This document shows, one piece after another, positions 1 through 52,165 of a DNA stretch of 52,165 nucleotides. The position numbers and the translations under genes are program-made. Source of the DNA: Acidobacteriota bacterium (GTDB lineage: Bacteria; Acidobacteriota; Vicinamibacteria; Vicinamibacterales; CAVVIG01); assembly GCA_003222535.1 (NCBI GenBank), contig QHWJ01000344.1:1-52165 (forward strand), written 5' to 3'. How positions within the stretch are numbered: the first letter of the stretch is position 1; the number at the start of each line of letters is the position of its first letter. The notes under the pieces are model-generated. The model did no database searches, had not been told where the DNA came from, and worked only from the letters and a program-made list of their open reading frames with translations.

Positions 1-532
1 CGCCTTTCCCACCCAACCGGTCCATCCTTCCTGTCCGGGCCGCAGAACCCGTTCCGCTCTGTTCCGCTCCGCCCAGCACCCTCTCGATGATGTCGGCGGC
101 CGCGGCGAGCGTCGTTCGCTCCGCCTCGTCCAGCGCCGCGATCTCGGAGGCGAGCGCCGCCACGCGGCGCTGCCGGCCTTGGTGGAGCAGGCGCGTGCCT
201 TTTGCAGTGGCGTGCAGCCACACGACCCGGCCGTCATTCGGATCGTCCTCGCGCCGGACGAGCCCGTCGCGCTCCATCCCGATGACCAGGCGGGTCGTCG
301 TCGGCGCGCTGACCTGTTCGGCGGCGGCGAGCTGGCCGAGCGTGACCGGTCCGCCGAAGACCATGATGGACAGCGCCGAGGCGCGCGCCGGCGTCAGGCC
401 CATGGCGTCGTCCTGCCGCCGCAGGCGGCGGAGCAGGTGGATCGCGGCGGAGTGCAGGCGGTCGGCGACGGTAAGGTTGACGGGGCGGTTGGCCGCGTGG
501 CTGGCAGGACGGTTGACGGGAGATACTTGCAT
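1..532 (-). CDS. MarR family transcriptional regulator, C-terminus cut by window edge
   Basis: The frame opens at ATG 532 and stays open for 177 codons to the left edge, so the stop lies outside the window. The N-terminal dimer helix is around residues 22-42, the recognition helix-turn-helix around 65-88 (LGQLAAAEQVSAPTTTRLV), and the charged wing DPNDGRVVWL at 97-106, an arrangement typical of MarR/SlyA winged-helix repressors. These proteins usually bind palindromes as dimers and release them on ligand binding. The gene is divergent from the VOC gene at 591, and the intervening DNA carries TTAGC/GCTAA half-sites, so it probably controls that gene and itself. The visible tail after about residue 155 is low-complexity and may be past the normal end of the domain. 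Confidence 0.85.
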   Translation of the reverse strand, partial: MQVSPVNRPASHAANRPVNLTVADRLHSAAIHLLRRLRRQDDAMGLTPARASALSIMVFGGPVTLGQLAAAEQVSAPTTTRLVIGMERDGLVRREDDPNDGRVVWLHATAKGTRLLHQGRQRRVAALASEIAALDEAERTTLAAAADIIERVLGGAEQSGTGSAARTGRMDRLGGKG

Positions 533-534
533 AT

Positions 535-560
535 GCTAAGTATGTATTTAGCGTAGCTAA
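535..560. promoter_or_regulatory. Candidate MarR operator: three GCTAA/TTAGC half-sites
   Basis: GCTAA (535-539), TTAGC (548-552) and GCTAA (556-560) form two overlapping dyads with 8-nt and 3-nt spacers. They sit in the only AT-rich stretch between the divergent MarR and VOC starts. The position between a MarR gene and its divergent partner suggests a repressor site. The VOC gene has a clear AGGAGG at 577-582 ahead of its ATG. Confidence 0.5.
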
Positions 561-590
561 TATAACACAATCACACAGGAGGCGCGTCCG

Positions 591-998
591 ATGACTGCAG
601 TAACCGACCAGTTCGGGTTGTCGCGAATCGGTCAGATCGCGATGACGGTCCACGATCTCCCCAGGGCGGTGGCCTTCTACCGGGACGTGCTCGGGATGCG
701 GTTCCTGTTCGAGGCGCCCCCCGCGATGGCCTTCTTCGACTGCGGCGGGGTCCGCCTCATGATGTCGCTGTCCGAAGAGCAGGGCGAGACGGCCGGCCAG
801 CGGTTCGGGTCGATCATCTATTACTCGGTCCCCGACATTCAGCAGGCGGCGGCGGTGATCGGGGCCCGCGGCGTCACCTTCGATCAGCCGCCGCACGTCG
901 TCGCGCGGCTGCCGCACGCGGATCTGTGGATGGCGTTCTTCCGCGACCCCGACCGCAACGTGCTCGCGATCATGAGCGAGGTGCCGAAGGTCGGGTAG
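591..998 (+). CDS. VOC family protein (glyoxalase/bleomycin-resistance fold)
   Basis: A 135-residue single-domain vicinal-oxygen-chelate protein. It opens with the beta strand GQIAMTVHDLPRAVAFYRDVLGMRFLFE and closes with FFRDPDRNVLAIMSEV, matching the paired beta-alpha-beta-beta-beta units of the superfamily. The ligand region is YSVPDIQQAAAVI followed by WMAFFRDPDRN. The start is fixed by AGGAGG eight bases upstream. Members act as isomerases, dioxygenases or drug-binding proteins, and the substrate cannot be told from sequence. Divergence from a MarR regulator suggests induction by a small aromatic or electrophilic ligand. The TAG stop is also the first unit of a 9-bp repeat array. Confidence 0.85.
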   Translation: MTAVTDQFGLSRIGQIAMTVHDLPRAVAFYRDVLGMRFLFEAPPAMAFFDCGGVRLMMSLSEEQGETAGQRFGSIIYYSVPDIQQAAAVIGARGVTFDQPPHVVARLPHADLWMAFFRDPDRNVLAIMSEVPKVG

Positions 999-1074
999 GT
1001 CGGCTGGGTCGGGTAGGTCGGGTAGGCCGGGTAGGTCGAGTAGGTCGGATAGGTCGAGTAGGTCGGGTTAGGTC
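996..1074 (+). repeat. 9-bp tandem array, unit TAGGTCGGG
   Basis: About eight imperfect copies of a 9-bp unit (TAGGTCGGG, with GAG, GGA and CCGGG variants) begin exactly on the TAG stop of the VOC gene and run into the short gap before the convergent VWFA gene. Because the unit is a multiple of three it stays open in other frames. The reverse complement of the same unit forms the array at 5071-5185, also at the end of a VOC gene. Confidence 0.85.
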
Positions 1075-1106
1075 CGCGGAGCGCGAAGGCTTCAGGCGAG
1101 CGTCAG

Positions 1107-2048
1107 CTAGTTGCGGAGCGGCGTGGCGACGTAGCCGTTGCGTGCGCGCACCCGGTAGTCCGAGCCGGCCACGCGCACGCGAATGGTGTGGTATTGGCCG
1201 TCGGCGCCGCGCGGCGAGGTGTAGCCGAGCACGTACTGGCTGTTCAACTCCTCGGCGATTCGCGCCGTGGCGTCGTTCAGCTCCACTGAGTTCCGGACGA
1301 TCTCGGTCCGGCCGCCGCTCTCCGCCGTGATCTCCCGCAACGGCTGAGGGTTCACGCGCGTGTTGATCGGCTGGCGCTCCGGCGAGTCGATCGCGATGGC
1401 GTAGACGAACCCGTCGCTGCGCAGGAGCGCCGATCGCACCTCGCGCAGCGACGCGTTGCTCGCCGTGTCGGACCCGTCGGAAATGACGAGGAGGGCGGCG
1501 CGCTCCCGCGTGCGCCGCTCGAGGAGCGGCAACGCCTCGATGATCGCGTCGTAGATGGCGGTGCCGCCAGACGGCTTGAGGCCCGCGAGCGCCCGCTGCA
1601 CCTCGTGTTGCGCGCGCGTCCACCCGGTCAGCACGCGCGGCCGGTGGTTGAAGGCCATCAGGAAGAACTCGTCGGAGGGATCGAGCAGCTCGAACAGAAA
1701 CCGGTCGACGGCGGCGCGCGCATCCTGAATGCGCCTGCCGAACATGCTGTCGCTGATGTCGAGCAGCACGCCGAGACCGATCGGCACGCGCTCGTGCGTG
1801 AACTGCGTAATCGTCTGGAGCGTGCCGTCCTCGTAGACGTCGAACGCCTCGCGCCCGAGGCCCGTGATGAGATGCCCGTCGCGATCGGTGACCGTCGCCG
1901 TGATGCTCGTGATCTCGATGCCGGACTTGAAGAGGCGGTTGTCCCTGAGCGGTGGCTGGTTCTGAGCGATGAGCGCCGGTGCGGCCAGCGCGGCGCACAG
2001 GCCGATGATGGAGAGCAGACCGGCGAGCCGCAGGACGGGCGCGGGCAC
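1107..2048 (-). CDS. Secreted VWFA-related domain protein (acidobacterial type)
   Basis: 313 residues. A hydrophobic signal peptide covers residues 5-28 (LRLAGLLSIIGLCAALAAPALIAQ). A short beta domain follows (ITATVTDRDGHLITGL...FDVYEDG), then a von Willebrand A domain from about residue 90 with the MIDAS motif DISDSM (DxSxS), the threonine in SGGTAIYDAI, and the aspartate in LVISDGSD. This order matches the VWFA-related family described in Acidobacteria (TIGR03436-like), whose role is unknown but likely adhesion or protein binding in the periplasm or at the surface. It lies 19 bp downstream of the yciI-like gene on the same strand and probably shares its transcript. Confidence 0.85.
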   Translation of the reverse strand: MPAPVLRLAGLLSIIGLCAALAAPALIAQNQPPLRDNRLFKSGIEITSITATVTDRDGHLITGLGREAFDVYEDGTLQTITQFTHERVPIGLGVLLDISDSMFGRRIQDARAAVDRFLFELLDPSDEFFLMAFNHRPRVLTGWTRAQHEVQRALAGLKPSGGTAIYDAIIEALPLLERRTRERAALLVISDGSDTASNASLREVRSALLRSDGFVYAIAIDSPERQPINTRVNPQPLREITAESGGRTEIVRNSVELNDATARIAEELNSQYVLGYTSPRGADGQYHTIRVRVAGSDYRVRARNGYVATPLRN

Positions 2049-2067
2049 GGCCCATGCTACCGCAAGA

Positions 2068-2358
2068 TCACCGCGGCACGGCGCCTTCCCCGATCACGAC
2101 CGCCCACTCGCGGACGCGCCAGCCCGTCACCAATCCCGCCGTGACGTACGGATCGCTCTTGACGAACGCCTCGACTTCACTGATGTCCTTCGCGCGGAAG
2201 ACCAGGAGCGCGCCGTCGGCCGGCTTGAGGGCGCCCGCGAGCAACAGGCGTCCGTCGCGGTGCGCGGCATCGACGAGCGCGAGATGCGCCTGGCGATACG
2301 GCTGGCGACGGTCGGCGAAGTCGTCGACGGTATCGTAGAAGAGCGCGAAATGCGGCAT
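2068..2358 (-). CDS. YciI family protein
   Basis: 96 residues from ATG 2358. The sequence starts MPHFALFYDTVDDF, followed by R-x-x-YRQAHL, and has the ferredoxin-like fold pattern of YCII proteins, including the conserved His of YRQAHL and a later FVKSDPYVTAGLV block in which the Asp-Pro-Tyr is typical. Some relatives are dehydrochlorinases or lactone hydrolases, but most are uncharacterised. A longer frame upstream exists but overlaps the divergent gene and has no family similarity, so the short start is chosen. It is 18 bp from the divergent monooxygenase-like gene. Confidence 0.85.
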   Translation of the reverse strand: MPHFALFYDTVDDFADRRQPYRQAHLALVDAAHRDGRLLLAGALKPADGALLVFRAKDISEVEAFVKSDPYVTAGLVTGWRVREWAVVIGEGAVPR

Positions 2359-2376
2359 GCGCCGTAGGATAGCAAG

Positions 2377-2688
2377 ATGATTGCACGGATGTGGAGCGGA
2401 ATGACGCGCCCGGAGCAGGCCGACGCGTACCTCGCGCACCTGCGGGACCAGACGTTCCGCCGGCTCGCTGCGATTCCCGGCCATCGAGGGGCCTGCGTCC
2501 TTCGACGCGCGACGCCCGGCACGGTCACCTTTACCGTCATCACGCTCTGGGACTCCCTCGACGCGATCGCGCGCTTCGCGGGCGACGATCCCGAGGTCGC
2601 CGTCGTGCCGCCCGAGGCGCAGGCACTCCTCGCGTCCTACGATGCCCGGGCGGTCCACTGGGACGTCGCCCACCGCGAAATCATGTAG
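2377..2688 (+). CDS. Antibiotic biosynthesis monooxygenase (ABM)-like domain protein
   Basis: 103 residues with the dimeric alpha/beta-barrel pattern of ABM proteins: MIARMWSGMTRPEQADAYLAHL, then IPGHRGACVLRR, then FTVITLWDSLDAIARFAGDD. Relatives include HmoA-like haem monooxygenases and quinol monooxygenases, but no haem ligand can be assigned and the substrate is unknown. It is divergent from the yciI-like gene with 18 bp between starts. Its last codons and TAG stop (2686-2688) lie inside the left arm of a palindromic repeat, so the C-terminus is set by the repeat. Confidence 0.65.
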   Translation: MIARMWSGMTRPEQADAYLAHLRDQTFRRLAAIPGHRGACVLRRATPGTVTFTVITLWDSLDAIARFAGDDPEVAVVPPEAQALLASYDARAVHWDVAHREIM

Positions 2689-2751
2689 GGCGACCTTTCA
2701 GAGTCGAGTCGCCGAAACGCACTGGCGAGCCTCAAAGGCTCGCCCTACATG
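2682..2751. repeat. Palindromic repeat, CATGTAGGGCGA ... TCGCCCTACATG
   Basis: A perfect 12-bp inverted repeat (2682-2693 and 2740-2751) continues imperfectly inward (CCTTT / AAAGG). The first arm contains the TAG stop of the preceding gene. Related copies occur near 20930-20955 and 22625-22660. It could also act as a transcription terminator stem, but there is no T-tract. Confidence 0.75.
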
Positions 2752-2816
2752 TGTGCCCCTGACCCCAGCCCCCAGTCCCCAGTCCCAGCGTCGACAGGTT
2801 TGAAACCGGTTCTCGA

Positions 2817-2847
2817 TTGACAAGCCGGCCCGTTCTCGACGATAAAT
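2817..2847 (+). promoter_or_regulatory. Sigma-70-like promoter of the Cys leader
   Basis: A perfect TTGACA at 2817-2822 is followed after 18 bp by GATAAAT (2841-2847) as the -10. The expected start of transcription lies at about 2853-2857, on or next to the ATG of the leader peptide, so the leader would be translated from a nearly leaderless mRNA. Confidence 0.6.
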
Positions 2848-2855
2848 GTGCAGGC

Positions 2856-2951
2856 ATGAACGTGTTCCGCTGTTGCGAGTGCTCGTGTTGTCCGGCCGGG
2901 GACCTCTCCGGCCTGTCTCGCGCTGCGTTCACCGAGATCGTGCCCAGGTAA
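2856..2951 (+). CDS. Cysteine-rich leader peptide (31 aa)
   Basis: ATG 2856 to TAA 2949-2951 encodes 31 residues beginning MNVFRCCECSCCPAGD. Five of residues 6-12 are Cys (codons 2871-2876, 2880-2882, 2886-2891). A strong promoter lies just upstream, so translation would start at or near the 5' end of the RNA. The Cys run is followed immediately by a hairpin (GGCCGG 2894-2899 with CCGGCC 2908-2913), and an intrinsic terminator precedes the TlpA-like gene. Cys-clustered upstream peptides that sense cysteine supply or copper are known in Actinobacteria and Proteobacteria. I know of none described in Acidobacteriota, and the peptide itself is not recognised. It is read as a regulatory uORF rather than a functional protein. 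Confidence 0.55.
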   Translation: MNVFRCCECSCCPAGDLSGLSRAAFTEIVPR

Positions 2952-2991
2952 TACCCGCTCCAGCACGAACCAGGTTCTCAGCCGACAGCAG

Positions 2992-3023
2992 GCCCGGGAG
3001 GCTCACGTTTCCCGGGCTCTTTT
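2992..3023 (+). terminator. Intrinsic terminator/attenuator before the TlpA-like gene
   Basis: GCCCGGGA (2992-2999) pairs with TCCCGGGC (3010-3017) over a 10-nt loop and is followed by TCTTTT (3018-3023). It ends eight bases before the AGGGAG ribosome site (3031-3036) of the gene at 3044. A competing pairing can be drawn: CTCC 2906-2909 with GGAG 2997-3000, GGCC 2910-2913 with GGCC 2991-2994, and TGTC 2914-2917 with GACA 2984-2987. This would capture the left terminator arm, as an antiterminator does. Confidence 0.65.
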
Positions 3024-3043
3024 GCGTTTCAGGGAGTGTTTGA

Positions 3044-4291
3044 ATGATTACGAAGCCCTCCGTCCTGCTGGTTGCCGCGCTTCTGGCCCACATCCTGTCT
3101 CCGTCCCCTGCCGGCGCACAGTCGCCGGCGTCGCTCAACGGTCTCTGGGACGCTACCGTGACTGTCAGCGGCGAGATCGAAATTCCGTTCAGGTTCGAGC
3201 TCTCCGGATCCGGGTCGAGCGTTCAGGGATCCTTCTTCAACGGCGACGACAAGGTGACGTCGACCACCGGTCAGCTCGAGAACGGCTCGCTCGTGCTCAG
3301 TTTCGATGAGTACGGGACGAAGCTCGAGGCGGCGGTGAAGGACGGCCGGCTCGAAGGGCAATACACGCGCGGCACGCGCGGCGCGCCGTATCCGTTCCAG
3401 GCCAGACGGTTTGCGCCCGCGCCGGCGCGCAACACCAACATCCCGTCGATCGCCGGGGTCTGGAACGTCCAGGTGGGGAAGAGCTCGAAAGGCGAGGCCG
3501 CGTGGCAGCTCATCGTCCGCCAGTCGGGCGCCGAAGCGTCGGCCGCGATCCTGCGCATCGACGGCGACACCGGCACGCTGACCGGCACGTATCGCGACGG
3601 CAAGTTCGTGCTCAGTCATTTCTCCGGCGCACGTCCGCTTCGCCTCGAGCTCACGCCCGGTGCGGACGGCACGCTTGCGGTCGTGCAGAACAAGGACAAT
3701 CCGTTTACCGCGGTCCGCATGGAGGAGGCGAAAGCCAAAGGCCTCCCGGCACCGAGCGATCCGTCGCGCTTCACCAGCGTGAAGGATCCGACCGAGCCGT
3801 TCCGCTTCAGCTTCCCCGGCCTCGATGGAAAGCTCGTCTCCAACACGGACCCGCGCTTCCAGGGCAAGGTCGTCATCGTGAGCATCTCAGGCAGCTGGTG
3901 CCCGAACTGCCACGACGAGGCGCCCTTCCTCGCGGAGCTTTACAAGAAGTACCGCAAGCAGGGGCTCGAGATCGTGAGCCTCTCGTTCGAAGAAGAGGCG
4001 CAGCTCAAGAATCCGGTGCGGCTGCGGGCGTTCATGAAGCGCTATAACATCGACTACACCGTGCTGCTGCCCGGCGAACCGCGGCAGCTCAACGAGCTGG
4101 TTCCGCAGGGCGTCAATCTGAGCTCGTTCCCGACCTCGTTCTTACTCGGGCGAGACGGCCGGGTCCGCGGCGCGCATGCCGGATTCCCCGGCAAGGCGAG
4201 CGGAAAGTTCCACACCGAAGCGAAGGAAGAGATGACTGCGCAGGTCGAGCGCCTGCTGGCGGAGGCGCCGCAGAGGTCTTCGTCGAAGTAA
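3044..4291 (+). CDS. Secreted TlpA-like thioredoxin-fold protein
   Basis: 415 residues. A signal peptide (MITKPSVLLVAALLAHIL... cleavage near AGAQ, residue 26) is followed by about 200 residues of beta-rich sequence with two similar halves (GLWDATVTVSGEIEIPFRFEL and AGVWNVQVGKSSKGEAAWQL). The C-terminal thioredoxin/TlpA domain spans about 248-400 with the active-site motif W285-C-P-N-C289. TlpA proteins are membrane-linked or periplasmic thiol reductants, often serving cytochrome or copper-site maturation. No membrane anchor is visible beyond the signal peptide, so it may be periplasmic. AGGGAG lies seven bases before the ATG. It is downstream of a Cys-codon leader and terminator, which fits control by cysteine or thiol status. 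Confidence 0.85.
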   Translation: MITKPSVLLVAALLAHILSPSPAGAQSPASLNGLWDATVTVSGEIEIPFRFELSGSGSSVQGSFFNGDDKVTSTTGQLENGSLVLSFDEYGTKLEAAVKDGRLEGQYTRGTRGAPYPFQARRFAPAPARNTNIPSIAGVWNVQVGKSSKGEAAWQLIVRQSGAEASAAILRIDGDTGTLTGTYRDGKFVLSHFSGARPLRLELTPGADGTLAVVQNKDNPFTAVRMEEAKAKGLPAPSDPSRFTSVKDPTEPFRFSFPGLDGKLVSNTDPRFQGKVVIVSISGSWCPNCHDEAPFLAELYKKYRKQGLEIVSLSFEEEAQLKNPVRLRAFMKRYNIDYTVLLPGEPRQLNELVPQGVNLSSFPTSFLLGRDGRVRGAHAGFPGKASGKFHTEAKEEMTAQVERLLAEAPQRSSSK

Positions 4292-4294
4292 CCT

Positions 4295-5296
4295 GTGATT
4301 GATCCCGGCACGACGATCGGCTCGATCCACCTCACCATTGCGGACCTCGGCCGATCGGTCCGGTTCTACGAAGCGCACCTCGGGTTCACCGTTCATCGAC
4401 GGGACGACCGGACCGCCTGGCTTGGTGCCGGCGGTCCCGATCTGCTGGTCCTCACCCAATGCGAGAGCGCGCCGCGCGTCCGCGGCACTACCGGCCTCTA
4501 TCACTTCGCGATTCTCGTGCCCTCGCGCGCCGACCTGGCGCGGTCGCTCGGGCGTCTGGTCAACACCGACGTCGTGCTGCAGGGTGCGGCGGATCATGGC
4601 GTCAGCGAGGCACTGTACCTCGCCGATCTCGACGGCAACGGGATCGAGATCTATCGCGATCGTCCGAAAACCGGGTGGCCGTACGTCGGCGGTCACCTGC
4701 GTATGGGCGCCGACCCGCTCGACCTGGACGATCTTCTCGCGGAAAAAAGCGGAGCCGGTGACGACGCCGGGCTGGCGGCCAGCACGGTAATCGGTCATGT
4801 GCACCTCCACGTCCGGAGTCTTGCGGACGCCGAGCGCTTCTACGTCAATCTGCTCGGGTTCGATCTGATGCAGCGGTACGGGCCGAGCGCGCTGTTCGTG
4901 TCCGCCGGCGGCTATCACCATCACATCGGTCTCAACACGTGGGCCGGTGTGGGGGCGCCGCCGCCTCCGCCGGGCGCCATCGGCCTGCGCCACTTCGTCG
5001 TGAAGATGCCGAGCGCACCGGCGCTCGCCGCCACCTCGGAACGCCTAACGCGATCCTGCTGTCGATCGCCTAGACCCACGCGACCCACCCGACCTACCAG
5101 ACCCACCCGACATACCCGACCCACGCGACGTACCAAACCCACCCGACCTACCAAACCCACGCGACCTGCCCGACCCATGCGACCAAGTAGAGACAACCCG
5201 AGACAAACCGGGACGACAAAGTGCATCTTTCAGGCCGAACCAGCCCTTATACTTCAATGGGTGAAATCTGCGCCGGTCGAGGAACCCGGAAGATGA
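4295..5296 (+). CDS. Two-domain VOC ring-cleaving dioxygenase-like protein with damaged C-terminus
   Basis: The GTG at 4295 lies four bases after the previous stop. Domain 1 (residues 8-126) runs from GSIHLTIADLGRSVRFYEAHLGF to DLDGNGIEIYRDRP. Domain 2 (from about 165) starts VIGHVHLHVRSLADAERFYVNLLGF and has the second His in YHHHIGLNTW, as in CatE/catechol-2,3-dioxygenase relatives. After ATSERL (about 250) family similarity stops. The expected final block with the metal-binding Glu is absent, and the frame runs through a 9-bp repeat as PTR/PTK repeats. In the next frame the DNA at 5047-5073 reads NAILLSIA then TAG, which looks like the authentic end, so an internal deletion with a frame change is inferred. 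The enzyme is probably inactive. Confidence 0.7.
   Translation: MIDPGTTIGSIHLTIADLGRSVRFYEAHLGFTVHRRDDRTAWLGAGGPDLLVLTQCESAPRVRGTTGLYHFAILVPSRADLARSLGRLVNTDVVLQGAADHGVSEALYLADLDGNGIEIYRDRPKTGWPYVGGHLRMGADPLDLDDLLAEKSGAGDDAGLAASTVIGHVHLHVRSLADAERFYVNLLGFDLMQRYGPSALFVSAGGYHHHIGLNTWAGVGAPPPPPGAIGLRHFVVKMPSAPALAATSERLTRSCCRSPRPTRPTRPTRPTRHTRPTRRTKPTRPTKPTRPARPMRPSRDNPRQTGTTKCIFQAEPALILQWVKSAPVEEPGR
5071..5185 (+). repeat. 9-bp tandem array (ACCCACGCG/ACCTACCCG type)
   Basis: About twelve imperfect 9-bp units begin on the TAG that appears to be the original stop of the VOC gene. The unit is the reverse complement of the array at 996-1074. In the extended frame it encodes Pro-Thr-Arg/Lys triplets. 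Confidence 0.85.
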
Positions 5297-8064
5297 TGAA
5301 AAAACTGGCGGTTGCCGTTGCGGCGACCGTGCTTTTGAGCGCCGGCTTAGCAGCCCGTAGTACAACTCCAGCTGCATTCGGCTGGCGCTGCATCCCATCT
5401 CCACCCCACCGCGCTGAGAAACGCGCGGCGGGGACCCCGGAGTCTGGCTGCGTTGCTCCTCCCTCAAATACTCCCGGTATTCTCAGTCGTCGCGCCTTGC
5501 CAGCCGGGGCCCCCAGCGCGGCAGCCGCGCTGGGGTGGTCGACCGGGCGCATCGCCAGCCTCGATGCGACGCTGGACTTGCACCACGGACTGCTAGCCGC
5601 CGAACAGGCGGCAGAAGGCGGACGAGCGCAGTCGCCCGCCGCGCCGCCGAAAGGTGCGCTTGCAGGTCCCTCGACGAAGCTCGGGCCGGCCGCCTCGACG
5701 GCGATGTCGCCGGAATCGCAGAACCAGTTGATCGCCCAGTACTGCGCCACATGCCACAGCGAGCGCGGCAAGGCCGGCGGGCTGACGCTCGCGGGCTTCG
5801 ACACGGCGAACGTCGAGCAGCATCCCGACGTCGCGGAGAAGATGATCCGCAAGCTCCGCGCCGGCATGATGCCGCCGCCGAACGCGAAGCGGCCCGATCC
5901 TGCCGTCATCAAGTCGTTCGTCGACGCGCTGGAAACGAAGATCGACGCGGCCGCGGCACTCAATCCGAACCCGGGCTGGCGCCCGTTCCAGCGGCTCAAT
6001 CGCGCGGAATACCAGCATGCGGTGCGCGATCTGGTCGGGATCGACGTGGACGTGACCGCGTTCCTGCCGCCCGACACGATCAGCCGCGGATTCGATAACG
6101 TCGCCGACGTGCAGAGCTTCTCGCCCACGCTGATGGAGAGCTACCTGCGCGCGGCGAGCCAGATCAGCCGCCTCGCCGCCGGCGACCGCAACGCGAGCGC
6201 CACCTCGGTCACCTACAAAATCGGCCGCACCGCGTCACAGATGCGCCACGTCGACGGCGCCCCCATGGGCACGCGCGGCGGCATCTCGGTCGTCCACACA
6301 TTCCCGGCCGACGGCGACTACGTTGTCAAGATGTCGATGCACAACGAGCCGCTCGGGGGGATCTACGGCCGCACGTCGATGGCGACGCTGGACATCAAGG
6401 AGCAGGTCGAGGTGTCGATCAATGGCGAGCGCGCGGCGCTCATCGACCTCAACGTGCGGATGAGCGAGACCGATCCGAAGAACAGCCTCGAGATCAAGAC
6501 GGAGCCGATCCATATCGCCGCCGGTCCGCAGCGCCTTTCGGCGGCGTTCATTCAGCGGTTCGACGGTCCGCTCGACGATCTGCTGGTGCCGCTCGAGAAC
6601 ACGCTCGCCGACGTTAACATCACCTTCGGCGTCACGGCGCTGCCGCACATGCGGGACCTCACCATCCTCGGGCCGTCGAACGTGACGGGCGTGTCCGACA
6701 CGGTGAGCCGCCGGATGATCTTCACCTGCCGTCCAACGAGCTCGAAGGAAGAGGAGACGTGCGCCGCGGACATCATCAAGCGTCTGACCAGCCAGGCCTA
6801 TCGCGGCGGCGCGACCGCCGACGACATCCAGGACGCGATCTCGTTCTTCGATCAGGGCCGCAAGAGGGGAGACTTCGAGGACGGCATCCGCATGGCCCTC
6901 CAGTCGATCCTGGTGAGTCCGCGGTTTCTGTTCCGTCTCGAGCAGGCGCCAGCCGCGTCGAGGGCGGTGAACACGGCCGGGACCTATCGCATCGCCGACC
7001 AGGATCTCGCGTCACGCCTGTCGTTCTTCCTGTGGGGGACCGCGCCGGACGCCGAGCTCACGAAGGCGGCGGCCCTCGGCATGCTTCGTACGCCGATCGG
7101 CCTCGAGAAACAGGTGCGCCGCATGCTGACGGACCGCCGGTCGGAGGCCCTGTCCACGCGTTTCGCGGGCCAATGGCTGCGGCTGCAGGATCTCGAGAAG
7201 ATGCACCCGGACTACCTGCTCTATCCGCAATACGACGACACGCTGTCGCAGGCGATGAAGCGCGAGACGGAGCTGTTCTTCGACAGCATCGTCCGCGAGG
7301 ATCGTCCGGTGCTCGATCTGCTGACGGCCGACTACAGCTTCGTGAACGAGCGGCTGGCGAAGCACTACGCGATTCCGAACGTGACGGGCAGCCGATTCCG
7401 CCGGGTGACGCTGCCGGACTGCCGCCGCGGGCTGCTCGGCCAGGGCAGCATCCTGACGCTCACGTCGGTCGCCGACAGGACGTCGCCGGTCCAGCGGGGC
7501 AAGTGGGTGATGGAAGTGCTCCTCGGCTCGCCGCCACCGCCGCCGCCGCCGAACGTGCCGGCGCTGGACGAGGTGAAGGCGGCGATCGCGGGCAGGATGC
7601 TCTCGACGCGCGAGCGCATGGAGGAGCACCGCAAGAATCCCGCGTGCACCTCCTGCCACCGCGTGATCGATCCGCTCGGGCTCGCGCTGGAGAATTTCGA
7701 CGCGACCGGCGCGTGGCGAATCAAGGACAACGAGGTGCCGGTCGACTCTGCCGGCGACCTCTACGACGGCACCAAGATGGAAGGGCCAGCCGGCCTGCGG
7801 CAGGCGATCGTGAAGCATGCCGACCTGTTCCTGCTGAGCTTCACCGAGAACCTGATGACCTACGCCCTCGGACGTCGCGTCGAGTACACCGACATGCCGG
7901 CGATTCGCGCGATCATTCGCGATGCCGGGAGGAACAACCACCGCATGTCGTCGTTGATTCTGGGTGTCGTCACCAGCGCAGCGTTCCGGATGGCGAAGGC
8001 CGATGACCACCAATTGACGACCGACGCCGGCGAGGCGAAGCGTTCGAATTCGAGCGCACGCTAG
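5293..8064 (+). CDS. Exported cytochrome-like DUF1587/DUF1592/DUF1588/DUF1585 protein with in-frame repeat insertion
   Basis: 923 residues from ATG 5293 (ATGATGAAAAAA). The signal peptide MMKKLAVAVAATVLLSAGLAA is followed directly by about 83 residues encoded by a repetitive element (5347-5595). The conserved protein then resumes with a c-type haem motif CATCH (C151-H155), DUF1587 (WRPFQRLNRAEYQHAVRDL), a carbohydrate-binding-like middle, DUF1592 (DFEDGIRMALQSILVSPRFLFR), DUF1588 with a second haem-like motif ACTSCHR (C785), and DUF1585 at the end (ENLMTYALGRRVEYTDM). These proteins are common in Planctomycetes and Acidobacteriota and are thought to be periplasmic or surface haem proteins of unknown substrate. 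It is followed by its usual DUF1552 partner. Confidence 0.85.
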   Translation: MMKKLAVAVAATVLLSAGLAARSTTPAAFGWRCIPSPPHRAEKRAAGTPESGCVAPPSNTPGILSRRALPAGAPSAAAALGWSTGRIASLDATLDLHHGLLAAEQAAEGGRAQSPAAPPKGALAGPSTKLGPAASTAMSPESQNQLIAQYCATCHSERGKAGGLTLAGFDTANVEQHPDVAEKMIRKLRAGMMPPPNAKRPDPAVIKSFVDALETKIDAAAALNPNPGWRPFQRLNRAEYQHAVRDLVGIDVDVTAFLPPDTISRGFDNVADVQSFSPTLMESYLRAASQISRLAAGDRNASATSVTYKIGRTASQMRHVDGAPMGTRGGISVVHTFPADGDYVVKMSMHNEPLGGIYGRTSMATLDIKEQVEVSINGERAALIDLNVRMSETDPKNSLEIKTEPIHIAAGPQRLSAAFIQRFDGPLDDLLVPLENTLADVNITFGVTALPHMRDLTILGPSNVTGVSDTVSRRMIFTCRPTSSKEEETCAADIIKRLTSQAYRGGATADDIQDAISFFDQGRKRGDFEDGIRMALQSILVSPRFLFRLEQAPAASRAVNTAGTYRIADQDLASRLSFFLWGTAPDAELTKAAALGMLRTPIGLEKQVRRMLTDRRSEALSTRFAGQWLRLQDLEKMHPDYLLYPQYDDTLSQAMKRETELFFDSIVREDRPVLDLLTADYSFVNERLAKHYAIPNVTGSRFRRVTLPDCRRGLLGQGSILTLTSVADRTSPVQRGKWVMEVLLGSPPPPPPPNVPALDEVKAAIAGRMLSTRERMEEHRKNPACTSCHRVIDPLGLALENFDATGAWRIKDNEVPVDSAGDLYDGTKMEGPAGLRQAIVKHADLFLLSFTENLMTYALGRRVEYTDMPAIRAIIRDAGRNNHRMSSLILGVVTSAAFRMAKADDHQLTTDAGEAKRSNSSAR
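5347..5595 (+). repeat. TTAG-type inverted-repeat element, copy 1 (in frame in DUF1592 gene)
   Basis: 249 bp (83 codons exactly) run from TTAGCAGCCCGTAGTACAAC to CACCACGGACTGCTA. The ends are imperfect inverted repeats. Inside are the shared core GCTGCGTTGCTCCTCC plus AATACTCCCGGTATTCTC, and a GC hairpin CCCCAGCGCGGC/GCCGCGCTGGGG. The element lies directly after the signal-peptide codons and is open in the host frame, coding for Ala/Pro/Arg-rich sequence. See the copies at 15932, 33119 and 47449. Confidence 0.8.
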
Positions 8065-8093
8065 AAGCGTGTCGAAGAAATGTGAACACGCTC

Positions 8094-8133
8094 CTAGTAA
8101 CTAGTAACTAGTAACTAGTAACTAGTTACTAGT
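8094..8133. repeat. Heptanucleotide array (CTAGTAA)n
   Basis: Four exact CTAGTAA units (8094-8121) are followed by CTAGTTACTAGT. The unit contains TAG and TAA, its complement contains TAG, and the period is not a multiple of three. The array therefore places stop codons in all six frames between the DUF1592 and DUF1552 genes. Confidence 0.9.
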
Positions 8134-8186
8134 CCCTGGCAGGCCGTGGGGCAGTATTCGGGCGGGCTCCTGGAGGAGACAGGCGA

Positions 8187-9575
8187 ATGTACATTACGAA
8201 CAAGCACATGTCCCGCCGGACGGTCCTGAGGGGAATGGGCGCGACCGTGGCGATGCCGTTTCTGGAAGCGATGCTGCCGGCCCGGGCTGCATGGGCTCGC
8301 GGCGCGGCGGCGGCGGACAAGAAGGTCCGGCTGGTGGCCATCGAGATGGTGCACGGAACGGCCGGCAGCACGGCGTTCGGGATCAGGAAGAACCTGTGGG
8401 CGCCGGAAGCCGCGGGCCGCTCGTTTGATCTCGGCCCCAGCGTCCTCGGCCCGCTCGAACCCTTCCGCGAGTACGTCACGATCGTCAGCAACACCGATGT
8501 GCGGAACGCCGAGGCCTTCACGGCCCCTGAAATCGGCGGCGATCACTTCCGCTCGAGCGCGGTGTTCCTCACCCAGACACACCCGAAGCAGACGCAGGGG
8601 TCCGACCTGCACGCCGGCGTCTCGCTGGATCAAATCTTCGCGAGGAAACACGGGCAGGACACGCCGATTCCGTCGATGCAGCTCTGCATCGAGAACGTGG
8701 ACCAGGCGGGCGGCTGTTCCTACGGCTACTCGTGTGCCTACACGGACTCGATCAGCTGGGCGTCGCCGTCACAGCCGCTCCCGATGATCCGCGACCCGCG
8801 CGTCGTCTTCGATCAGTTGTTCGGCGTCGGTGCCACGCCCGCGGAGCGGAAGGATCGCCGGGCGGAAGATCGCAGCATTCTCGACTGGCTCGGAACGTCT
8901 ATCAGCCGGCTGAAGAAAGATCTCGGCGCCGCCGACCGCGCCCGTTTGAGCGATTACCTCGAGGATGTGCGCGAGATCGAGCGCCGCATCCAGAAGGTCG
9001 AGGCGTACAACAGCACCGGCGAGCAGCGCGAGCTGCCCGGCGCCCCCATCGGCGTGCCCGACTCGTTCTCCGAGCACGTCAAGCTGATGTTCGACCTGCA
9101 GGCGCTCGCCTTCGCCTCCGACATCACGCGCGTCTTCGCGTTCAAGCTGGGACGCGACGCGTCGAACCGCGTCTATCCGGACAGCGGCTTCAAGGGCGCG
9201 TTTCATTCCTCGTCTCATCATCAGGAGAAAGAGGACAAGATCCTGGAGTTCGCGAAGATCAACAAGTACCACGTCAGCCTGATTCCGTACTTCCTCGAGA
9301 AGCTGAAGAGCACGCCGGACGGCGACGGTAACCTGCTCGACAACTCGCTCGTGCTGTACGGATCGCCGATGGGCGACTCGAACATCCACAATCACAAGCG
9401 GGTGCCGCTGTTCCTGGCCGGCCACGCGGGCGGCACGATCAAGGGCAACCTGCACGTCAAGGCGGCCGACGGGACGCCGATCGCGAACGCGATGCTCACC
9501 GTGGCGCACAAGCTCGGGATCGAAGAGGTGGCAAGCTTCGGCGACAGCACGGGGGAGCTCGATCTGAACACGTAA
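8187..9575 (+). CDS. DUF1552 family exported protein (Tat signal)
   Basis: 462 residues. GGAGGAG at 8172-8178 fixes the ATG at 8187. A twin-arginine signal (SRRTVLRGMGATVAMPFLEAM) indicates folded export. The body matches DUF1552: FLTQTHPKQTQGSDLHAG, SMQLCIENVDQAGGCSYGYSCAYTD, LDWLGTSISRLKKDLGAADRARLSDYLEDVREIERRI, and a closing SLVLYGSPMGDSNIHNH. DUF1552 genes almost always follow DUF1592 genes, as here, and the two are probably co-expressed. The reaction is unknown; the fold resembles that of DUF1501/sulfatase-like proteins. Confidence 0.9.
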   Translation: MYITNKHMSRRTVLRGMGATVAMPFLEAMLPARAAWARGAAAADKKVRLVAIEMVHGTAGSTAFGIRKNLWAPEAAGRSFDLGPSVLGPLEPFREYVTIVSNTDVRNAEAFTAPEIGGDHFRSSAVFLTQTHPKQTQGSDLHAGVSLDQIFARKHGQDTPIPSMQLCIENVDQAGGCSYGYSCAYTDSISWASPSQPLPMIRDPRVVFDQLFGVGATPAERKDRRAEDRSILDWLGTSISRLKKDLGAADRARLSDYLEDVREIERRIQKVEAYNSTGEQRELPGAPIGVPDSFSEHVKLMFDLQALAFASDITRVFAFKLGRDASNRVYPDSGFKGAFHSSSHHQEKEDKILEFAKINKYHVSLIPYFLEKLKSTPDGDGNLLDNSLVLYGSPMGDSNIHNHKRVPLFLAGHAGGTIKGNLHVKAADGTPIANAMLTVAHKLGIEEVASFGDSTGELDLNT

Positions 9576-9617
9576 TTTGGAATTTGGAATTTGGAATTTG
9601 GAATTTGGAATTTGGAA
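9576..9617. repeat. Heptanucleotide array (TTTGGAA)6
   Basis: Six uninterrupted TTTGGAA units begin on the base after the TAA of the DUF1552 gene, and degenerate copies continue to about 9640. The AT-rich block stands out from its GC-rich surroundings and separates the DUF1552 and ankyrin genes. Confidence 0.9.
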
Positions 9618-9653
9618 TGCGTTTGGATTTGGAATGCGTGTAGCAAGACGATC

Positions 9654-11372
9654 ATGATGCGAAGGCTTCGACTGACCGTGCTGGGCGCGACGGTGCTGTC
9701 CGCGCTGCTCTATGCCGCGCCGGCCGCTCCGGTTGCCGATGCGGCGATGCAGGGCAACAAGGACGCGGTGCGGTTGCTCCTCAAACAGGCGGCCGACGTG
9801 AACGCCGCGCAAGGCGATGGCATGACCGCGCTCCACTGGGCGGCGATGAACGACGATGCGGAGCTCGCGCAGACGTTGCTGTATGCCGGGGCCAGCGTCA
9901 GGGCGACGACGCGTATCGGCGCCTATACGCCGCTGATCCTCGCCGCGAAGAACGGCGGCGCGGCCGTAATGGAGCCGCTGCTGAAAGCGGGCGCCGACGT
10001 GAACACGCAGACGTCGAACGGCACCACCGCGCTGATGCTTGCGGCTGCGTCCGGCAGCACGGACGCCGTGACACTCCTGATTGACCGCGGCGCGGACGTC
10101 AACGCGAAGGAGCCGGTCCGCGGATTGACCGCCGCGATGTTTGCCGCGGCGTCCAACCGTGCGCCCGTGCTCGACCTGCTCGCCAGGCGCGGAGCGGATC
10201 TGAGGGCGGCCTCGAAGGTCACCGACCTTGCGGCGCTCAGTCGCGACGAACAGGCGCTTCGCGCGTTCACGACGGGGAATCCTCCGCCGCCCGGAGAGCC
10301 GCCGGCGGGCGGCCGCAGTGGTCCGGCGTCCGGCGGTCGAGGCGCACGACCGCAGCAGGTGGCCGGTGTCGATCGGGGTTACCAGCTCAACGAGCTGGTC
10401 GCCGCCCAGGGCGGTCTCACGCCGATGCTCCTGGCGGCGCGCGAAGGTCACCGGGAATCGGTGGAGGCGCTGCTCAACGTGGGCGCGGACCTGAATCAGG
10501 TGAGCGCGGGCGACAGGACGAGCCCGCTTCTCATCGCGACGATCAACGGACACTTCGACCTCGCCAGATTCCTCCTCGACAAAGGCGCGGACCCGACGGC
10601 GACGGCCGAGAACGGCGCGACGGCGCTGTACGCGGCGCTGAACTGCGAATGGGCGCCCAAGGCGCTCTATCCGCAGCCGCGTGCGCAGATCAACCAGAAG
10701 ACGACCTACCTCGATCTGATGAGGGCGCTGCTCGACAAAGGCGCCGACCCGAACATCCGTCTGAACAAGAAGATCTGGTACTCCGGCTACAGTTTCGATC
10801 TGTCAGGCGTGGATGAAACCGGCGCGACCGCGTTCTGGCGGGCCGCGTATGCCAGCGACGTCGAGGCGATGAAGCTCCTGGTCGCCTACGGGGCGGATCC
10901 GAACATCCGGACGAAGCGAATCGCCGGGCGGCCGCGCGCGGGGGACATCGATCGCGACGTGAAAGATGTGTCCGGCCTGCCGCCGGTTGCAATCGGCGGT
11001 CCCGCCGTGACGCCGCTGCAGGCAGCCGCCGGCGCCGGCTACGGTGAAGGGTTCGCCGCGAACTCGCACCGCTTCGCGCCGGGGGGCATGCTGGCGGCGG
11101 TCAAATATCTCATCGAGGAGATGCACGCCGACGTGAACGCCTTCGATCACGAGGGCAACACCGCGCTCCATCATGCCGCCGCCCGGGGCGATGTCGAGAT
11201 GATTCAGTACCTCGTCTCGAAGGGCGCCGACGTCACGCTGGTCACTCGTGAAGGCCGGACGACCGCGGACATGGCCAACGGACCCGTGCAGCGCATCCAG
11301 CCGTTTCCCGCAGCGCTCGCGCTGCTGGAAAAGCTCGGCGCGAAGAACAACCACAAGTGCATCTCTTGCTGA
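9654..11372 (+). CDS. Secreted ankyrin-repeat protein
   Basis: 572 residues from ATG 9654. A signal peptide (MMRRLRLTVLGATVLSALLYAAPA) leads into ankyrin repeats: MTALHWAAMNDDAELAQTLL, AYTPLILAAKNGGAAVMEPLL, TTALMLAAASGSTDAVTLLI, a Pro/Gly-rich linker at about 205-235, then further repeats (LTPMLLAAREGHRESVEALL, TSPLLIATINGHFDLARFLL) and a last one near 500 (NTALHHAAARGDVEMIQYLV). It ends with a Cys pair (CISC). Ankyrin arrays bind proteins. The position behind DUF1592-DUF1552 suggests a periplasmic partner of that pair, and this three-gene order recurs in Acidobacteriota from general knowledge. A longer upstream start would lie in the 7-bp repeat array and is rejected. Confidence 0.9.
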   Translation: MMRRLRLTVLGATVLSALLYAAPAAPVADAAMQGNKDAVRLLLKQAADVNAAQGDGMTALHWAAMNDDAELAQTLLYAGASVRATTRIGAYTPLILAAKNGGAAVMEPLLKAGADVNTQTSNGTTALMLAAASGSTDAVTLLIDRGADVNAKEPVRGLTAAMFAAASNRAPVLDLLARRGADLRAASKVTDLAALSRDEQALRAFTTGNPPPPGEPPAGGRSGPASGGRGARPQQVAGVDRGYQLNELVAAQGGLTPMLLAAREGHRESVEALLNVGADLNQVSAGDRTSPLLIATINGHFDLARFLLDKGADPTATAENGATALYAALNCEWAPKALYPQPRAQINQKTTYLDLMRALLDKGADPNIRLNKKIWYSGYSFDLSGVDETGATAFWRAAYASDVEAMKLLVAYGADPNIRTKRIAGRPRAGDIDRDVKDVSGLPPVAIGGPAVTPLQAAAGAGYGEGFAANSHRFAPGGMLAAVKYLIEEMHADVNAFDHEGNTALHHAAARGDVEMIQYLVSKGADVTLVTREGRTTADMANGPVQRIQPFPAALALLEKLGAKNNHKCISC

Positions 11373-11439
11373 TCCCAATCAACGGCGGCCGAAGCTGGAC
11401 ATTACCAGAGACGCCCTTTTGACGGATTCCGTACGACCG

Positions 11440-11494
11440 ACCGACCGGTCGGTAGCTCTTTTGCCTTGACAGAGGCGCGGACCGACCGTAAGGT
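11440..11494 (+). promoter_or_regulatory. 14-bp palindrome and candidate promoter of the TonB receptor gene
   Basis: ACCGACCGGTCGGT (11440-11453) is a perfect palindrome. It lies 12 bp before a consensus TTGACA (11466-11471), and TAAGGT at 11489-11494 is a weak -10 with 17-bp spacing. A second imperfect dyad, GGACC...GGTCC, overlaps the -10. The palindrome could be the site of a repressor or activator of the receptor gene. Confidence 0.45.
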
Positions 11495-11564
11495 CCGACC
11501 AGGCCCACTCGTTCGAGTGACGGCCGAAACGATGGAATCCGCAGCCCACAACGGGGGAGCAATC

Positions 11565-14432
11565 ATGCGTCGAGTCGTGCTGTGTCTGGCGGCGCTGTGC
11601 GCCGCCGTGCTTCTGGCCCCGCGAACGAGCAGCGCTCAAGCCGCAATTGCCGGAGCGGTGAAGGATGCGACCGGCGCGGTGATGCCCGGCGTGACCGTCG
11701 AGGCGTCGAGTCCGGCGTTGATCGAAAAAACCCGAATCGCCGTCACCGACGGCGCCGGCCAATACAAGATTGTCGATCTGCCCCCGGGGATGTATCAGGT
11801 TGCGTTTACATTGGCCGGGTTCAAGAGCGTGCGTCGCGGCGGCATCGTGCTGGAAGGGACCTTCACCCCGACGGTGAATGCGGAACTCCAGGTCGGCGCG
11901 ATGGAAGAGACGCTCACCGTCACGGCCGAGTCACCGATTGTGGATGTCGTCAAGAACACGACGGAGTTCGTCGCGAACCGCGACGTGCTCGACTCGATTC
12001 CGACGCCGATCCGCAACACGCCGGCGCGCGCGCTGCTCATTCCCGGGACCACGGTGGTGTTCAACGTGCTCGGACAATACAACATGAGGGTGCACGGGTC
12101 GGACACGAGCGACCTGATGATTGCGATTGACGGCATGCGCGTGAACAACCTGTGTGGCAGCGGCCAGTTCAGCGGCTTTTACATGAACGATGCGAGCGTG
12201 CAGGAAGTCACCTACACGACCGGCGCCGAGTCGGCCGAGATGCAGGCCGGCGGCCTGCGCATCAACAGCGTCCCGAAAGACGGCGGCAATACGTTCTCGG
12301 GCTCGGTCTTTGTCTATGGCCAGGGCAGCTCGCTGCAGGCCGACAACCGGTCCGACGCCGTCAAGCCGCTGATCTCCATTGCCAAGACCGCGTACGACTA
12401 TCAGATCAATCCGTCGTTCGGCGGTCCGCTGAAGAAGGACACGCTCTGGTTTTACTTCACCTACAAATACCAGGACAACAAGTTCTACGTTCCGAGCTCG
12501 AAGTTCGCGGACGGCAGCCCGGCGTTCAGGAACGCCATGGGCAACTACAGCGGCGTGGGCCGAGTCACGTGGGCGGCCTCGAGCCGCGACAAGATCCGCG
12601 TGTACGTCGAGAAGCAGTTCAACGGCGAGTTCTACAACGGCTTCAGCACGCTCGCCACGACCTCGCCGGAGGCGTCCACCGATGCCTTTGGCAACGGCTG
12701 GGTGCCGCAAATCAAGTGGACGCGAGCCCAGTCGACCAGGCTGCTCGTCGAGGCCGGCATCTCGTACTACAACCAGCCGTACGAGCAGAACTACCGGCCG
12801 ACCGCGGGGCCGCTCGATCTCGGCCATCTGGAGTCGACGACGGGGCGGCTGACGGTCGCCGCCGGCAACACGATTCCTCCGTATAAGAGCGCGACCGAGG
12901 ACTACAGCATGATGGCGGCCGCGAGCTACGTCACCGGATCGCACGCGATCAAAGCCGGCATGACGGACGGCTGGGGCACGAATTCGAGAACGTTCACCTC
13001 GCACGCCGAGATCAACACGCTGGTCTTCGCCGGCGGCGCCCCGATCGCCGTCGCGGTCGCCAACACGCCCGCGAGCGCCGTGCAAAAGGTGAACAGCGAC
13101 CTCGGGATGTTCATCCAGGACACGTGGACGCGGAACCGCCTCACGCTCAATTACGGCGCGCGCTACGATCATTTCAACGCGGAAGTCCCGGCTGAATCAT
13201 CGGCGGCCGGCCCGTGGATTCAGGCGCGCAACTTCCCGGCGATCGAAAACGTGCCGAACTGGAACGACTGGTCCATCCGGCTCGCCGGCGCGTACGACCT
13301 GTTCGGCACCGGCAAGACGGCGCTGAAGCTGAACGCGGGCAAGTACGTCGCCTCGCAGGCCGCCGGTTACGCCGCGAACTTCAACGGGATGACCTACTCC
13401 ACGCAGACCCGCGCGTGGCTCGATGCCGACCGCAATGGATCGATCCTCGACGCGAACGGCAACATCCAGTTCAACGAAGTGATCGGCGGCACATCCAACT
13501 TCGGTCAAATCGTGAACCGCCCGGATCCGAACCTCGAGCGAGGCTACAACTGGGAGTACAGCGCCGCGGTGCAGCACGAGCTGGTTCCGCGCCTGTCGGT
13601 CACCGCCGGCTATTACCGCCGGCAGTTCTACAACCTGCAGATCCTCGACAACCAGAACGTCGCCGCGAGCGATTGGAACTCGTTCGCGATCGCGGTGCCG
13701 ACCGACACCAGACTGCCGACGTCCGGTCAGCCGCTCCCGCTCTACAGCCTGAACCCCAACAAGAACGGCGTGGCGACCGACGGTCTGTATACATTCTCGA
13801 CCGCGAATCACACGACCTACAACGGCTTCGAGGTGAGCGCGAACGCGCGATTCAACAGAGTGCTCATGTTCGGCGGCGTGACGACCGATCGCAGGGCAAC
13901 CACGTCGTGCGACGGTTCGACCAACACCAATAGCGTGCCGAACGCCACCTCAGGGACGTCGGCGCGCGACAACCCGAACGCGTTGCGGTTCTGCGACAGC
14001 ATCCCGCCGTTCCGCACGACGCTCAAGGCGTCCGGCTCCTACAACCTCCCGTATGACTTCCAGGTCAGCGGCTCGTTCACCGCGATTCCCGGCCCCGCCG
14101 TCAATGCCAACTACACCGTGACGGCCGCGATCGCGGGTCGCCCGATCATCGGCTCGACCGCAAATGCCACCACGATTGTGGTCAACCTCATCAATCCGAA
14201 CAGCGTGTTCCTCGACTATCAGAACCGGCTCGACATGCGAGTTGGCCGCACGTTTCGGTTCAACCGGACGCGCATCCAGGGTTTCGCGGACATTTTCAAC
14301 ATGTTCAATGCCGGCACCGTGCTCACCGTCAACCAGACCTACGGGTCCAACCCGGCCACCAACGCCTGGATGACGCCGACGACGATTCTCGACGGGCGGT
14401 ACGTCCGGTTCGGCATGCAGATGAGTTTTTGA
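11565..14432 (+). CDS. TonB-dependent receptor, Oar-like, with carboxypeptidase-regulatory-like N-terminal domain
   Basis: 955 residues from ATG 11565, preceded by GGGGGAG. The signal peptide is residues 1-24 (LCLAALCAAVLLAPRTSSAQ). Residues 26-110 form a CarboxypepD_reg-like beta domain (AGAVKDATGAVMPGVTVEASS...GQYKIVDLPPGMYQVAFTLAGFKSV). A plug follows (PIRNTPARALLIPGT...RVHGSDTSDLMIAIDGMRV), then a long beta barrel ending in the aromatic YVRFGMQMSF, as outer-membrane proteins do. Such proteins are abundant in Acidobacteriota and are thought to import oligomers or act as surface proteins. It follows the DUF1592 cluster but has its own promoter-like region. Confidence 0.9.
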   Translation: MRRVVLCLAALCAAVLLAPRTSSAQAAIAGAVKDATGAVMPGVTVEASSPALIEKTRIAVTDGAGQYKIVDLPPGMYQVAFTLAGFKSVRRGGIVLEGTFTPTVNAELQVGAMEETLTVTAESPIVDVVKNTTEFVANRDVLDSIPTPIRNTPARALLIPGTTVVFNVLGQYNMRVHGSDTSDLMIAIDGMRVNNLCGSGQFSGFYMNDASVQEVTYTTGAESAEMQAGGLRINSVPKDGGNTFSGSVFVYGQGSSLQADNRSDAVKPLISIAKTAYDYQINPSFGGPLKKDTLWFYFTYKYQDNKFYVPSSKFADGSPAFRNAMGNYSGVGRVTWAASSRDKIRVYVEKQFNGEFYNGFSTLATTSPEASTDAFGNGWVPQIKWTRAQSTRLLVEAGISYYNQPYEQNYRPTAGPLDLGHLESTTGRLTVAAGNTIPPYKSATEDYSMMAAASYVTGSHAIKAGMTDGWGTNSRTFTSHAEINTLVFAGGAPIAVAVANTPASAVQKVNSDLGMFIQDTWTRNRLTLNYGARYDHFNAEVPAESSAAGPWIQARNFPAIENVPNWNDWSIRLAGAYDLFGTGKTALKLNAGKYVASQAAGYAANFNGMTYSTQTRAWLDADRNGSILDANGNIQFNEVIGGTSNFGQIVNRPDPNLERGYNWEYSAAVQHELVPRLSVTAGYYRRQFYNLQILDNQNVAASDWNSFAIAVPTDTRLPTSGQPLPLYSLNPNKNGVATDGLYTFSTANHTTYNGFEVSANARFNRVLMFGGVTTDRRATTSCDGSTNTNSVPNATSGTSARDNPNALRFCDSIPPFRTTLKASGSYNLPYDFQVSGSFTAIPGPAVNANYTVTAAIAGRPIIGSTANATTIVVNLINPNSVFLDYQNRLDMRVGRTFRFNRTRIQGFADIFNMFNAGTVLTVNQTYGSNPATNAWMTPTTILDGRYVRFGMQMSF

Positions 14433-14752
14433 AACAAAGTGAACGCAGGCGACAGAGGGAACCGTTTAGCACCACAGCGCAGCCCCTCGGCCGCAACGCG
14501 AGAGACCTTGACGCCGAACAACGCCACAGCGGATTGAACGCAGAGCTCGCAAAGTCCGCTGAGGAAGTCTGCAGGTCAGCGGTCTCTGAATGTCGTCAGC
14601 TCAATCGCGGCGTGACGCCTCCGCGTTCCGCGTCAGGCCGACTGCCATCCGTGGAGGCCGAGGTCGTGCCTCAGCGAGTCGGCGTGCGTGAGCGCCCGCG
14701 CGATCTCATCAAATTCCTGGACGACCGAGAGTTGACCATCTCGCTGGATCTG
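14433..14752. other. Intergenic stretch with ACGCAGAGCTCGCAAAG-type repeat and a coding-like minus tail
   Basis: No complete gene is seen. GGATTGAACGCAGAGCTCGC near 14532-14551 is the reverse complement of a segment near 20890-20910 and belongs to a dispersed repeat type also seen around 30590. On the minus strand, 14752-14633 continues the frame of the FmdB-like gene past its TAG for 39 more codons. Confidence 0.6.
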
Positions 14753-15004
14753 CTAGTGTCCCTCATGTTGCTTCCGATACTCCTCCTCCGCGATGAGCTT
14801 GTCCTTGTTGGCGAGCCGCTGCCGCTTCCGCGAGTCGCGCGCGGCGGCCGCGGTCTTCTCCGCGGTGCTGACCGCGAAGCCGGACGGCAGCCGATCGAGG
14901 TCGTGGCCACTGCACGACGGGCACGCGACCGGCGGGTCCTGGGCGCGCGCCAGGGCCTCGAACTCGTGCCCGCACACGCGGCAATGAAAGTCGTATAACG
15001 GCAT
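14753..15004 (-). CDS. FmdB-type zinc-ribbon protein
   Basis: 83 residues from ATG 15004: MPLYDFHCRVCGHEFEALAR, then CPSCSGHDLDRLPSGF. The two Cys pairs (CRVC and CPSC) form the zinc ribbon of the FmdB/regulatory-protein family. The C-terminal third is a charged helix (ARDSRKRQRLANKDKLIAEEEYRKQHEGH), also typical. Members are small cytosolic proteins of unsettled role, once linked to formamidase regulation. The gene lies 11 bp behind the beta-propeller gene on the same strand and is probably co-transcribed. After the TAG (14753-14755) the same frame stays open to 14633. Confidence 0.85.
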   Translation of the reverse strand: MPLYDFHCRVCGHEFEALARAQDPPVACPSCSGHDLDRLPSGFAVSTAEKTAAAARDSRKRQRLANKDKLIAEEEYRKQHEGH

Positions 15005-15015
15005 GGGATGTTGCC

Positions 15016-16158
15016 TCACTCAGGCAGCGTTGCTTCGACGCGGCGGGGATCGATACGCCACACATTGCCCGCCTCGAGGTTCGACAGCCACACGGATCCG
15101 AGCCCGACGCGGACGGCATCGCCGCCCTTGCCGGCGAACTGCTGCACGACTGCGTTGGTCGCAGGGTCGATGCGCGAGAGCGGGAACTCGAACGAGGTGA
15201 CCCAGACCGATCCTTCGCCGACGGCGATATCGCCGCCCGGGCCCGGCACCCCGACCTCGATCGTCGCGACGACCTTGTTCGTTTTCGGATCGATCCGCGA
15301 GACGCTACCATCGCCCTGATTCAGCGACCACACCGCGCCGGCGCCCGCCGCGATGAAGCGCGGCGCCTTGCCGACCGGAATCGTCTCGACGACGAGGTTG
15401 GTCTGCGGATCGACCCGCGTGACAGTATTGTTGTCCGTGCTCGTCACCCAGACGGCGTCCTCGCCGAACGCCAATCCGTACGAGCCCCGCGCCACGTAGA
15501 TCTCCGCGACGACCGCGTTCGTCGCCGGATCAAACCGCGCCAGCGTGCCTTTCGCGTCCGTCGTCATCCAGATGCTGCCGGCCCCGGCGACGATGGATCC
15601 CTCCGAGTTGCCGATGCCGGCACGGATGGTGGCCGTCACGGCGCTCGTCTTGAGATCGAGCCGCGTCACGTCCTGATCGCCGCAATTGGGGACCCAGAGG
15701 CTGCCGAACGCGGCGACCAGACCGGAGCAGGGTCGCTTGCCGACCGCGATGGTGGCGACAACCGTGTTGGCCCTGGGATCGAGGCGCGCCACGGTGTCTT
15801 TCGGCGCGTTGGAAATCCACACGTCCTCGTCGACGGCGATCCAGTCCGGCTTGCCGGGCACGGGGAAGACCGCCTCGGGCGTCAGCCGCTCGATCGGGAT
15901 CCTGACGCCGGGCGACTTGACGCCCGGCCTAGTGGCCTGTGTCGGTTGAACGAGTACTGGATTCCGGAGCGCGGCGCCCGGATGGCAAGGCGCGACGACC
16001 GAGAATACCGGGAGTATTTGAGGGAGGAGCAACGCAGCCAGCCGGGATGCCCCGCCCGGAAGGCAGTGCTCGTTCAACCGACACAGGCCACCAAGCGGGG
16101 GAGGCGCCTGCAGGAGGGCCGAGCCCAGCAACGTTGCGATGACAATCCTCATCATCAT
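15016..16158 (-). CDS. Secreted YVTN/Vgb-like beta-propeller protein with in-frame repeat insertion
   Basis: 380 residues from ATG 16158. The signal peptide MMMRIVIATLLGSALLQAPPP is followed by about 50 residues encoded by a repeat element (15932-16091). A beta-propeller of repeated blades then follows: DVWISNAPKDTVARLDPRANTVVATIAVGK, LWVPNCGDQDVTRLDLKTSAV, IWMTTDAKGTLARFDPATNAV, and so on through GSVWLSNLEAGNVWRIDPRR. The W-x-x-N/T...T-x-x-v-x-R-i-D-P rhythm is that of streptogramin-lyase-like and YVTN propellers, which act as binding scaffolds or lyases. It is divergent from the DUF1549/1553 gene with 23 bp between starts, so the two may share control. Confidence 0.85.
   Translation of the reverse strand: MMMRIVIATLLGSALLQAPPPLGGLCRLNEHCLPGGASRLAALLLPQILPVFSVVAPCHPGAALRNPVLVQPTQATRPGVKSPGVRIPIERLTPEAVFPVPGKPDWIAVDEDVWISNAPKDTVARLDPRANTVVATIAVGKRPCSGLVAAFGSLWVPNCGDQDVTRLDLKTSAVTATIRAGIGNSEGSIVAGAGSIWMTTDAKGTLARFDPATNAVVAEIYVARGSYGLAFGEDAVWVTSTDNNTVTRVDPQTNLVVETIPVGKAPRFIAAGAGAVWSLNQGDGSVSRIDPKTNKVVATIEVGVPGPGGDIAVGEGSVWVTSFEFPLSRIDPATNAVVQQFAGKGGDAVRVGLGSVWLSNLEAGNVWRIDPRRVEATLPE
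15932..16091 (-). repeat. Inverted-repeat element sharing the TTAG-family core (copy 2, in frame in propeller gene)
   Basis: Perfect 23-bp terminal inverted repeats (15932-15954 GTGGCCTGTGTCGGTTGAAC..., and 16069-16091) bound 160 bp. On the minus strand the interior reads GGCTGCGTTGCTCCTCCCTC, AATACTCCCGGTATTCTCGG and TCGTCGCGCCTTGCC, the same core as copies 1, 3 and 4, but the ends differ. It lies just after the signal-peptide codons of the propeller gene and stays open in that frame. Confidence 0.8.
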
Positions 16159-16181
16159 CCCGACCGTGCATAATAACCAAG

Positions 16182-19100
16182 ATGATTCCTCGAAGCACAC
16201 CAGGAGCTTTCCTCGGCTGGATTCTCCTGGCTGCGCTGCCGCTGGCGGTCGAGATCGCCGCCGGGGCGGGACAGGGCGCGACGCCGGCGGCGCAGTCCGC
16301 GGAGTATTTCGAATCGAAGGTGCGGCCGGTGCTGTCCGCCAACTGCTACGACTGCCACGGCGACATGCAGATGGCCGGGTTGCGCCTCGATTCGCGCGAT
16401 GGGCTGCTCAAGGGCGGTCGATCCGGGCCGGCGGTGGTTCCCGGGGATCCCGACAAGAGCCTGCTGATTCAGGCGGTCCGCCAGACCAGTGAGACGCTGA
16501 AGATGCCGAAAGGCGGGCGGCTGAAGCCTGACGAGATCGAAGCGCTCACAGAGTGGGTGAGGGCGGGGGCGATCTGGAACCCACCTTCCGCCTCCGCGGC
16601 GACCTTGGCGAACACGACAGGCTCGGCCGCCGCTACGGCGGACAAGCCGCCGCCAGACGCGTCCAAGTATGTGATCAAGCCGGAGCAGCGGGCGTTCTGG
16701 TCGTTTCAGCCGCTCCGCCTGCCACCGGTTCCGGCGGTCTCGCACGCGACGTGGCCGAAGACGGACATCGACCGCTTCGTGCTCGCGCGTCTCGAGCACG
16801 AGGGCTTGACGCCGGTCGGTCCGGCCGGCAAGCGCACGCTGATCCGGCGCGCCACGCTCGATCTGATCGGCTTGCCGCCGACGCCAGACGAGATCGACGC
16901 CTTCGAAAAAGACGATGACCCTGATGCGTTCGGCAGAGTGGTCGACCGCCTGCTGGCATCGCCCAGATACGGCGAGGCGTGGGGCCGGATGTGGCTCGAC
17001 ATCGCGCGCTACGGCGAAGACGACTATCGATCGCTCGACCCGAAGGGGCGCGGCCTCAATCCATATCCCAACGCATACCTGTATCGCGACTGGGTGATCA
17101 AAGCGTTCAACGACGACATGCCGTACGACCAGTTCGTGCGGGCGCAGCTCGCCGGCGATCTCGTCGAGGACCAGACCACGCGCGCACGGACGCTGCCGGC
17201 ACTCGGCTTCCTGGGACTCGGCCCGTGGTACTACGACAACGGCGCCGTCGAAATCACGCGCGCCGACGAGCGCCACGATCGCGTCGACGTCGTATCGCGC
17301 GGGTTTCTCGGCCTCACGGTCGGCTGCGCGCGCTGCCACGATCATAAATACGATCCGATTCCGACGAAGGACTACTACTCGCTGGCCGGTGTGTTCCTCA
17401 GCACCTCGTATCATGAATATCCGCTCGTGCCGAAAGGCGTCGTCGACGAGTACACCCAGCAGGACAAGCGGATCGAGAAGAAGGAAAAGCTACTCGAGGA
17501 GTTCACGAAGACCGAGTCGTCTCAACTGGGCGAGACGCTCGCGCTGCAGGCGTCGAAGTACATGGTGGCGGCGTGGAAGGTGTCGGGGGAGCCGAAAGAA
17601 GAGATCTCGAAGATTGTCGACGCCGAGAAGCTCGACTACGAGCTCTTCGATCGCTGGCTGAAGTTCCTGGCGAAGCCGCCGCGCTTCTATCCGTATCTGA
17701 CGAAATGGCAGGAGATGGTCAAGGGGGGCGGGACCGCGTCGGAGGCGAAGAAGCTTGCCGACGAGTTCCAGACGCTCCTGCTCGACGTGATGTTCGACAA
17801 GAAGGACGTCAAGGACGAGAACGAGATCATCGCCGCCAAAGCGCTCGTGGGCACGAAGAAGAAGGAGCCCGCCAAGCTTCCAAGCGACTTCGTGACGAAC
17901 GACGATTTCTGTCCCGGCTGCGGCCTCGAGCTGAAGAGCCTGCCCGTCGAGCGCAACAATCTCTGGATCGACGTGTTCCAGCGGGACCTGCAGGAGGGCT
18001 TCGATCCGGCACAGGCCTTCAAGCAAGTCAAGCCCGGGCTGCTTGCGTTTCGCGGCTGGGGCCTCGAACGCCAGTTGGGCGCGGACCGGCGCCGGTATGT
18101 GGAGGCCCTGCGCTCGGATATCGAGGCGCTCCGCAAGGCGCAGCCGCCGAAGTACCCGTTCGTCCATGGCGTCGCAGACGATGAGCATCCGCGCAATCTG
18201 AAGCTCAGCCGGCGCGGCAGCCCATACAACCTCGGCGAGGAAGTGCCGCGGCATTTCCTGTCGGTGTTGAGCGACGGCGATCCGGTGCCGTTTGCAAAGG
18301 GGAGCGGCCGCCTCGAGCTGGCGGATGCCATCCTGCGCCAGCCCATCGCGATGCGGGTGATCGTCAATCGGATCTGGAAGGGGCACTTCGGCACGGGGCT
18401 CGTCGACACGCCGAGCAACTTCGGCGTGGCCGGAGAGCGTCCCACCAATCCGGACCTGCTCGAGTATCTGGCCGGGAGATTCGTCGATCACAAGCTGTCG
18501 ATCAAGCAGTTGCATCGCGACATCATGCTGAGCGCCGTATATCAGCTGAGCACCGAGCACGTCGCGGCGAATTTCGAGAAGGATTCGGGCAACCGCCTGT
18601 ACTGGAGAGCCGAGCGGCATCGCATGACGGCGGAACAGGTCCGCGACTCGCTCCTGTCCGTGTCGGGCGCCCTCGATACGAAGGCGGGCGGGCCGTCGGT
18701 CCCGCTGACGCCGCTGGTCGAGCGGAGAACCGTCTACGGAAAAGTCAGCCGATACAAGCTGGACGAGTTTCTGCAGCTGTTCGATTTCCCGAGCCCGAAC
18801 CTGTCCGCCGAGAAGCGTTTCACGACGAGCGTGCCGCTGCAGCGGCTGTTCTTCATGAACAGCGACTTCATGCAGCAGCAGGCGGAGCTGCTCGCGCGCC
18901 GCGTGGCATCGGAGCCGAACAACCTGGCGCGGATTCAGAAAGCCTATCGCCTGGTGTTCGGCCGCCAGGCGACCGACGCCGAAGTGAAAGCGGGCCTGGC
19001 TTTTCTTGCGACCGAACCGATGAAGGAATATGAGGAACGCAAGAAAAGCACGAAGGACACAAAGGCTACAAAGGACACAAAGGAAGTTGCGATCGATAGC

Positions 19101-19265
19101 GATGTAAAGAATGAGGAGCCAGAGACAGTGACCGATGGGATGATGGCCGGTGTGATCCCCGGCGCCACGAAAAAGGACGACAGCAAGAAGCTGCTGCCCC
19201 CGACGCCGTGGGGCCGTTACGCGAAGATCCTCCTCAGCTCGAACGAGTTCCTGTTCGTGGATTGA
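16182..19265 (+). CDS. Exported cytochrome/DUF1549/DUF1553 protein
   Basis: 1027 residues. A signal-like N-terminus (FLGWILLAALPLAVEIAAGAG) precedes a planctomycete-type cytochrome c domain with CYDCHG (C55-H59) and the distal MPKGGRL. DUF1549 follows (DRFVLARLEHEGLTPVGPAGKRTLIRRATLDLIGLPPTP), with a second haem-like CARCHDHKYDPI (C382). After a charged middle with an FCPGCGLE pair, DUF1553 runs to the end (AMRVIVNRIWKGHFGTGLVDTPSNFG; LLARRVASEPNNLARIQKAYRLVFGR). The C-terminal linker contains KKSTKDTKATKDTKE, encoded by an ACAAAGGACAC-type DNA repeat. It pairs with the DUF1501 gene 17 bp downstream, a standard pairing. It is likely a periplasmic haem protein; the substrate is unknown. Confidence 0.88.
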   Translation: MIPRSTPGAFLGWILLAALPLAVEIAAGAGQGATPAAQSAEYFESKVRPVLSANCYDCHGDMQMAGLRLDSRDGLLKGGRSGPAVVPGDPDKSLLIQAVRQTSETLKMPKGGRLKPDEIEALTEWVRAGAIWNPPSASAATLANTTGSAAATADKPPPDASKYVIKPEQRAFWSFQPLRLPPVPAVSHATWPKTDIDRFVLARLEHEGLTPVGPAGKRTLIRRATLDLIGLPPTPDEIDAFEKDDDPDAFGRVVDRLLASPRYGEAWGRMWLDIARYGEDDYRSLDPKGRGLNPYPNAYLYRDWVIKAFNDDMPYDQFVRAQLAGDLVEDQTTRARTLPALGFLGLGPWYYDNGAVEITRADERHDRVDVVSRGFLGLTVGCARCHDHKYDPIPTKDYYSLAGVFLSTSYHEYPLVPKGVVDEYTQQDKRIEKKEKLLEEFTKTESSQLGETLALQASKYMVAAWKVSGEPKEEISKIVDAEKLDYELFDRWLKFLAKPPRFYPYLTKWQEMVKGGGTASEAKKLADEFQTLLLDVMFDKKDVKDENEIIAAKALVGTKKKEPAKLPSDFVTNDDFCPGCGLELKSLPVERNNLWIDVFQRDLQEGFDPAQAFKQVKPGLLAFRGWGLERQLGADRRRYVEALRSDIEALRKAQPPKYPFVHGVADDEHPRNLKLSRRGSPYNLGEEVPRHFLSVLSDGDPVPFAKGSGRLELADAILRQPIAMRVIVNRIWKGHFGTGLVDTPSNFGVAGERPTNPDLLEYLAGRFVDHKLSIKQLHRDIMLSAVYQLSTEHVAANFEKDSGNRLYWRAERHRMTAEQVRDSLLSVSGALDTKAGGPSVPLTPLVERRTVYGKVSRYKLDEFLQLFDFPSPNLSAEKRFTTSVPLQRLFFMNSDFMQQQAELLARRVASEPNNLARIQKAYRLVFGRQATDAEVKAGLAFLATEPMKEYEERKKSTKDTKATKDTKEVAIDSDVKNEEPETVTDGMMAGVIPGATKKDDSKKLLPPTPWGRYAKILLSSNEFLFVD
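19035..19086 (+). repeat. ACAAAGGACAC-type repeat inside DUF1553 coding region
   Basis: CACGAAGGACACAAAGG, CTACAAAGG and ACACAAAGG follow in series and encode KSTKDTKATKDTK. The repeat resembles the CACGAAAGACACGAAA strings in the foldback elements at 30624 and 32111. It interrupts the conserved end of the protein without breaking the frame. Confidence 0.6.
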
Positions 19266-19282
19266 TACGGCCATTTGGTCTT

Positions 19283-20776
19283 ATGGCACCTCACAGAGCC
19301 GTTCAACCGATCACCAGGCGCGACGCGCTCTGCCGAATGGGCAATGGCTTCGGCATGCTCGCGTTTGCCAGTCTCGTCTCCGAATCGGTGGTCCGGGCCG
19401 CCGGCCTGTCCCGAGCTTCGTCGCAGGGCCCCTTCGCGCAGGACGGTGCACTCGATCCGCGCAAGCTGGATCACCCCGCGCGCGCCAGGCGCGTCATTTT
19501 CCTCTTCATGAACGGCGGCCTGTCGCAGGTCGACAGCTTCGATCCGAAGCCGATGCTCGACAAGTACCACGGCCAGCCCCTTCCGGGCGGCACAATCGCG
19601 ACCGAGCGCAAGACCGGCGCTCTCATGCGCTCGCCGTTCACGTTCAAGAAGTACGGGAAGTCGGGCATCGAGGTCAGCGAGCTGTTTCCGCACGTGGGCG
19701 GGTGTGCTGATGACATCTGCTTCATCCGCTCGATGTACACGGACATTCCGAATCACGAGCCGTCGATGCTCATGATGAACACCGGCCACACGCAGGTCGG
19801 CCGGCCGTCTCTCGGATCGTGGCTCACCTATGGCCTGGGCACCGACAACAAGAATCTGCCGGGCTACGTCGTGCTCTGTCCGGAAGTGCCGACGACGGTG
19901 GGGCCGCCGCTGTGGAACAGCGCGTTCCTTCCGGCGGTGCATCAGGGCACCTTCATCGCGGACAAGGTCGAGAAGCAGACCGACGCCGCCCTCATCGGCA
20001 AGGACTTCGATCCGAAGACGCTCATCTCGTACATCCACAATGGGAAGTTCACGCTCACCGAGCAGCGGCGCGAGCTGGATCTGCTCGAGACGCTGAACCG
20101 GCTGCAGATGGAGCGCGAGACGGTCCGCGACCCGAAGCTGGAGGCGGCGATCCAGTCGATGGAAACCGCCTTCCGCATGCAGACCGAAGCGCCGGACGTG
20201 TTCGACATCCGGAAGGAGAGCGAGGCGACGCTGAAGCTCTACGGGCAGGGCAGCACGGCGCGGAGCTGTCTGATGGCCGTGCGCCTGATCGAGCGCGGCG
20301 TGCGCATGGCGCAGGTCTATTACGGAAAAGGCGATCCGTGGGACGCCCATACTGACATTCAGGCGCACCGAAAAAACGCAAAGGATTCCGATCAGCCGTT
20401 CGCAGCCGTGATCAACGACCTGAAATCACGCGGCCTCCTCAAGGACACGCTGGTGGTGTGCGGATCGGAGTTCGGCCGAACGCCGGTGATGGAGGTCGGC
20501 GGCAACTCCAGCAATTCGCAGAACGGCCGCGATCACAATCCGTTCGGGTTCACGATGTGGCTGGCGGGCGGCGGGATCAAGGGCGGCACGGTGTACGGCG
20601 CCACCGACGATTTCGGATTCAAGGCGATCGAGAAGCCGGTCCACGTCCACGATCTGCACGCGACGATCCTCCATCTGCTGGGGATCGATCACACCAGGCT
20701 GACGTATCGCTACAGCGGACGCGACTTCCGCCTGACCGACGTCTCGGGCACCGTGATCCACGACATCATCGCGTAA
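19283..20776 (+). CDS. DUF1501 family exported protein (Tat signal)
   Basis: 497 residues from ATG 19283. A twin-arginine-like signal (ITRRDALCRMGNGFGMLAFASLV) is followed by the DUF1501 body: RVIFLFMNGGLSQVDSFDPKPML, ELFPHVGGCADDICFIRSMYTDIPNHEP, RGVRMAQVYYGKGDPWDAHTDI, then VVCGSEFGRTPVMEV and the closing block GRDHNPFGFTMWLAGGGIKGG. The fold is related to alkaline phosphatase/sulfatase hydrolases, but the reaction is not known. Export by Tat implies folding in the cytoplasm. It follows the DUF1549/1553 gene and is probably translated with it. Confidence 0.9.
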   Translation: MAPHRAVQPITRRDALCRMGNGFGMLAFASLVSESVVRAAGLSRASSQGPFAQDGALDPRKLDHPARARRVIFLFMNGGLSQVDSFDPKPMLDKYHGQPLPGGTIATERKTGALMRSPFTFKKYGKSGIEVSELFPHVGGCADDICFIRSMYTDIPNHEPSMLMMNTGHTQVGRPSLGSWLTYGLGTDNKNLPGYVVLCPEVPTTVGPPLWNSAFLPAVHQGTFIADKVEKQTDAALIGKDFDPKTLISYIHNGKFTLTEQRRELDLLETLNRLQMERETVRDPKLEAAIQSMETAFRMQTEAPDVFDIRKESEATLKLYGQGSTARSCLMAVRLIERGVRMAQVYYGKGDPWDAHTDIQAHRKNAKDSDQPFAAVINDLKSRGLLKDTLVVCGSEFGRTPVMEVGGNSSNSQNGRDHNPFGFTMWLAGGGIKGGTVYGATDDFGFKAIEKPVHVHDLHATILHLLGIDHTRLTYRYSGRDFRLTDVSGTVIHDIIA

Positions 20777-20960
20777 TACTCGATTTCACAATTACCGTGA
20801 CGTATTTTCGTGACGGCGATCGGTACCCCACTTCAGGAATAGATTGTTCCGCGTTCAAACGGCTGTGGCTTCCTTTGCGGCCTTTGCGAGCTCTGCGTTC
20901 AATCCGTCGTGGCGCGATCCATCATCTGTAGGGCGACGCTTTCAGGGTCGTCCTGGACGC
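20777..20960. repeat. Convergent spacer with repeat copies; supplies the stop of the hydrolase gene
   Basis: The spacer holds a GCGAGCTCTGCGTTCAATCC repeat (about 20888-20907), inverted relative to the one near 14532. A copy of the GTAGGGCGA palindrome follows (GTAGGGCGACGCTTTCAGGGTCGTCC, from about 20930). The TGA stop of the minus-strand hydrolase (20942-20944) lies inside this palindrome. Confidence 0.6.
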
Positions 20961-22678
20961 GTTCCGTCGAGCATTTCCATTGCGGCAACGAGCGCCATGG
21001 CGCCGCCGCGATCGTCGGCGCCCTCGATCGCCGGCCGATCGAAGTAGTACCGCGCGCCGGGCCCCGCGCCCGTTCCCGTGCACACGTCCACGAGCGTCCC
21101 GTCTTCGACGATGTGCGCCGACAGCGCGCGCCAGGCGCGCTCGACGACCGGCGTATACGACCGGTCGATCCAGCCAAGGCGCACACCACGCGCCAGCGCC
21201 GACAGACTCATCGCCGTCGCGGTCTCTTCGCGATACGCGCCGGGTCGATCGATGATTTCACGCCACATGCCGTCCGGCGCCTGCCACTCCTTCAACCCGC
21301 GCATCTGGCGCCGGTAAATGTCGAGGAGGCTCGCGCGCGACGGATGATCGGCAGGCATGGCCGTCAGCGTTTCCATCAGGCCGAACGCGGCGAAGCCGTT
21401 GCCCCGGCCCCAGGCTGCCGGACCATCGCTGGCGTGGTGGAAGATGCCGTCAGGTTGCTGAAGACGGGCGGCATAGGCGATGAGCAGCCGTGCGGCGGCG
21501 TCGAGATCCCCGCCCCGATCGGGCATGCCCGCCGTGCGCGCGAGGATCGCCGCGCTCATGAACATGTCGTCCGTCCATCCTTGCCCGTACTGCGGCAACC
21601 CATCGTCCTTCCGGCGCAAGGCGGCGTCGGCGCCCTCGAGCGCGAGCCGGCGTGCGGCCGCGTTGCCAGGGTCCGACTTCGCGATCTCGGCGAACACCAT
21701 CGTTCCGGCGACGGTCGTGAGCTGGATGCGATCGCCGAACAGCGGTTTGTCGCCGGAGAGCCACGGCTGCACCTGCTCACGCACCTTGGCGCGCAGCGCC
21801 TCATCGGAGACGAGAGACGCGAGGCGGAGCGTGCTCGTCCACGCGAGCGCGGGAATGTAGCTGATAGACGAAGCGGCGGGATATTTTCCGGCCAACATAC
21901 GCGCGATGTCGAGCGGCGGGCGCGCCACTCGTCCGGCCAGCGCCTCATGAAGCGGCGAGCGCTGGCGTACGCCATCGAGCAGTTTCGCGAGCACCCGTGG
22001 CCCGGCGGACGCGCCCACGATCGCCGTGGGCACCCGGCCAGGATCGGACGAGCGGCCCGCACGGAGCGCGCCGGTCAACGAATCGACTGCGTCCGGGTCG
22101 GCGTCGCCGGCGCCATCGCCCTTGATCTCGACGACCAAATCGGGAGCCTGGTACACGACCCAGCGCCAGACGTACCGGCTTTCCGGCTGATCGGGATCGT
22201 CGAAGAAACCCTTCGCCGGCGGAAAGCGGAACGGCTTCGCGCGTGCGCGGCCGTCCGGATCGGCCATCGGCAGCGCCGATACCGTCCATCGCGCGCGCAC
22301 GTCCCCGGGCGCGCCACGCTTGAGCCATCGGACCGCCGCGACGACCGCCCGCGCGCCGCGTTCATCACCGTCGAGGCCGCCGACGATGACGAGCCGCAGT
22401 TTCGTCGAGGCGGGGCCGAACGCTGAAGCGTTCTCGATCGTCAGCAGCGGTGTCTCGCGCCGGGTGACGCCGGCCGCGCTGACGCTTCGCGGCTCGCCAG
22501 GAAGCGACGCGATCGCCTTGAGGTCCGCGTCGGGCGAGGCGGCGGGAGTGACGGCCGGTGATGCGAGGAGCGCCCCGGCGGCAAGCAGAACGTAGCGTGC
22601 TCCTTTGAATGACGACTGTGCAGGAAGAGCCACGCTCGCCTGAAAGGCTCGCGCTCCAGCGGCGAATCGGCATCTCAT
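20942..22678 (-). CDS. Secreted GH88/GH105-type unsaturated glycuronyl hydrolase with M14-like N-terminal domain
   Basis: About 578 residues from ATG 22678. A hydrophobic stretch (YVLLAAGALLASPAVTPAAS) is the likely signal. Residues about 75-245 resemble a zinc-carboxypeptidase (M14) scaffold (LRLVIVGGLDGDERGARAVVAAVRWL, VSALPMADPDGRAR, WRWVVYQAPDLVVEI), but the HxxE metal motif is replaced by LDGDE, so this part is probably non-catalytic. The rest is an alpha/alpha six-barrel with WTDDMFM, GPAAWGRGNGFAAFGLMETL and ARYYFD, as in rhamnogalacturonyl or glucuronyl hydrolases that act on oligosaccharides from polysaccharide lyases. A GCCTTTCAGGC palindrome copy lies in the N-terminal codons, so the true start may be a little downstream. 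Confidence 0.75.
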   Translation of the reverse strand: MRCRFAAGARAFQASVALPAQSSFKGARYVLLAAGALLASPAVTPAASPDADLKAIASLPGEPRSVSAAGVTRRETPLLTIENASAFGPASTKLRLVIVGGLDGDERGARAVVAAVRWLKRGAPGDVRARWTVSALPMADPDGRARAKPFRFPPAKGFFDDPDQPESRYVWRWVVYQAPDLVVEIKGDGAGDADPDAVDSLTGALRAGRSSDPGRVPTAIVGASAGPRVLAKLLDGVRQRSPLHEALAGRVARPPLDIARMLAGKYPAASSISYIPALAWTSTLRLASLVSDEALRAKVREQVQPWLSGDKPLFGDRIQLTTVAGTMVFAEIAKSDPGNAAARRLALEGADAALRRKDDGLPQYGQGWTDDMFMSAAILARTAGMPDRGGDLDAAARLLIAYAARLQQPDGIFHHASDGPAAWGRGNGFAAFGLMETLTAMPADHPSRASLLDIYRRQMRGLKEWQAPDGMWREIIDRPGAYREETATAMSLSALARGVRLGWIDRSYTPVVERAWRALSAHIVEDGTLVDVCTGTGAGPGARYYFDRPAIEGADDRGGAMALVAAMEMLDGTRPGRP

Positions 22679-23174
22679 CGACGCGCAGTGTAGCAGGGAC
22701 GAAGGGCCTCTTGATCTTCGTCCCCGTCGCCTTCTCGATGGTCGTGCGTATTTGTCTGTCTGTCGCCAGTCGAGCACGTGATACAGTTGCCCACCGTCGC
22801 TAACCGACAGATCGATGACGGCTCGGACGATCGCCTGGAGCTGCGACTTTCGAGCCGAATCCGTTATGCCGCGCACATTCCTGACGCGGTTTTCATGATC
22901 GTATGACGGCGATACAGGCGCAGTGACGGAAATAGTACATCGCGCGGTGGGGGAACGCAGGGTCCGACCGCCCGCGACGGTAAGCGTGGCGGGTGGCGAA
23001 GAAAGTCTCGCTGCCGCCGGACTTGGTGGTCCGTCGCCCGGTTACGGCGGCGCACAGAGGGCGCCCAGGCTCACGCCCCGCAAGGCGCGAGAGGGAGAAT
23101 CACCACGGATCGCTCGTTGCTTGCAATGTCCGATGCTTCACCCCCATGTGTTTGCGGCGTTAAGAAGGATTCCT
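22679..23174. other. 496-bp gap: hairpin and GC-rich structured leader before the subtilase
   Basis: GGGACGAAG (22696-22704) and CTTCGTCCC (22716-22724) form a perfect 9-bp hairpin in the upstream region of the hydrolase gene. From 22960 to 23110 the DNA is rich in short dyads (for example CCGGAC/GTCCG) and could be a structured 5' UTR of the subtilase. I do not recognise a known riboswitch consensus in it. No gene is supported here. Confidence 0.5.
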
Positions 23175-24428
23175 ATGAAACGAATCGCCATGATGGTTTC
23201 GATTGCCGCCGTTCTCGCCGGGACGAGCCTCAAGTTATTTGGTCAGGCACCGCTGGCCGCCGCGCGGGGCTACATCGTCGTTTTCCACGATGATGAGCGC
23301 GATGTCGACGGCCTGGCGGCAGAGCACGGCCGGGCGTACGGCGCGAATGTTTCCGCGCTCTATCACAGCGCGCTGAAGGGATATGCCGCGACGATCTCGC
23401 AAGCGCGGATCGGCGACATTCGCCGCGATCCCCGAGTGGCGTTCGTCTCCGAAGACCGCGACGTCCATGCGGTGGAGCAGGCGCTGCCCACCGGCGTCGA
23501 CCGGATCGACGGCGAGCCCACTGCTTTGCACGTCGCACCGACCAGCTGGCCGATTGGCGTCGCCGTCATCGACACGGGGAGCGGACCGCATTCCGATCTC
23601 AATATCGCCGGCGGGCAGAACTGCCAGACCGGGAACAGCTTCAGCGACGGGAACGGTCACGGCACTCACGTCGCCGGGACCATCGGCGCGATCAACAACA
23701 GCGCCGGCGTCGTGGGCGTCGCGCCGGGCATTCCGATCTACTCGGTCCGCGTGCTCGACAACAGGGGCTCCGGCAGGTGGTCGAATGTCATTTGCGGCAT
23801 CGACTGGGTGACCGCAAACGCATCGCTCAAGAATATCAAAGTCGCCAACATGAGCCTGGGCGGCGCGGGCACCGACGATGGCAATTGCGGGAACACCAAC
23901 GGCGACGCGCTGCACAAGGCCGTGTGCTCGTCTGTGGCAGCCGGCGTAACCTACGCCGTGGCGGCCGGCAACGACAACGTCGACCTGTCCGGATTCGTGC
24001 CCGCCGCCTACAACGAGGTGCTGGCGGTCACTGCTGTCGCGGACTTCAACGGGCAACCCGGAGGCGGGGCGGCGGCGACGTGTCGAGCCGATGTCGACGA
24101 CACGGCGGCTGATTTCAGCAACTTCGCGGCGCCCGGTGGCCCAGACGAGGGACATACGATTGCAGCGCCCGGCGTATGCATCAATTCCACCTGGAAAGGC
24201 GGCGGTTACAACATTATTTCCGGCACCAGCATGGCGTCGCCGCACGCGGCCGGCACCGCCGCGCTGTGCATCGCCACCGGGAAGTGTTCCGGCGTGCCGA
24301 GCGCTGTGATCGCCAAGCTGCGTTTCGACGCCAGCGTGCAGCCATCCGGGTACGGCTTCGCCGACGACCCTAACAGTGTCATCGGGGACCGCTACTTCGG
24401 ATACTTGATCTACGCGGGCGGCTACTAG
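23175..24428 (+). CDS. Secreted subtilisin-like serine protease (S8)
   Basis: 417 residues from ATG 23175, preceded by AAGAAGGA. A signal peptide (MKRIAMMVSIAAVLAGTSLKLFGQ) and an inhibitor-I9-like propeptide (about 32-103: GYIVVFHDDERDVDGLAAEHG...FVSEDRDVH) come first. The catalytic domain has the triad blocks VAVIDTGSG (Asp), GHGTHVAGTIG (His) and SGTSMASPHAAGTAAL (Ser), plus the oxyanion region AVAAGNDN. The length and order are those of a proteinase-K-like extracellular protease that is self-activated by propeptide cleavage. Several Cys residues (for example NCQTG, GNCGNT, AVCSS, GVCINS) suggest disulfides. It is convergent with the AI-2E exporter gene. Confidence 0.92.
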   Translation: MKRIAMMVSIAAVLAGTSLKLFGQAPLAAARGYIVVFHDDERDVDGLAAEHGRAYGANVSALYHSALKGYAATISQARIGDIRRDPRVAFVSEDRDVHAVEQALPTGVDRIDGEPTALHVAPTSWPIGVAVIDTGSGPHSDLNIAGGQNCQTGNSFSDGNGHGTHVAGTIGAINNSAGVVGVAPGIPIYSVRVLDNRGSGRWSNVICGIDWVTANASLKNIKVANMSLGGAGTDDGNCGNTNGDALHKAVCSSVAAGVTYAVAAGNDNVDLSGFVPAAYNEVLAVTAVADFNGQPGGGAAATCRADVDDTAADFSNFAAPGGPDEGHTIAAPGVCINSTWKGGGYNIISGTSMASPHAAGTAALCIATGKCSGVPSAVIAKLRFDASVQPSGYGFADDPNSVIGDRYFGYLIYAGGY

Positions 24429-24429
24429 C

Positions 24430-24596
24430 CAATCGCGCGTGAACGACCGCAGCGGGTCCCCGGACGCGTCGAATCGGTCGACGCGTCCGACCCTCTCGCC
24501 CTTCGGCACCACCGACGAGATGCGCTCGGTGGCGGTCAGCGGAATCCCAGCCTCAAAGATCTCGAAGTCCAAGTTGTGCGGACGTCCGCCCGACAC
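24430..24596 (-). pseudogene. Possible gene fragment with coding-like bias
   Basis: From GTG 24596 the minus strand reads VSGGRPHNLDFEIFEAGIPL then TATERISSVVPKGERV, with strongly GC-biased third positions like real genes nearby. The frame then runs antisense into the subtilase with no stop at the expected place. A frame one base away meets two TAG codons at about 24424-24428. It may be the remnant of a short gene whose end was overwritten. The product is not recognised. Confidence 0.3.
24461..24489. terminator. Perfect 12-bp hairpin between convergent genes
   Basis: CGGACGCGTCGA (24461-24472) and TCGACGCGTCCG (24478-24489) pair perfectly across the loop ATCGG. It lies 33 bp after the subtilase stop, upstream of the convergent AI-2E gene end. 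There is no T-tract on either side, so it could act as a factor-assisted or bidirectional terminator. Confidence 0.55.
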
Positions 24597-24614
24597 GGCA
24601 GGCTCGAATCACAT

Positions 24615-25631
24615 TCACGGTTCCGCACTTCGGCGTCCCGACGCGCGGACCAGCCGCTCGATCTCCCGGTATTCGCGCCAGTGCCGCAGGCTGACCGAGA
24701 GGAACCCCGCGACGGGGATTGCGAGGATGACTCCGGCCGCCCCGGCCAACGCTGCGCCGCACCAAATCGTCACGATTACCGCGGGCGTCGACATGTGCAT
24801 GCCGTGGCGGATCAAGCGTGGGTAGACGACGTAGTCCTGGACGAGCCTCAGCGCGCCCAGGAAGACGATGACAGCCCACAGTCGATCGCCGGCCTGCGTG
24901 GCGGACATGAGCAGCGCGGTCAACGGCCCGATGGCCGGCACCAATTCGAGCACCCCAGCCGCGATCCCCATGGACGGCGCCGCGGGAACCCCGATCAGGG
25001 TGAAGCCCGTGACGCACACCACGCCGACGATGACGCCGGCCGCCGACTGCGCACGCACGTAGCCGGCGAGCACGCTGTTCACATCCCGCAGGTACTCCTC
25101 GGCCCGCCATTGCATGTGGCCGTGCGGCAGCGCCCGAAGCGTCGAGCGCTGAAAACCGGGTGCGCCGGTCAGGAGGAGAAACGCCACCACCGGCGTCACG
25201 ACGAGCCACGCAGCATAGCGAGCCGCGGAGATCAGGTCGTCGAGAGTGCTGCGGGTCTCGCGCTCGACGTAGCGGATGGCGCCCTCGACGCGTTGCGCCA
25301 CGACGGGATGCACGCCGGCTGGGAGCGGCGCCCGTTCAATCAGCCGCTCAAGCGCTCCTAAATCAGAGCCGCTGAATAGATGATCCACGGCGGCGGGCGC
25401 GGTCACGTGCACCCATTGCGCCATCCGATCGCCGGAGAGACGCCAGGCCGCGGTCGCCGGAATGAAGAGGACCGCGTAAATCACCGCGAGAGCCGCCGCG
25501 CGAGACAGCGGGCGTTTCCGCGCGCCGGTTCGAATGAGGCGGCGCAGTTCCACCACCAGAGGAGCCAATACGTATGCGAAGAAGGCAGACAGGAGGAAAA
25601 GCACACCGACGCCCTCGATCGCCTGCAGCAT
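24615..25631 (-). CDS. AI-2E family transporter (UPF0118/PerM-like)
   Basis: 338 residues with about eight hydrophobic segments: two at the start (VGVLFLLSAFFAYVLAPLVVEL and AAALAVIYAVLFIPATAAW), a large soluble loop, then several C-terminal spans. The last block, GVLELVPAIGPLTALLMSA...AVIVFLGALRLVQDYVVYPRLI, is the family signature. Proteins of this family are inner-membrane exporters. Some export autoinducer-2 and others work as sodium/proton antiporters, so the substrate here is open. It is convergent with the subtilase and lies 10 bp downstream of a short methyltransferase-like fragment. Confidence 0.9.
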   Translation of the reverse strand: MLQAIEGVGVLFLLSAFFAYVLAPLVVELRRLIRTGARKRPLSRAAALAVIYAVLFIPATAAWRLSGDRMAQWVHVTAPAAVDHLFSGSDLGALERLIERAPLPAGVHPVVAQRVEGAIRYVERETRSTLDDLISAARYAAWLVVTPVVAFLLLTGAPGFQRSTLRALPHGHMQWRAEEYLRDVNSVLAGYVRAQSAAGVIVGVVCVTGFTLIGVPAAPSMGIAAGVLELVPAIGPLTALLMSATQAGDRLWAVIVFLGALRLVQDYVVYPRLIRHGMHMSTPAVIVTIWCGAALAGAAGVILAIPVAGFLSVSLRHWREYREIERLVRASGRRSAEP

Positions 25632-25641
25632 CGGCTACACG

Positions 25642-25821
25642 TTACAAGATCCCGGAGCTCGGTGTATGAACGCCCCGCACGCGGACCTCGATGCGGTGTA
25701 GCGCGACGAACCGGTCACCGGGCGGCGCTTCCTCCGGTCGCGGGCGGACGGCCAACGTCAGCCCGCGTTGTGCTGTCACCAGCGGCACGGCCCGGACATC
25801 GGTCCAACCTGCCGCCGACAT
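25642..25821 (-). pseudogene. Short methyltransferase-tail-like fragment
   Basis: ATG 25821 to TAA 25642-25644 encodes 59 residues: MSAAGWTDVRAVPLVTAQ, then GLTLAVRPRPEEAPPGDRF. The A-G-W/F-x-D-V-R-x-x-P-L pattern followed by two beta strands resembles the last strands of class I SAM-dependent methyltransferases. An in-frame TAA just upstream, after RWRT, suggests the N-terminal part is gone. It is probably a truncated gene, though a small intact protein in operon with the exporter is not excluded. Confidence 0.35.
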
Positions 25822-25848
25822 CGTGCGCCACCGTTAGGTTAATAAGCT

Positions 25849-26211
25849 ATGACGCAGTACTTCCCCATCGTCGTGGAGCAGGAGAGCAACGGCACCTTTA
25901 GCGCGTGGGTCGCGGGACTGCCGGGTGTCTACGCCGCAGCGGATACCGCTGCCGCCGCCAGGCGAGGCATTCGTGGTGCACTGGCGGCCCACCTCGACGC
26001 ACTGCGCGCACTCGGCCGCAAGCCGCGGCTGAAGGCCGAGGTCAGCGTACTGCGCCGCGACGTGTACGCTACACGCCGCGACTCGTGGCGATTCGTGGGC
26101 GTCGGGGCACTGCTCGGCCGAGGCACCAGCCGCGCGAAGGCCGAGGCGTCGCGCAGTAACGGCCGCAAGGGTGGGCGCCCCTGCATCGCCCGCGCGATCC
26201 CTGTAAACTGA
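25849..26211 (+). CDS. HicB-like antitoxin-fold protein, no HicA partner
   Basis: 120 residues. The N-terminal half (YFPIVVEQESNGTFSAWVAGLPGVYAAADTAAAARRGIRGALAAHLDAL) is the partial RNase-H-like HicB fold. The C-terminal half ends with RGTSRAKAEASRSNGRKGGRP, which looks like the DNA-binding/helix tail of some HicB proteins (the ASRxNGRxGGRP motif). No short HicA-like double-stranded RNA-binding toxin is present on either side, so it is an orphan. It is six bases upstream of the EF-P-like gene and may be transcribed with it. Confidence 0.65.
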   Translation: MTQYFPIVVEQESNGTFSAWVAGLPGVYAAADTAAAARRGIRGALAAHLDALRALGRKPRLKAEVSVLRRDVYATRRDSWRFVGVGALLGRGTSRAKAEASRSNGRKGGRPCIARAIPVN

Positions 26212-26217
26212 TGGACG

Positions 26218-26799
26218 ATGGCGAGCCAGATCGAAGCGATCGAAATCAAGCGGAAGATGTTTTTCGAGTTCGAGGACGCGCCGTACCACTGCATTGACGT
26301 CGAGGTGTCCAAGCCGACGGCCCGAGGAGGGCAGACGCTCGTGCGCCTGAAGATGCGGAACCTGCTCACCCGCGCCGTCTTCGACAAGACCTTCAAGGCC
26401 GGCGACAGGTTCAAGGAGCCGGATCTCGCGAAGATCCCGGCTTCCTATCTGTACGCCGACGCCAGCGGCTACAACTTCATGGACCAGGAAACCTTCGAGA
26501 CCCTGACGCTTGGGCCCGACCTGGTGGGCGACGACCGGCAACTGCTGGCCGACAACGTGACGGTCCAGATTCAGACGTACAACGGCAATCCCATCGGCCT
26601 CCAGTTTCCCCCTCATGTCGTCCTGGCGGTCACCTCCGCGGAAGCCGGCGCGCGTGGCGACACGGCCACCGGCAGCGTCACCAAGGTGGCCACGCTGGAG
26701 ACGGGCATGGAGATCCGCGTGCCGCTGTTCATCAAGGAAGGGGAAAAGATCAAAGTGCACACCGAGACGCGGGAGTTTGCGGGGCGAGCGGAGAAGTGA
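26218..26799 (+). CDS. yeiP: EF-P-like protein EfpL (YeiP)
   Basis: 193 residues with the three beta-barrel domains of elongation factor P: KOW-like N-terminal (to about 65), OB (about 70-130, YADASGYNFMDQETFETLTL) and the C-terminal OB domain (ATLETGMEIRVPLFIKEGEKIKVHTETREF). The tip loop reads SKPTARGGQTLV, matching the YeiP/EfpL loop (SPTARGAATL) rather than the PGKG or PGRG loop of canonical EF-P. R36 therefore occupies the tip and no lysylation site is present. EfpL helps ribosomes through certain proline-containing stalls. Its stop overlaps the GTG of the permease gene (GTGA), indicating translational coupling. Confidence 0.85.
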   Translation: MASQIEAIEIKRKMFFEFEDAPYHCIDVEVSKPTARGGQTLVRLKMRNLLTRAVFDKTFKAGDRFKEPDLAKIPASYLYADASGYNFMDQETFETLTLGPDLVGDDRQLLADNVTVQIQTYNGNPIGLQFPPHVVLAVTSAEAGARGDTATGSVTKVATLETGMEIRVPLFIKEGEKIKVHTETREFAGRAEK

Positions 26800-29210
26800 C
26801 GGGCATCGACGATATTCATCACGCGTGGCGGATGATCCGGCGAATGCCCGGGCTCGCGGCCGTGGTGATCGTGTCGCTCGGAATCGGGATCGGCGTGAAC
26901 ACGGCGGTGTTCTCGTGGGTGCAAGCGATGGTCCTTCAGCCGTTGCCCGGCGTGTCCGATGCCGCCGGCTTTCAGCTCGTCGAGCCTCGCGCGGAGACCG
27001 GCTCGTACCCCGGCGTGTCGTGGCTCGAGTACCGCGATCTTCGGGAGCGCCTGCGCTCGTTCCGCGACTTGCTCGCGTTCCGCATGGTACCGCTCAACGT
27101 CGGTGAGGCCGGCCGGTCCGAGCGGACGTATGGACTCCTCGTCTCCGGCAATTATTTTTCGGCCCTGGGTCTGCGGCCGGCGCTCGGCCGGTTCCTGCGC
27201 CCGGACGAAGTCGAGCGGTCCGGCAGCGAGCCCGTGATGGTGATCTCGCACGCGTACTGGCAGACTCGACTCGGCGGCGCGGCGAACGTGGTCGGGACGA
27301 TCGTTCGCGTCAACGATCGGTCGTTGACGATTGTCGGCGTCGCGCCCGAGCGATTTCAGGGAACCGTGATCGGCCTGACGTTCGACGTGTGGGTGCCCGC
27401 GACGCTCGCGCCGGAGTTGCTCGCCGGATCCCGCGAGCTCGACGATCGCAGTCAGCGCGGTTACTCCATCGCGGGACGGCTTCAGCCGCGCACGACGCGC
27501 GCGCAGGCCCAGGCGGATCTGGACGCCGCGATGCGCCAGCTGGCCCACGACTACCCGGACACGAATGGAAAAATGCAGGGCGAGGTCCTTTCGTTCTGGC
27601 AGGCGCCGCGGGGTCCGCAGCGCATGCTGGTCGGCGCCCTCGCAATCCTGCAGGCGGTGATGCTGCTCCTGCTGCTGGCGGTCTGCGGCAACACGGCGAA
27701 TCTCATGCTCGCGCGAGCCAGCGCGCGCTACCGGGAGATGGGCGTGCGCCTGGCCCTCGGCGCCGGCCCGTGGCGTCTGGTCCGCCTGCTGCTGACGGAA
27801 AACCTGATGCTGGCGCTGTTCGGCGCGGCGCTGGGCGCGGTGATTGCCGTCTGGGCCACCGAGGCGTTGCGTGCCGTCCCGATGATCGGCTCGGTTCCGG
27901 TCAAGTTCCAGACAAAGGTGGACGTTGTCGGCCTCGGATTCGCCATGCTGCTCGGAGTCGTCTGCGGCGTCATGTTCGGCGTGGCGCCGGCGGCGCAGCT
28001 GGCCGGCGTGGATCCGCAAATCGCGCTCCGGTCGGGATCGCGCACGGCGGGCCGCAGCGGGATGCGGAACGCGCTCATGGCGGTCGAGGTCGGCCTCGCG
28101 CTGGTCGTTCTCATGTCAGCCGCGCTCTTCATCCGCAGCTTCAGCGAAACGCGCGACACGGATCCTGGCTTCCGGCGCGAAGGCGTGCTGCTGGCCGCCT
28201 ACGATCTGACGGGACGCAAAAACGCCGACGCGGCCTTCTCCCGCGACTTTACGGCGCGCTTGCTCGGCCGGCTGCGGTCGCTGCCCGGCGTGGAGGCGGC
28301 GGCGATCGCAACCGCGGTGCCGCTCGATATTCACGGCCTCCCGCTGCGCTCCTTCGCGCTCGAGGGTCGCGCCCGGAGCGACGCCGCCCCCGATCGGGCG
28401 CTCAGCAATCTCGTCTCGCCCGGCTATTTCAGGACAATGGGTATTCCGCTGCGGGCGGGAACGGATTTCGTGGATCTCGGCGACGCCTCGTCGCCTCCAC
28501 AGGTGATCGTCAACGAGGAATTCGTCCGCCGTTTCCTGCAGGGCGCCGAGCCGCTTGGACGGCGACTCGAGAGCCGCGATCGCCGCTACGTGATCGCGGG
28601 CGTGACCGACAACTCGTTGAACGAGTCGTTCGGCGAGCGGCCCACCCCGGTGATCTACTTCTCGTATCGGGATCGCCCCGCGCCAGCCGGCCAGATCCAT
28701 CTCCGCACACGAGCCGGAGCCGAGCTGCTCCTCGCGACCGGCGTGGAGCGCGTCGTCCGCGAGCTCGATCCCACGCTTCCGGTGTACGACGTGCGGACGC
28801 TCACCGACCATGTCGAGAAGAACCTGTTTCTCCGCCGCATTCCCGCGCGGATGTTCGTCGTCCTCGGGCCGCTCCTGCTGGTGCTGGCGGCCATCGGCAT
28901 CTACGCCGTCGTGTCATATTCGGTGTCCCGACGGACGACCGAGATCGGCGTGCGGCTCGCGCTGGGAGCCACTGCGCAGGGCGTGGTGAGGCAGATCGTC
29001 GGCGAAAGCCTGCGTGTCATCGGCGCGGGCGCGCTCGTTGGCTGGTCGGTCATGTTCATGATCGCCCTTCACCTTCTTCGAGGCGCGGTCGACCTGCCCG
29101 TCTTCGCGGGCGTGCCGGCAATCCTGCTGCTCGTCGCCGCGTTGGCCTGCTGGGTGCCCGCCCGTCGTGCGACCCGGGTCGACCCGATGGCCTCGTTGCG
29201 CCAGGAGTGA
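26796..29210 (+). CDS. ADOP-type ABC transporter permease (MacB-like, duplicated)
   Basis: 804 residues from a GTG in a GTGA overlap with the previous stop. It has two repeated halves, each an FtsX-like four-helix unit with a periplasmic MacB-PCD domain. The first helix is in GLAAVVIVSLGIGIGVNTAVFSWV, the mid spans are ILQAVMLLLLLAVCGNTANLMLARASAR and LALGAGPWRLVRLLLTENLMLALFG, and the second half ends with RMFVVLGPLLLVLAAIGIYAVVSYSV and WVPARRATRVDPMASLRQE. This matches acidobacterial duplicated orphan permeases, which usually lack a neighbouring ATPase, as here. The substrate is unknown. It is coupled by GTGA to the Hsp70-like gene. Confidence 0.9.
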   Translation: MTGIDDIHHAWRMIRRMPGLAAVVIVSLGIGIGVNTAVFSWVQAMVLQPLPGVSDAAGFQLVEPRAETGSYPGVSWLEYRDLRERLRSFRDLLAFRMVPLNVGEAGRSERTYGLLVSGNYFSALGLRPALGRFLRPDEVERSGSEPVMVISHAYWQTRLGGAANVVGTIVRVNDRSLTIVGVAPERFQGTVIGLTFDVWVPATLAPELLAGSRELDDRSQRGYSIAGRLQPRTTRAQAQADLDAAMRQLAHDYPDTNGKMQGEVLSFWQAPRGPQRMLVGALAILQAVMLLLLLAVCGNTANLMLARASARYREMGVRLALGAGPWRLVRLLLTENLMLALFGAALGAVIAVWATEALRAVPMIGSVPVKFQTKVDVVGLGFAMLLGVVCGVMFGVAPAAQLAGVDPQIALRSGSRTAGRSGMRNALMAVEVGLALVVLMSAALFIRSFSETRDTDPGFRREGVLLAAYDLTGRKNADAAFSRDFTARLLGRLRSLPGVEAAAIATAVPLDIHGLPLRSFALEGRARSDAAPDRALSNLVSPGYFRTMGIPLRAGTDFVDLGDASSPPQVIVNEEFVRRFLQGAEPLGRRLESRDRRYVIAGVTDNSLNESFGERPTPVIYFSYRDRPAPAGQIHLRTRAGAELLLATGVERVVRELDPTLPVYDVRTLTDHVEKNLFLRRIPARMFVVLGPLLLVLAAIGIYAVVSYSVSRRTTEIGVRLALGATAQGVVRQIVGESLRVIGAGALVGWSVMFMIALHLLRGAVDLPVFAGVPAILLLVAALACWVPARRATRVDPMASLRQE

Positions 29211-30505
29211 CCAGACGCTGGGTGGGTCTGGACTTTGGCACGACGAACAGCGCGGTGGCGTTCGTCGAGGGCGCAGGGCCGCCGTATCTCGCGACGTTTC
29301 CGGGCGCCGGAGCGGGCCGGGGCGGAGCGCGCGAGACATTTCCCTCCGTGCTCTACTTCGAGGCGAAGTCGCCGTCCATCGCGGGATCCGCGGCGATCGA
29401 ACGCTACCTTGCAGCGGAGTCGAAAGGCCGCTTCATCCAGTCGCTGAAGGCGTATCTGCCGGACCGCACGTTCGAGGGCACCGCGATTGGCGCGCAGCAC
29501 TACACGCTCGAAAAGCTGATTGCGCTCATCGTGCGGCATATGAGCGAGCTCGTCGAGTTCTCGTCGTGGCCGGCGCCGCGGCGAATCATCCTCGGCCGTC
29601 CCGTGCACTTCTCCAACCCGCCCGACTCCGGGCTCGACGCGTTTGCCGCAGGGCGGCTGCTGGCGGCGATCCGCCTCGTGGGCTTCGATGAGATCGTATT
29701 CGAGTACGAGCCGGTCGCCGCCGCGTACGCGTACGAGGAGCGGTTGCGCCGCAACGAGCGGATCCTGATCGGCGATTTTGGCGGCGGCACGAGCGACTTC
29801 ACGATCATTGCCGTCGGGCCTGGTGTCCGGCAGCGAGGCCGCCGCGCGTCCGACATCATCGGGACCGATGGCGTGGCGGTCGCCGGCGACGCATTCGACA
29901 GGCGCATCATCCGCAACCTCGTCTGCCCCCGGCTCGGCCTGGGTGGTGAATATCTTTCCCCGCCGAGCAAGTTTCTGCCGGTGCCGAGCTGGCCCTACGA
30001 GCGCCTCGAGCGCTGGCATCACTTGTCGTTCCTGAAGTCATCGCGGACGCTCGAGATGCTGGAGCGCATCCGGCGGACCGCGTCCACGCCGGAACGGCTC
30101 GAGGCGTTCCTGCTGCTGATCAAGAACGAGCTCGGCTATCAGCTGCACGAAGCGGTGCAGCGCACGAAGTTCGAGCTGTCGGCGGGCACGGAGTCGGAGT
30201 TCGCGTTCGTGTCGGGTTCCGTCGCGATTCGCAAGAAGGTCACCCGCGCGGACTTCGAGCGATGGATCGCCGGAGAGATCGACGCGATGGCGGGCTGCGT
30301 CGATCGGCTGATGGCCGCGTCGGGTCTGGCCGGGATCGACATCGATCGCGTCTTTCTGACGGGCGGCTCCTCATTTGTTCCGGCGGTCAGACGGATTTTC
30401 GTCGATCGATTCGGTGAGCAGAAGGTGACCGGCGGTGAAGAGTTGACGTCGGTGGCCACCGGCCTCGCCCTGCGGGCGCGCGAACAATGGCCGGCGGCAT
30501 CGTAA
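29207..30505 (+). CDS. Hsp70-like ATPase (YegD-type)
   Basis: 432 residues from GTG 29207, again a GTGA overlap. The actin-fold ATPase motifs are WVGLDFGTTNSAVAF (phosphate 1), VFEYEPVAAAYAYEE (connect 1), ILIGDFGGGTSDFTII (phosphate 2) and IDRVFLTGGSSFVPAVRRIF (adenosine). There is no C-terminal substrate-binding domain, as in E. coli YegD rather than DnaK. Such proteins are putative chaperones of unknown clients. Location in one transcript with EfpL and an ADOP permease suggests a link to translation or insertion of difficult proteins; this is inference. Confidence 0.88.
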   Translation: MTRRWVGLDFGTTNSAVAFVEGAGPPYLATFPGAGAGRGGARETFPSVLYFEAKSPSIAGSAAIERYLAAESKGRFIQSLKAYLPDRTFEGTAIGAQHYTLEKLIALIVRHMSELVEFSSWPAPRRIILGRPVHFSNPPDSGLDAFAAGRLLAAIRLVGFDEIVFEYEPVAAAYAYEERLRRNERILIGDFGGGTSDFTIIAVGPGVRQRGRRASDIIGTDGVAVAGDAFDRRIIRNLVCPRLGLGGEYLSPPSKFLPVPSWPYERLERWHHLSFLKSSRTLEMLERIRRTASTPERLEAFLLLIKNELGYQLHEAVQRTKFELSAGTESEFAFVSGSVAIRKKVTRADFERWIAGEIDAMAGCVDRLMAASGLAGIDIDRVFLTGGSSFVPAVRRIFVDRFGEQKVTGGEELTSVATGLALRAREQWPAAS

Positions 30506-30506
30506 G

Positions 30507-30888
30507 GCAGGCAGGGGCGGGCCCACGCGACCAGTTTCTCGCGTGCACAACACCGCTATCACGCTGCATGCGTTCCGACGTTTCACCGAAGAGCACGCAG
30601 AGCTCGCAAAGACCAGGCCCTTGACCACGAAAACACGAAGATCCACGAAAGACACGAAAAAGACTGAGCGTGCGACCGGCCCGCCCGCGGGCCGCGCTGA
30701 CGCCAACGGCGCCCCAACACAAACGACCGCTATCGAACGTTTGTGATTGCGACGCCGTTGTCGCCATCGCTGAGCGGCCGGCCATGCCGGCCGCAGGTCG
30801 CACGCGTTGGCTCTGCGCGCTTTGCGGTCTCTGCGGTTAGACGTCTTCTTCGTCTTCCAATCTTCGTGTATTTCGTGGTCTTCGTTCT
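30507..30888. repeat. Foldback repeat A, upstream-side copy flanking the MFS gene
   Basis: A block starting with GGGCCCACGCGACCAG (30519-30534) is followed from 30624 by CCACGAAAACACGAAG, the dyad CGCCAACGGCG...CGTTTGTGATTGCGACGCCG, a CGGCCGGCCATGCCGGCCG palindrome, and TTCGTGTATTTCGTGG at the end. It is about 90 percent identical by eye to the copy at 32111-32379. The whole unit folds back on itself. No gene is seen in 30506-30939. Confidence 0.8.
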
Positions 30889-30939
30889 AAGGCGCCTTAG
30901 ACCGTGATCCTCCTGGGCATTTTGTGAGTAGCGTTCTGC

Positions 30940-32100
30940 TCACGCTGCAGGGGCCGGCGCTTGCTCGATCCGGGTCTTTTCCAGATTGGGGAGCAGCGCG
31001 GCGAGTATGCCGATGAGGGGCAGGTACGCGCAGAGCTTGTAGACGTATTCGATGCTCGTCATGTCGGCGAGCTTTCCCAGCGCCGCGGCTCCAAGGCCCG
31101 CCGCGCCGAACGCGAACCCGAAAAACAGCCCGGCGATCATGCCCACCTGACCGGGCACGAGCTCCTGAGCATAGACGACGATCACCGGCAGCGCGAACGT
31201 AAATGGAAAGACTCCAAGAATCGAGATCCAGATGACGTACTTGGCGCCGAATCGATCGCCGAGCGGGCCGCCGAGGATCGTGCCTGCCGCGACGGCACCC
31301 AGGAACACGAACAGATGGAGCTGGGCGCTGCGCACCGACATGCCGAACCTGCTAATCAGGTAGAACGTGTAATAACTGTTCAGGCCTGCCAGATAGACAT
31401 ACTTCGAGAAAATCAGCGCGAGCAGAACCGCGAGTGAAATGGCCACTCGCCGGCGCGACAGATTCGAACGAACCTCCGTGGTCACTCTCGGCGATGCCTG
31501 GATGGCTCGCCTCCGTGCTGCCGACCATCGGCCCACCCTGAACAGCAGGACGATCGCGACCAGCGCCAGCAGCGAGCACCACGCGATGCTCCGCTGACCC
31601 AGGGGGACGACGACGAATGCCGCCAGGAGCGGGCCCAAAGACGATCCGAAGTTGCCGCCGACCTGAAACACCGACTGCGCGAGACCGTGCCGCCCGCCGG
31701 ACGCCATCCTCGCCACGCGAGACGACTCCGGGTGAAACACCGACGATCCGACGCCCATCAGCGCCGCCGCGATCAGAAGCGTCGCGAGCCTGCCCGCCGA
31801 TGAGAGCAGCAGCAGTCCGACGAGCGTGAACGCCATGGCCGCGACGAGCGAGTACGGCGTCGGCCGCCGGTCCGTATACATGCCGACCAGCGGCTGCAGC
31901 AACGACGCCGTCAGTTGCAGGGTGAGCGTAATCAATCCGATCTGCGCGAAGCTCAACTGAAAGGTCGCTTTCAGGATCGGGTAGATCGCCGGAATCAGCG
32001 ACTGGATCGTGTCGTTCAACAGGTGGGAGACGCTGATCGCCGCGAGAATGCCGGCGACGGTCGCCCCCGACGGCCTCGTCCCTATCACGGTCGAAGGCAC
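30940..32100 (-). CDS. fsr: MFS transporter, fosmidomycin-resistance (Fsr)-like
   Basis: 386 residues from GTG 32100 with twelve hydrophobic segments. It opens AGILAAISVSHLLNDTIQSLIPAIYPIL, the Fsr hallmark (SHxxxD near the first helix), then QIGLITLTLQLTASLLQPLVGMYTDRRPTPY (the MFS loop 2-3 motif), and later GDRFGAKYVIW and the symmetrical VFHPESSRVARM. Fsr-like proteins are inner-membrane drug/proton antiporters first linked to fosmidomycin, but natural substrates vary. The gene sits alone between two directly repeated foldback elements, which may have helped move or duplicate it. Confidence 0.85.
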   Translation of the reverse strand: MPSTVIGTRPSGATVAGILAAISVSHLLNDTIQSLIPAIYPILKATFQLSFAQIGLITLTLQLTASLLQPLVGMYTDRRPTPYSLVAAMAFTLVGLLLLSSAGRLATLLIAAALMGVGSSVFHPESSRVARMASGGRHGLAQSVFQVGGNFGSSLGPLLAAFVVVPLGQRSIAWCSLLALVAIVLLFRVGRWSAARRRAIQASPRVTTEVRSNLSRRRVAISLAVLLALIFSKYVYLAGLNSYYTFYLISRFGMSVRSAQLHLFVFLGAVAAGTILGGPLGDRFGAKYVIWISILGVFPFTFALPVIVVYAQELVPGQVGMIAGLFFGFAFGAAGLGAAALGKLADMTSIEYVYKLCAYLPLIGILAALLPNLEKTRIEQAPAPAA

Positions 32101-32110
32101 AAGACGTTAA

Positions 32111-32480
32111 CCACGAAAGCACGAAGATCCACGAAAGACACGAAAAAGACTGAGCGTGCGACCGGCCCGCTCGCGGGCTGCGATGACGCCAACGGCGCCG
32201 CAACACAAACGACCGCGATCGAACGTTTGTGATTGCGACGCCGTTGGCGCCATCGCTCGGCGGCCGGCCATGCCGGCCGCAGGTCGCACGCGCTGCCTCG
32301 GCGCGCATTGCGGTCTCTGCGGTTGGACATCCTCTTCGGCTTCTTCGTGTGTTTCGTGTCTTTCGTGACCTTCGTTCGCAAGGATCTCTGCGTGCTCTGC
32401 GGTTGAACGTGGGAAGGCCGGGCGGGCGGGCCCACGCGACCAGTATCTCGCACGCACCGGACCGGTATCACGCCGCATGG
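32111..32480. repeat. Foldback repeat B, second copy flanking the MFS gene
   Basis: CCACGAAAGCACGAAG (from 32111) starts a unit with a long dyad. The arm CGCCAACGGCGCCGCAAC... (32187-32211) faces CGTTTGTGATTGCGACGCCG... (32224-32249), with outer arms GCGTGCGACC/GGTCGCACGC and the end block TTTCGTGTCTTTCGTG near 32354. The GGGCCCACGCGACCAG block follows (about 32429-32444), whereas it precedes the unit in copy A. Confidence 0.8.
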
Positions 32481-32778
32481 GTACCGCATCAGGCGACGCA
32501 AGGCCGATCGCCGTCGGGCGCTTCAGGCGGGGATGTTCTGCGGGAGCCCTCATGCAGCGTCATCAAACAGTATTGCTGAAAAAGCTCCGCCTTGCCATTC
32601 CAGAGTGGAGATTGCCGATCGCAAGTCTGATCGCAGACTGCGGATTCAATCGAGTCCAGTCTGCGATCCAATCAGCAATCTGCAACCTCAATCTCAGTTG
32701 GGTATCCTGCGCGCGACGGCCGCGCGCGGCAAACGATACGCCGCGCGCTCCACGTCCTGCAGTCGCTACAATGTCGGC
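32481..32778. other. Non-coding stretch with 11-bp hairpin before the Rmf-like gene
   Basis: GATCGCAGACT (32629-32639) and AGTCTGCGATC (32658-32668) are perfect inverted repeats. They are flanked by GATTGCCGATC/AATCAGCAATC, giving a longer imperfect foldback. No gene is supported. The nearest gene start is GTG 32779. Confidence 0.5.
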
Positions 32779-33135
32779 GTGGAGATCGAAATGCTGTCAG
32801 GCGATTACTCGAATGACGACCTCGAGGCGAGTGCGCAGGGACGCATCGCGTTCTGGCGCGGTCGCCCGATTTGGACGAACCCGCTGACCGGAGAAGCCGC
32901 CCGGGAATGGACCGCCGGGTGGAAGCACGCACTCGGCGAGCTCTCCAGCCGGCGCGGTGGACGGATGTTGTCGGCGTCGGCGACAGACAACGCCGAGTGG
33001 CACACGGTGCTCGCCCTCTATCGACCGGACGATGTGCAGGCGATCCCGAGCAATCGCAGAACGGTCAAGAAAAGGGTGCGATCGCGAGCCGGCTCGGGCG
33101 CCCGCCCAGAGCTGCAATTTAGCAGCCCGCGGTGA
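32779..33135 (+). CDS. Rmf-like (ribosome modulation factor domain) small protein
   Basis: 118 residues from GTG 32779. The centre, AQGRIAFWRGRPIWTNPLTGEAAREWTAGWKHALGEL, follows the Rmf pattern (G-R-x-A-x-x-x-G ... N-P ... R-x-W-x-x-G-W-x-x-A). Rmf proteins bind idle 70S ribosomes and cause dimerisation in stationary phase, although many distant members have no tested role. The Arg-rich tail after about residue 95 (RRTVKKRVRSRAG) could bind RNA. The last codons and TGA stop come from the left end of an inverted-repeat element (33119), so the original C-terminus may have been replaced. Confidence 0.5.
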   Translation: MEIEMLSGDYSNDDLEASAQGRIAFWRGRPIWTNPLTGEAAREWTAGWKHALGELSSRRGGRMLSASATDNAEWHTVLALYRPDDVQAIPSNRRTVKKRVRSRAGSGARPELQFSSPR

Positions 33136-33403
33136 AAGTCCGGCTGCATTCGGGGTCCCCAGCGCGGCTGCCGCGCTGGGGACCCCGTTCGGCCGGCGAT
33201 GCATCCCCGCTCCACCCCAACGCGGCTGCCGCGTTGGGGATCCCGGGCTGGCTGCGTTGCTCCTCTCTCAAATATTCCCGATATTGCCACCCCACCGCGC
33301 AAACTACGCGCGGCGGGAGCCCCGGTTCTCGGTCGTCGCGCCTTGCCATCGGGGCGCCTCGCCGGCCTCGGTGCGACGCCGGGACTCTTACCACGGCTGC
33401 TAA
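33119..33403 (+). repeat. TTAG-type inverted-repeat element, copy 3
   Basis: 285 bp from TTAGCAGCCCGCGGTGAAAG to CTTACCACGGCTGCTAA. It holds two GC hairpins (GGGGTCCCCAGCGCGGC/GCCGCGCTGGGGACCCC, and CCCCAACGCGG/CCGCGTTGGGG) and the core GGCTGCGTTGCTCCTC plus AATATTCCCGATATTG. Its first bases supply the TGA stop of the Rmf-like gene. Confidence 0.8.
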
Positions 33404-33476
33404 AGACTGCCGGGCCAAAAGCCGAAGACCGTAGTACCCCTCCAGTGCACGGTGCATTCCTGTAAAGGACGCACCC

Positions 33477-33653
33477 ATGCCTGTTCGCAGGCGCCCTCAG
33501 CACGTCGATGCCGGCGCGATGACCGTCGTCCTCGCGATCGCCATCGCGATTGGCGCGTTCACCTGGATGACCGGGTTCTCGCCCGTCTCCGCGATGCTCG
33601 TCGGCACGTCCACGTGGACGATTTGCTGGTGGGCCGTCCGCTCTGAACGGTAG
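33477..33653 (+). CDS. Small two-helix membrane protein (58 aa)
   Basis: ATG 33477 with AAAGGA about ten bases upstream encodes 58 residues. A basic head (MPVRRRPQHVDA) is followed by two hydrophobic segments, about 15-32 (AMTVVLAIAIAIGAFTWM) and 37-54 (VSAMLVGTSTWTICWWAV). The ribosome site, GC-biased third positions and clean membrane topology support a real gene. The function is unknown. It lies just downstream of repeat element copy 3, which may separate it from its former promoter. Confidence 0.6.
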   Translation: MPVRRRPQHVDAGAMTVVLAIAIAIGAFTWMTGFSPVSAMLVGTSTWTICWWAVRSER

Positions 33654-33801
33654 GCCTTCATGCATGATCAGCTCAAAGCCAGCGCTCGAGCGACTCGGAG
33701 TGCGCCCTGCCCATCGCTCGCCGCGTATCGCTACGACGACGGCCGGCGACACCTTCCGATACGCCGATTCGACACGGCGATATGCGTCCTAGAATGTGCG
33801 T

Positions 33802-33975
33802 GTGAAGACTGAACGCGACCTCGATCGACGACCTGGTGAAACGCCGCTGATTCGCTCGCGCGATGGCAGCATCATCTATGACTTCCGGTGCAGTCGGCTC
33901 GCACAGAGCGCCCGCCTGGTGGTTCGTTGCGACTCCGACGGCGACGTATGGGTCGCCATCGTCCCCGGCAACTGA
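33802..33975 (+). CDS. Small hypothetical protein (57 aa)
   Basis: GTG 33802 to TGA 33973-33975 encodes 57 residues: MKTERDLDRRPGETPLIRSR, then DGSIIYDFRCSRLAQ, ending CDSDGDVWVAIVPGN. Two beta-strand-like segments and a charged N-terminus suggest a small soluble domain. The family is not recognised. GATATG and TAGAAT at 33778-33796 offer weak -10-like sites. Coding potential is judged from residue pattern only. Confidence 0.45.
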   Translation: MKTERDLDRRPGETPLIRSRDGSIIYDFRCSRLAQSARLVVRCDSDGDVWVAIVPGN

Positions 33976-34143
33976 CCGTCGCTCGGGGGAATTGCTGGTA
34001 ACGAAGATTCGCGTACCGACGGTTCGGCTGGCAATCCTCCTCTCTTCGCCACGCCAATGATCTAATGATCTCCCCTGCCGGATACAATCGTCAGGACGGG
34101 CCCCAGCTGCCCTGGGCGTGCCGCCTCGAATCGAGGGAGCCAG

Positions 34144-34392
34144 ATGGCCGACGAAGATCTGAAAACCGAACTGGAAAGGCTCAAAGCAGAGAATGAGCGC
34201 CTCAAGAGCCAGCGTGGTCGCAGCGTCAGCCTCAAGGTCAGCGAGAAGGGCGGCGTCTCCGTGTATGGCCTTGGCCGCTTTCCCGTGACGCTCTACAAGG
34301 AGCAGTGGACCAAACTGCTGGCGATGGCCGACGAGATTCGGGCGTTCATCAAAGAGCACGACGCTCAGTTGAAGGCGAAGCCGGAATCATAG
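34144..34392 (+). CDS. Small coiled-coil protein (82 aa)
   Basis: ATG 34144, preceded by GAGGGAG, encodes a heptad-patterned helix (ADEDLKTELERLKAENERLKSQ), then a beta segment (SVSLKVSEKGGVSVYGLGRFPVTLYKEQWTKLL) and a C-terminal helix (ADEIRAFIKEHDAQLK). The leucine-zipper-like head suggests a dimer. Proteins of this shape are common as unnamed cytosolic genes in Acidobacteriota and Myxococcota. The function is unknown. It stands alone on its strand with about 170 bp before it. Confidence 0.8.
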   Translation: MADEDLKTELERLKAENERLKSQRGRSVSLKVSEKGGVSVYGLGRFPVTLYKEQWTKLLAMADEIRAFIKEHDAQLKAKPES

Positions 34393-34693
34393 AACCGTCG
34401 CCCGAAACCGACACGCCTGCCGCTGCGTGTCGTGCGTCCCGCGCACCCTCCACGCCCGCATCCTCTTGCGCGCCGATCCGGCGCGAGCACGACACTCCCG
34501 TCATCTTCCCTGTCGAGGTTCGTTCATAACAGATCTCGTCAGGTGTAATTCCTACCGCGTAACTGTTACGCGTCCGTAGGGATCTCCCCGATTTCAGTTG
34601 GACGAATCCGGCCGAATCCTCAAAAACACGCCTGTTTTCTGGCGACTCGAAGGCTGGCGCGGAAGTCGTACTTCTTGCAGCTCTGGTGTCGCC
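34393..34693. promoter_or_regulatory. Gap with a 17-bp perfect palindrome before the receiver-like gene
   Basis: CGCGTAAC-T-GTTACGCG (34556-34572) is a perfect odd palindrome, bracketed by CCTAC (34551-34555) and GTAGG (34576-34580). It lies 120 bp before the ATG of the receiver-like gene and is a candidate operator. No gene is seen in this 300-bp stretch. Confidence 0.5.
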
Positions 34694-35107
34694 ATGAGAC
34701 ACCAAATCCTCCTTGTCCATGATGAGCAGGCGACCCGCGACAGTCTCGTCGAGGCACTCGACAAGGATGGGTTCATCGGCATTCCGGCCGCGAGCGGGCA
34801 GCAGGCATTGGACTACCTGCGCAGCGGCGGCCACGCCAGCGTGATTCTGCTGGACGAACATGCCGGGTGGACGGCCTTTCGTCGCGCCCAGCAGCGCGAT
34901 CCGGCGCTCGCGTCGATCCCGGTGATCGCGATCTCGCCGATGCAAGGATCGTCGGCGACATCTGCCGCCCCCGAGCCGATTGACGTCGGGCTGTTGATCA
35001 CAATCGTGCGTCGACTATGCAGCGGCAGCCCCGACGCGGCCTACTCCAAAACCGGCGCGCACCAGATTGAATCCCACCAGGTGATGGTATTTGTGCAGGT
35101 GGCCTGA
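34694..35107 (+). CDS. Receiver-like (CheY-fold) protein, degenerate
   Basis: 137 residues from ATG 34694. The N-terminal QILLVHDEQATRDSLVEALDKDGF aligns with receiver strand 1 and its acidic pair (here His-Asp-Glu). ASVILLDEHAG holds the phospho-acceptor Asp position, and PVIAISPMQ holds the Ser/Thr of strand 4. The usual lysine after strand 5 is missing (PEPIDVGLL), so normal phospho-switching is doubtful. There is no output domain, only a 30-residue tail. Downstream genes do not suggest a partner kinase. Confidence 0.7.
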   Translation: MRHQILLVHDEQATRDSLVEALDKDGFIGIPAASGQQALDYLRSGGHASVILLDEHAGWTAFRRAQQRDPALASIPVIAISPMQGSSATSAAPEPIDVGLLITIVRRLCSGSPDAAYSKTGAHQIESHQVMVFVQVA

Positions 35108-35165
35108 CCGCAGAGTGCATCGGAGAACCACTTCGTCAATAGCGGAACGGGCGAGGACAATCATC

Positions 35166-35561
35166 ATGAATCAATTCATGCGTCCCCAGACATTGCGCGG
35201 TGCGAACGCGGAGTGGCTGAGAGTGGTCGCATCGGTCGGCGGCGTGAGCAGGCGGAGAGACGTTGATCGCGACGGATCCGGCCCGCGCCGATCCGACGGG
35301 GCACCGGTGCGAGAGGCCTTGTGGACGGTCGATCTCGATGGGCAACGGGTCAGTTGCGAGCTGCGGCATCACGGCAGGTACGGCGTCGAGTATCGGCTGT
35401 TCCTGGACAACGAGTTCTACCGGGGGCGAGGGTTTCAGACGCGCGAGCTTGCAGTGCAGGCTGCCACGAGTGTGCGCCGCCAATTCGAGGACGACGGGTG
35501 GTCAAGCAGTGCCTTCTTCGAGATGCCGGGCTTGTCGGGTTCATGGAGGGTGAACAGATGA
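35166..35561 (+). CDS. Hypothetical protein (131 aa)
   Basis: ATG 35166 lies about 15 bases after GGGCGAGGA. After an Arg-rich N-terminus the C-terminal 80 residues show a compact alternating pattern (ALWTVDLDGQRVSCELRHHGRYGVEYRLFLDNEFYRGRGFQTRELAVQAATSVRRQFEDDGW). This resembles small domains found in many proteobacterial and acidobacterial hypothetical genes, with an aromatic-rich sheet and a terminal helix. The function is unknown. It follows the receiver-like gene by 58 bp on the same strand. Confidence 0.6.
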   Translation: MNQFMRPQTLRGANAEWLRVVASVGGVSRRRDVDRDGSGPRRSDGAPVREALWTVDLDGQRVSCELRHHGRYGVEYRLFLDNEFYRGRGFQTRELAVQAATSVRRQFEDDGWSSSAFFEMPGLSGSWRVNR

Positions 35562-36131
35562 TCGGCTGCGGGACTTCGAACTCGCTCATTTCGGCTACTT
35601 CTCGCCGCCTGCCGCGCCTGAAGGATCACCACGTCCCAGGGCGCGTCGTCGCCTGCCAGGGATTTCCTGAGAATCAGGAAGTCTTGTTCCGCTTCGTCGA
35701 ACCACATCGACATCCTCCAGAATCGACCAGCCGCCCGCGGGCGGCATCCGCCTCTCCTGGCGTGAACGCGACGTCCCGCCGGTAGCCTTCGTCATCGAGC
35801 AACCAGTCGCAGGGCGAGCCGCGGGTCTCGCGAATCGAGCTCGACAGACAAACCGAGATCGCTCCTCACCTGAAAACTTGCTTCAAATTCGGCAGACACG
35901 GCTTCAGAAGATGTCGAGGCCACCTGACGTGCGGGCTCCTCCTGTGCGCGGCTCGTTGGTTGATGCTTGGCGAACGATGGATCTGGTTGTAGAGTTTGCG
36001 CGAGGAGTGTGCAATTCGGTACAGCTCGTCACGCATCGACACACTTACGGTAACAGGTCTGACCTTTCGAAATCAGTCGGCAGTCAGAGGCGAGGCTTCG
36101 TTTACTGATCCGGTCTTCTGCGTCCTCGTTC
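35562..36131. other. 570-bp gap with coding-like minus-strand pieces in three frames
   Basis: No intact gene is found. On the minus strand three pieces look coded but lie in different frames: SAEFEASFQVRSDLGLSVEL ending at 35792, SSIRETRGSPCDWLLDDEGY (about 35850-35705), and MSMWFDEAEQDFLILRKSL from ATG 35713. Together they suggest a gene broken by frameshifts. The final 100 bp before the phosphorylase have no clear promoter. Confidence 0.4.
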
Positions 36132-36212
36132 ATGCGTCCCGTCAAGACGTTTCTCGTTCGACCGGCTCTTCCTGAGCGCCTTAAGACGCTCGAAGAGCTG
36201 GCTGGGGAGCAT
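36132..36212 (+). pseudogene. DUF3417 N-terminal remnant of the phosphorylase
   Basis: ATG 36132 opens MRPVKTFLVRPALPERLKTL followed by EELAGEH, matching the first 25 residues expected for a DUF3417-containing glucan phosphorylase (normally continuing YNLWWSW-like). The next sequence in the neighbouring frame is already MAQERLQELAQDDAFF, which in relatives lies about 50-60 residues later. A deletion at about 36205-36213 explains both. Confidence 0.6.
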
Positions 36213-38625
36213 GGCGCAGGAGCGGCTCCAGGAATTGGCGCAGGACGACGCCTTCTTCGCGCACCTGGACGCGGTGGTCGCCGGACTGCGCGACTACATG
36301 GCGAGCCCTCGTACCTGGTACCAGAAGCAATACGGCACGCCGTCGCGTCCGCTCGTCGCGTATTTCTCGCTGGAATTCGGCCTCACCGAGTCCCTGCCGA
36401 TCTATTCGGGCGGGCTCGGCATCCTCGCAGGAGACCACCTCAAGTCCGCCAGCGAGCTGGGCGTGCCGCTGATCGGCGTGGGATTGCTGTATCAGAAGGG
36501 CTATTTCCGCCAGTATCTGACGTCGGACGGCTGGCAGCAGGAACGCCACCCCTCCAACGATTTCTCGGTGATGCCGCTGCGTCCGGTTTACGCAGACGAC
36601 GGGACGCCCGTGCGGGTCCGCGTCGAACTGGCAGGCCGCCCGCTGCTGCTGCGTCTCTGGAACGCTCAGGTCGGCCGTGTCACGCTGGTGCTGCTCGATG
36701 CCAACATCCCCGGGAACCCTCCCGACCTGCAGGACATCACCGGCCAGTTGTACGGCGGCGACAGCGACATGCGGATTCGCCAGGAGATCGTCCTCGGCGT
36801 GGGCGGCATCCGCGCCCTGCACGCGCTCGGCCTCAGACCCCGTGTCTTCCACATGAACGAGGGCCACTGCGCGTTTCTGGGGATCGAGCGGATTCGGCAG
36901 CTCATTCTCGAAGAGCGGGTGTCGTTTCGCGAAGCGCTCGAGATTGTGGCGGCGAGCGGGATCTTCACGACGCACACGCCGGTCCCGGCCGGCATCGATG
37001 TGTTCTCGCCGGACCAGATCGAGCACTACTTCGCGTCGTTTCGCGAGACGTTCGGCCTGAGCCGCGAGGAATTCCTCGACCTCGGACGCGCCCAGCCGGG
37101 ACGGTCCGATGAGTTCTTCAACATGGCCGTGCTCGCCATTCGCACCGCCAGCATGGTCAACGGGGTCAGTCGTCTCCATGCCCGCATCTCGCGCGCGATG
37201 TGGCGGAATCTGTGGCCGGGAGTTCCCACCGACGAGATCCCCATCGCTCATGTGACCAACGGCGTCCACCCGCAGTCGTGGATCTCGAACGAGATGCGCC
37301 ACATCTACGACAGCTATCTCGGCCCGGGATGGGCCGAGCTGGCGGGCGACACGCGCGTGTGGCGGCGAAGCGCGCAGGTCCCAACCGACGAGTTGTGGCG
37401 CACGCACGAACGACGGCGAGAACGCCTTGTGAGGTTTACGCGGCGGCGGCTGGCCCTGCAGCTCCGACTCCGTGGCGCCAGCGTCCCCGAGGTTGCGGAA
37501 GCGGAGCAGACGCTGGATCCAAAGGCGCTGACCATTGGGTTTGGCCGCCGGTTTGCCACTTACAAACGCGCGACGCTGATGCTGCGGGACCCGGTCCGGC
37601 TCGAACGGATCCTCAACGCGCCCGGCCGGCCGGTTCAGATCCTCTTCGCGGGCAAAGCCCATCCCGCCGACGAGCCGGGGAAAGAGTTGATTCGGCAAGT
37701 CGTCCAGATTGCGCGCCGGCCGGAGTTTCGACGCCGCATCGTGTTCCTCGAGAACTACGACCAGAGTGTCGCGCGCTACCTCGTGCAGGGCGTCGACGTC
37801 TGGCTCAACACGCCGCGACGACCGCTCGAAGCCAGCGGTACGAGCGGGATGAAGGCCTTGTTCAACGGGGCGCTCAACATCAGCATTCTGGACGGCTGGT
37901 GGGATGAAGCCTACACGCCCGGCACCGGCTGGGCGATCGGCCAGGGCGAAGAGTACGAGGACGACGAATATCGGGACCGCGTCGAGGCCGGCGCGCTCCT
38001 CGATCTGCTCGAGAACGAGGTCGTTCCGCTCTTCTACCAGCGCGGCCCTGACAACGTACCGCCGGGATGGATGGCGCTGATGCGCACCGCCATCACGACG
38101 CTGTGCCCGGTGTTCAACACGAATCGAATGGTCCACGAGTACGTCGTGAATGGCTACTTGCGGGCCGACGAACGGCGCGCCCGTCTCGAGGAGGACAACT
38201 TCCGTCGGGCTCGGGAACTGGCCCGGTGGAAAGAGCGCGTCCGGAAGGGCTGGCGCGACGTTCAGGTGGCACGCGTCGAGATCGCGCTGGCCGATCACAC
38301 GCGCGTGGGGGGAGAGGTCGACGTCCGAGCGTGGGTCCGCACGGGCACGCTCGCGGCGGCCGACGTCGTCCCGCAGGTCTATTTAGGTAAGCTGCACGAG
38401 GGCCGGGATCTCGTGGAACCGGAGATCGTGCCTATGGAGAATCAAGGTGCGACCGAGGGCGACGTCGTGCTTTTCCGCGCGGTGATTCCGTGCCGAACCA
38501 GCGGCACCCACGGGCTCACCGTACGCGTCGTGCCGCACCATGTCGACCTCGGCCAACCGCACGAAACCGGCCTCATCACCTGGGCATCGTCGAGCGGCGC
38601 CGATACATCCGCCGCCGACGCGTAG
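36211..38625 (+). CDS. glgP: Alpha-glucan phosphorylase (GT35) with 5' deletion
   Basis: 804 residues from ATG 36211. The enzyme releases glucose-1-phosphate from glycogen or maltodextrin using PLP. Recognised blocks include YFSLEFGLTESLPIYSGGLGILAGDHLKSA, HMNEGHCAFLGIERIR, GIFTTHTPVPAGIDVF, HVTNGVHPQSW, GFGRRFATYKRATLM and the PLP-lysine region EASGTSGMKALFNGALN, as in the shorter TIGR02094-type phosphorylases. Family members start with a DUF3417 domain. Its first residues are present just upstream in another frame (MRPVKTFLVRPALPERLKTL, 36132-36209), but the middle of that domain is missing, so a deletion with a frameshift is inferred. The catalytic core is intact. Confidence 0.85.
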   Translation: MAQERLQELAQDDAFFAHLDAVVAGLRDYMASPRTWYQKQYGTPSRPLVAYFSLEFGLTESLPIYSGGLGILAGDHLKSASELGVPLIGVGLLYQKGYFRQYLTSDGWQQERHPSNDFSVMPLRPVYADDGTPVRVRVELAGRPLLLRLWNAQVGRVTLVLLDANIPGNPPDLQDITGQLYGGDSDMRIRQEIVLGVGGIRALHALGLRPRVFHMNEGHCAFLGIERIRQLILEERVSFREALEIVAASGIFTTHTPVPAGIDVFSPDQIEHYFASFRETFGLSREEFLDLGRAQPGRSDEFFNMAVLAIRTASMVNGVSRLHARISRAMWRNLWPGVPTDEIPIAHVTNGVHPQSWISNEMRHIYDSYLGPGWAELAGDTRVWRRSAQVPTDELWRTHERRRERLVRFTRRRLALQLRLRGASVPEVAEAEQTLDPKALTIGFGRRFATYKRATLMLRDPVRLERILNAPGRPVQILFAGKAHPADEPGKELIRQVVQIARRPEFRRRIVFLENYDQSVARYLVQGVDVWLNTPRRPLEASGTSGMKALFNGALNISILDGWWDEAYTPGTGWAIGQGEEYEDDEYRDRVEAGALLDLLENEVVPLFYQRGPDNVPPGWMALMRTAITTLCPVFNTNRMVHEYVVNGYLRADERRARLEEDNFRRARELARWKERVRKGWRDVQVARVEIALADHTRVGGEVDVRAWVRTGTLAAADVVPQVYLGKLHEGRDLVEPEIVPMENQGATEGDVVLFRAVIPCRTSGTHGLTVRVVPHHVDLGQPHETGLITWASSSGADTSAADA

Positions 38626-38772
38626 CCCGCGGATCCGTGCGCTGTCCGCAGGTGTCGGTGAGATTACCGCGGTTCAGTTGAAAGAGGCCTTTTCAAGGAC
38701 GGGCAGTCAAGTTCCGGCTTGGCAGCGGCACGGCTCCGCAGCCATAATTGGTTGCTGATCAGTCAGTTGCCA

Positions 38773-41645
38773 ATGCTCTGCCCCCGCTGCAGTCACTCAA
38801 CGCCTGTTCCGGTCGGGCGCTGCCCTGCTTGTGGCGCGACATTCCCGGACGCCACGGTTGCACAGGATCAGGTCCCACGGTCGACGCGCCGAGTGGCGCA
38901 ACGATTGGCGGAAAAACAATGGGCGCCGGTTCCACCATGGGCGCTACCATCGGCGCGACGATCGGCGGCGCCACCCCACGCGGCGCCGTGCTCGCCGGGC
39001 CGCTCAGGATTGGTCAGTCGTTCAGCGCGCGGTATCACATCATCAAGGTGCTTGGCGTCGGCGGCATGGGCGCGGTCTACCAGGCCTGGGACGCCGAGCT
39101 GAGCGTTGCCGTCGCACTGAAGGTGATTCGCATCGACGCGAGCCGCCGCAGCGCGTCGTCGGAAGCCGAAAAGCGGTTCAAGCAGGAACTGCTCCTCGCC
39201 CGGCAGGTCACGCACAAGAACGTCGTCCGGATTCACGATCTGGGCGAGATCGACGGCATCAAGTACATCACGATGCCGTACGTCCAGGGCGACGACCTCT
39301 CGACCGTCCTGCGGCGCGACGGCAAGCTGCCCGTTGCGCGGGCTCTGGAGATCGCCCGGCAGATCGCCGGCGGCCTTGGAGCCGCCCACGACGCCGGCGT
39401 CGTTCACCGCGATCTGAAGCCCGCGAACATCATGATCAGCGCCGACGGTCTCGCGCTGATCATGGATTTCGGGATTTCCGCTTCGAGCGAAGAGGCGACG
39501 AGCGGCGGAATCGTCGGCACGCTCGAATACATGGCGCCGGAGCAGAGCACGGGCGCCGCGGTCGACGGCCGCGCGGACATCTACGCGTTCGGGCTGATCC
39601 TCTACGAGATGCTCACCGGTCCTCGCGTGGTGTCCGCCACCTCGGCGCGGGAGCGAATCGACGCGATGAAGCAGCGGACAGCCGAGGGCATGCCGCCGGT
39701 TGGCTCGCTGGATCAAACCATTCCGGCCCCCCTCGATGCCCTCGTGACGCGTTGCATCGAGCGCGATCCCGCTGCGCGGTTTGCGACGACCGCCGAACTG
39801 GTCGCGGCGCTGGCGGCGCTGGATGATGCGGGCGAGCTGATTCCGATTCCCACCCGCATCAGCAAACGGACGATGGCGGCGGCCGCCGCGCTCGTCGTCG
39901 TGCTGCTCGTGAGCACGTTCGTTTTGACGCGGCGCGCTGTGCTGCCGCCGAAACAGCACGAGCCGGTCTCCGTGGTGATCGCGGACTTCCAGAACGGCAC
40001 CGGGGATCCGACGTTCGACCGCACACTGGAGCCGATGCTGAAGCTCGCGCTCGAAGGCGCAGGCTTCATCAGCGCGTACGACCGGAGCGGAGTCAGCCGG
40101 AGCCTCGGTGTCCGCCCCCCCGAGAAACTGGATGAGCGGGCGGCGCTGGAGCTTGCGGTGAAGCAGGGCCTTGGTGTCGTTCTCTCCGGTTCGCTGGACC
40201 GTCTAGGCAGCGGTTACGGCGTATCGGTCAAGGCGACCCGGGCGGTGACCGGGAACGTGATCACCAGTGCCAAAAACAGGGCGTCCAACAAGGAGCAGGT
40301 TCTGAGTACGGCGACGAAGCTGGCGACCGCGGTTCGCAAGGCGCTCGGCGACGACACGTCAGACTCCGCTCAACGCTTCGCGATGGAAACTCTTTCGGCC
40401 ACCTCTTTGGACGTAGTGCATGAGTATGCGGTGGCGATGGAGGCCTTGTCCAACAGCCGGTTCGAGGAGGCGCGACGCAGCTTTTCGCGGACCGTCGCCC
40501 TGGATCCGAACTTCGGCCTCGGGTACGCAGGCATGGCCGTTGCGTCGGGCAACCTCGACAAGCAGCAGGATGCTTTGAAGTACATCAATGAAGCCGTCCG
40601 TCATCTCGATGGCATGACGGAGCGCGAACGTTACCGCACGCGCGGTCTCTCCTTCAGTTGGACCAGCGACTACCAGTCATGCGTGAAGGAATTCGGGGAT
40701 CTGATCGTCCGGTATGCGGCGGACGCTGCGGCGCACAACAATCTCGCGCTGTGCCTGACCTTCTTGCGAAAGATGCCCGAGGCCCTGGATGAGATGCGGC
40801 AGGCGATAAAAATCCTGCCCAACCGCGAGCTCTACCGTCACAATCTGGCGCTGTACCTCGATTACGCGGGTGAGTTCCAGACGGCGGAACAAGAAGTGCG
40901 AGCCATGCAGGAGCCTGGTTTGTTGAGCGTGCTGGCGCTGGCTTTCGCTCAACTGGGACAGGGCCAGTTGCCCCAAGCGACTGAAACCTTCCAGGCACTT
41001 GGAAAGATAAACGCGCTGGGTGCCTCCTACACGCAGTCCGGTCTCGGCGCTGCCAAGTTCGCGGCGCTCGGCTGCGCGCGCGTCTTGCGGGGAAGGAAAG
41101 GCCCAGCCATCGCGGCGGCCGAAAGCGCGATGGCGAACAGTCAGACGGTAAAGATCCGATTCCTGGCAGCACGAGTGTTTGTCGAGGCGGGCGCAACTGC
41201 GAGCGCTCAAAAGCTGTCCGCCGGCCTCGCCTCCGAGCTCCAAGCAGAGCCTCAGGCCTACGCCAAGATCGTCGATGGTGAAGCCGCTCTGAACAATGGA
41301 GACGCGCGCCAGGCGATCAAAACGCTCAGCGAGGCCAACACGCTTTTCGACACGTGGATGGGCCATTTCGATCTCGGGCGGGCCTATTTGGAAGCCGGCG
41401 CCTTTACGCAAGCCGATTCTGAATTCGATCGGTGCATCAAGCGCCGTGGGGAGGCGCAGTCATTGTTCCTGGACGAGGAGCCCACGTACGGCTATCTCCC
41501 GCCCGTCTATTACTACCAGGGTCGTGTCCGGGAAGGGCTGAAAAACGCGGGCTTTGCCGATTCGTACCGGACCTATCTGAGTATCCGCGGCCAATCGAAG
41601 GAAGATCCGCTCCTGCCAGAAATCCGCCGTCACGTTGGGCGCTAG
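38773..41645 (+). CDS. Pkn-type Ser/Thr protein kinase with zinc ribbon and TPR domain, frameshifted near the 5' end
   Basis: A zinc ribbon (MLCPRCSHSTPVPVGRCPACG) starts at ATG 38773. One missing base near 38863 would join it to the kinase frame (GPTVDAPSGATIGGKTMGAG). The kinase has RYHIIKVLGVGGMGAVYQAWD (ATP loop), VALKVI, HRDLKPANIM (catalytic loop), DFGIS, and GTLEYMAPEQ. A transmembrane helix follows (MAAAAALVVVLLVSTFVLT), then about 570 extracytoplasmic residues with an FlgO-like/TolB-like beta segment (VSVVIADFQNGTGDPTFDRTL) and TPR-like helices to the end. The frameshift would leave the kinase without its ribbon unless an internal start is used. No slippery site is evident, so mutation or sequence error is likely. 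Confidence 0.8.
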
Positions 41646-41740
41646 AACCGGTGTGCTGCCGCGCGGCGTCCCGTACATCGCGAGGGCGGGACAGATCTGG
41701 CGATCTATTGGCAAGCACTCGATCACCAGATCACTCTTGC

Positions 41741-44700
41741 CTATTTCAACACGACGGGGAATGGCCCAAATGTCTGGCCAGTCTTGCCGCTCTTGACATA
41801 CACGGTATAGGGGCCGCTCGGGAGCGCCACGCCCGTGGGTGTTTTCGTTTGCCAGTTGAACTGATGCGTCTTCGTCGTCGTGAAGTATTGGAACGAACTC
41901 GATCCCGCGAATTCGGGCGTGAACGTCAGCGTCCCTCCACCGGGTTTGACGATCTCGATCGAAGGCTTCGAATCGGCGTCCGGTGTATCCACAACGACAC
42001 CGCCCACGTTCCACTGCCAGGCCAGCGGCACTGAACTGCCTGGCTTGAAGCTCTTCGTTGAAGGCGGCGGCAGATTCTGCACGTTGACGAGGAGCGCGTC
42101 ATATCCGACTCTGTTCACAGTGATCGCGACTGTTGCAGGGTTCGAATAGTCACTGCAATGTTCTTCGGGCGTGAGACACCCGTCATACACGTTGTACGTG
42201 AAGCTGTCGTTTCCGTAGAAGCTCGCGGCGGGCGTGTAGGTGAAGGAGCCGTTGGAGTTCAGGGTCAGCGCGTTGCCAGCCGCTGGCCCGGAGACGAGCA
42301 CCGCCCTCAGCGACGTCGCCGGACTATCGTCATCCGTATCGTTGCAGAGGACACCTTTAAGAGTGCCGCCACAGGTAGCCGGAACGGTGAGCGACGCGCC
42401 CTGATTCACGCTGTAGCTGTCGACCGCCGGCGGCGCGGGGAGCGCCGGGTTCGCCACCGGCGCGTCGTTGACGGCCGTGACGGTGTCACGATTGGACGAC
42501 TCGGACGAGCCGCTCACGGTCCCGCCGGTAAACGTCGCGGTCGCGTAATACTTGAACCTGACGCCGTTCGGGAGCTCCTCGGGATCGACCAACGAGTAAT
42601 GGACTACGCCAGCCGCATCGACTACGCCGGCCGCAACGCCCACTGGTGTTCCGTCCGACGGTGTTCCCACCGGCACCGCGGGTGGTGTGACCGTGCCGTC
42701 TGCCAACACGCGATAGCGATAGACCCGGTACTGTAAGACGCTGCCCACGGTGGGCGGCGTCCAGTCGAGCCTGTTCCTGTGCAACGGCACCGACACCCCT
42801 GCGCATTTCCCCTGCCCCGGCCCTATCACGCATGCCTCGAATTCATTCGGAGGGCCATACCCCGAAGCCGCCGCGATCTTGTCGTCCGCTTCGTCAGTGG
42901 CGCCGACGCCGAGATCGCGACTGCCGAGGTCGCGACTGCCGAGGTCGCGACTGCCAAGGTCACGACTGCCAAGATCACGACTGCCGAGGTCGCGACTGCC
43001 GAGGTCGCGACTGCCGAGGTCACGACTGCCAAGGTCGCGACTGCCGAGGTCGCGACTGCCGACGTCAAGGGAGAGTCCCCCCACATTTCGCCTGCTGCCG
43101 ACTTGGTTCAGGCGGAGGCTGGCCCAGTCATTGGACCCAGCCTTCAGCGAGCGTCCTTCCACGGGAGGGGCCAACCTTGCGACGACGCCGTCGAAGTTGA
43201 TGTCCTGGGCCGTCGTCGACGGCGAAGAGTCCGGGTTCCAATCGATTGAGCCTCCGACGACACTTGGGCCGTCGACGCGCACCATTGGTACCCAACCGGC
43301 CGGCAGAGGGTCCGGGAACGCCGAGCCATTACAGAATTTCGTCACCGCGGAACCGACTGTAAACGCACTATGGGGTGCGTACCAGCGGGTCCGGTAGCGC
43401 GGAGCGCCGCTCAAAGGACCATTCGTCAGGAGGAACTCATCGATCCCACCGAGCACCTCGCCGGAATAATCCATGCGAGGAACACCGTCGTCCTTGAACA
43501 GCCCGCGCAGCTGGAACAGGTAGTTCATCCCACTCAGGTAGTTGGGTTTGCAGTTGGGTTCTGGCGGGAGTGGGACGTGGCCCGGCTCACTAAGGAGTGG
43601 GACTCCGGCGTGTGTGAGCTCGAAGGTGTGCCCCAGTTCGTGCATCAACGTGGAGCCTTGCATGAAGGGGGTTCCGACGGGCTTCCCTGCGGCATCAGCA
43701 AACCCACCGAGCGTCAACATCAGGTCGGCGCCCGGGAAGTCGGCGATGCCCGAGTTCGTCCTCGGGATGTGGAAGTCCGGGTTGTTTTGTTGACAGGCGA
43801 GATCATCGCTCGAGCTACCGTCCGGGTTCAGACATAGTGCATTTGGCAGACCGAGGAAGTGCGCGCCAAGGACGTAATGGAATATGTCTTTCCGATTGTG
43901 ATCGAATCGTCGCTCGCAGACGCCGCCGGGTCCATCAAGTGTCCACGACGTCGTATCACCTGGCACTGGCCCGTCACATGGATCAAGGCCATCGGGAGTT
44001 ACCAAGGGCGGGAACTGGCACACCGTCGGCGGGTCCGTCGCGCCGCGGGTGCACACCGTCACATTTTCGTCGATCGCCTCTCCGCCGCGGGCCAAACCCG
44101 TGCCTCGGATCATGTACCGCTCGGCGTATGCGTCGGGCCCCAAATAAGTCGGATACCCGTTGCCAGCATCGAAATGCACCTGGATCCCATTAGGGGGAGC
44201 GGGGGTACTGGCATCACAACCGACCGCGCGCGCACACCAGAAGGCATCTCCTACCTTTTTCAGAGCCACGGGATCGGGCAGATGCGAGTGTTCCGGCTGT
44301 GGCGCACCACCATAAGTCGTTCCTTCGGCAGCGTGCATGTAGCCGACCTCGACAAAGAGATCCTTGACGTTCGGGTTTGCGCCAATGTCCTGGAGATAGG
44401 GTAGGTCCCGGCCGTTCGGATCCTTGACTGGGGCTGTCGACGACGACGTCTCCCACATGTTGAGAAGGCCATCGCCATCCGTATCCAGGACCGCCGTCCG
44501 GTAGATGACCGCTCCCCAGGACAGACAGTCGAAGGCGCTGAAGCCCTCGTGATCGACCGACGTCGTTACCGAATCACCGTAATCAGCGGACGACGTCACA
44601 GTCACATTGTGCAAATCGTACGTCGGGTTGTCCCAGGACGCGCCCGCAAAACCCGTGAATGGATTGACCAGGAAGTTCTGTTCAGTAATGGGGAGTTTTC

Positions 44701-45556
44701 CAGGGAGCCGCAGAACCTCTGATTTGTTCAACTGGCCGCTGCCGACAATGTGCGTGATCCTGGCGGTCGTGTTTTTGGCCTGGTAAAACCCTTTGATGGT
44801 CTGACTCATCAACTGAGTGCTTTGATCCATCGTGTAGCCGCCGTCGTACAGGACGATCGCATTCAGCGGCATCGTTGGGTCCCGATAGACAAGGACCAGG
44901 CTGGCGCCGAGGGCAATCGGAACGGCGCTCCCAGCGGGTCCTGAATCCGGCAGCTGAACTTCATGCGGCCCGTTGACGATGAACTTTCCGTATCGTGGAC
45001 TACTGGGATTCTCGTCGACATCGAAAAACCCGAGGACGTCGGTGCGGTACGTATACGTTCTGTGCTGCCCGCCCGATGAGCCCGTGGCGCCTCCGGAGCT
45101 CCAGCACGGCGCCGTTCCGTTCGGGTTCAGCACTTTCGCGATCGGGCCCGCGGTCGAAGCGAGAGGGTTGCCCCTGAATTTCACGCCGGTGGCGCCCGAA
45201 TCGGGACCCAGGCTGTTTTTCGACACCACTTGCCAGTACAGAAACGCGGCCACGATGTCTGCGTCGCTTGGCACTCCGCTGATCGTGATCTCGCGGGCTG
45301 CGATGCCCGGGATGCCTGGGACAACAGCGCCTGCACTGTTGACATAGCCGACACCACCTGACCCCCGCAGGCCGACACCGCCCACGACGTAGTCGCCGGT
45401 GATGAAGTAGTTCTTGAAAAACGTCAAGGGGTCGGCGGCTTGCGCGTGCCCCCCTGACTGCGCAAAGAGCATGACGAAGCCCACAGCAAACGGCGCGGCC
45501 GACCTTCTCAACAGTCCGGCCGCGTACGTGCTACCGCTTGCCGTTCGTGACATCAT
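41741..45556 (-). CDS. Large secreted metzincin-like metalloprotease with GSRDL repeats, cadherin-like and PxKF domains
   Basis: 1271 residues. A signal peptide (FAVGFVMLFAQSGGHAQA) is followed by a FFKNYFITGDYVVGGVGLRG domain of beta-rich surface type. An EF-hand-like DTDGDGLLNMWE lies near 370. The zinc motif H639-ELGHTFELT-H649 fits HExxHxxxxxH of metzincins. Ten GSRDL pentapeptides occupy about 831-881. A fibronectin/Ig-like region follows, then a cadherin-like domain (NDAPVANPALPAPP...SFTYTPAASFYGNDSFTYNVYDG) and a C-terminal PxKF-type domain (FKPGSSVPLAWQW). It probably degrades or binds proteins outside the cell; the substrate is unknown. The ATG lies after GAGGAGA. Confidence 0.8.
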   Translation of the reverse strand: MMSRTASGSTYAAGLLRRSAAPFAVGFVMLFAQSGGHAQAADPLTFFKNYFITGDYVVGGVGLRGSGGVGYVNSAGAVVPGIPGIAAREITISGVPSDADIVAAFLYWQVVSKNSLGPDSGATGVKFRGNPLASTAGPIAKVLNPNGTAPCWSSGGATGSSGGQHRTYTYRTDVLGFFDVDENPSSPRYGKFIVNGPHEVQLPDSGPAGSAVPIALGASLVLVYRDPTMPLNAIVLYDGGYTMDQSTQLMSQTIKGFYQAKNTTARITHIVGSGQLNKSEVLRLPGKLPITEQNFLVNPFTGFAGASWDNPTYDLHNVTVTSSADYGDSVTTSVDHEGFSAFDCLSWGAVIYRTAVLDTDGDGLLNMWETSSSTAPVKDPNGRDLPYLQDIGANPNVKDLFVEVGYMHAAEGTTYGGAPQPEHSHLPDPVALKKVGDAFWCARAVGCDASTPAPPNGIQVHFDAGNGYPTYLGPDAYAERYMIRGTGLARGGEAIDENVTVCTRGATDPPTVCQFPPLVTPDGLDPCDGPVPGDTTSWTLDGPGGVCERRFDHNRKDIFHYVLGAHFLGLPNALCLNPDGSSSDDLACQQNNPDFHIPRTNSGIADFPGADLMLTLGGFADAAGKPVGTPFMQGSTLMHELGHTFELTHAGVPLLSEPGHVPLPPEPNCKPNYLSGMNYLFQLRGLFKDDGVPRMDYSGEVLGGIDEFLLTNGPLSGAPRYRTRWYAPHSAFTVGSAVTKFCNGSAFPDPLPAGWVPMVRVDGPSVVGGSIDWNPDSSPSTTAQDINFDGVVARLAPPVEGRSLKAGSNDWASLRLNQVGSRRNVGGLSLDVGSRDLGSRDLGSRDLGSRDLGSRDLGSRDLGSRDLGSRDLGSRDLGSRDLGVGATDEADDKIAAASGYGPPNEFEACVIGPGQGKCAGVSVPLHRNRLDWTPPTVGSVLQYRVYRYRVLADGTVTPPAVPVGTPSDGTPVGVAAGVVDAAGVVHYSLVDPEELPNGVRFKYYATATFTGGTVSGSSESSNRDTVTAVNDAPVANPALPAPPAVDSYSVNQGASLTVPATCGGTLKGVLCNDTDDDSPATSLRAVLVSGPAAGNALTLNSNGSFTYTPAASFYGNDSFTYNVYDGCLTPEEHCSDYSNPATVAITVNRVGYDALLVNVQNLPPPSTKSFKPGSSVPLAWQWNVGGVVVDTPDADSKPSIEIVKPGGGTLTFTPEFAGSSSFQYFTTTKTHQFNWQTKTPTGVALPSGPYTVYVKSGKTGQTFGPFPVVLK
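42911..43068 (-). repeat. 15-bp tandem repeat coding GSRDL x10
   Basis: About ten 15-bp units (plus-strand GACTGCCGAGGTCGC with AAG/ATC/CAC variants) encode uninterrupted GSRDL pentapeptides in the metzincin-like protein. The few synonymous changes and high identity point to recent expansion, so the copy number is likely variable between strains. Confidence 0.9.
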
Positions 45557-45975
45557 TTCTCCTCAGCATTGTCGGGGTGGCGCGAGATCGGCGCGGGAGG
45601 TCTTCTGGCGCGGATCGGAATCCGGTACCTGAAGGAACAGCGCAATCGTACTTCAGCTAAAAACGGCGTCCTGTACTAGAGGGCACGAATCTTACCCTGT
45701 ACGTTCCGGCCGAGCTACAAGAATTATTCCAGTCAGTCAAGTAAATGCGTAGCGAGACCGTAAGGAGTTTGCTTCCATATAGTTGCCGAGTGCGATCTAT
45801 TCTATTTTCACGCCTTTTGTCTGTCCGAACGGTGACATTGTTCAGCGAGAAACGCCGTCCACGCCGCGGGACGCATTCGCGGCATGTCCCTGAGGCGAGA
45901 GGCGGCTTCGTCGGGACGACGTGTCCGCGAATTGATGGGAGAGTGTTGCAGGCTCTCCGGGCGACTCGATCGTGA
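45557..45975. other. 419-bp gap, AT-richer centre
   Basis: The stretch 45640-45840 is clearly less GC-rich than its surroundings and lies upstream of the metzincin-like gene, so promoter elements are likely there, but I cannot place a confident -35/-10 pair. No gene is seen. It could also be a segment of foreign origin. Confidence 0.4.
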
Positions 45976-46167
45976 CTAAACGAAGGCTTCCAACGACTTG
46001 ATGTGATCGGTCGGCGCTGTCCGCTCGGTGCCAGGTGTGGGAAGTGCGCCGCGCTCTTGATACCTGTCGACCAGGATCAGGGCCAGAGTCACAACCACTG
46101 CCACCAGCAGAATTGCTTGAACGAATCGAACGACAGTCGATGACTGTAGGCGTGGGGAAGACTTCAT
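45976..46167 (-). CDS. Small single-helix membrane protein (63 aa)
   Basis: 63 residues from ATG 46167 with GAGGTG eight bases upstream. A basic head (MKSSPRLQSSTVVRF) leads into one membrane helix (VQAILLVAVVVTLALILV, about 16-33), then a hydrophilic tail (DRYQERGALPTPGTERTAPTDHIKSLEAFV). The predicted topology is N-in with a periplasmic tail. The function is unknown. It follows a 59-residue gene by 16 bp on the same strand, suggesting a two-gene unit. Confidence 0.6.
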   Translation of the reverse strand: MKSSPRLQSSTVVRFVQAILLVAVVVTLALILVDRYQERGALPTPGTERTAPTDHIKSLEAFV

Positions 46168-46183
46168 CAGCTTGCACCTCGAT

Positions 46184-46363
46184 CTACCGTCGCCCCTGCA
46201 CCGTGAACAGTGCGGGGTTCTGCTGCACCAGCCCCAGGGGAGAAAGCGGCTGCTGCTGAAGCATCAGCAAGGAGTCTGCTAAGGCGAACTGGGCCGTTTT
46301 GCTCGGGATCCCTCTTGGTGCCCAAACGGAAGTCTCCTTCAGGCGAACCTTTTTTCCCGCCAC
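46184..46363 (-). CDS. Small hypothetical protein (59 aa)
   Basis: GTG 46363 to TAG 46184-46186 encodes 59 residues: MAGKKVRLKETSVWAPRGIP, then SKTAQFALADSLLMLQQQPL, ending in VQQNPALFTVQGRR. The residue pattern is protein-like, with a helical, Gln-rich centre. No upstream ATG is in frame, and the GAGGG before the GTG is close (three to four bases), so the start is uncertain. It is followed by the small membrane protein gene. The family is not recognised. Confidence 0.4.
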   Translation of the reverse strand: MAGKKVRLKETSVWAPRGIPSKTAQFALADSLLMLQQQPLSPLGLVQQNPALFTVQGRR

Positions 46364-46523
46364 GACCCTCTTTCGCTCGCCAGCGTGGCATGTCGAGCGC
46401 TCAAAGCATCGTGCCCGCCCGCAGGCCGCTCGCGCCGCGCCAAATGCTGAGTTCGAGGAGAGCCTGCCAGCTCCACGATTCTGATCACGAGATCGTCGCG
46501 CCCGGCTAGGAGCCTGCCTTCGC

Positions 46524-46673
46524 TTACCGACAGCCTGGGTGCATGCAGTCGCAGCGCAGCTCGATCTTGTCGCGGGCTTCCTTGCAGTGCTCGCTGCAGT
46601 ATTTCCCGTGGGGTCCCCCTTTTTCGACCATGCACGAGCAGGCGGGGTGGGCGCACTTGACTGTTTCCGCCAT
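46524..46673 (-). CDS. Bacterial metallothionein-like protein (49 aa)
   Basis: 49 residues from ATG 46673 with GAGGAGG seven bases upstream. Eight Cys (positions 7, 12, 14, 26, 30, 41, 43, 48) and several His are spaced as in SmtA-type metallothioneins: VKCAHPACSCMVEKGGPHGK, YCSEHCKEA, then RCDCMHPGC. Proteins of this family bind Zn, Cd or Cu in a thiolate cluster in the cytosol and buffer metal. A treble-clef-like YCSEHC block is typical. It is divergent from the CDP-alcohol phosphatidyltransferase gene with 80 bp between starts. No SmtB/ArsR regulator is nearby. Confidence 0.85.
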   Translation of the reverse strand: MAETVKCAHPACSCMVEKGGPHGKYCSEHCKEARDKIELRCDCMHPGCR

Positions 46674-46753
46674 TGCGAGCCTCCTCACCGCGAACTCTAC
46701 TCCTGATTGAGCCGGTCGGCTCGCCGTTTTCGCATCCCCACGTGGAGGCCAAT

Positions 46754-47452
46754 ATGGACCACGTGCGCGACCACCGGAGCCTGCTCGCATCCCCCGAAAA
46801 ACAGCTGCTGATCGCGATCGCCCGACGACTCCCACCCTGGGTGAGCTCGGACCAGCTGACCTTGATCGCGCTGATGTCGATGCCCGCGGCGGGACTTGCG
46901 TTCGCAGCGATCCGGGCCGCGCCGTGGATCGCCGCCGCTTTCATGCTCGCGCTCGCCGCGAACTGGTTCGGCGACAGCCTCGACGGCACGCTGGCGCGCG
47001 TCCGCAGTCAATCGCGTCCCCGCTACGGTTATTACGTGGATCACGTCATCGATCTCGCCGGTACGGCCGCGCTCGTCTCCGGCATGGCGGCATCGGGCTT
47101 GATGCATCCGCCAATCGCGATGGCGCTCCTGGCCGCGTACTTCCTCGTCTCTGCCGAAACGTACCTGGCCACTCACGCCGTCGGCGTATTTCGCCTCTCG
47201 TTCGCCGGCGTGGGCCCGACCGAGCTGCGCATCCTGCTCGCGGCCGGCGCGGTCTACGTTTCGAGGCATCCGTGGGTTGACATCGCCGGCCAGCCCGCGC
47301 TGCTGCTGGACGTCAGCGGGCTGATCGCGATCGTCGGGCTCGTGATCGTCTTCATCGTCTCGGCGGCCCGCAACACGCGCGCGCTTTATCTGGCGGAACC
47401 GCTGCCTCGCCGCGCCGAGCCGTTACAAGGGGTTGTTCGGTCGTGTCCTTAG
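46754..47452 (+). CDS. CDP-alcohol phosphatidyltransferase family membrane protein
   Basis: 232 residues from ATG 46754, preceded by GTGGAGG. The signature D-x2-DG-x2-AR-x(8,9)-G-x3-D-x3-D is present as GDSLDGTLARVRSQ...YGYYVDHVID. About six membrane helices follow (for example WIAAAFMLALAANWF, PIAMALLAAYFLVSA, LIAIVGLVIVFIVSA). Such enzymes join CDP-diacylglycerol or a CDP-alcohol to a second alcohol in phospholipid synthesis. The acceptor is unknown, and the sequence is nearer to the short unclassified members than to PgsA or PssA. The TAG stop (47450-47452) is the start of a TTAG-type repeat element, so the last residues may be shortened. Confidence 0.85.
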   Translation: MDHVRDHRSLLASPEKQLLIAIARRLPPWVSSDQLTLIALMSMPAAGLAFAAIRAAPWIAAAFMLALAANWFGDSLDGTLARVRSQSRPRYGYYVDHVIDLAGTAALVSGMAASGLMHPPIAMALLAAYFLVSAETYLATHAVGVFRLSFAGVGPTELRILLAAGAVYVSRHPWVDIAGQPALLLDVSGLIAIVGLVIVFIVSAARNTRALYLAEPLPRRAEPLQGVVRSCP

Positions 47453-47692
47453 CAGCCCGTGGTGAAAGTCTGGCTGCATTCGGGGCCCCCAGCGCGGCTG
47501 CCGCGCTGGGGACCCCGTTCGACGGGCGATGCATCCCCGCCCCACCCCAACGCGGCTGCCGCGTTGGGGACCCCGGCGGGGGCTGCGTTGCTCCTCCTTC
47601 AAATACTGCCGGTATTCTCAGTCGTCGCGCCTTGCCCGCGGGGCGCCTCGCCCGTCTCGGTGCGACGCCAGACTTTCACCACGGGCTGCTCG
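47449..47692 (+). repeat. TTAG-type inverted-repeat element, copy 4
   Basis: The best-preserved copy: TTAGCAGCCCGTGGTGAAAG at the left and CTTTCACCACGGGCTGCT at the right form a perfect 20-bp terminal inverted repeat (AGCAGCCC...AAAGTC/GACTTT...GGGCTGCT). Inside are the CCAGCGCGGCTGCCGCGCTGG hairpin and its CCCCAACGCGG counterpart, and the core GCTGCGTTGCTCCTCC/AATACTGCCGGTATTC. It begins on the TAG stop of the upstream gene. Confidence 0.85.
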
Positions 47693-47805
47693 GGCGCGCC
47701 GCGAAATCAGATGTCGTGCAGTCGTTGAAGTCTGCCGTCGGGGCGGACCTGAAGGTCCCGACTACACTTCGCTTTGTGCCCTTTGTGTCGCTGGTGTTCA
47801 ACCGG

Positions 47806-49095
47806 ATGCCACGACAGGGCGTCTTCATGGCCGTCGGCGGCCTGGGATTCCTCGTTCAGCTCGCGGCTCTTGCCGCGCTGATGTCGCTGGCCGACTGGAG
47901 CTGGCTCCCGGCGACCCTCGTCTCCGTCGAGCTCGCCGTCGTGCACAACTTCTTCTGGCACGAGCGCTGGACGTGGTGCAACCGCACGGTCGCACCCTCG
48001 GACCGTGCACCGTCGCACCTCGCACTCTCGCACCTCGCCTCGTCGGACATCGCCTCGTCGCACCTCACACTCTCGCACCTCGCACCCTCGCACCTCGCCT
48101 CGTCGCGCCTCGCACTCCTGGCGCGCCTCGCACGACTTCACGTTGCCAACGGCGCCGTATCGATCGCGGGAAACGCGGTGTTGATGGCGCTGCTCGCGGG
48201 CCTGCTCGGCCTGCCGGCGATTCCGGCGAACGCGCTGGCGGTGGCGGCGATGAGCGTCGCGAATTTCGTGATCGCCGATCGGTGGGTCTTCGGCGTTCGA
48301 CCTGGGCGCGGAGCTTGCCTGCCCCGGTCGCGGGGCTCCAGCCCGCGCCGAGGCTGCGGCCGCGCTCGCCGAAGCGCCGGGGGCGCAAAGCCGGCGATCA
48401 GCTGCTCGTTGCTCCTGATGGCGCTCGCCGCTCCGACGCGCGCGTCCGGGGCGCCGACAGCGGAGACGCTCATCGCCTGGGAGCGCCACGTCGCGGCGAC
48501 GGAAGCGCGGCTCGAGCGGACGCGGGCGTCAGCGGCGCCGGGCGACCGTTCGAAGGACGGGATCGCGGCGTCGGGCGAAATGCTTCACGTGCCGTCGGCC
48601 ACCATCAGCGACTGGCGCGGATCGGTGTTCATCCCCGGCGTGACGCTCGATCGGCTGCTGGACCGCCTGCAGCATCCCGGCACGCCGCCTCCGCAGGAAG
48701 ACGTCGTCTCGTCGCGCGTGATCGCGCGCGGCCCGGACTCGCTCTCCGTCGCGATCCGTCTGGTCCGACGCGCGATCGTCACGGTGCGCTACGACACCGA
48801 GCATGAAATGCGGTTTCGCCGCTGGACGCCGACGCTCGCCACGGCGCGCAGCGTGGCGACGCGGATCGAAGAAGTGGACGGCGGCGACCATGGGTTCCTC
48901 TGGCGGCTGCGCTCGTACTGGCGCTACGAGGAGACCGACGCGGGTGTGCAGGTGGAGCTCGAGTCGCTGACGCTCAGCCGCGACGTTCCGTCGCTCGTCC
49001 GCCCGATGGCCGCGCCGCTCGTGAACCGCATCGCGCGCGAGTCCGTGATGCGAACCCTCGAGGCGCTTCGGCGATGTCTCGAGGACGCCGGATGA
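47806..49095 (+). CDS. GtrA-like membrane domain fused to a secreted START-like protein
   Basis: 429 residues from ATG 47806; the frame is open further upstream, but that part is repeat-derived. Residues 1-175 are a GtrA-like four-helix protein (FMAVGGLGFLVQLAALAALM, LVSVELAVVHNFFWHERWTW, VSIAGNAVLMALLAGLLGL, VAAMSVANFVIADRWVF), interrupted after RWTW by a Ser-His-Leu-Ala repeat. After an Arg-rich repeat-like linker, a second hydrophobic segment (ISCSLLLMALAAPTRASG) resembles a signal peptide. It is followed by about 210 residues of SRPBCC/START-like sequence (GVTLDRLLDRLQHPGT; VDGGDHGFLWRLRSYWRYEETDAGVQVELESL). It looks like two genes joined by repeat insertion. GtrA proteins move or flip lipid-linked sugars; the START-like half is unassigned. 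Confidence 0.65.
   Translation: MPRQGVFMAVGGLGFLVQLAALAALMSLADWSWLPATLVSVELAVVHNFFWHERWTWCNRTVAPSDRAPSHLALSHLASSDIASSHLTLSHLAPSHLASSRLALLARLARLHVANGAVSIAGNAVLMALLAGLLGLPAIPANALAVAAMSVANFVIADRWVFGVRPGRGACLPRSRGSSPRRGCGRARRSAGGAKPAISCSLLLMALAAPTRASGAPTAETLIAWERHVAATEARLERTRASAAPGDRSKDGIAASGEMLHVPSATISDWRGSVFIPGVTLDRLLDRLQHPGTPPPQEDVVSSRVIARGPDSLSVAIRLVRRAIVTVRYDTEHEMRFRRWTPTLATARSVATRIEEVDGGDHGFLWRLRSYWRYEETDAGVQVELESLTLSRDVPSLVRPMAAPLVNRIARESVMRTLEALRRCLEDAG
47999..48128 (+). repeat. 15-bp-type repeat (TCGCACCTCGCACTC) inside the GtrA domain
   Basis: About eight imperfect units of TCGCACCTCGCACTC or TCGCACCTCGCCTCG encode SHLALSHLASS-type sequence between the second and third helices of the GtrA domain. 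The reading frame is kept. Relatives have only a short loop here. Confidence 0.85.
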
Positions 49096-49360
49096 TTGCT
49101 TTTCGCGCTTCAAGACACAACCATCCGCGCGGCCTGGATCGCTCCTTCGGCAGCAACGGCCGCCAGGAGTACAACGGTACGTGCGGTGCGCGGTTTCAAA
49201 GAGCGAGGCGCACCACACGCGACTTCCGAATGACGCGATCGCGTGTGACCAGCGGCACCGTCTCGACGATGGATGATCGGCACGCGCTGCCCTTTCCGCA
49301 CGGCATCGTCGTGCGTCCGGGACGGGTGACATTTGACGCGGTCGTTCGCCCTCGAGCCCG
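49096..49360. other. 265-bp spacer between convergent genes, no gene supported
   Basis: The spacer is GC-rich with no convincing start-stop frame or hairpin with T-tract. Frames are open on both strands but have Arg-rich composition typical of non-coding GC-rich DNA. Confidence 0.5.
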
Positions 49361-50383
49361 TCAGACCCGGTAGCCGGCGACGAACTCGCGCGGCGGCGCA
49401 TCGGGTTGAATCGGCCGGCCCTGCGACCGCACGAGCTCGTCGTAGGCCGCGATGATCCGGACGGTCACCGGGCCGATCGCGCCGTCGCCGATTGGCCGGT
49501 TGTCCACCGACACCACCGGCACGACCTCCGCGCCGGTGCCGCAGATGAACGCCTCGCGCGCGGTCCAGACGTCGAACAGCGTGAACGGCTTCTCCTCGGC
49601 CCTGATACCCAGGCTGACCGCCAGCGCGAGGATCGTCTCGCGCGTCACGCCCTTCAGGTTCGTCGCGGTCGGCGGCGTCAGCAGTGCGTGTCCGGTCACG
49701 ATGAAGACGTTGTCCACGGTGGCTTCGGCCACATAGCCCTGGCCGTCCAGCATCAGCGCCTCATCGGCGCCGCGGTCGTTCGCTTCGATGCGCGCGAGGA
49801 TGTTGTTCAGATAGTTCAGCGACTTGATCGATGGGCTGGTCGCATCGGGCGCGTTGCGCCGGAACGTGGACGTGATCACCCGGATGCCTGCCGGCGCCGC
49901 GCTGTACATCGTCAGCGTCGGGCGGGCCATCACGATCAGCTCGGCTTGCGGGCACTTGCGCGGGTCGATGCCGAGATCGCCCGGACCGCGCGTCACGACG
50001 AGGCGGATGTAGCCGTCCCTGATGCCGTTCCGACGGCACGTCTCGACGACAATGTCGCAGACCTCGGCGGGGGCGTGCGGGATCTCGAGCCGGATCGCCC
50101 TGGCCGAATCGAACAGCCGCTCGATGTGCCGTTCGAGCCTGAACACGCGCCCGTTGTAGGCGCGGATGCCCTCGAAGATGCCGTCACCGTACAGCAGGCC
50201 GTGATCGAAGACACTGACCGACGCGTCCGCCGACGTCCGGAACGCGCCGCTCACGTAAACGAGGCCGTCGTTCGGGCGAGATCCTCGCGCGGTTTCCGAG
50301 GCCGCGCCGCGGTCCGGCCGGGAGCCTCGCGCGCCATCCGAGGCGGTGCCTTGCGCTACACTTGGACTGGTTTCACGTGTCAT
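49361..50383 (-). CDS. ilvE: Branched-chain amino-acid aminotransferase (class IV PLP)
   Basis: 340 residues from ATG 50383. Class IV fold motifs are VSVFDHGLLYGDGIFEGIRAYNG, the PLP-lysine block SPSIKSLNYLNNILA, DEALMLDGQGYVAEATVDNVFIV (the family signature E-x-x-x-x-N-x-F) and AFICGTGAEVVPVVSVD. The enzyme interconverts Leu, Ile and Val with their 2-keto acids. The N-terminal 36 residues before GLVYVSG are unusual and contain GARGSRP/TARGSRP, encoded by two CCTCGCGCG...CGAGGC palindromes, so the extension is repeat-derived. It is divergent from the MocR gene, with 12 bp between starts. Confidence 0.88.
   Translation of the reverse strand: MTRETSPSVAQGTASDGARGSRPDRGAASETARGSRPNDGLVYVSGAFRTSADASVSVFDHGLLYGDGIFEGIRAYNGRVFRLERHIERLFDSARAIRLEIPHAPAEVCDIVVETCRRNGIRDGYIRLVVTRGPGDLGIDPRKCPQAELIVMARPTLTMYSAAPAGIRVITSTFRRNAPDATSPSIKSLNYLNNILARIEANDRGADEALMLDGQGYVAEATVDNVFIVTGHALLTPPTATNLKGVTRETILALAVSLGIRAEEKPFTLFDVWTAREAFICGTGAEVVPVVSVDNRPIGDGAIGPVTVRIIAAYDELVRSQGRPIQPDAPPREFVAGYRV
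50281..50344 (-). repeat. Two short palindromes in the ilvE 5' codons
   Basis: TCCTCGCGCGGTTTCCGAGGC (50282-50302 region) and GCCTCGCGCGCCATCCGAGGC (50324-50344) are related hairpins 42 bp apart. They encode the repeated ARGSRP in the N-terminal extension of IlvE. Confidence 0.6.
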
Positions 50384-50395
50384 AGTCTCGCAATC

Positions 50396-51925
50396 ATGCC
50401 CAAGACAGCCATCCGTCAATCAGACCAATCGGTGATTGGGTTGTTTCGGGCCATCGGGGTGGACGCGAGGGCGCTGCCGCGAACGCGCCCGCTGTATCGC
50501 CGGCTGGTGGCGCTGCTCGAAAGCGCCATCGCGCGCGACGCCCTGGCCGCCGGCTATCGGCTGCCGCCGGAACGCGACCTCGCGTCGGCGCTGCAGATCA
50601 GCCGCGCGACCGTGGTCAGCGCCTACCGCGAGCTCGAGGCGCGCGGTCTGCTGCGCGGCTACGTGGGGCGCGGCACGTTCGTCTCGGCGAAGCCGGACGC
50701 AGCCAGCGCGCCGTTCGCGTGGCGCGGCAAGATTGCCGCCGCCGCGCTGCTCTCGAACGACACGACGGTGCGCGACCTCGTGCGCGCCGCCGCCGATCCC
50801 GACGTGATGTCGCTGGCCGCAGGCGTGCCGGCGCTCGATTGCTTTCCGACCGACGCATTTCAGCGCGCGATGAACCAGGTGCTCGCGAAGCAGTCGGACG
50901 CCGCGTGGCGCCACGGGCCGACCGAGGGGATGCCGCGTTTCCGGGCGGCGCTCGCGGACCGCTTCGGCGGCGAGCCGGAACACATCCTGGTGCTCGCCGG
51001 GGCGCAGCAGGGGCTCGACCTCCTCGCGCGGTGCCTCATCGATCGCGGCGACGCGGTCGTCATCGATCGGCCGGGTTATCTCGGTGCCATCCAGACGTTT
51101 CGCGGCGCGGGCGCGCGCCTGGTCGGCTGGGACATCACGCGCGCTGACACGGACGAGCTCGAGGAGCTGTTGCTCCGCTATCGCCCGAAGCTGATCTACA
51201 CGAACCCGACGCATCAGAACCCGACCGGCATCACCCTCTCGATCCGGACGCGCCGCGAGCTGCTGGAGCTGGCGGCGCGCTATCGCGTGCCGATCGTCGA
51301 GGACGACACGTACCGCGAGCTGGCGTTCGCCGGCCCGCCGACGCCCCCGTCGCTCTTCCAGCTCGACGACACCCACACGGTCGTCATTCGGATCAACAGC
51401 TTCTCGAAGATGCTCGCTCCCGGCCTGCGGCTCGGCTGGATCAGCGCGGTCCGTCCCATCGTCGATCAGCTGACGCTGATCAAGCAGCAGGTGGATCCGC
51501 ATACGCAGAACCTGTCGCAGCTCGTCGTCTGCGAGCTGGTCGAGCAGGGCGTGCTGGACCGGCATCTGTCCACGCTCAAGGCCGAGCACCGCCGCCGGCG
51601 CGACGCGATGGTGCAGGCGCTGCGCCAGCACGTGCCGCCGGGCGAGCTCCGGTTCAACGTGCCCGACGGCGGTATGTATCTGTGGTGTCAGCTCGCGCCG
51701 AAGGTGCGGGCGCGCACGGTGCAGGATCTGGCACTGCGGGAATCGGTGATGGTCCTGACGGGGAACCCGTTTTACGTCGACCAGGGCGGCGACCATCAGC
51801 TGCGCGTCTGCTATACGTCGCAGCCCTCCGGCCGGTCCGCGCAGGCGGCGAAGACGCTCGCGCGCAGCATCGTGTCGGCCGCGGAAGAACCAGCCGACGC
51901 GCGCGCCAGCGTCCGCGTGGTCTAA
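50396..51925 (+). CDS. MocR/PdxR-type regulator (GntR wHTH fused to class I aminotransferase)
   Basis: 509 residues from ATG 50396. The GntR winged helix covers about 30-100 (LYRRLVALLESAIARD, LPPERDLASALQISRATVVSAYRELEARGLLRGYVGRGTFV). The aminotransferase fold follows, with HGPTEGMPRFRAALADRF, PKLIYTNPTHQNPTGI, the PLP-lysine block INSFSKMLAPGLRLGW and a small C-terminal domain ending in LRVCYTSQP. MocR proteins use PLP as a sensor and control vitamin B6, amino-acid or GABA genes. The 12-bp divergence from ilvE makes ilvE the likely target. TTGGAC (about 50362) and CATAGT (50381) form a weak promoter that overlaps the ilvE start. It could alternatively be a free aminotransferase such as LysN-like enzymes. 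Confidence 0.88.
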   Translation: MPKTAIRQSDQSVIGLFRAIGVDARALPRTRPLYRRLVALLESAIARDALAAGYRLPPERDLASALQISRATVVSAYRELEARGLLRGYVGRGTFVSAKPDAASAPFAWRGKIAAAALLSNDTTVRDLVRAAADPDVMSLAAGVPALDCFPTDAFQRAMNQVLAKQSDAAWRHGPTEGMPRFRAALADRFGGEPEHILVLAGAQQGLDLLARCLIDRGDAVVIDRPGYLGAIQTFRGAGARLVGWDITRADTDELEELLLRYRPKLIYTNPTHQNPTGITLSIRTRRELLELAARYRVPIVEDDTYRELAFAGPPTPPSLFQLDDTHTVVIRINSFSKMLAPGLRLGWISAVRPIVDQLTLIKQQVDPHTQNLSQLVVCELVEQGVLDRHLSTLKAEHRRRRDAMVQALRQHVPPGELRFNVPDGGMYLWCQLAPKVRARTVQDLALRESVMVLTGNPFYVDQGGDHQLRVCYTSQPSGRSAQAAKTLARSIVSAAEEPADARASVRVV

Positions 51926-51942
51926 CGGGTCAACGTCTGCAG

Positions 51943-52165
51943 GGTACTCGGCGGGTGCGCCTGCAAGGTGCTCGGCGGCTGCGCCTGCAAGGTGCTCGGG
52001 GGCTGCGCCTGCAGGGTGCTCGGCGGCTGCGCCCGCAAGGTGCTCGGCGGCTGCGCCTGCAAAGTGCTCGGAGGCTGACGGCAGCAAAGTGCTCGGCGGC
52101 TGCGGCTGCAGGGTGCTCGGCGGCTGCGCCTGCAAAGTGCTCGGTGGCTGACGGCAGCAAAGTGC
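51943..52165. repeat. 24-bp tandem array running off the right edge
   Basis: About nine units of GTGCTCGGCGGCTGCGCCTG+CAAG (24 bp) follow the MocR stop by about 20 bp, with a variant unit (GGCTGACGGCAGCAAAGTGC) appearing twice. Minus-strand frames code AEHLAGAA octapeptides, plus-strand frames Cys/Gly-rich ones. No start signal points to translation. The array continues beyond the window. Confidence 0.85.

Follow-up and report, generated by a model that had tools for sequence, protein, structure and literature searches.

A probable MITE-like palindrome with a common core and differing ends at the leader peptides of exported proteins in an Acidobacteriota bacterium

The window, by which we mean the whole 52,165-nucleotide stretch of DNA analysed here, contains four confirmed copies of a palindromic element that share one core, as the sequence-only reading had stated, and two of them lie in genes for exported proteins. 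Copy 1 (class A; 5351..5592, plus strand, 242 bp) is situated in the signal-peptide region of a DUF1592-family (PSD/PSCyt) exported protein, whose gene (5296..8064, plus strand; PSD2, PSD3, PSD4, PSD5 and PSCyt3 domains) is open through the copy. The earlier account was right about an element at this place and wrong about its length, 249 bp, a figure that includes part of both flanks. Copy 2 (class B, with other ends; 15933..16090, minus strand, 158 bp) adjoins the signal peptide of a beta-propeller-like protein (15016..16158, minus strand), for which a scan run from 16167 gave DUF6923 and, below cut-off, Vgb_lyase. Translation through both hosts confirmed that copies 1 and 2 are open in frame. 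Copies 3 (33123..33399, 277 bp, with nested hairpin modules) and 4 (47453..47688, 236 bp, that is 158 + 2 x 39) belong to class A and lie on the plus strand.

Copy boundaries were refined by the flanking 4-mers. Copy 1 is bordered by TTAG (5347..5350) and the non-identical CTAG (5593..5596), giving a net insertion of 246 bp or 82 codons; copy 2, on the minus strand, by TTGG and CTAG; copy 3 by TTAG (33119-33122) and CTAA (33400-33403); and copy 4 by TTAG (47449-47452), within which sits the TAG ending the ORF at 46673-47452, and CTCG (47689-47692). Because none of the window copies (0/4) has an identical pair, target duplication rests on the whole family. The 56-nt core lies at 5446..5501 on the plus strand in copy 1 (5447-5501 by the exact pattern), and the exact pattern places it at 15984..16038 on the minus strand in copy 2 and at 47582..47636 on the plus strand in copy 4. 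This two-box pattern matched 16 times in the assembly, against 0 matches for the reversed control; the core of copy 3 is interrupted, so copy 3 is absent from these 16. Copy 2 has the terminal repeats TGGCCTGTGTCGGTTGAACG, while the other three copies have the CAGCCCGTGGTGAAAGTC type. The four are therefore united by their core and not by their ends, and the claim that all end in the same terminal inverted repeats had to be dropped. The nested GC hairpins described earlier are present, for instance CCCCAGCGCGGC/GCCGCGCTGGGG at 5511..5535 in copy 1, which is of the nested-module type, but they are no part of the basic element: they are 39-bp modules nested in loops and missing from the 158-bp unit.

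The source genome, that of a soil bacterium, holds dozens of small self-complementary copies, and the expectation of further genomic copies of the core was borne out by many finds. Elements were matched approximately with BLAST. A clean set of 98 class-A copies was obtained from 144 core hits by removing 45 that lack both class-A ends at ≤5 mismatches and one with a short flank or repeated context. The clean copies measure 158-278 bp and carry no transposase gene, as expected of MITEs by size, and the basic unit is exactly 158 bp in 58/98. End conservation inside class A is a consequence of how the copies were selected. The non-class-A copies numbered 46 at first; 12 of these resemble class A at one of their two ends (≤5 mismatches), leaving a stricter set of 34. 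Within the order, one 56-nt core is common to elements with different terminal repeats, these differing end types still stand about 51 nt from it, and the 158-bp length is constant across several of them. The terminal repeats of the core-sharing family thus differ, where MITEs are expected to have conserved ends.

Across the 98 clean copies the direct repeat at the element ends is 4 bp long with the consensus YTAR, a fixed-size target duplication of the kind expected of a MITE. The duplications that the sequence-only reading proposed to look for thus support the MITE-like nature that it suggested. Identical flanking 4-mers occur in 41/98 copies against 11.7 expected, a value reached by 0 of 5000 permutations, and the identical pair is missing in the other 57. 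Reverse-complementary 4-mers also exceed expectation (23/98 versus 11.9), and their positional score was reached in 3 of 5000 permutations, an excess mostly explained by the palindromic 4-mers CTAG and TTAA; where the left 4-mer is non-palindromic (65 copies), 20 pairs are identical and 2 reverse-complementary. YTAR is scarce in these genomes, with 391 sites in 269,493 flank bases.

The arms of the element keep their complementarity. After thinning the 58 copies of 158 bp to 24 non-redundant ones, 93.5% of cells were paired, and 104 two-sided changes were spread over 32 of 63 pairs, compared with a mean of 31 and a maximum of 41 in shuffles and ≤16 in slid registers. The core consists of two unpaired boxes between covarying helices, and the internal-loop sequences are conserved. 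Such strong covariation and loop conservation would also suit a structured RNA, be it a leader, a terminator or a small RNA, that is conserved because it serves the host and is not mobile, as would the occurrence of the core in many phyla: it appears in records whose titles carry about a dozen phylum-level names. We nevertheless consider this explanation very unlikely, given the target duplications, the copies that lie inside coding frames, and the many genomes searched in which the core has no match (31/60 in one set and 136/149 in another). Rfam, which was also the check on the foldback RNA suggested by the sequence-only reading, gave no match over the gathering score at the elements in the window, and among 16 of the 116 cross-phylum loci it gave two, a riboswitch and a tRNA, both away from the core; a known RNA family was rejected on this ground.

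The Burkholderiales form keeps the core, but its YTAR sites lie 126 and 45 nt from it instead of about 51; 10 of the 11 loci with 126-nt spacing are among the 14 with 45-nt right spacing that make up this form. It was found in 2 of 72,556 plasmids. The core search gave no match in phage records or viral contigs and a single 26-nt match in plasmids (E=0.3). Several observations go beyond the sequence-only reading: the 158-bp length is constant across several end types, the nested hairpins turn out to be 39-bp modules, some insertions fall on stop codons, and other phyla also have the core.

The 158-bp unit and its 4-mer bring a class-A net insertion of 162 bp, or 54 codons, and each nested 39-bp module adds 13 codons. 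The frame entered from the YTA codon (sense phase 0) is open in 97/98 class-A copies and antisense phase 0 in 74/98; in most copies the third phase is closed by a stop. This does not extend to the family at large: phase 0 is open in just 11/17 non-class-A copies, near the shuffled 0.51, and by our own count of clean copies, class-A lengths outside 158+39k keep the frame at about the chance rate, so we rejected general frame neutrality. Selection on the element-encoded peptide was likewise rejected, as no codon-position bias was seen (mean entropy 0.28, 0.30, 0.31).

Flanks sufficed in 95 of the 98 clean copies for a signal-peptide test and in 91 for a stricter coding classifier. With a home-made detector and control sites taken from the same loci, insertions were enriched at signal peptides (17/95 versus 13/207 control sites; Fisher p=0.003), and 13 of the 17 are in phase 0. 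One of these hits (L204, minus strand) resembles an inner membrane segment, and the stricter classifier types some cases otherwise, for example L043, which it assigns to a stop codon of the opposite strand. Insertions also fall on stop codons more often than controls (19/91 versus 19/187, p=0.024). Phase-0 coding insertions showed no excess under the stricter classifier (6/91 versus 10/187, p=0.78), and a general enrichment of in-frame coding insertions was rejected accordingly. Among 20 host ORFs hand-picked because they looked host-like, 18 have a Pfam match over cut-off, and the element at L225 falls within an FkbM domain, whose profile positions 1-166 are stretched over residues 112-324. 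The palindrome sits in frame in unrelated coding genes, as Rickettsia palindromic elements do.

The open frame through the segment in genes for several unrelated exported proteins might alternatively reflect an ancestral N-terminal domain of such proteins. The orthologue comparison put forward as a decisive test by the sequence-only reading went the other way: in near homologues of host 1 (G005, G009 and G020; 80-81% identity) and of host 2 (G020, 83%), the leader passes into the mature protein without the segment. These homologues led us to reject the domain, which the missing codon-position bias and the 62 of 91 insertions without a coding call under the stricter classifier make still harder to maintain; we regard it as extremely improbable.

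Taken together, the segments are very probably insertions of a mobile palindromic, MITE-like element, which supports the earlier proposal that exported proteins carry a palindrome both mobile and compatible with coding. The 158-bp inverted repeat, with its conserved 56-nt centre, enters YTAR-like sites and duplicates 4 bp, presumably by an enzyme that works in trans with 4-bp staggered cuts, and 39-bp hairpin modules occupy its loops. From the class-A sequence it follows that the host gains 162 bp with the frame from the YTA codon open, and that the left duplicate retains the stop when a TAR stop codon is the insertion site. Selection probably clears most insertions in genes; this purging and the scarcity of YTAR would leave survivors in intergenic DNA, at stop codons and in signal peptides, which may tolerate an N-terminal extension. 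The left end encodes Leu-Ala-Ala-Arg, which may act as a cleavage site, so that the predicted host protein may retain a working leader.

A partner that could move the element was sought through its ends. In its own genome, whose assembly is broken at repeats, no transposase partner with the same ends was found among the matches listed (100 of 204 terminal-motif places). A further 20 loci yielded no autonomous partner, and in three wide-spaced terminal-motif pairs whose ORFs were read by eye no transposase was recognised. The IS5-like group of insertion sequences makes 4-bp YTAR duplications, and the family could, with roughly even chances, be an ordinary MITE of such a sequence, its ends recognised, its core inert ancestral sequence and its 158 bp a matter of descent without indels. 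The YTAR duplications agree with this, as do the weak likeness by eye of the A and B ends (CAGCCCGT / TGTCCCGT), two DDE_Tnp_1 (PF01609) genes in the assembly, and the Burkholderiales form, which shares the core and differs in spacing. However, the exact end motifs sought are absent from both DDE loci, one of which starts at a contig end. In G031 the terminal motif matches 15 times: five pairs span 158 bp, one pair spans 40 bp, and three matches stand alone with 2 mismatches each. No two of these ends enclose a long element, and no partner was found for this end type. The members of a MITE family usually have their ends in common, whereas in this order the ends vary while centre and length are conserved.

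Hairpins, high copy number and a single Y1_Tnp gene in the genome bring to mind REP-type repeats mobilised by a Y1 (HUH) transposase, RAYT. The 158-bp unit with its YTAR duplications departs from a REP hairpin, which is 20-40 nt long and bears a GTAG or CGTC tag that stays unpaired, and the Y1 locus carries a different inverted repeat, GTGGCGTCCGGCTTCAGCCGGACC, and none of the exact end motifs sought; we therefore find mobilisation by RAYT very unlikely.

As for what specifies the MITE-like element, we tentatively raise the possibility, itself rather unlikely, that it is the centre: a putative enzyme present in many phyla would recognise the core, in the form of either a folded strand or a dyad, and make cuts staggered by 4 bp at a fixed distance from it. 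In the 158-bp form the cuts would fall about 51 nt to either side, roughly five helical turns. The arms would be free to drift or be replaced while complementary, and the whole number of codons in 158 + 4 would be a by-product that permits life inside genes. The Burkholderiales form, whose YTAR sites lie 126 and 45 nt away, makes this idea slightly less likely.

The best-known in-frame mobile palindromes are those of Rickettsia, an intracellular genus with reduced genomes; the ones described here occupy large genomes of an order that is probably free-living. By repeatedly entering leader peptides, they could plausibly supply exported proteins with new N-termini. Differing ends at a fixed distance from a common core invert the usual logic of miniature transposons and point to a putative mobilising enzyme. 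The core also offers a simple annotation handle for repeats that otherwise show up as spurious ORFs and broken contigs. A literature text search that included core strings, with figures outside its reach, found no description of this family, in keeping with the suggestion that the element is undescribed.

All comparisons with known systems are by description. GTAG- and CGTC-tagged REPs are palindromic repeats found in several phyla, and RPE-4 and RPE-6 are counted among the CGTC repeats, according to the excerpted account (PMC3733652); they measure 20-40 bp with an unpaired terminal tag, in contrast to the 158-bp unit and target duplications found here. Coxiella QMITEs are MITEs that also occur as truncated copies; QMITE2 is near 190 bp at full length, and QMITE1 has an ORF. 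The excerpted account mentions neither leader peptides nor a common core with differing ends (PMC10969869). Chunjie and other bacterial MITEs, as excerpted there, have inverted repeats, direct repeats and truncated derivatives (PMC10969869), and our family shares these and the size range, but is united by centre and length. The precedent is the Rickettsia palindromic elements, about 150 bp long, each with an ORF and lying in frame in unrelated genes, in the same excerpted source (PMC10969869). The present family resembles them, by description, in size and in-frame insertion, and differs in its YTAR duplication, 158-bp unit, nested modules, leader-peptide excess and core in other phyla.

The core, a conserved centre of about 56 nt with two boxes, and inverted-repeat arms were present in all four stretches of the window, at 5351-5592 (+), 15933-16090 (-), 33123-33399 (+) and 47453-47688 (+) (copies 1-4), as the sequence-only reading had claimed. 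Its claim that all four copies end alike did not hold: the ends of copy 2 and of many relatives (TGTCCCGTCCC, TCCCCTGGAACC, TACTGCGTTTC, TGGCGTGTCCA, TGCCCCGATTC, GAACCCATC) seem unrelated to those of copies 1, 3 and 4, here called class A. In the same assembly (8.06 Mb, 450 contigs, the window being contig 62), the two-box core had 16 exact matches versus none for a reversed control, so the lack of further genomic copies that the same reading had named as counting against it was not found. A 160-nt class-A query gave 91 BLAST pieces, some of them both arms of one palindrome, and an 18-nt terminal motif occurred in 204 places at three or fewer mismatches versus 35 for the reversed control, from which we infer that copies and remnants together number on the order of 85 in this genome.

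Comparison with homologues supports insertion into existing genes. With copy 1, the exported PSD/DUF1592-type protein of host gene 1 (5296-8064, +) reads MMKKLAVAVAATVLLSAGL-AARSTT...GLL-AAEQAAEGG, while near homologues without the segment read MKKLAVVAAVAALLSAGAAGQQ (genome G005) and MKNLAVAAAAAALLGSGVAAQQ (G009); by eye, the segment was absent from the 21 other N-termini among 22 displayed, own included, of 30 loci fetched. Host 2, a beta-propeller-like protein (15016-16158, -), reads MMMRIVIATLLGSALLQAPPPLG-element-GVRIPIERLTPEAVF in the window and MMKSVMASLLGFVLMQPVPPPPKPGVAMPGVKLPIARLQPEAVF in the G020 homologue, which lacks the element. The G017 homologue likewise lacks it, but its leader is altered; of four loci, the region was displayed for these two. 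Orthologues that all carried the N-terminal segment would have counted against the earlier reading; these homologues do not carry it. Upstream of host gene 1, a degenerate 9/18-bp tandem repeat (GACCCACCCGACCTACCA, 5.3 copies) lies at 5073-5177.

Flanks were compared in 98 class-A copies: of 144 core hits in this genome and relatives, 99 carried a class-A sequence at either end, and all but one of these had flanks that were distinct and readable. Flanking 4-mers were identical in 41 of the 98 (11.7 expected; reached in 0 of 5000 permutations) and reverse-complementary in 23 (11.9 expected), CTAG and TTAA satisfying both criteria. Where the left 4-mer is not a palindrome (65 copies), 20 pairs were identical versus 2 reverse-complementary, and the flank repeat is therefore a direct duplication. 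Class-A insertion makes a 4-bp direct duplication with the consensus YTAR, and the non-identical flanks of the remaining 57 copies may be decayed duplications. Direct repeats flank other-ended copies as well, for example CTGG/CTGG at L138 on a chromosome titled Binatia.

Class-A insertions lay in or beside signal peptides in 17 of 95 cases versus 13 of 207 control YTAR sites from the same loci (Fisher p=0.003; home-made detector run on rebuilt empty sites), and 13 of the 17 were in phase 0, in which the element frame is entered from the YTA codon. Insertions fell on the stop of a coding-like ORF in 19/91 cases versus 19/187 controls (p=0.024). No coding call was obtained for 62/91, and phase-0 coding insertions showed no excess (6/91 versus 10/187 controls); detector and coding classifier conflict on some copies. 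Of 20 chosen host ORFs, 18 had a Pfam match over cut-off: PSD/DUF1592 type (twice), propeller, LRR, metallo-beta-lactamase, amidohydrolase, BD-FAE, outer-membrane barrel, DUF1028 (twice), M14, FkbM, FG-GAP, Na/H exchanger, abhydrolase, SpoIID, cytochrome c and radical SAM; L214 had no match and L246 a sub-threshold BNR match only. Two of these are not leader cases, the element being placed within the FkbM domain in L225 and after the radical SAM domain in L217. In both DUF1028 proteins (L043 and L229, genomes G000 and G017) a class-A element is situated close to the N-terminus; these may be independent hits on one family. At L309 (437-475), a shrunken class-A remnant sits in frame near the start of an ORF that by eye is PQQ-dehydrogenase-like, as if the element had decayed after entering a leader.

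The class-A sense frame from the YTA codon (Leu-Ala-Ala-Arg-Gly-Glu-Ser-Leu-Ala...) was open in 97/98 copies and the antisense frame in 74/98. Of 24 non-redundant 158-bp copies, all were open in the sense frame and 18 in the antisense frame, where shuffles gave about 0.49 per frame, although these copies are related and do not represent 24 independent trials. Phase 1 was open in 6/24; phase 2 was open inside the element in 22/24, yet the target TAR is itself an in-frame stop there. Non-class-A copies showed no phase-0 preference (11/17 open). As judged from its reading frames, class A is frame-permissive by its own sequence. Its codon positions vary alike, with no position signature, and this comparison gave no sign of selection on the element peptide.

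The palindrome is maintained. In the 24 copies, 93.5% of cells were paired, and 104 two-sided changes were spread across 32 of 63 pairs; shuffles gave a mean of 31 (maximum 41), which related copies beat easily, and registers slid by 1-4 gave at most 16, a comparison biased towards the pairing model, since that model derives from the consensus of these very copies. The core-adjoining helix of 103 cross-phylum cores paired best in one register. The two arms of one cross-phylum element matched with a median local score of 20.5 versus 9.5 for arms of different elements, and stems of at least 6 pairs occurred in 81/120 inner stretches versus about 21 expected from shuffles. For these cores, conservation of the letters in the scan pattern results from the search itself; stems and spacing do not.

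Class-A length was most commonly exactly 158 bp (58/98), followed by 197 bp (12) and 236 bp (6), lengths reached by adding one or two modules of 39 bp to the 158. The module's GC hairpin occurs in about 90 places in this genome (91 and 88 by strand, the hairpin being near-palindromic) and 26 times within class-A copies, at three loop positions; at one of these, TTCG on either side reads like the module's own duplication. Among 20 further loci of this genome, some had extra modules and six had short core-less forms (55-132 bp) that look like internal deletions. Class-A YTAR spacing peaks at 50 and 52 nt from the core. In 34 elements of the order Vicinamibacterales without a class-A end, 15/21 left YTAR sites within 140 nt of the core lay at 50-51 nt and 18/22 right sites at 51-52 nt, and in genome G031 all full end pairs (5/5) spanned 158 bp. 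Unit length is thus constant within the order, for which descent without indels accounts as well as a measuring enzyme.

Outside the order, the spacing rule of about 51 nt is only partial: for 75 cross-phylum cores without class-A ends, 11 sites on the left lay 50-51 nt away and 18 on the right 50-52 nt away, but 11 left sites lay at 126 nt and 14 right sites at 45 nt. Ten loci combined the latter two (L078, L080, L090, L101, L117, L142, L158, L171, L189, L191), which defines a separate, asymmetric Burkholderiales layout. In L090, L158, L171 and L177 the right end of this type, CTAGGATGA, lies near a putative start codon of the following gene.

The core was found in 29/60 genomes searched in the order and in 13/149 drawn from the phylum, own included in both. 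A named-genome scan gave at least 116 stretches; titles among the 80 listed were Acidobacteria, Gemmatimonadota, Pseudomonadota, Deltaproteobacteria, Elusimicrobia, Omnitrophota, Nitrospirae, Myxococcota, Binatia, Eisenbacteria, Verrucomicrobia and actinobacterium, the non-Pseudomonadota records being metagenome bins in which misbinning is possible. A record titled Bifidobacterium is of doubtful assignment, and the Desulfobulbus-titled L080 bears the Burkholderiales form. Whole-chromosome records occur among the bins (Longimicrobiales, Binatia), and the isolates listed include Variovorax, Denitromonas, Ramlibacter, Paucibacter, Pelomonas, Methylocaldum and a Zoogloeaceae strain. On a contig titled Elusimicrobia (L097), a core copy has a match to the 2dG-II purine riboswitch (4109-4180, -; 77.2 bits) at a distance of about 95 bp.

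The element, with its nested hairpins, inserts at YTAR with a 4-bp duplication, resides in open frame in leader regions and falls on stop codons. We propose that these positions would reflect survival bias rather than targeting, that the element-encoded LAAR could preserve leader function, and that the element would be mobilised in trans. No insertion sequence with matching ends was found in 100 of the 204 terminal-motif places of this genome or in other searches; with this share covered and the assembly broken at repeats, an autonomous copy could be missing. The genome's single Y1_Tnp match (L275) is surrounded by an inverted repeat, GTGGCGTCCGGCTTCAGCCGGACC, perhaps that gene's own REP.

The family works like the Rickettsia palindromic elements (PMC10969869), but we file it as neither RPE nor REP. 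Its nearest kind is the MITE, although ends common to the whole family were looked for and not found; a matching partner was not found in the searches made. Possibly, though with low probability, the element is specified by its centre.
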